A stretch of 6,406 bases of DNA. It comes from Candidatus Desantisbacteria bacterium CG1_02_38_46 (GTDB lineage Bacteria > Desantisbacteria > UBA1551 > UBA1559). Under the pieces are notes generated by a model. The model had not been told where the DNA came from, did not search any database, and saw nothing but the letters and a program-made list of their open reading frames with translations. The DNA is taken from the NCBI GenBank assembly GCA_001871015.1, contig MNUO01000078.1, positions 1 to 6,406 of the forward strand. Direction: 5' to 3'. The position numbers were made by a program, and so were the translations under genes. Positions within the stretch are counted from its first letter, which is position 1, and the number at the start of each line of letters is the position of its first letter. This document shows, piece after piece, positions 1-6,406 of the stretch.

Positions 1-622
1 TCCCTGCAAGAAAATTTCTCTTCGCTTCCATTAATAAATTTACTTGTTCCTGTGCATTACGATTCCCTGGCATCCTACCAGTAAAAAATATAATGCCCTC
101 ATCATATTCTCCAAGCGATGAGTAGGCAGTGCCCAGATAATGTATAGTATCTGGACTACAAGTAAAGGTAAGTGCCTTTTTACAAGCCAAAACGCCTTCC
201 CTGTAAAATTTCCTTGCCCCCCAATAATTTTTCCTTTTCTCCTCATTCCTTGCTAAATGAAAGCAGGATTCCCCAAATATAACAAGGGCACTTTCATAAT
301 TTGGTTTTAACTCAGTAGCCTTCTTTGCAGCGGCATATGATTTGGTGTATAATTTCTGGCGACCATAGGCAATTGCAAGACTGTTGAATGTTCTTGCTGA
401 CCAGGGGTTCAGATGAGATGCCTTTTCCAGGTTTTCAATTGCCACGGCAATTTTTTGCTGGGAATAAAGTTCACTACCCTTTTTGAAATATTTAGAGGAA
501 TCAGTAAATCTTTTAATCCATAATGCCACAATGATAATTGCAATAATAAGCAGAATATAGCGAAACTTCAAAAATTTATGGCCATGTTCCGCTTTGTGCC
601 TCCAGGAAACTTTCTGTATCAT
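1..622 (-). CDS. TPR-repeat protein with N-terminal membrane anchor (C-terminus outside window)
   Basis: An open frame of 207 codons runs off the left edge without a stop, so the protein is incomplete. A short polar N-terminus is followed by one hydrophobic segment at about residues 18-36 (core YILLIIAIIIVALWI) that looks like an uncleaved signal anchor. After it come helical repeats of the tetratricopeptide type: about 43-74 (YFKKGSELYSQQK, then AIENLEKASHLNP), 75-107 (FNSLAIAYGRQK, ending KATELKP), a longer irregular repeat at 109-157, and 158-182 (HYLGTAYSSLGEYDEG). TPR arrays are protein-binding scaffolds; the partner cannot be told. With this topology the repeats would lie outside the cytoplasm, unless the anchor is inverted. 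The ATG at 622 is chosen because AGAAGG lies 8 nt upstream and an in-frame TAG closes the frame just before it. A TTG at codon 18 is a poorer choice because it would remove the charged part before the anchor. It follows DUF1015 by 58 bp. Confidence 0.85.
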   Translation of the reverse strand, partial: MIQKVSWRHKAEHGHKFLKFRYILLIIAIIIVALWIKRFTDSSKYFKKGSELYSQQKIAVAIENLEKASHLNPWSARTFNSLAIAYGRQKLYTKSYAAAKKATELKPNYESALVIFGESCFHLARNEEKRKNYWGARKFYREGVLACKKALTFTCSPDTIHYLGTAYSSLGEYDEGIIFFTGRMPGNRNAQEQVNLLMEAKRNFLAG

Positions 623-630
623 TTGAATAA

Positions 631-636
631 CCTTCT
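631..636 (-). promoter_or_regulatory. Ribosome binding site of the TPR gene
   Basis: The minus strand reads AGAAGG, then 8 nt, then the ATG at 622. This site decides the start of the TPR protein over the downstream in-frame TTG and over an ATG in another frame near 586 that meets a stop after five codons. Confidence 0.6.
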
Positions 637-680
637 ATTGGATTTTTATCTTGGATTGCTTTCCGGATGCAACATCGGGG

Positions 681-1940
681 TCACATCTTGTTTATCACCA
701 ATCCGGAGAGCGGTTTGGGATAGAAATAAGTTGCCTTATGCGGCATCTTCTCACCGCTCAATGCAATTTCCCGAACTTTTTCTGGCTTAATGGAATTGAG
801 AAAAAAGGCAATTTGATATTCATTTCTATCTACTAACCTAACTGTTTCTCTGGGGTCAGTGGTATATTTGATTGTCTCCTGCGGTGTCGGCTCTATCTGG
901 AGAATATGTTTGAAGAAAAAATGGTGCAATATAACCATATTAAGTTCTCGCCAGCACCTGGGTATGTCACTTTCAAATCGTCGCTCTACTTCTTTCATGT
1001 TCTTGACTGAGAGTATGTAATATTTTCCATTGCCCTGATACATTCCAAAGGAATATTTCATCCTGTAAAGTGTCTTGAACATTTCCTGCAATGAACCAAA
1101 AATCTTAACATTAAAGTATTTTTTTATTTTGACTCTCAGACTCCTGGACCCTAAGACTCCTGGACTTATTTTTAAAAGCCTGTGTGTTGGCAGAATTTCA
1201 AGTCCCGGGTCATTTAGCTTCACAAACATCATCATCACAAAATTATAGGGTTCTTCACCTGCATTGCAGGGAGATTTTGTTTGCATTTCACGGGCATACT
1301 CCAGAGCAGTTTCATAGCGGTGATGACCATCAGCAATAAAAACCTTACTCTTTTGCATTTCCTGAACAATTTTTTCAATTTCATCTTTGTTGTCAATCCG
1401 CCAGAATTGATTCGGCACACCTTTGAAACGAAAAGAAACCAGAGGTTTTTCTTTTAGTTTCTCTTTAATAATCCTATCAACAATTCTGCTTTCTGGAGAA
1501 TAGAGTGAGAAAATCGGATTAAAATTCGCTTTGCAAGTCCGCAAAAGCATGGCACGGTCATTCTTATGCTTGGGAAAGGTTTGTTCGTGCGGGAATATAG
1601 ACTTGCCAAAAGGTTCAACACGCAGCAGGGCAAGGAAGCCGATTCTATAAGAATGCTGCTCATAAATATAAATACTTGGTTTAGTATCTCTGATTAAGAT
1701 TCTTTTTTTTAGCCAGGAACTCAGAAAATTTCTGGCACGGATGTATTTGTTGCTGCGGGCATTATCTCTGGGATAATCTTTCCCCAGGATGATGCGAACA
1801 ATATTCCATCTGGAACAACGGTAATATTCTTTTTGTTCCTGCTGGGAAATCACATCATAGGGCGGGGAGAGCACCCTTGTTAAATCTTTGATTTTATCCC
1901 TGTTATACATCACACCGCGAAACGGTTTAATATTAATCAT
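681..1940 (-). CDS. DUF1015 family protein
   Basis: This 419-residue protein has the hallmarks of the DUF1015 family along its whole length: an N-terminal IKPFRGV and PPYDVI (residues 4-10 and 26-31), PHEQTFPKHKNDR with a following NPIFSLYSP (117-149), the signature IADGHHRYETAL (202-213), LNDPGLEILPTHRLL (242-256), and the C-terminal MPHKATYFYPKPLSGLVI (399-416). Length and both ends are normal for the family, so it is intact. The family is widespread and soluble; its biochemical role is not settled, and the invariant GHHRYE suggests an enzyme active site (inference). It starts 2 bp after the parA stop, and its ribosome site AAAGGA (1947-1952) lies inside the parA 3' end, so the two genes are almost certainly cotranscribed and possibly translationally coupled. 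A short tandem repeat affects residues 259-268, just after LPTHRLLK. Confidence 0.95.
   Translation of the reverse strand: MINIKPFRGVMYNRDKIKDLTRVLSPPYDVISQQEQKEYYRCSRWNIVRIILGKDYPRDNARSNKYIRARNFLSSWLKKRILIRDTKPSIYIYEQHSYRIGFLALLRVEPFGKSIFPHEQTFPKHKNDRAMLLRTCKANFNPIFSLYSPESRIVDRIIKEKLKEKPLVSFRFKGVPNQFWRIDNKDEIEKIVQEMQKSKVFIADGHHRYETALEYAREMQTKSPCNAGEEPYNFVMMMFVKLNDPGLEILPTHRLLKISPGVLGSRSLRVKIKKYFNVKIFGSLQEMFKTLYRMKYSFGMYQGNGKYYILSVKNMKEVERRFESDIPRCWRELNMVILHHFFFKHILQIEPTPQETIKYTTDPRETVRLVDRNEYQIAFFLNSIKPEKVREIALSGEKMPHKATYFYPKPLSGLVINKM
1138..1165. repeat. 16-bp-period tandem repeat inside the DUF1015 gene
   Basis: AGACTCCTGGAC occurs at 1138-1149 and again at 1154-1165, a period of 16 bp. 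The flanks (GACTCTC before the first copy and CTA between the copies) are partly repeated too. The period is not a multiple of three, so the copies are read in different frames, as SPGV and SRS within SPGVLGSRSL. This is the only local repeat I noticed in that gene and it could be a slipped-strand duplication. Confidence 0.6.
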
Positions 1941-1942
1941 TA

Positions 1943-2719
1943 CTAATCCTTTCCTTTGTTCTTTTCCAGGAATTCCCTCGCAAATTCCTCATATGTCTGT
2001 GCACCACGACAGGAAGAATCATAGAGAATAATTGGTTCGCCGTAACTTGGAGCCTCGCTGAGACGGACATTTCGCGGAATAAGTGTATTATAAACCTTGT
2101 CCTTGAAGTAGTTCTTCACTTCTTCAATGATTTCAAAAGACAATTTTGTGCGGGTGTTGTGCATTGTCAAAAGGAATCCTTCGATTCCCAACTCAGGATT
2201 AAAACTTCCTTTGACAAGGTTGATAGTTTGCAATAACTGACTTAGACCCTCAAGGGCGTAGTATTCACATTGCACCGGAATTAATACTGAATCTGCAGCA
2301 TCCAGCCCATTTATAGTTAAAAGCCCCAGCGATGGAGGACAATCAATGAAGATAAAATCATACTTATCTTTCAGAGGCAAAAGGCAATCTCTAAGTCTCG
2401 CCTCACGATTCTCAAGCCCAACGAGTTCTACGGGAGCACCGGCAAGCTGAATTCCTGATGGGATGATTTCTAATCCTAGAATCTTTTCATATTTGAGAAT
2501 TGCCTGCTCTACAGGATGTTCATCGATGAGGACCTCATAAACTGTCTCTGTGAGGTTGTTTTTATCAAAACCCAACCCACCAGTTGTATTTGCCTGCGGG
2601 TCAATATCAACAAGAAGGATTTTTTTCGCAACCATAGCAAGGCATGCCCCGAGATTCACAGATGTAGTGGTTTTTCCAACTCCACCCTTTTGATTGGTGA
2701 TACTGATAATTTTACCCAT
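1943..2719 (-). CDS. parA: ParA/Soj-family partition ATPase
   Basis: This is a complete 258-residue ATPase of the chromosomal ParA (Soj) type. It starts directly with MGKIISITNQKGGVGKTTT, holding the deviant Walker A KGGVGKTT (11-18) with both lysines. It continues with Walker A' LVDIDPQANTT (36-46), Walker B FIFIDCPPSLG (122-132), TMHNTRTKLS (185-194) and the C-terminal IPRNVRLSEAPSYGEPI (214-230), all characteristic of Soj. There is no long N-terminal HTH, unlike plasmid P1-type ParA. ATP-bound ParA dimers bind DNA non-specifically and move ParB-bound cargo. The usual parB partner is not the next gene; DUF1015 occupies that place. The ATG at 2719 has GGAG (2727-2730) 7 nt upstream. A role in placing pili or other cargo is possible given pilT upstream, but the motifs fit chromosome partition best. 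Confidence 0.95.
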   Translation of the reverse strand: MGKIISITNQKGGVGKTTTSVNLGACLAMVAKKILLVDIDPQANTTGGLGFDKNNLTETVYEVLIDEHPVEQAILKYEKILGLEIIPSGIQLAGAPVELVGLENREARLRDCLLPLKDKYDFIFIDCPPSLGLLTINGLDAADSVLIPVQCEYYALEGLSQLLQTINLVKGSFNPELGIEGFLLTMHNTRTKLSFEIIEEVKNYFKDKVYNTLIPRNVRLSEAPSYGEPIILYDSSCRGAQTYEEFAREFLEKNKGKD

Positions 2720-2734
2720 TTCAACTCTCCAATA

Positions 2735-2757
2735 AAAAAGTAGCCTGTCCCCTTTTT
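2735..2757. repeat. Short imperfect palindrome in the pilT-parA spacer
   Basis: AAAAAG at 2735-2740 and CTTTTT at 2752-2757 are inverted copies around the 11-nt centre TAGCCTGTCCC. The element starts at the pilT stop codon and fills much of the 36-bp spacer. The stem is almost all A:T and is too weak for a factor-independent terminator. The word GGGGACAGGCTAC (minus strand) looks like a dispersed intergenic repeat unit, but only one copy is present here. Confidence 0.35.
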
Positions 2758-3832
2758 AGATCAGACCAATTTTCTGCAAATTCAGCCTTAAATCATTCGG
2801 ACTTGTGGCATAAGAGAGGGCGGTCTCTAATAAGATAATATTCGACTTAAACAATTCAATAAGTGATTGGTCAAAAGTCTGCATTCCGTATCCGGTCCCC
2901 TCTTCAATCGCATGCAATATCTTATCAATATCTCCTGAACGAATGAGCTCGTGCACCCTGGCAGTATTAATCATTATTTCAACTGCCGGGACCCTTCCAA
3001 CACCTGAGGCGCGTGGCACAAGGCGCTGGGAGATAATTGCTTTGAGGGTGCCTGAGAGCATTGCACGCACTTCGTTCGCCTGTTCCAGTGGAAAAAAACT
3101 TATTATACGGTTTATGGTCTCTGAAGCATTTGTGGTGTGCAGGGTACTCAACACTAAATGACCTGCTTCGGAAATTTTTAATGCTGAAGATACACTTTCA
3201 GCATCACGCATCTCTCCTATAAGGATTACATCCGGATCCTGACGCACTACATTTCTCAGTGCCGAACCATAACTTTCAGTATCCGTGATAATCTCCCTCT
3301 GGGTTACCAGTGATTTCTGCTGAGGATGGACAATTTCAATGGGGTCTTCGACCGTAACTATATGACAGGGGCGGTTCTGATTTATGAAATTTGCCATAGT
3401 TGCAAGCGTAGTTGTCTTACCACTGCCGGTAATTCCTGTAACCAGAATAAACCCTCTATTCTCGAGAGCTAATTGCTTGAGTATCGGTGGCAAATTCAAT
3501 TTATCAAAGTCAAGTTCTTCTGCACTTAATACACGGCGCATCGCCACGCTTAAATGTCCCTGCTGATGACAGAAATTCACACGAAACCTCCCTATTCCCT
3601 CAGCAGTATATCCTATATCCACCTCCTTTGTTCTCTCAAACATCTCTTTGTGTGCCTCATCCAATTGTAGCATATCTGCAATCAACTGCATCAATTCCTT
3701 GTGCTCCATAGGTTTCTCTTCACTGAACACGAGTTTTCCATCAATCCTTAAAGATGGTGGACTCCCCTCCCGGAAGTGAATGTCCGACGCCTTCTTTTCA
3801 ATTGCACTCTTCAAAAACTCTTTCAGGTTCAC
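2756..3832 (-). CDS. pilT: PilT/PilU-family type IV pilus retraction ATPase
   Basis: The 358-residue protein is a full-length hexameric retraction ATPase of the type IV pilus, acting at the cytoplasmic face of the inner membrane to depolymerise pilin. The N-terminal PAS-like domain contains KKASDIHFREGSPPSLRIDG (13-32). The motor core has Walker A GITGSGKTTT (133-142), the Asp box HIVTVEDPIEI (157-167), Walker B DPDVILIGEMRD (199-210, catalytic Glu207) and the His box AGHLVLSTLHTTNA (223-236). The C-terminus has GYGMQTFDQSL (315-324) and SPNDLRL (344-350). The AIRNLIRE motif of classical PilT is only loosely matched, by ARVHELIRSG (291-300), so PilU-like or generic PilT-family naming is equally fair. 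The start is GTG at 3832, lying 35 bp inside pabB, with a strong AAAGGGAGG 5 nt upstream. No other pilus genes are in the window, so the pilus is assumed to be encoded elsewhere. Confidence 0.95.
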   Translation of the reverse strand: MNLKEFLKSAIEKKASDIHFREGSPPSLRIDGKLVFSEEKPMEHKELMQLIADMLQLDEAHKEMFERTKEVDIGYTAEGIGRFRVNFCHQQGHLSVAMRRVLSAEELDFDKLNLPPILKQLALENRGFILVTGITGSGKTTTLATMANFINQNRPCHIVTVEDPIEIVHPQQKSLVTQREIITDTESYGSALRNVVRQDPDVILIGEMRDAESVSSALKISEAGHLVLSTLHTTNASETINRIISFFPLEQANEVRAMLSGTLKAIISQRLVPRASGVGRVPAVEIMINTARVHELIRSGDIDKILHAIEEGTGYGMQTFDQSLIELFKSNIILLETALSYATSPNDLRLNLQKIGLI

Positions 3833-5339
3833 CTTGTCCTCCCTTTAATGCCGTGATTAGTGCCCTTGCCTTGTCCAGTGTCTCTTGATACTCATCTTCT
3901 GGATTTGAATCTGCAACAATTCCTCCGCCGACCTGGAAATAGGCTCTGTTTCCCTTGATAATAAAAGTGCGAATCACAATATTCAGGTCCATATTCCCAT
4001 TGAAACTTAGATATCCTATTGCTCCAGTGTAAATGTTTCGTTTTGTGGGTTCAAGTTCCTCAATAATTTCCATTGCCCGAATTTTGGGTGCACCAGTGAT
4101 TGAACCACCTGGAAAAGTTGCCCTGAGCAAGTCAATTGCATCTTTTCCTTTATATAAATTGCCCTCTACAGTAGCAACTGTGTGAAAAACAGTGGGATAT
4201 TTCTCCAGCGCAACCAGTTCTTTTACTCGAACTGTCCCGTATTTGCAGACCCTGCCCAGGTCATTGCGTTCCAGGTCCACTATCATCACTAATTCTGCTC
4301 TGTCTTTTTCGCTTTTGAGAAGTTCTCTTCCTAATTTCCTATCTTCAGCAACAGTCTTTCCCCTGGGTCTTGTACCTTTGATTGGTCTGGTCTGGACAAT
4401 ACCATCTTGAACCTTCAAAAAACGTTCGGGGGAAGAACTGACTACAGCAAAGTCTCTATAATCTAAGAAAGCAGAAAAAGGTGCCGGATTAACCCTGCGC
4501 AACCTCTTGTATAGTTCAAAAGGAGGTGTTTCAATTTGGGTCACAAACCTCTGGGAAAGGTTTACCTGGTATATATCTCCCCAGGAAATATAGTGCTTAG
4601 CTCGATTTATAGCCTTGATATAAGATGAATATGTGAAATTTGAGGTTAAACCCCCACTTTTTCCTGATTGTTTTGAACTAATATGGGATATTATCTCTTT
4701 TTTTGGTTTATTTTCTATATTTTTTAGGGATGAAATTAATTCATCTGTGTCCTGACCCACTATGAAAGCCCTATTTTGAATATGGTCAAAAATCAGGCAA
4801 TTGTGGTAGAAACAAATATAACAATCCGGTAAATTTATGTCATCTTTAGCAATATTTGGCAATTTCTCAATATGCGCTCCCAAATCATAAGCAAAATAGC
4901 CCACTGCACCACCAATGTAAGGCAAGGCTTTAGCCTTGCTTGTAACGGTCCGAAGCCCCGATGTCTCCGATGCTATCGTTCGGAGTCCGACAGAATCGTC
5001 GGACCATCGGGGTTCGGACTCCATCGGAGTGCGGTCTATCGCTCCGATGTCCATCGGAGTAGTGGCAGGGCTTGCCCTGCAAAATTTAGCCAATAACCCC
5101 TTCAATATATTAAAAGGATTGCCTTCAAGGTGTCTTGTTTTACCATTTTCATTGATTTCAATGTGTCTGCCCTTACTCTTGAACCTCAAAAAGGGGCCAG
5201 ACCCCATTATAGAATACCTGCCATAGACCGGGTGGCGAATCCCTGATTCTAACAGAAAAGGGTAGGGTCTGTCTTTGAAAAGTCTTTCAAATACATCAAC
5301 AGGCTTAATATTAAGTTTACCAACTTCAAAGATTTTCAT
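3798..5339 (-). CDS. pabB: Aminodeoxychorismate synthase component I (PabB), with an in-frame palindromic insert
   Basis: This 513-residue chorismate-binding enzyme converts chorismate, with ammonia from a PabA-type glutaminase, to 4-amino-4-deoxychorismate for folate synthesis. The N-terminal domain shows RYSIMGSGPF (41-50), NPFNILKGLL (74-83) and IGGAVGYFAYDL (142-153). The catalytic domain shows GDIYQVNLSQRF (254-265), PIKGTRPRG (319-327), ELVMIVDLERNDLGRV (349-364), FPGGSITGAPK (409-419), IYTGAIGYLS (436-445) and GGGIVADSNPEDEYQETLDKA (471-491). Lys321 in PIKGT marks PabB; anthranilate synthase TrpE has Ala there (PIAGT). About 53 residues (87-139) between AKF and LPYIGG have no place in the family and are encoded by the palindromic DNA at 4922-5080. 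Without them the length is about 460, which is normal. It follows the unknown gene by 15 bp and shows no clear ribosome site. It overlaps pilT by 35 bp. No pabA or pabC lies in the window. Confidence 0.93.
   Translation of the reverse strand: MKIFEVGKLNIKPVDVFERLFKDRPYPFLLESGIRHPVYGRYSIMGSGPFLRFKSKGRHIEINENGKTRHLEGNPFNILKGLLAKFCRASPATTPMDIGAIDRTPMESEPRWSDDSVGLRTIASETSGLRTVTSKAKALPYIGGAVGYFAYDLGAHIEKLPNIAKDDINLPDCYICFYHNCLIFDHIQNRAFIVGQDTDELISSLKNIENKPKKEIISHISSKQSGKSGGLTSNFTYSSYIKAINRAKHYISWGDIYQVNLSQRFVTQIETPPFELYKRLRRVNPAPFSAFLDYRDFAVVSSSPERFLKVQDGIVQTRPIKGTRPRGKTVAEDRKLGRELLKSEKDRAELVMIVDLERNDLGRVCKYGTVRVKELVALEKYPTVFHTVATVEGNLYKGKDAIDLLRATFPGGSITGAPKIRAMEIIEELEPTKRNIYTGAIGYLSFNGNMDLNIVIRTFIIKGNRAYFQVGGGIVADSNPEDEYQETLDKARALITALKGGQGEPERVFEECN
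3838..3846 (-). promoter_or_regulatory. Strong ribosome binding site for the pilT GTG start
   Basis: AAAGGGAGG on the minus strand ends 5 nt before the GTG at 3832. It sits within the last codons of pabB, and this placement supports the overlapping GTG start. Confidence 0.75.
4922..5080. repeat. GC-rich palindromic element inserted in frame within pabB
   Basis: The two ends are perfect hairpins of similar design: GCAAGGCTTTAGCCTTGC (4922-4939) and GCAGGGCTTGCCCTGC (5065-5080). Between them are more inverted pairs: CTCCGA 4965-4970 with TCGGAG 4980-4985; GTCCGAC 4985-4991 with GTCGGAC 4998-5004; a near-perfect long pair 4949-4963 with 5005-5019; ACTCC 5018-5022 with GGAGT 5026-5030; and CTCCGATG 5042-5049 with CATCGGAG 5052-5059. 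The word CTCCGATG or its complement occurs four times. GC is about 60 percent by eye count, clearly above the flanks. It is free of stops in the pabB frame and in two plus-strand frames. It encodes Arg/Ser/Thr/Pro-rich, probably unstructured residues in a loop of the N-terminal domain. The exact ends are not defined because no target duplication is obvious. Confidence 0.85.
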
Positions 5340-5354
5340 TTTATATCTGTTTAT

Positions 5355-5975
5355 TTAAGATTCCGCCGCTGCAAGAATTTGAACAACATCAGCTAAATGT
5401 ATTTCTATGGTTTTCCCCACAGGGATGAAATTATCAGTAAATAAATTTTTGTATGCCTTTAAAAAGTAATCGATAATTGCATTGAGAGATTTTTCATCTC
5501 CTTCACGCTCTATTAGATTATTATAGAAACCCCTGGCTTTTGAATCTTTTGCCATTATCTCTTTTATTATGGTTGTGCAGTTCTTGCCATATTTTAGAAG
5601 GATTGCTCTTTCTTCAATACAGCACAATTGAGAAAGCCACATATCATCATATTTTAAAAGAAGTAGATCGGTAATGGGAAATCCCTTCCTGAATAATTTA
5701 GTAGTAATGTCATTTCCATATAGTGCACCGACACAAAAATTTAATTCTAGATTTTTTAATCTACCTTCTACTATAAGATTTTTTGTGTCCAAAGAACTAA
5801 CTGATACTTTATTACCGGATTTCTTCAATCTCTTTATAAGAAGTTTAAAACCCTCTTTGCTGGAAGAATAGAATCCTGCACTTTTGTCGTTTGCAATTGT
5901 GGCAGGTCGGTCACCTTTATCAAAAAGTATTCCAATATACAACTCAAGGTTATTTATTTCAAAATGTTTTAACAA
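5355..5975 (-). CDS. Hypothetical protein, 5' end uncertain
   Basis: I do not recognise this protein. From the only conventional start in the frame (TTG at 5975) it has 206 residues, of mixed alpha/beta character with no signal peptide or membrane segment. Visible segments are NLELYIGILFDKGDRPATIAND (about 9-30), a helix EGFKLLIKRLKKSG, ITDLLLLKYDDMWLSQLC (101-118), EERAILLKYGKN, and a helical C-terminus ending in HLADVVQILAAAES. The passage around DLLLLK faintly recalls nucleotidyltransferase-like proteins, and the N-terminal half faintly recalls IS110-type DEDD transposases; neither match is good enough to name. The TTG has no ribosome site, and the frame stays open for 65 codons upstream with protein-like sequence, so the true N-terminus is probably further right or has been lost. 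pabB starts 15 bp after its stop, so the two are likely cotranscribed. Confidence 0.65.
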   Translation of the reverse strand: MLKHFEINNLELYIGILFDKGDRPATIANDKSAGFYSSSKEGFKLLIKRLKKSGNKVSVSSLDTKNLIVEGRLKNLELNFCVGALYGNDITTKLFRKGFPITDLLLLKYDDMWLSQLCCIEERAILLKYGKNCTTIIKEIMAKDSKARGFYNNLIEREGDEKSLNAIIDYFLKAYKNLFTDNFIPVGKTIEIHLADVVQILAAAES

Positions 5976-6170
5976 ATCGGGCAGAGAATAAGTCGCCTTT
6001 CCCTTACGATAAAGTGTAGTGTTGCCAATTAAGTGGTCAATAAAAATCCCAAACTTACGAGATGTCCAAATTTCTCTCCGTGCAGCTGTACCGCCTGTAT
6101 CAATCCTGTTTTTAATCTCAGTTAGAACAATTGTTTTTTCTTCTTTTATTATACTTCCTATATTGCTTTG
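5976..6170 (-). other. In-frame 5' extension of the hypothetical gene without a standard start codon
   Basis: Upstream of the TTG at 5975 the same frame is open for 65 codons to a TAA at 6171-6173. It reads like real protein, for example LTEIKNRIDTGGTAARREIW and FGIFIDHLIGNTTLYRKGK, ending YSLPDLLKHFEI, which could be the N-terminal helices of a winged-helix domain (inference). There is no ATG, GTG or TTG in it. The best non-standard candidate is ATT at 6129-6131, with AGAAG about 8 nt upstream. Either a rare start is used, or the start was lost by mutation or by the neighbouring insertion sequence. Confidence 0.55.
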
Positions 6171-6174
6171 TTAA
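6148..6174 (-). promoter_or_regulatory. Possible promoter of the minus-strand gene block
   Basis: On the minus strand TTAACA (6169-6174, five of six matches to the -35 consensus) and TATAAT (6148-6153, perfect -10) are separated by 15 bp, which is shorter than the preferred 17. Transcription would begin near 6141, inside the open 5' extension. It is the only good -10 seen upstream of the block on that strand. The region is AT-rich, so chance is a real possibility. Confidence 0.3.
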
Positions 6175-6185
6175 CTAAATATTAC

Positions 6186-6213
6186 TTGCATTTTTTAAAA
6201 AACATGATATAAT
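6186..6213 (+). promoter_or_regulatory. Transposase promoter with extended -10
   Basis: TTGCAT (6186-6191) as -35 and TGATATAAT (6205-6213) as a perfect extended -10 (TG-N-TATAAT) are 16 bp apart. Transcription would start near 6219-6221, giving a leader of only about 17 nt before the ATG at 6237. Confidence 0.7.
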
Positions 6214-6238
6214 GGTTACCATAGGAGGTGGTAACCAT
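6212..6238 (+). promoter_or_regulatory. 9-bp inverted repeat bracketing the transposase ribosome site
   Basis: ATGGTTACC (6212-6220) and GGTAACCAT (6230-6238) are perfect inverted copies. The 9-nt loop ATAGGAGGT holds the ribosome site AGGAGG (6223-6228), 8 nt before the ATG, and the last two bases of the right arm are the A and T of the start codon. The left arm also overlaps the end of the -10. As DNA it could be an operator. As RNA it can form only in transcripts entering from upstream, because the element's own transcript would start at the edge of the left arm. Confidence 0.7.
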
Positions 6239-6406
6239 GCGACCTGTATTTATTCGGAAATTATCCAGACATGAAAAAAGAATAATAAAGGAATTACTTC
6301 GTTCTATAAATACTCGACTATATAAGCGCGCCAGGATAATCTGGCTTTCCAGTGTTAAACACTTAAAAGCACCAAAAATTGCTGAAATTGTTGATCTCCA
6401 CTTAAT
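6237..6406 (+). CDS. IS630-family transposase, N-terminal 56 residues (cut by window edge)
   Basis: The frame starts at an ATG behind a strong AGGAGG and runs off the right edge. It begins MRPVFIRKLSRHEKRIIKEL and continues with LLRSINTRLYKRARIIWL (21-38), a short linker, and KAPKIAEIVDLHL (44-56). This matches the N-terminal helix-turn-helix of IS630/Tc1-mariner transposases: a first helix rich in E and L, the RARIIWL segment (RARILL in many members), and then an IAEIVDL helix corresponding to the usual IAE-LG-S motif. The family moves by DDE/D cut-and-paste into TA dinucleotides; the catalytic domain is outside the window, so completeness is unknown. It is divergent from the minus-strand block. 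Other HTH proteins of the homeodomain-like class are possible but less likely given the compact promoter layout. Confidence 0.75.
   Translation, partial: MRPVFIRKLSRHEKRIIKELLRSINTRLYKRARIIWLSSVKHLKAPKIAEIVDLHL

Follow-up and report, generated by a model that had tools for sequence, protein, structure and literature searches.

The pabB gene of Candidatus Desantisbacteria bacterium CG1_02_38_46 carries within its reading frame a composite palindromic insert, which is not a single element: by its sequence, five or more hairpin modules belonging to three families are piled up and nested in it. We consider it very likely that nested repeats of the REP/BIME type entered the pabB linker serially and were kept as an in-frame, translated loop, and that RAYT transposases spread the tagged modules.

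A palindromic insert in the reading frame of pabB

The window, the whole stretch of 6,406 nucleotides analysed here, lies on contig 27 of a draft genome of 1.73 Mb in 133 contigs, which is 88% complete. The gene and its insert are placed as follows:

3798..5339, minus strand: pabB (aminodeoxychorismate synthase component I, 513 aa), host of the insert; Pfam Chorismate_bind (2.5e-95) and Anth_synt_I_N
4917..5080, minus strand: composite palindromic insert, about PabB residues 87-139, indicated by fold z-scores, an alignment gap and pLDDT

A sequence-only reading of this DNA had described a GC-rich palindromic stretch, bounded by hairpins and read through by PabB, and this description is borne out. 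The terminal hairpins are GCAAGGCTTTAGCCTTGC (4922-4939) and GCAGGGCTTGCCCTGC (5065-5080), and inverted repeats based on CTCCGATG fill the stretch between them; the GC fraction, 0.40 and 0.37 in the remainder of the gene, rises to 0.60 here; and the PabB frame passes through without a stop. On single-strand folding the insert reaches a z-score of -6.7 as RNA and -8.4 as DNA, and none of 200 dinucleotide shuffles folded as well. An Rfam search of the window gave no match.

The extra residues fall between two N-terminal blocks of PabB. In a 46-sequence alignment these blocks are separated by 59 residues in the window protein and by 46 in that of Candidatus Desantisbacteria CG1_02_49_89 (G001), the nearest genome, against at most 23 in the other 44 homologues, a few of which are truncated at the linker; a 15-sequence comparison agrees. 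The segment is thus absent from distant PabB proteins, and the net gain over homologues is about 45 residues. Pfam matches Anth_synt_I_N as two separate stretches. The AlphaFold2 model (mean pLDDT 86.5, with residues 90-125 below 50) has the same fold as PabB of B. subtilis and E. coli; it thus predicts an ordinary PabB fold in which the insert is a disordered loop.

The insert is open in three of six frames, two of the plus strand included, and the earlier reading had called the two open plus-strand frames what one would expect of an element selected to be tolerated inside genes. The open frames are present, but at least three are also found in about 6% of composition shuffles, and we dropped the idea of selection for openness in many frames.

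Anatomy of the insert

The modules, all given on the plus strand, are:

4917..4939, plus strand: module A, GTAA tag at 4917-4920 and hairpin GCAAGGCTTTAGCCTTGC at 4922-4939; GTAAC-tagged relatives are frequent in the window genome
4948..5019, plus strand: module h3, arms GTCCGAAGCCCCGATG (4948-4963) and CATCGGGGTTCGGAC (5005-5019) around h2 and h1
4965..4985, plus strand: module h2, CTCCGATGCTATCGTTCGGAG; exact copy in C58, two-mismatch form in fmt (C76)
4985..5004, plus strand: module h1, GTCCGACAGAATCGTCGGAC; exact copy in C58, singly in frame in an adenosylhomocysteinase-like gene (C99)
5020..5060, plus strand: module h4, CATCGGAG/CTCCGATG inverted repeats with hairpin CTCCGATGTCCATCGGAG at 5042-5059; two-mismatch forms in C76 and C117
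5059..5080, plus strand: module B, GTAGTGGCAGGGCTTGCCCTGC, GTAG tag at 5059-5062 and hairpin at 5065-5080; 114 strict-pattern matches

Every module has matching or related copies elsewhere in the window genome. Module B (GTAGTGGCAGGGCTTGCCCTGC) has exact copies in C85 and in nrdG (C89), and the word of module A is also present in pabB of CG1_02_49_89. The untagged GTCCGA/CTCCGATG hairpins sit inside one another: the nested h3/h2/h1 form recurs in contig C58 with 97% identity over 72 nt, and priA (C117) and C130 have the h3 arms GTCCGAAGCCCCGATG and CATCGGGGTTCGGAC with no inner modules between them. On inspection, modules h1-h4 have no GTAG at the hairpin foot. Because hairpins lie within the loop of another hairpin, we infer serial insertion: small REP/BIME-type palindromic repeats would have entered the pabB linker one after another, and as each step was in frame and stop-free, the composite would have persisted and been translated as a floppy loop.

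No full-length second copy of the insert was found in the window genome, where only partial matches occur, the best of 72 nt. The earlier description of a mobile-type palindromic repeat in PabB therefore stands, but that of one element with two related end hairpins gives way to the pile of modules. The same result bears on the possibility that the insert is one mobile element, transposed whole and selected for an open frame that proteins tolerate, in the manner of the Rickettsia palindromic elements (RPEs). Its occurrence in frame within many unrelated genes and its length, near the approximately 150 bp of RPEs (PMC10969869), speak for this; however, the modules are found apart, the openness in three of six frames is reached by shuffles, and the GTAG tags and the RAYT neighbour suit REPs better, which makes such an element improbable.

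Hairpin families across the genome

The strict GTAGTGG pattern has 114 matches on many contigs of the window genome, and the reversed pattern has none. Repeat statistics were taken from 40 stretches of this genome (522 kb), which include 101 of the 113 strict matches outside the window. There, a perfect stem of at least 6 bp follows GTAGTGG at 147 of 253 sites, against 0 of 46 for a control word, and GTAAC at 81 of 581, against 12 of 1316 and 9 of 1122 (about 1%) for its controls. The stems vary by paired changes (CAGAG/CTCTG, CAGAC/GTCTG, TCGAG/CTCGA, CAGGG/CCCTG), and a count of GC-rich hairpins whose loop is 2 nt long gives 217, where a Markov control gives 5. Module B thus has the features of GTAG REPs, with GTAG at the 5' foot of the palindrome and dispersal in high copy number. 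Neighbouring GTAGTGG units within 80 nt take all four orientations, 44 of 99 pairs being inverted, as in BIMEs. Module A departs from this class in its tag, GTAA(C). The mobility of the units is suggested by their dispersion.

In other genomes, strict GTAGTGG matches number 12 in CG1_02_49_89 and are found in 7 of 143 further genomes (33 in G087, 15 in G017, 7 in G114 and one each in four others, single matches being a level that the reversed-pattern control also reaches). G087, G114 and G017, which belong to other groups, contain the same hairpin words or very similar ones, and by these words the GTAGTGG family may have spread between phyla. None of the GTAGTGG units sampled in G087 and G114 qualified as in-gene, and one G017 unit in a short open frame was taken as chance.

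In-frame units in conserved genes

The earlier reading had suggested a genome search for further copies, and this yielded many module copies, many of them in frame inside genes. An open-frame scan with NCBIfam naming found in-frame units in 20 conserved genes: topA, dprA, ispE, ispG, uvrA, a calcium ATPase gene, asd, thiL, tsaB, fmt, the gene of an OppD/DppD-type ATPase, nrdG2, trpE, priA, the gene of a NuoL-type antiporter subunit, tsaD, thrC, hisC, trmD and mfd. With pabB and the C99 gene, which from its translation we take to be adenosylhomocysteinase-like, the carriers number 22; since contigs were picked for carrying repeats, these and the following in-gene figures are counts within a chosen set. 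The HMM match is interrupted at the insert in topA, asd and fmt. In ispE (L096:4877-5042), seven tandem hairpin units encode (S/C)R(V/I)NSATT repeats, 56 residues in total.

Every unit found inside a gene keeps the frame and contains no stop. Conserved genes broken by a hairpin were sought and none was seen; clusters that lack a spanning open frame but have long frames on either side lie, as judged from translations, between different genes. Tagged perfect units are under-represented in long open frames, which hold 37 of 147 GTAGTGG units and 2 of 73 GTAAC units, compared with 65% of random positions. The difference between the two families (Fisher p ~1e-5) is in line with how many frames are open in a unit, four to five of six for GTAGTGG and two of six for GTAAC. 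Near-neutral tolerance of the translated units would be our reading of their persistence.

Strong mRNA hairpins in conserved enzymes could also suggest that RNA excision removes the units, or that ribosomes bypass them, leaving a protein without them. Such a process would not need units to be in frame and stop-free, yet all of those in genes are, and an enzyme with the predicted loop could still fold; we hold removal or bypassing to be very unlikely.

Orthologous sites in the sister genome

CG1_02_49_89 is assigned to the same order as the window genome and has inserts at the same sites in pabB, asd, priA and thrC. Its pabB carries the word GGCAAGGCTTTAGCCTTGC at the same site, and the rest of the insert is different; its asd insert includes CCCCGATGGACATCGGGG, and its priA linker has other repetitive words. 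In-frame units also lie in three further genes, one of which is presumably a glutamyl-tRNA synthetase-like gene, all three being named from reading translations. The trpE insert is absent from trpE of CG1_02_49_89.

The long insert at one site in both PabB proteins, with the KAKALP hairpin word in common, might be taken for a native functional loop of this lineage that is palindromic in appearance only. Apart from this word the two inserts have unrelated sequences, however, and dispersed copies of the same modules in unrelated genes and between genes contradict this reading, to which we give a very slim chance.

In thrC, both Desantisbacteria genomes have a GTAGTGG hairpin at the identical junction (L125:8614-8635 and L076:1501-1522), and the two hairpins differ solely by one compensatory stem pair, T-A to C-G; the window-genome gene has an additional inverted unit beyond the shared hairpin. 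This one case suggests an old insertion that has kept its pairing, the alternative being repeated insertion at one site. The junction is common to an independently named genome, and in-frame preservation in 22 genes is not expected from misassembly; an artefact of metagenome assembly or binning, which a draft in 133 contigs might invite, is thus scarcely credible. The thrC unit, one compensatory pair apart between two families of one order, also hints that selection, or ongoing rewriting by transposases inside genes, keeps the hairpins in coding sequence paired. We think this rather unlikely; if pairing were maintained, the in-gene hairpins would act as mRNA or DNA structures.

Candidate movers

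In the model proposed for REPs, RAYT proteins handle single-strand hairpins. The GTAG- and GTAA-tagged modules would most likely have spread in this way, with RAYT (Y1/HUH) transposases acting on their single-strand hairpins. CG1_02_49_89 has ten PF01797 matches, and its RAYT gene on contig C23 has arrays of GTAAC-tagged hairpins on both sides, an association that ties module A to a RAYT gene. In the window genome there are two RAYT-like genes, neither flanked by such hairpins and one of them containing an internal stop, as well as an IS200-like end at C53. GTAGTGG hairpins beside RAYT genes were found neither in the window genome, at 88% completeness, nor in CG1_02_49_89; in G087, a Y1 transposase gene has GTAG-tagged hairpins on both sides. 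From these neighbourhoods, a RAYT is supported as the mover of the GTAAC family and is a plausible mover of the GTAGTGG family. For modules h1-h4, which bear no tag, no mover is known; this counts against our explanation, as does the lack of GTAGTGG hairpins beside the RAYT-like genes found in the window genome.

Other hairpins were seen at such genes. Both RAYT-like genes of the window genome have short terminal inverted repeats, one (L106 ~8480-9250) with GGGGACG..CGTCCCC and the other (L117 ~6860-7900) with the ends GGGTCAGACCTCAAC..GTTGAGGTCTGACCC. A second Y1 gene of CG1_02_49_89 has another hairpin family, with CCTCAACTTGTTGAGG upstream and CCCCAACAAGTTGGGG downstream (L222:1372-1443, 1987-2083).

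Relation to known repeats and significance

The sequence-only reading had proposed an independent analogue of the RPEs. The GTAG-tagged REP/BIME class with its RAYT is a closer relative, and in-frame copies of it are already published: GTAG and CGTC repeats include intragenic in-frame copies, most of them in Opitutus terrae and R. conorii; clusters in Thauera and R. conorii encode 43-82 residues (Di Nocera 2013, PMC3733652). In the same study RAYT genes are flanked by GTAG repeats or long TIRs, and the recognition of GTAG hairpins by TnpA-REP has been described (PMC8266576). Module B resembles this class in its GTAG tag, short perfect palindrome and high copy number, in single and paired units of both orientations, and in copies that lie in frame in core genes, those for repair included; the lineage also has RAYT genes flanked by tagged hairpins. 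Unlike GTAG REPs, the pabB insert nests three families, module A is tagged GTAA(C) and h1-h4 are untagged, and the host group lies outside the Proteobacteria, Cyanobacteria, Chloroflexi and PVC group for which GTAG repeats are listed (PMC3733652). The likeness to RPEs, drawn from their description, lies in palindromes in frame in many unrelated proteins and a total near 150 bp, but here there is no single full-length family, modules occur singly, and tag and phylum are different. The two window-genome RAYT-like genes with short terminal inverted repeats recall TIRtrons (TIR-flanked RAYT, PMC3733652), but their repeats are unrelated to the pabB hairpins.

In-frame intragenic GTAG REPs (PMC3733652) and RPEs are thus already known, and the working principle is unchanged; new are the lineage, the nesting of several families in one insert and the orthologous sites in a sister genome. 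Our literature search found no earlier paper on such repeats in Desantisbacteria. To our knowledge, selfish-type palindromes within proteins are known chiefly from Rickettsia and a few REP-rich genomes. The present genome would be an unusually rich example, with translated selfish-type DNA in about 20 core enzymes of a little-known group, and it can serve as a natural experiment to learn at which places foreign peptides are tolerated in proteins, how translated hairpin repeats evolve, and which RAYT moves which repeat. It also cautions that segments encoded by repeats are present in the gene models and alignments of such genomes.

Beyond pabB, the window holds a 206-codon open frame without a Pfam match (5355-5975) and, at 6238-6406, the start of a frame that, from reading its translation, we take to resemble an IS630-type transposase, inside which the window ends.
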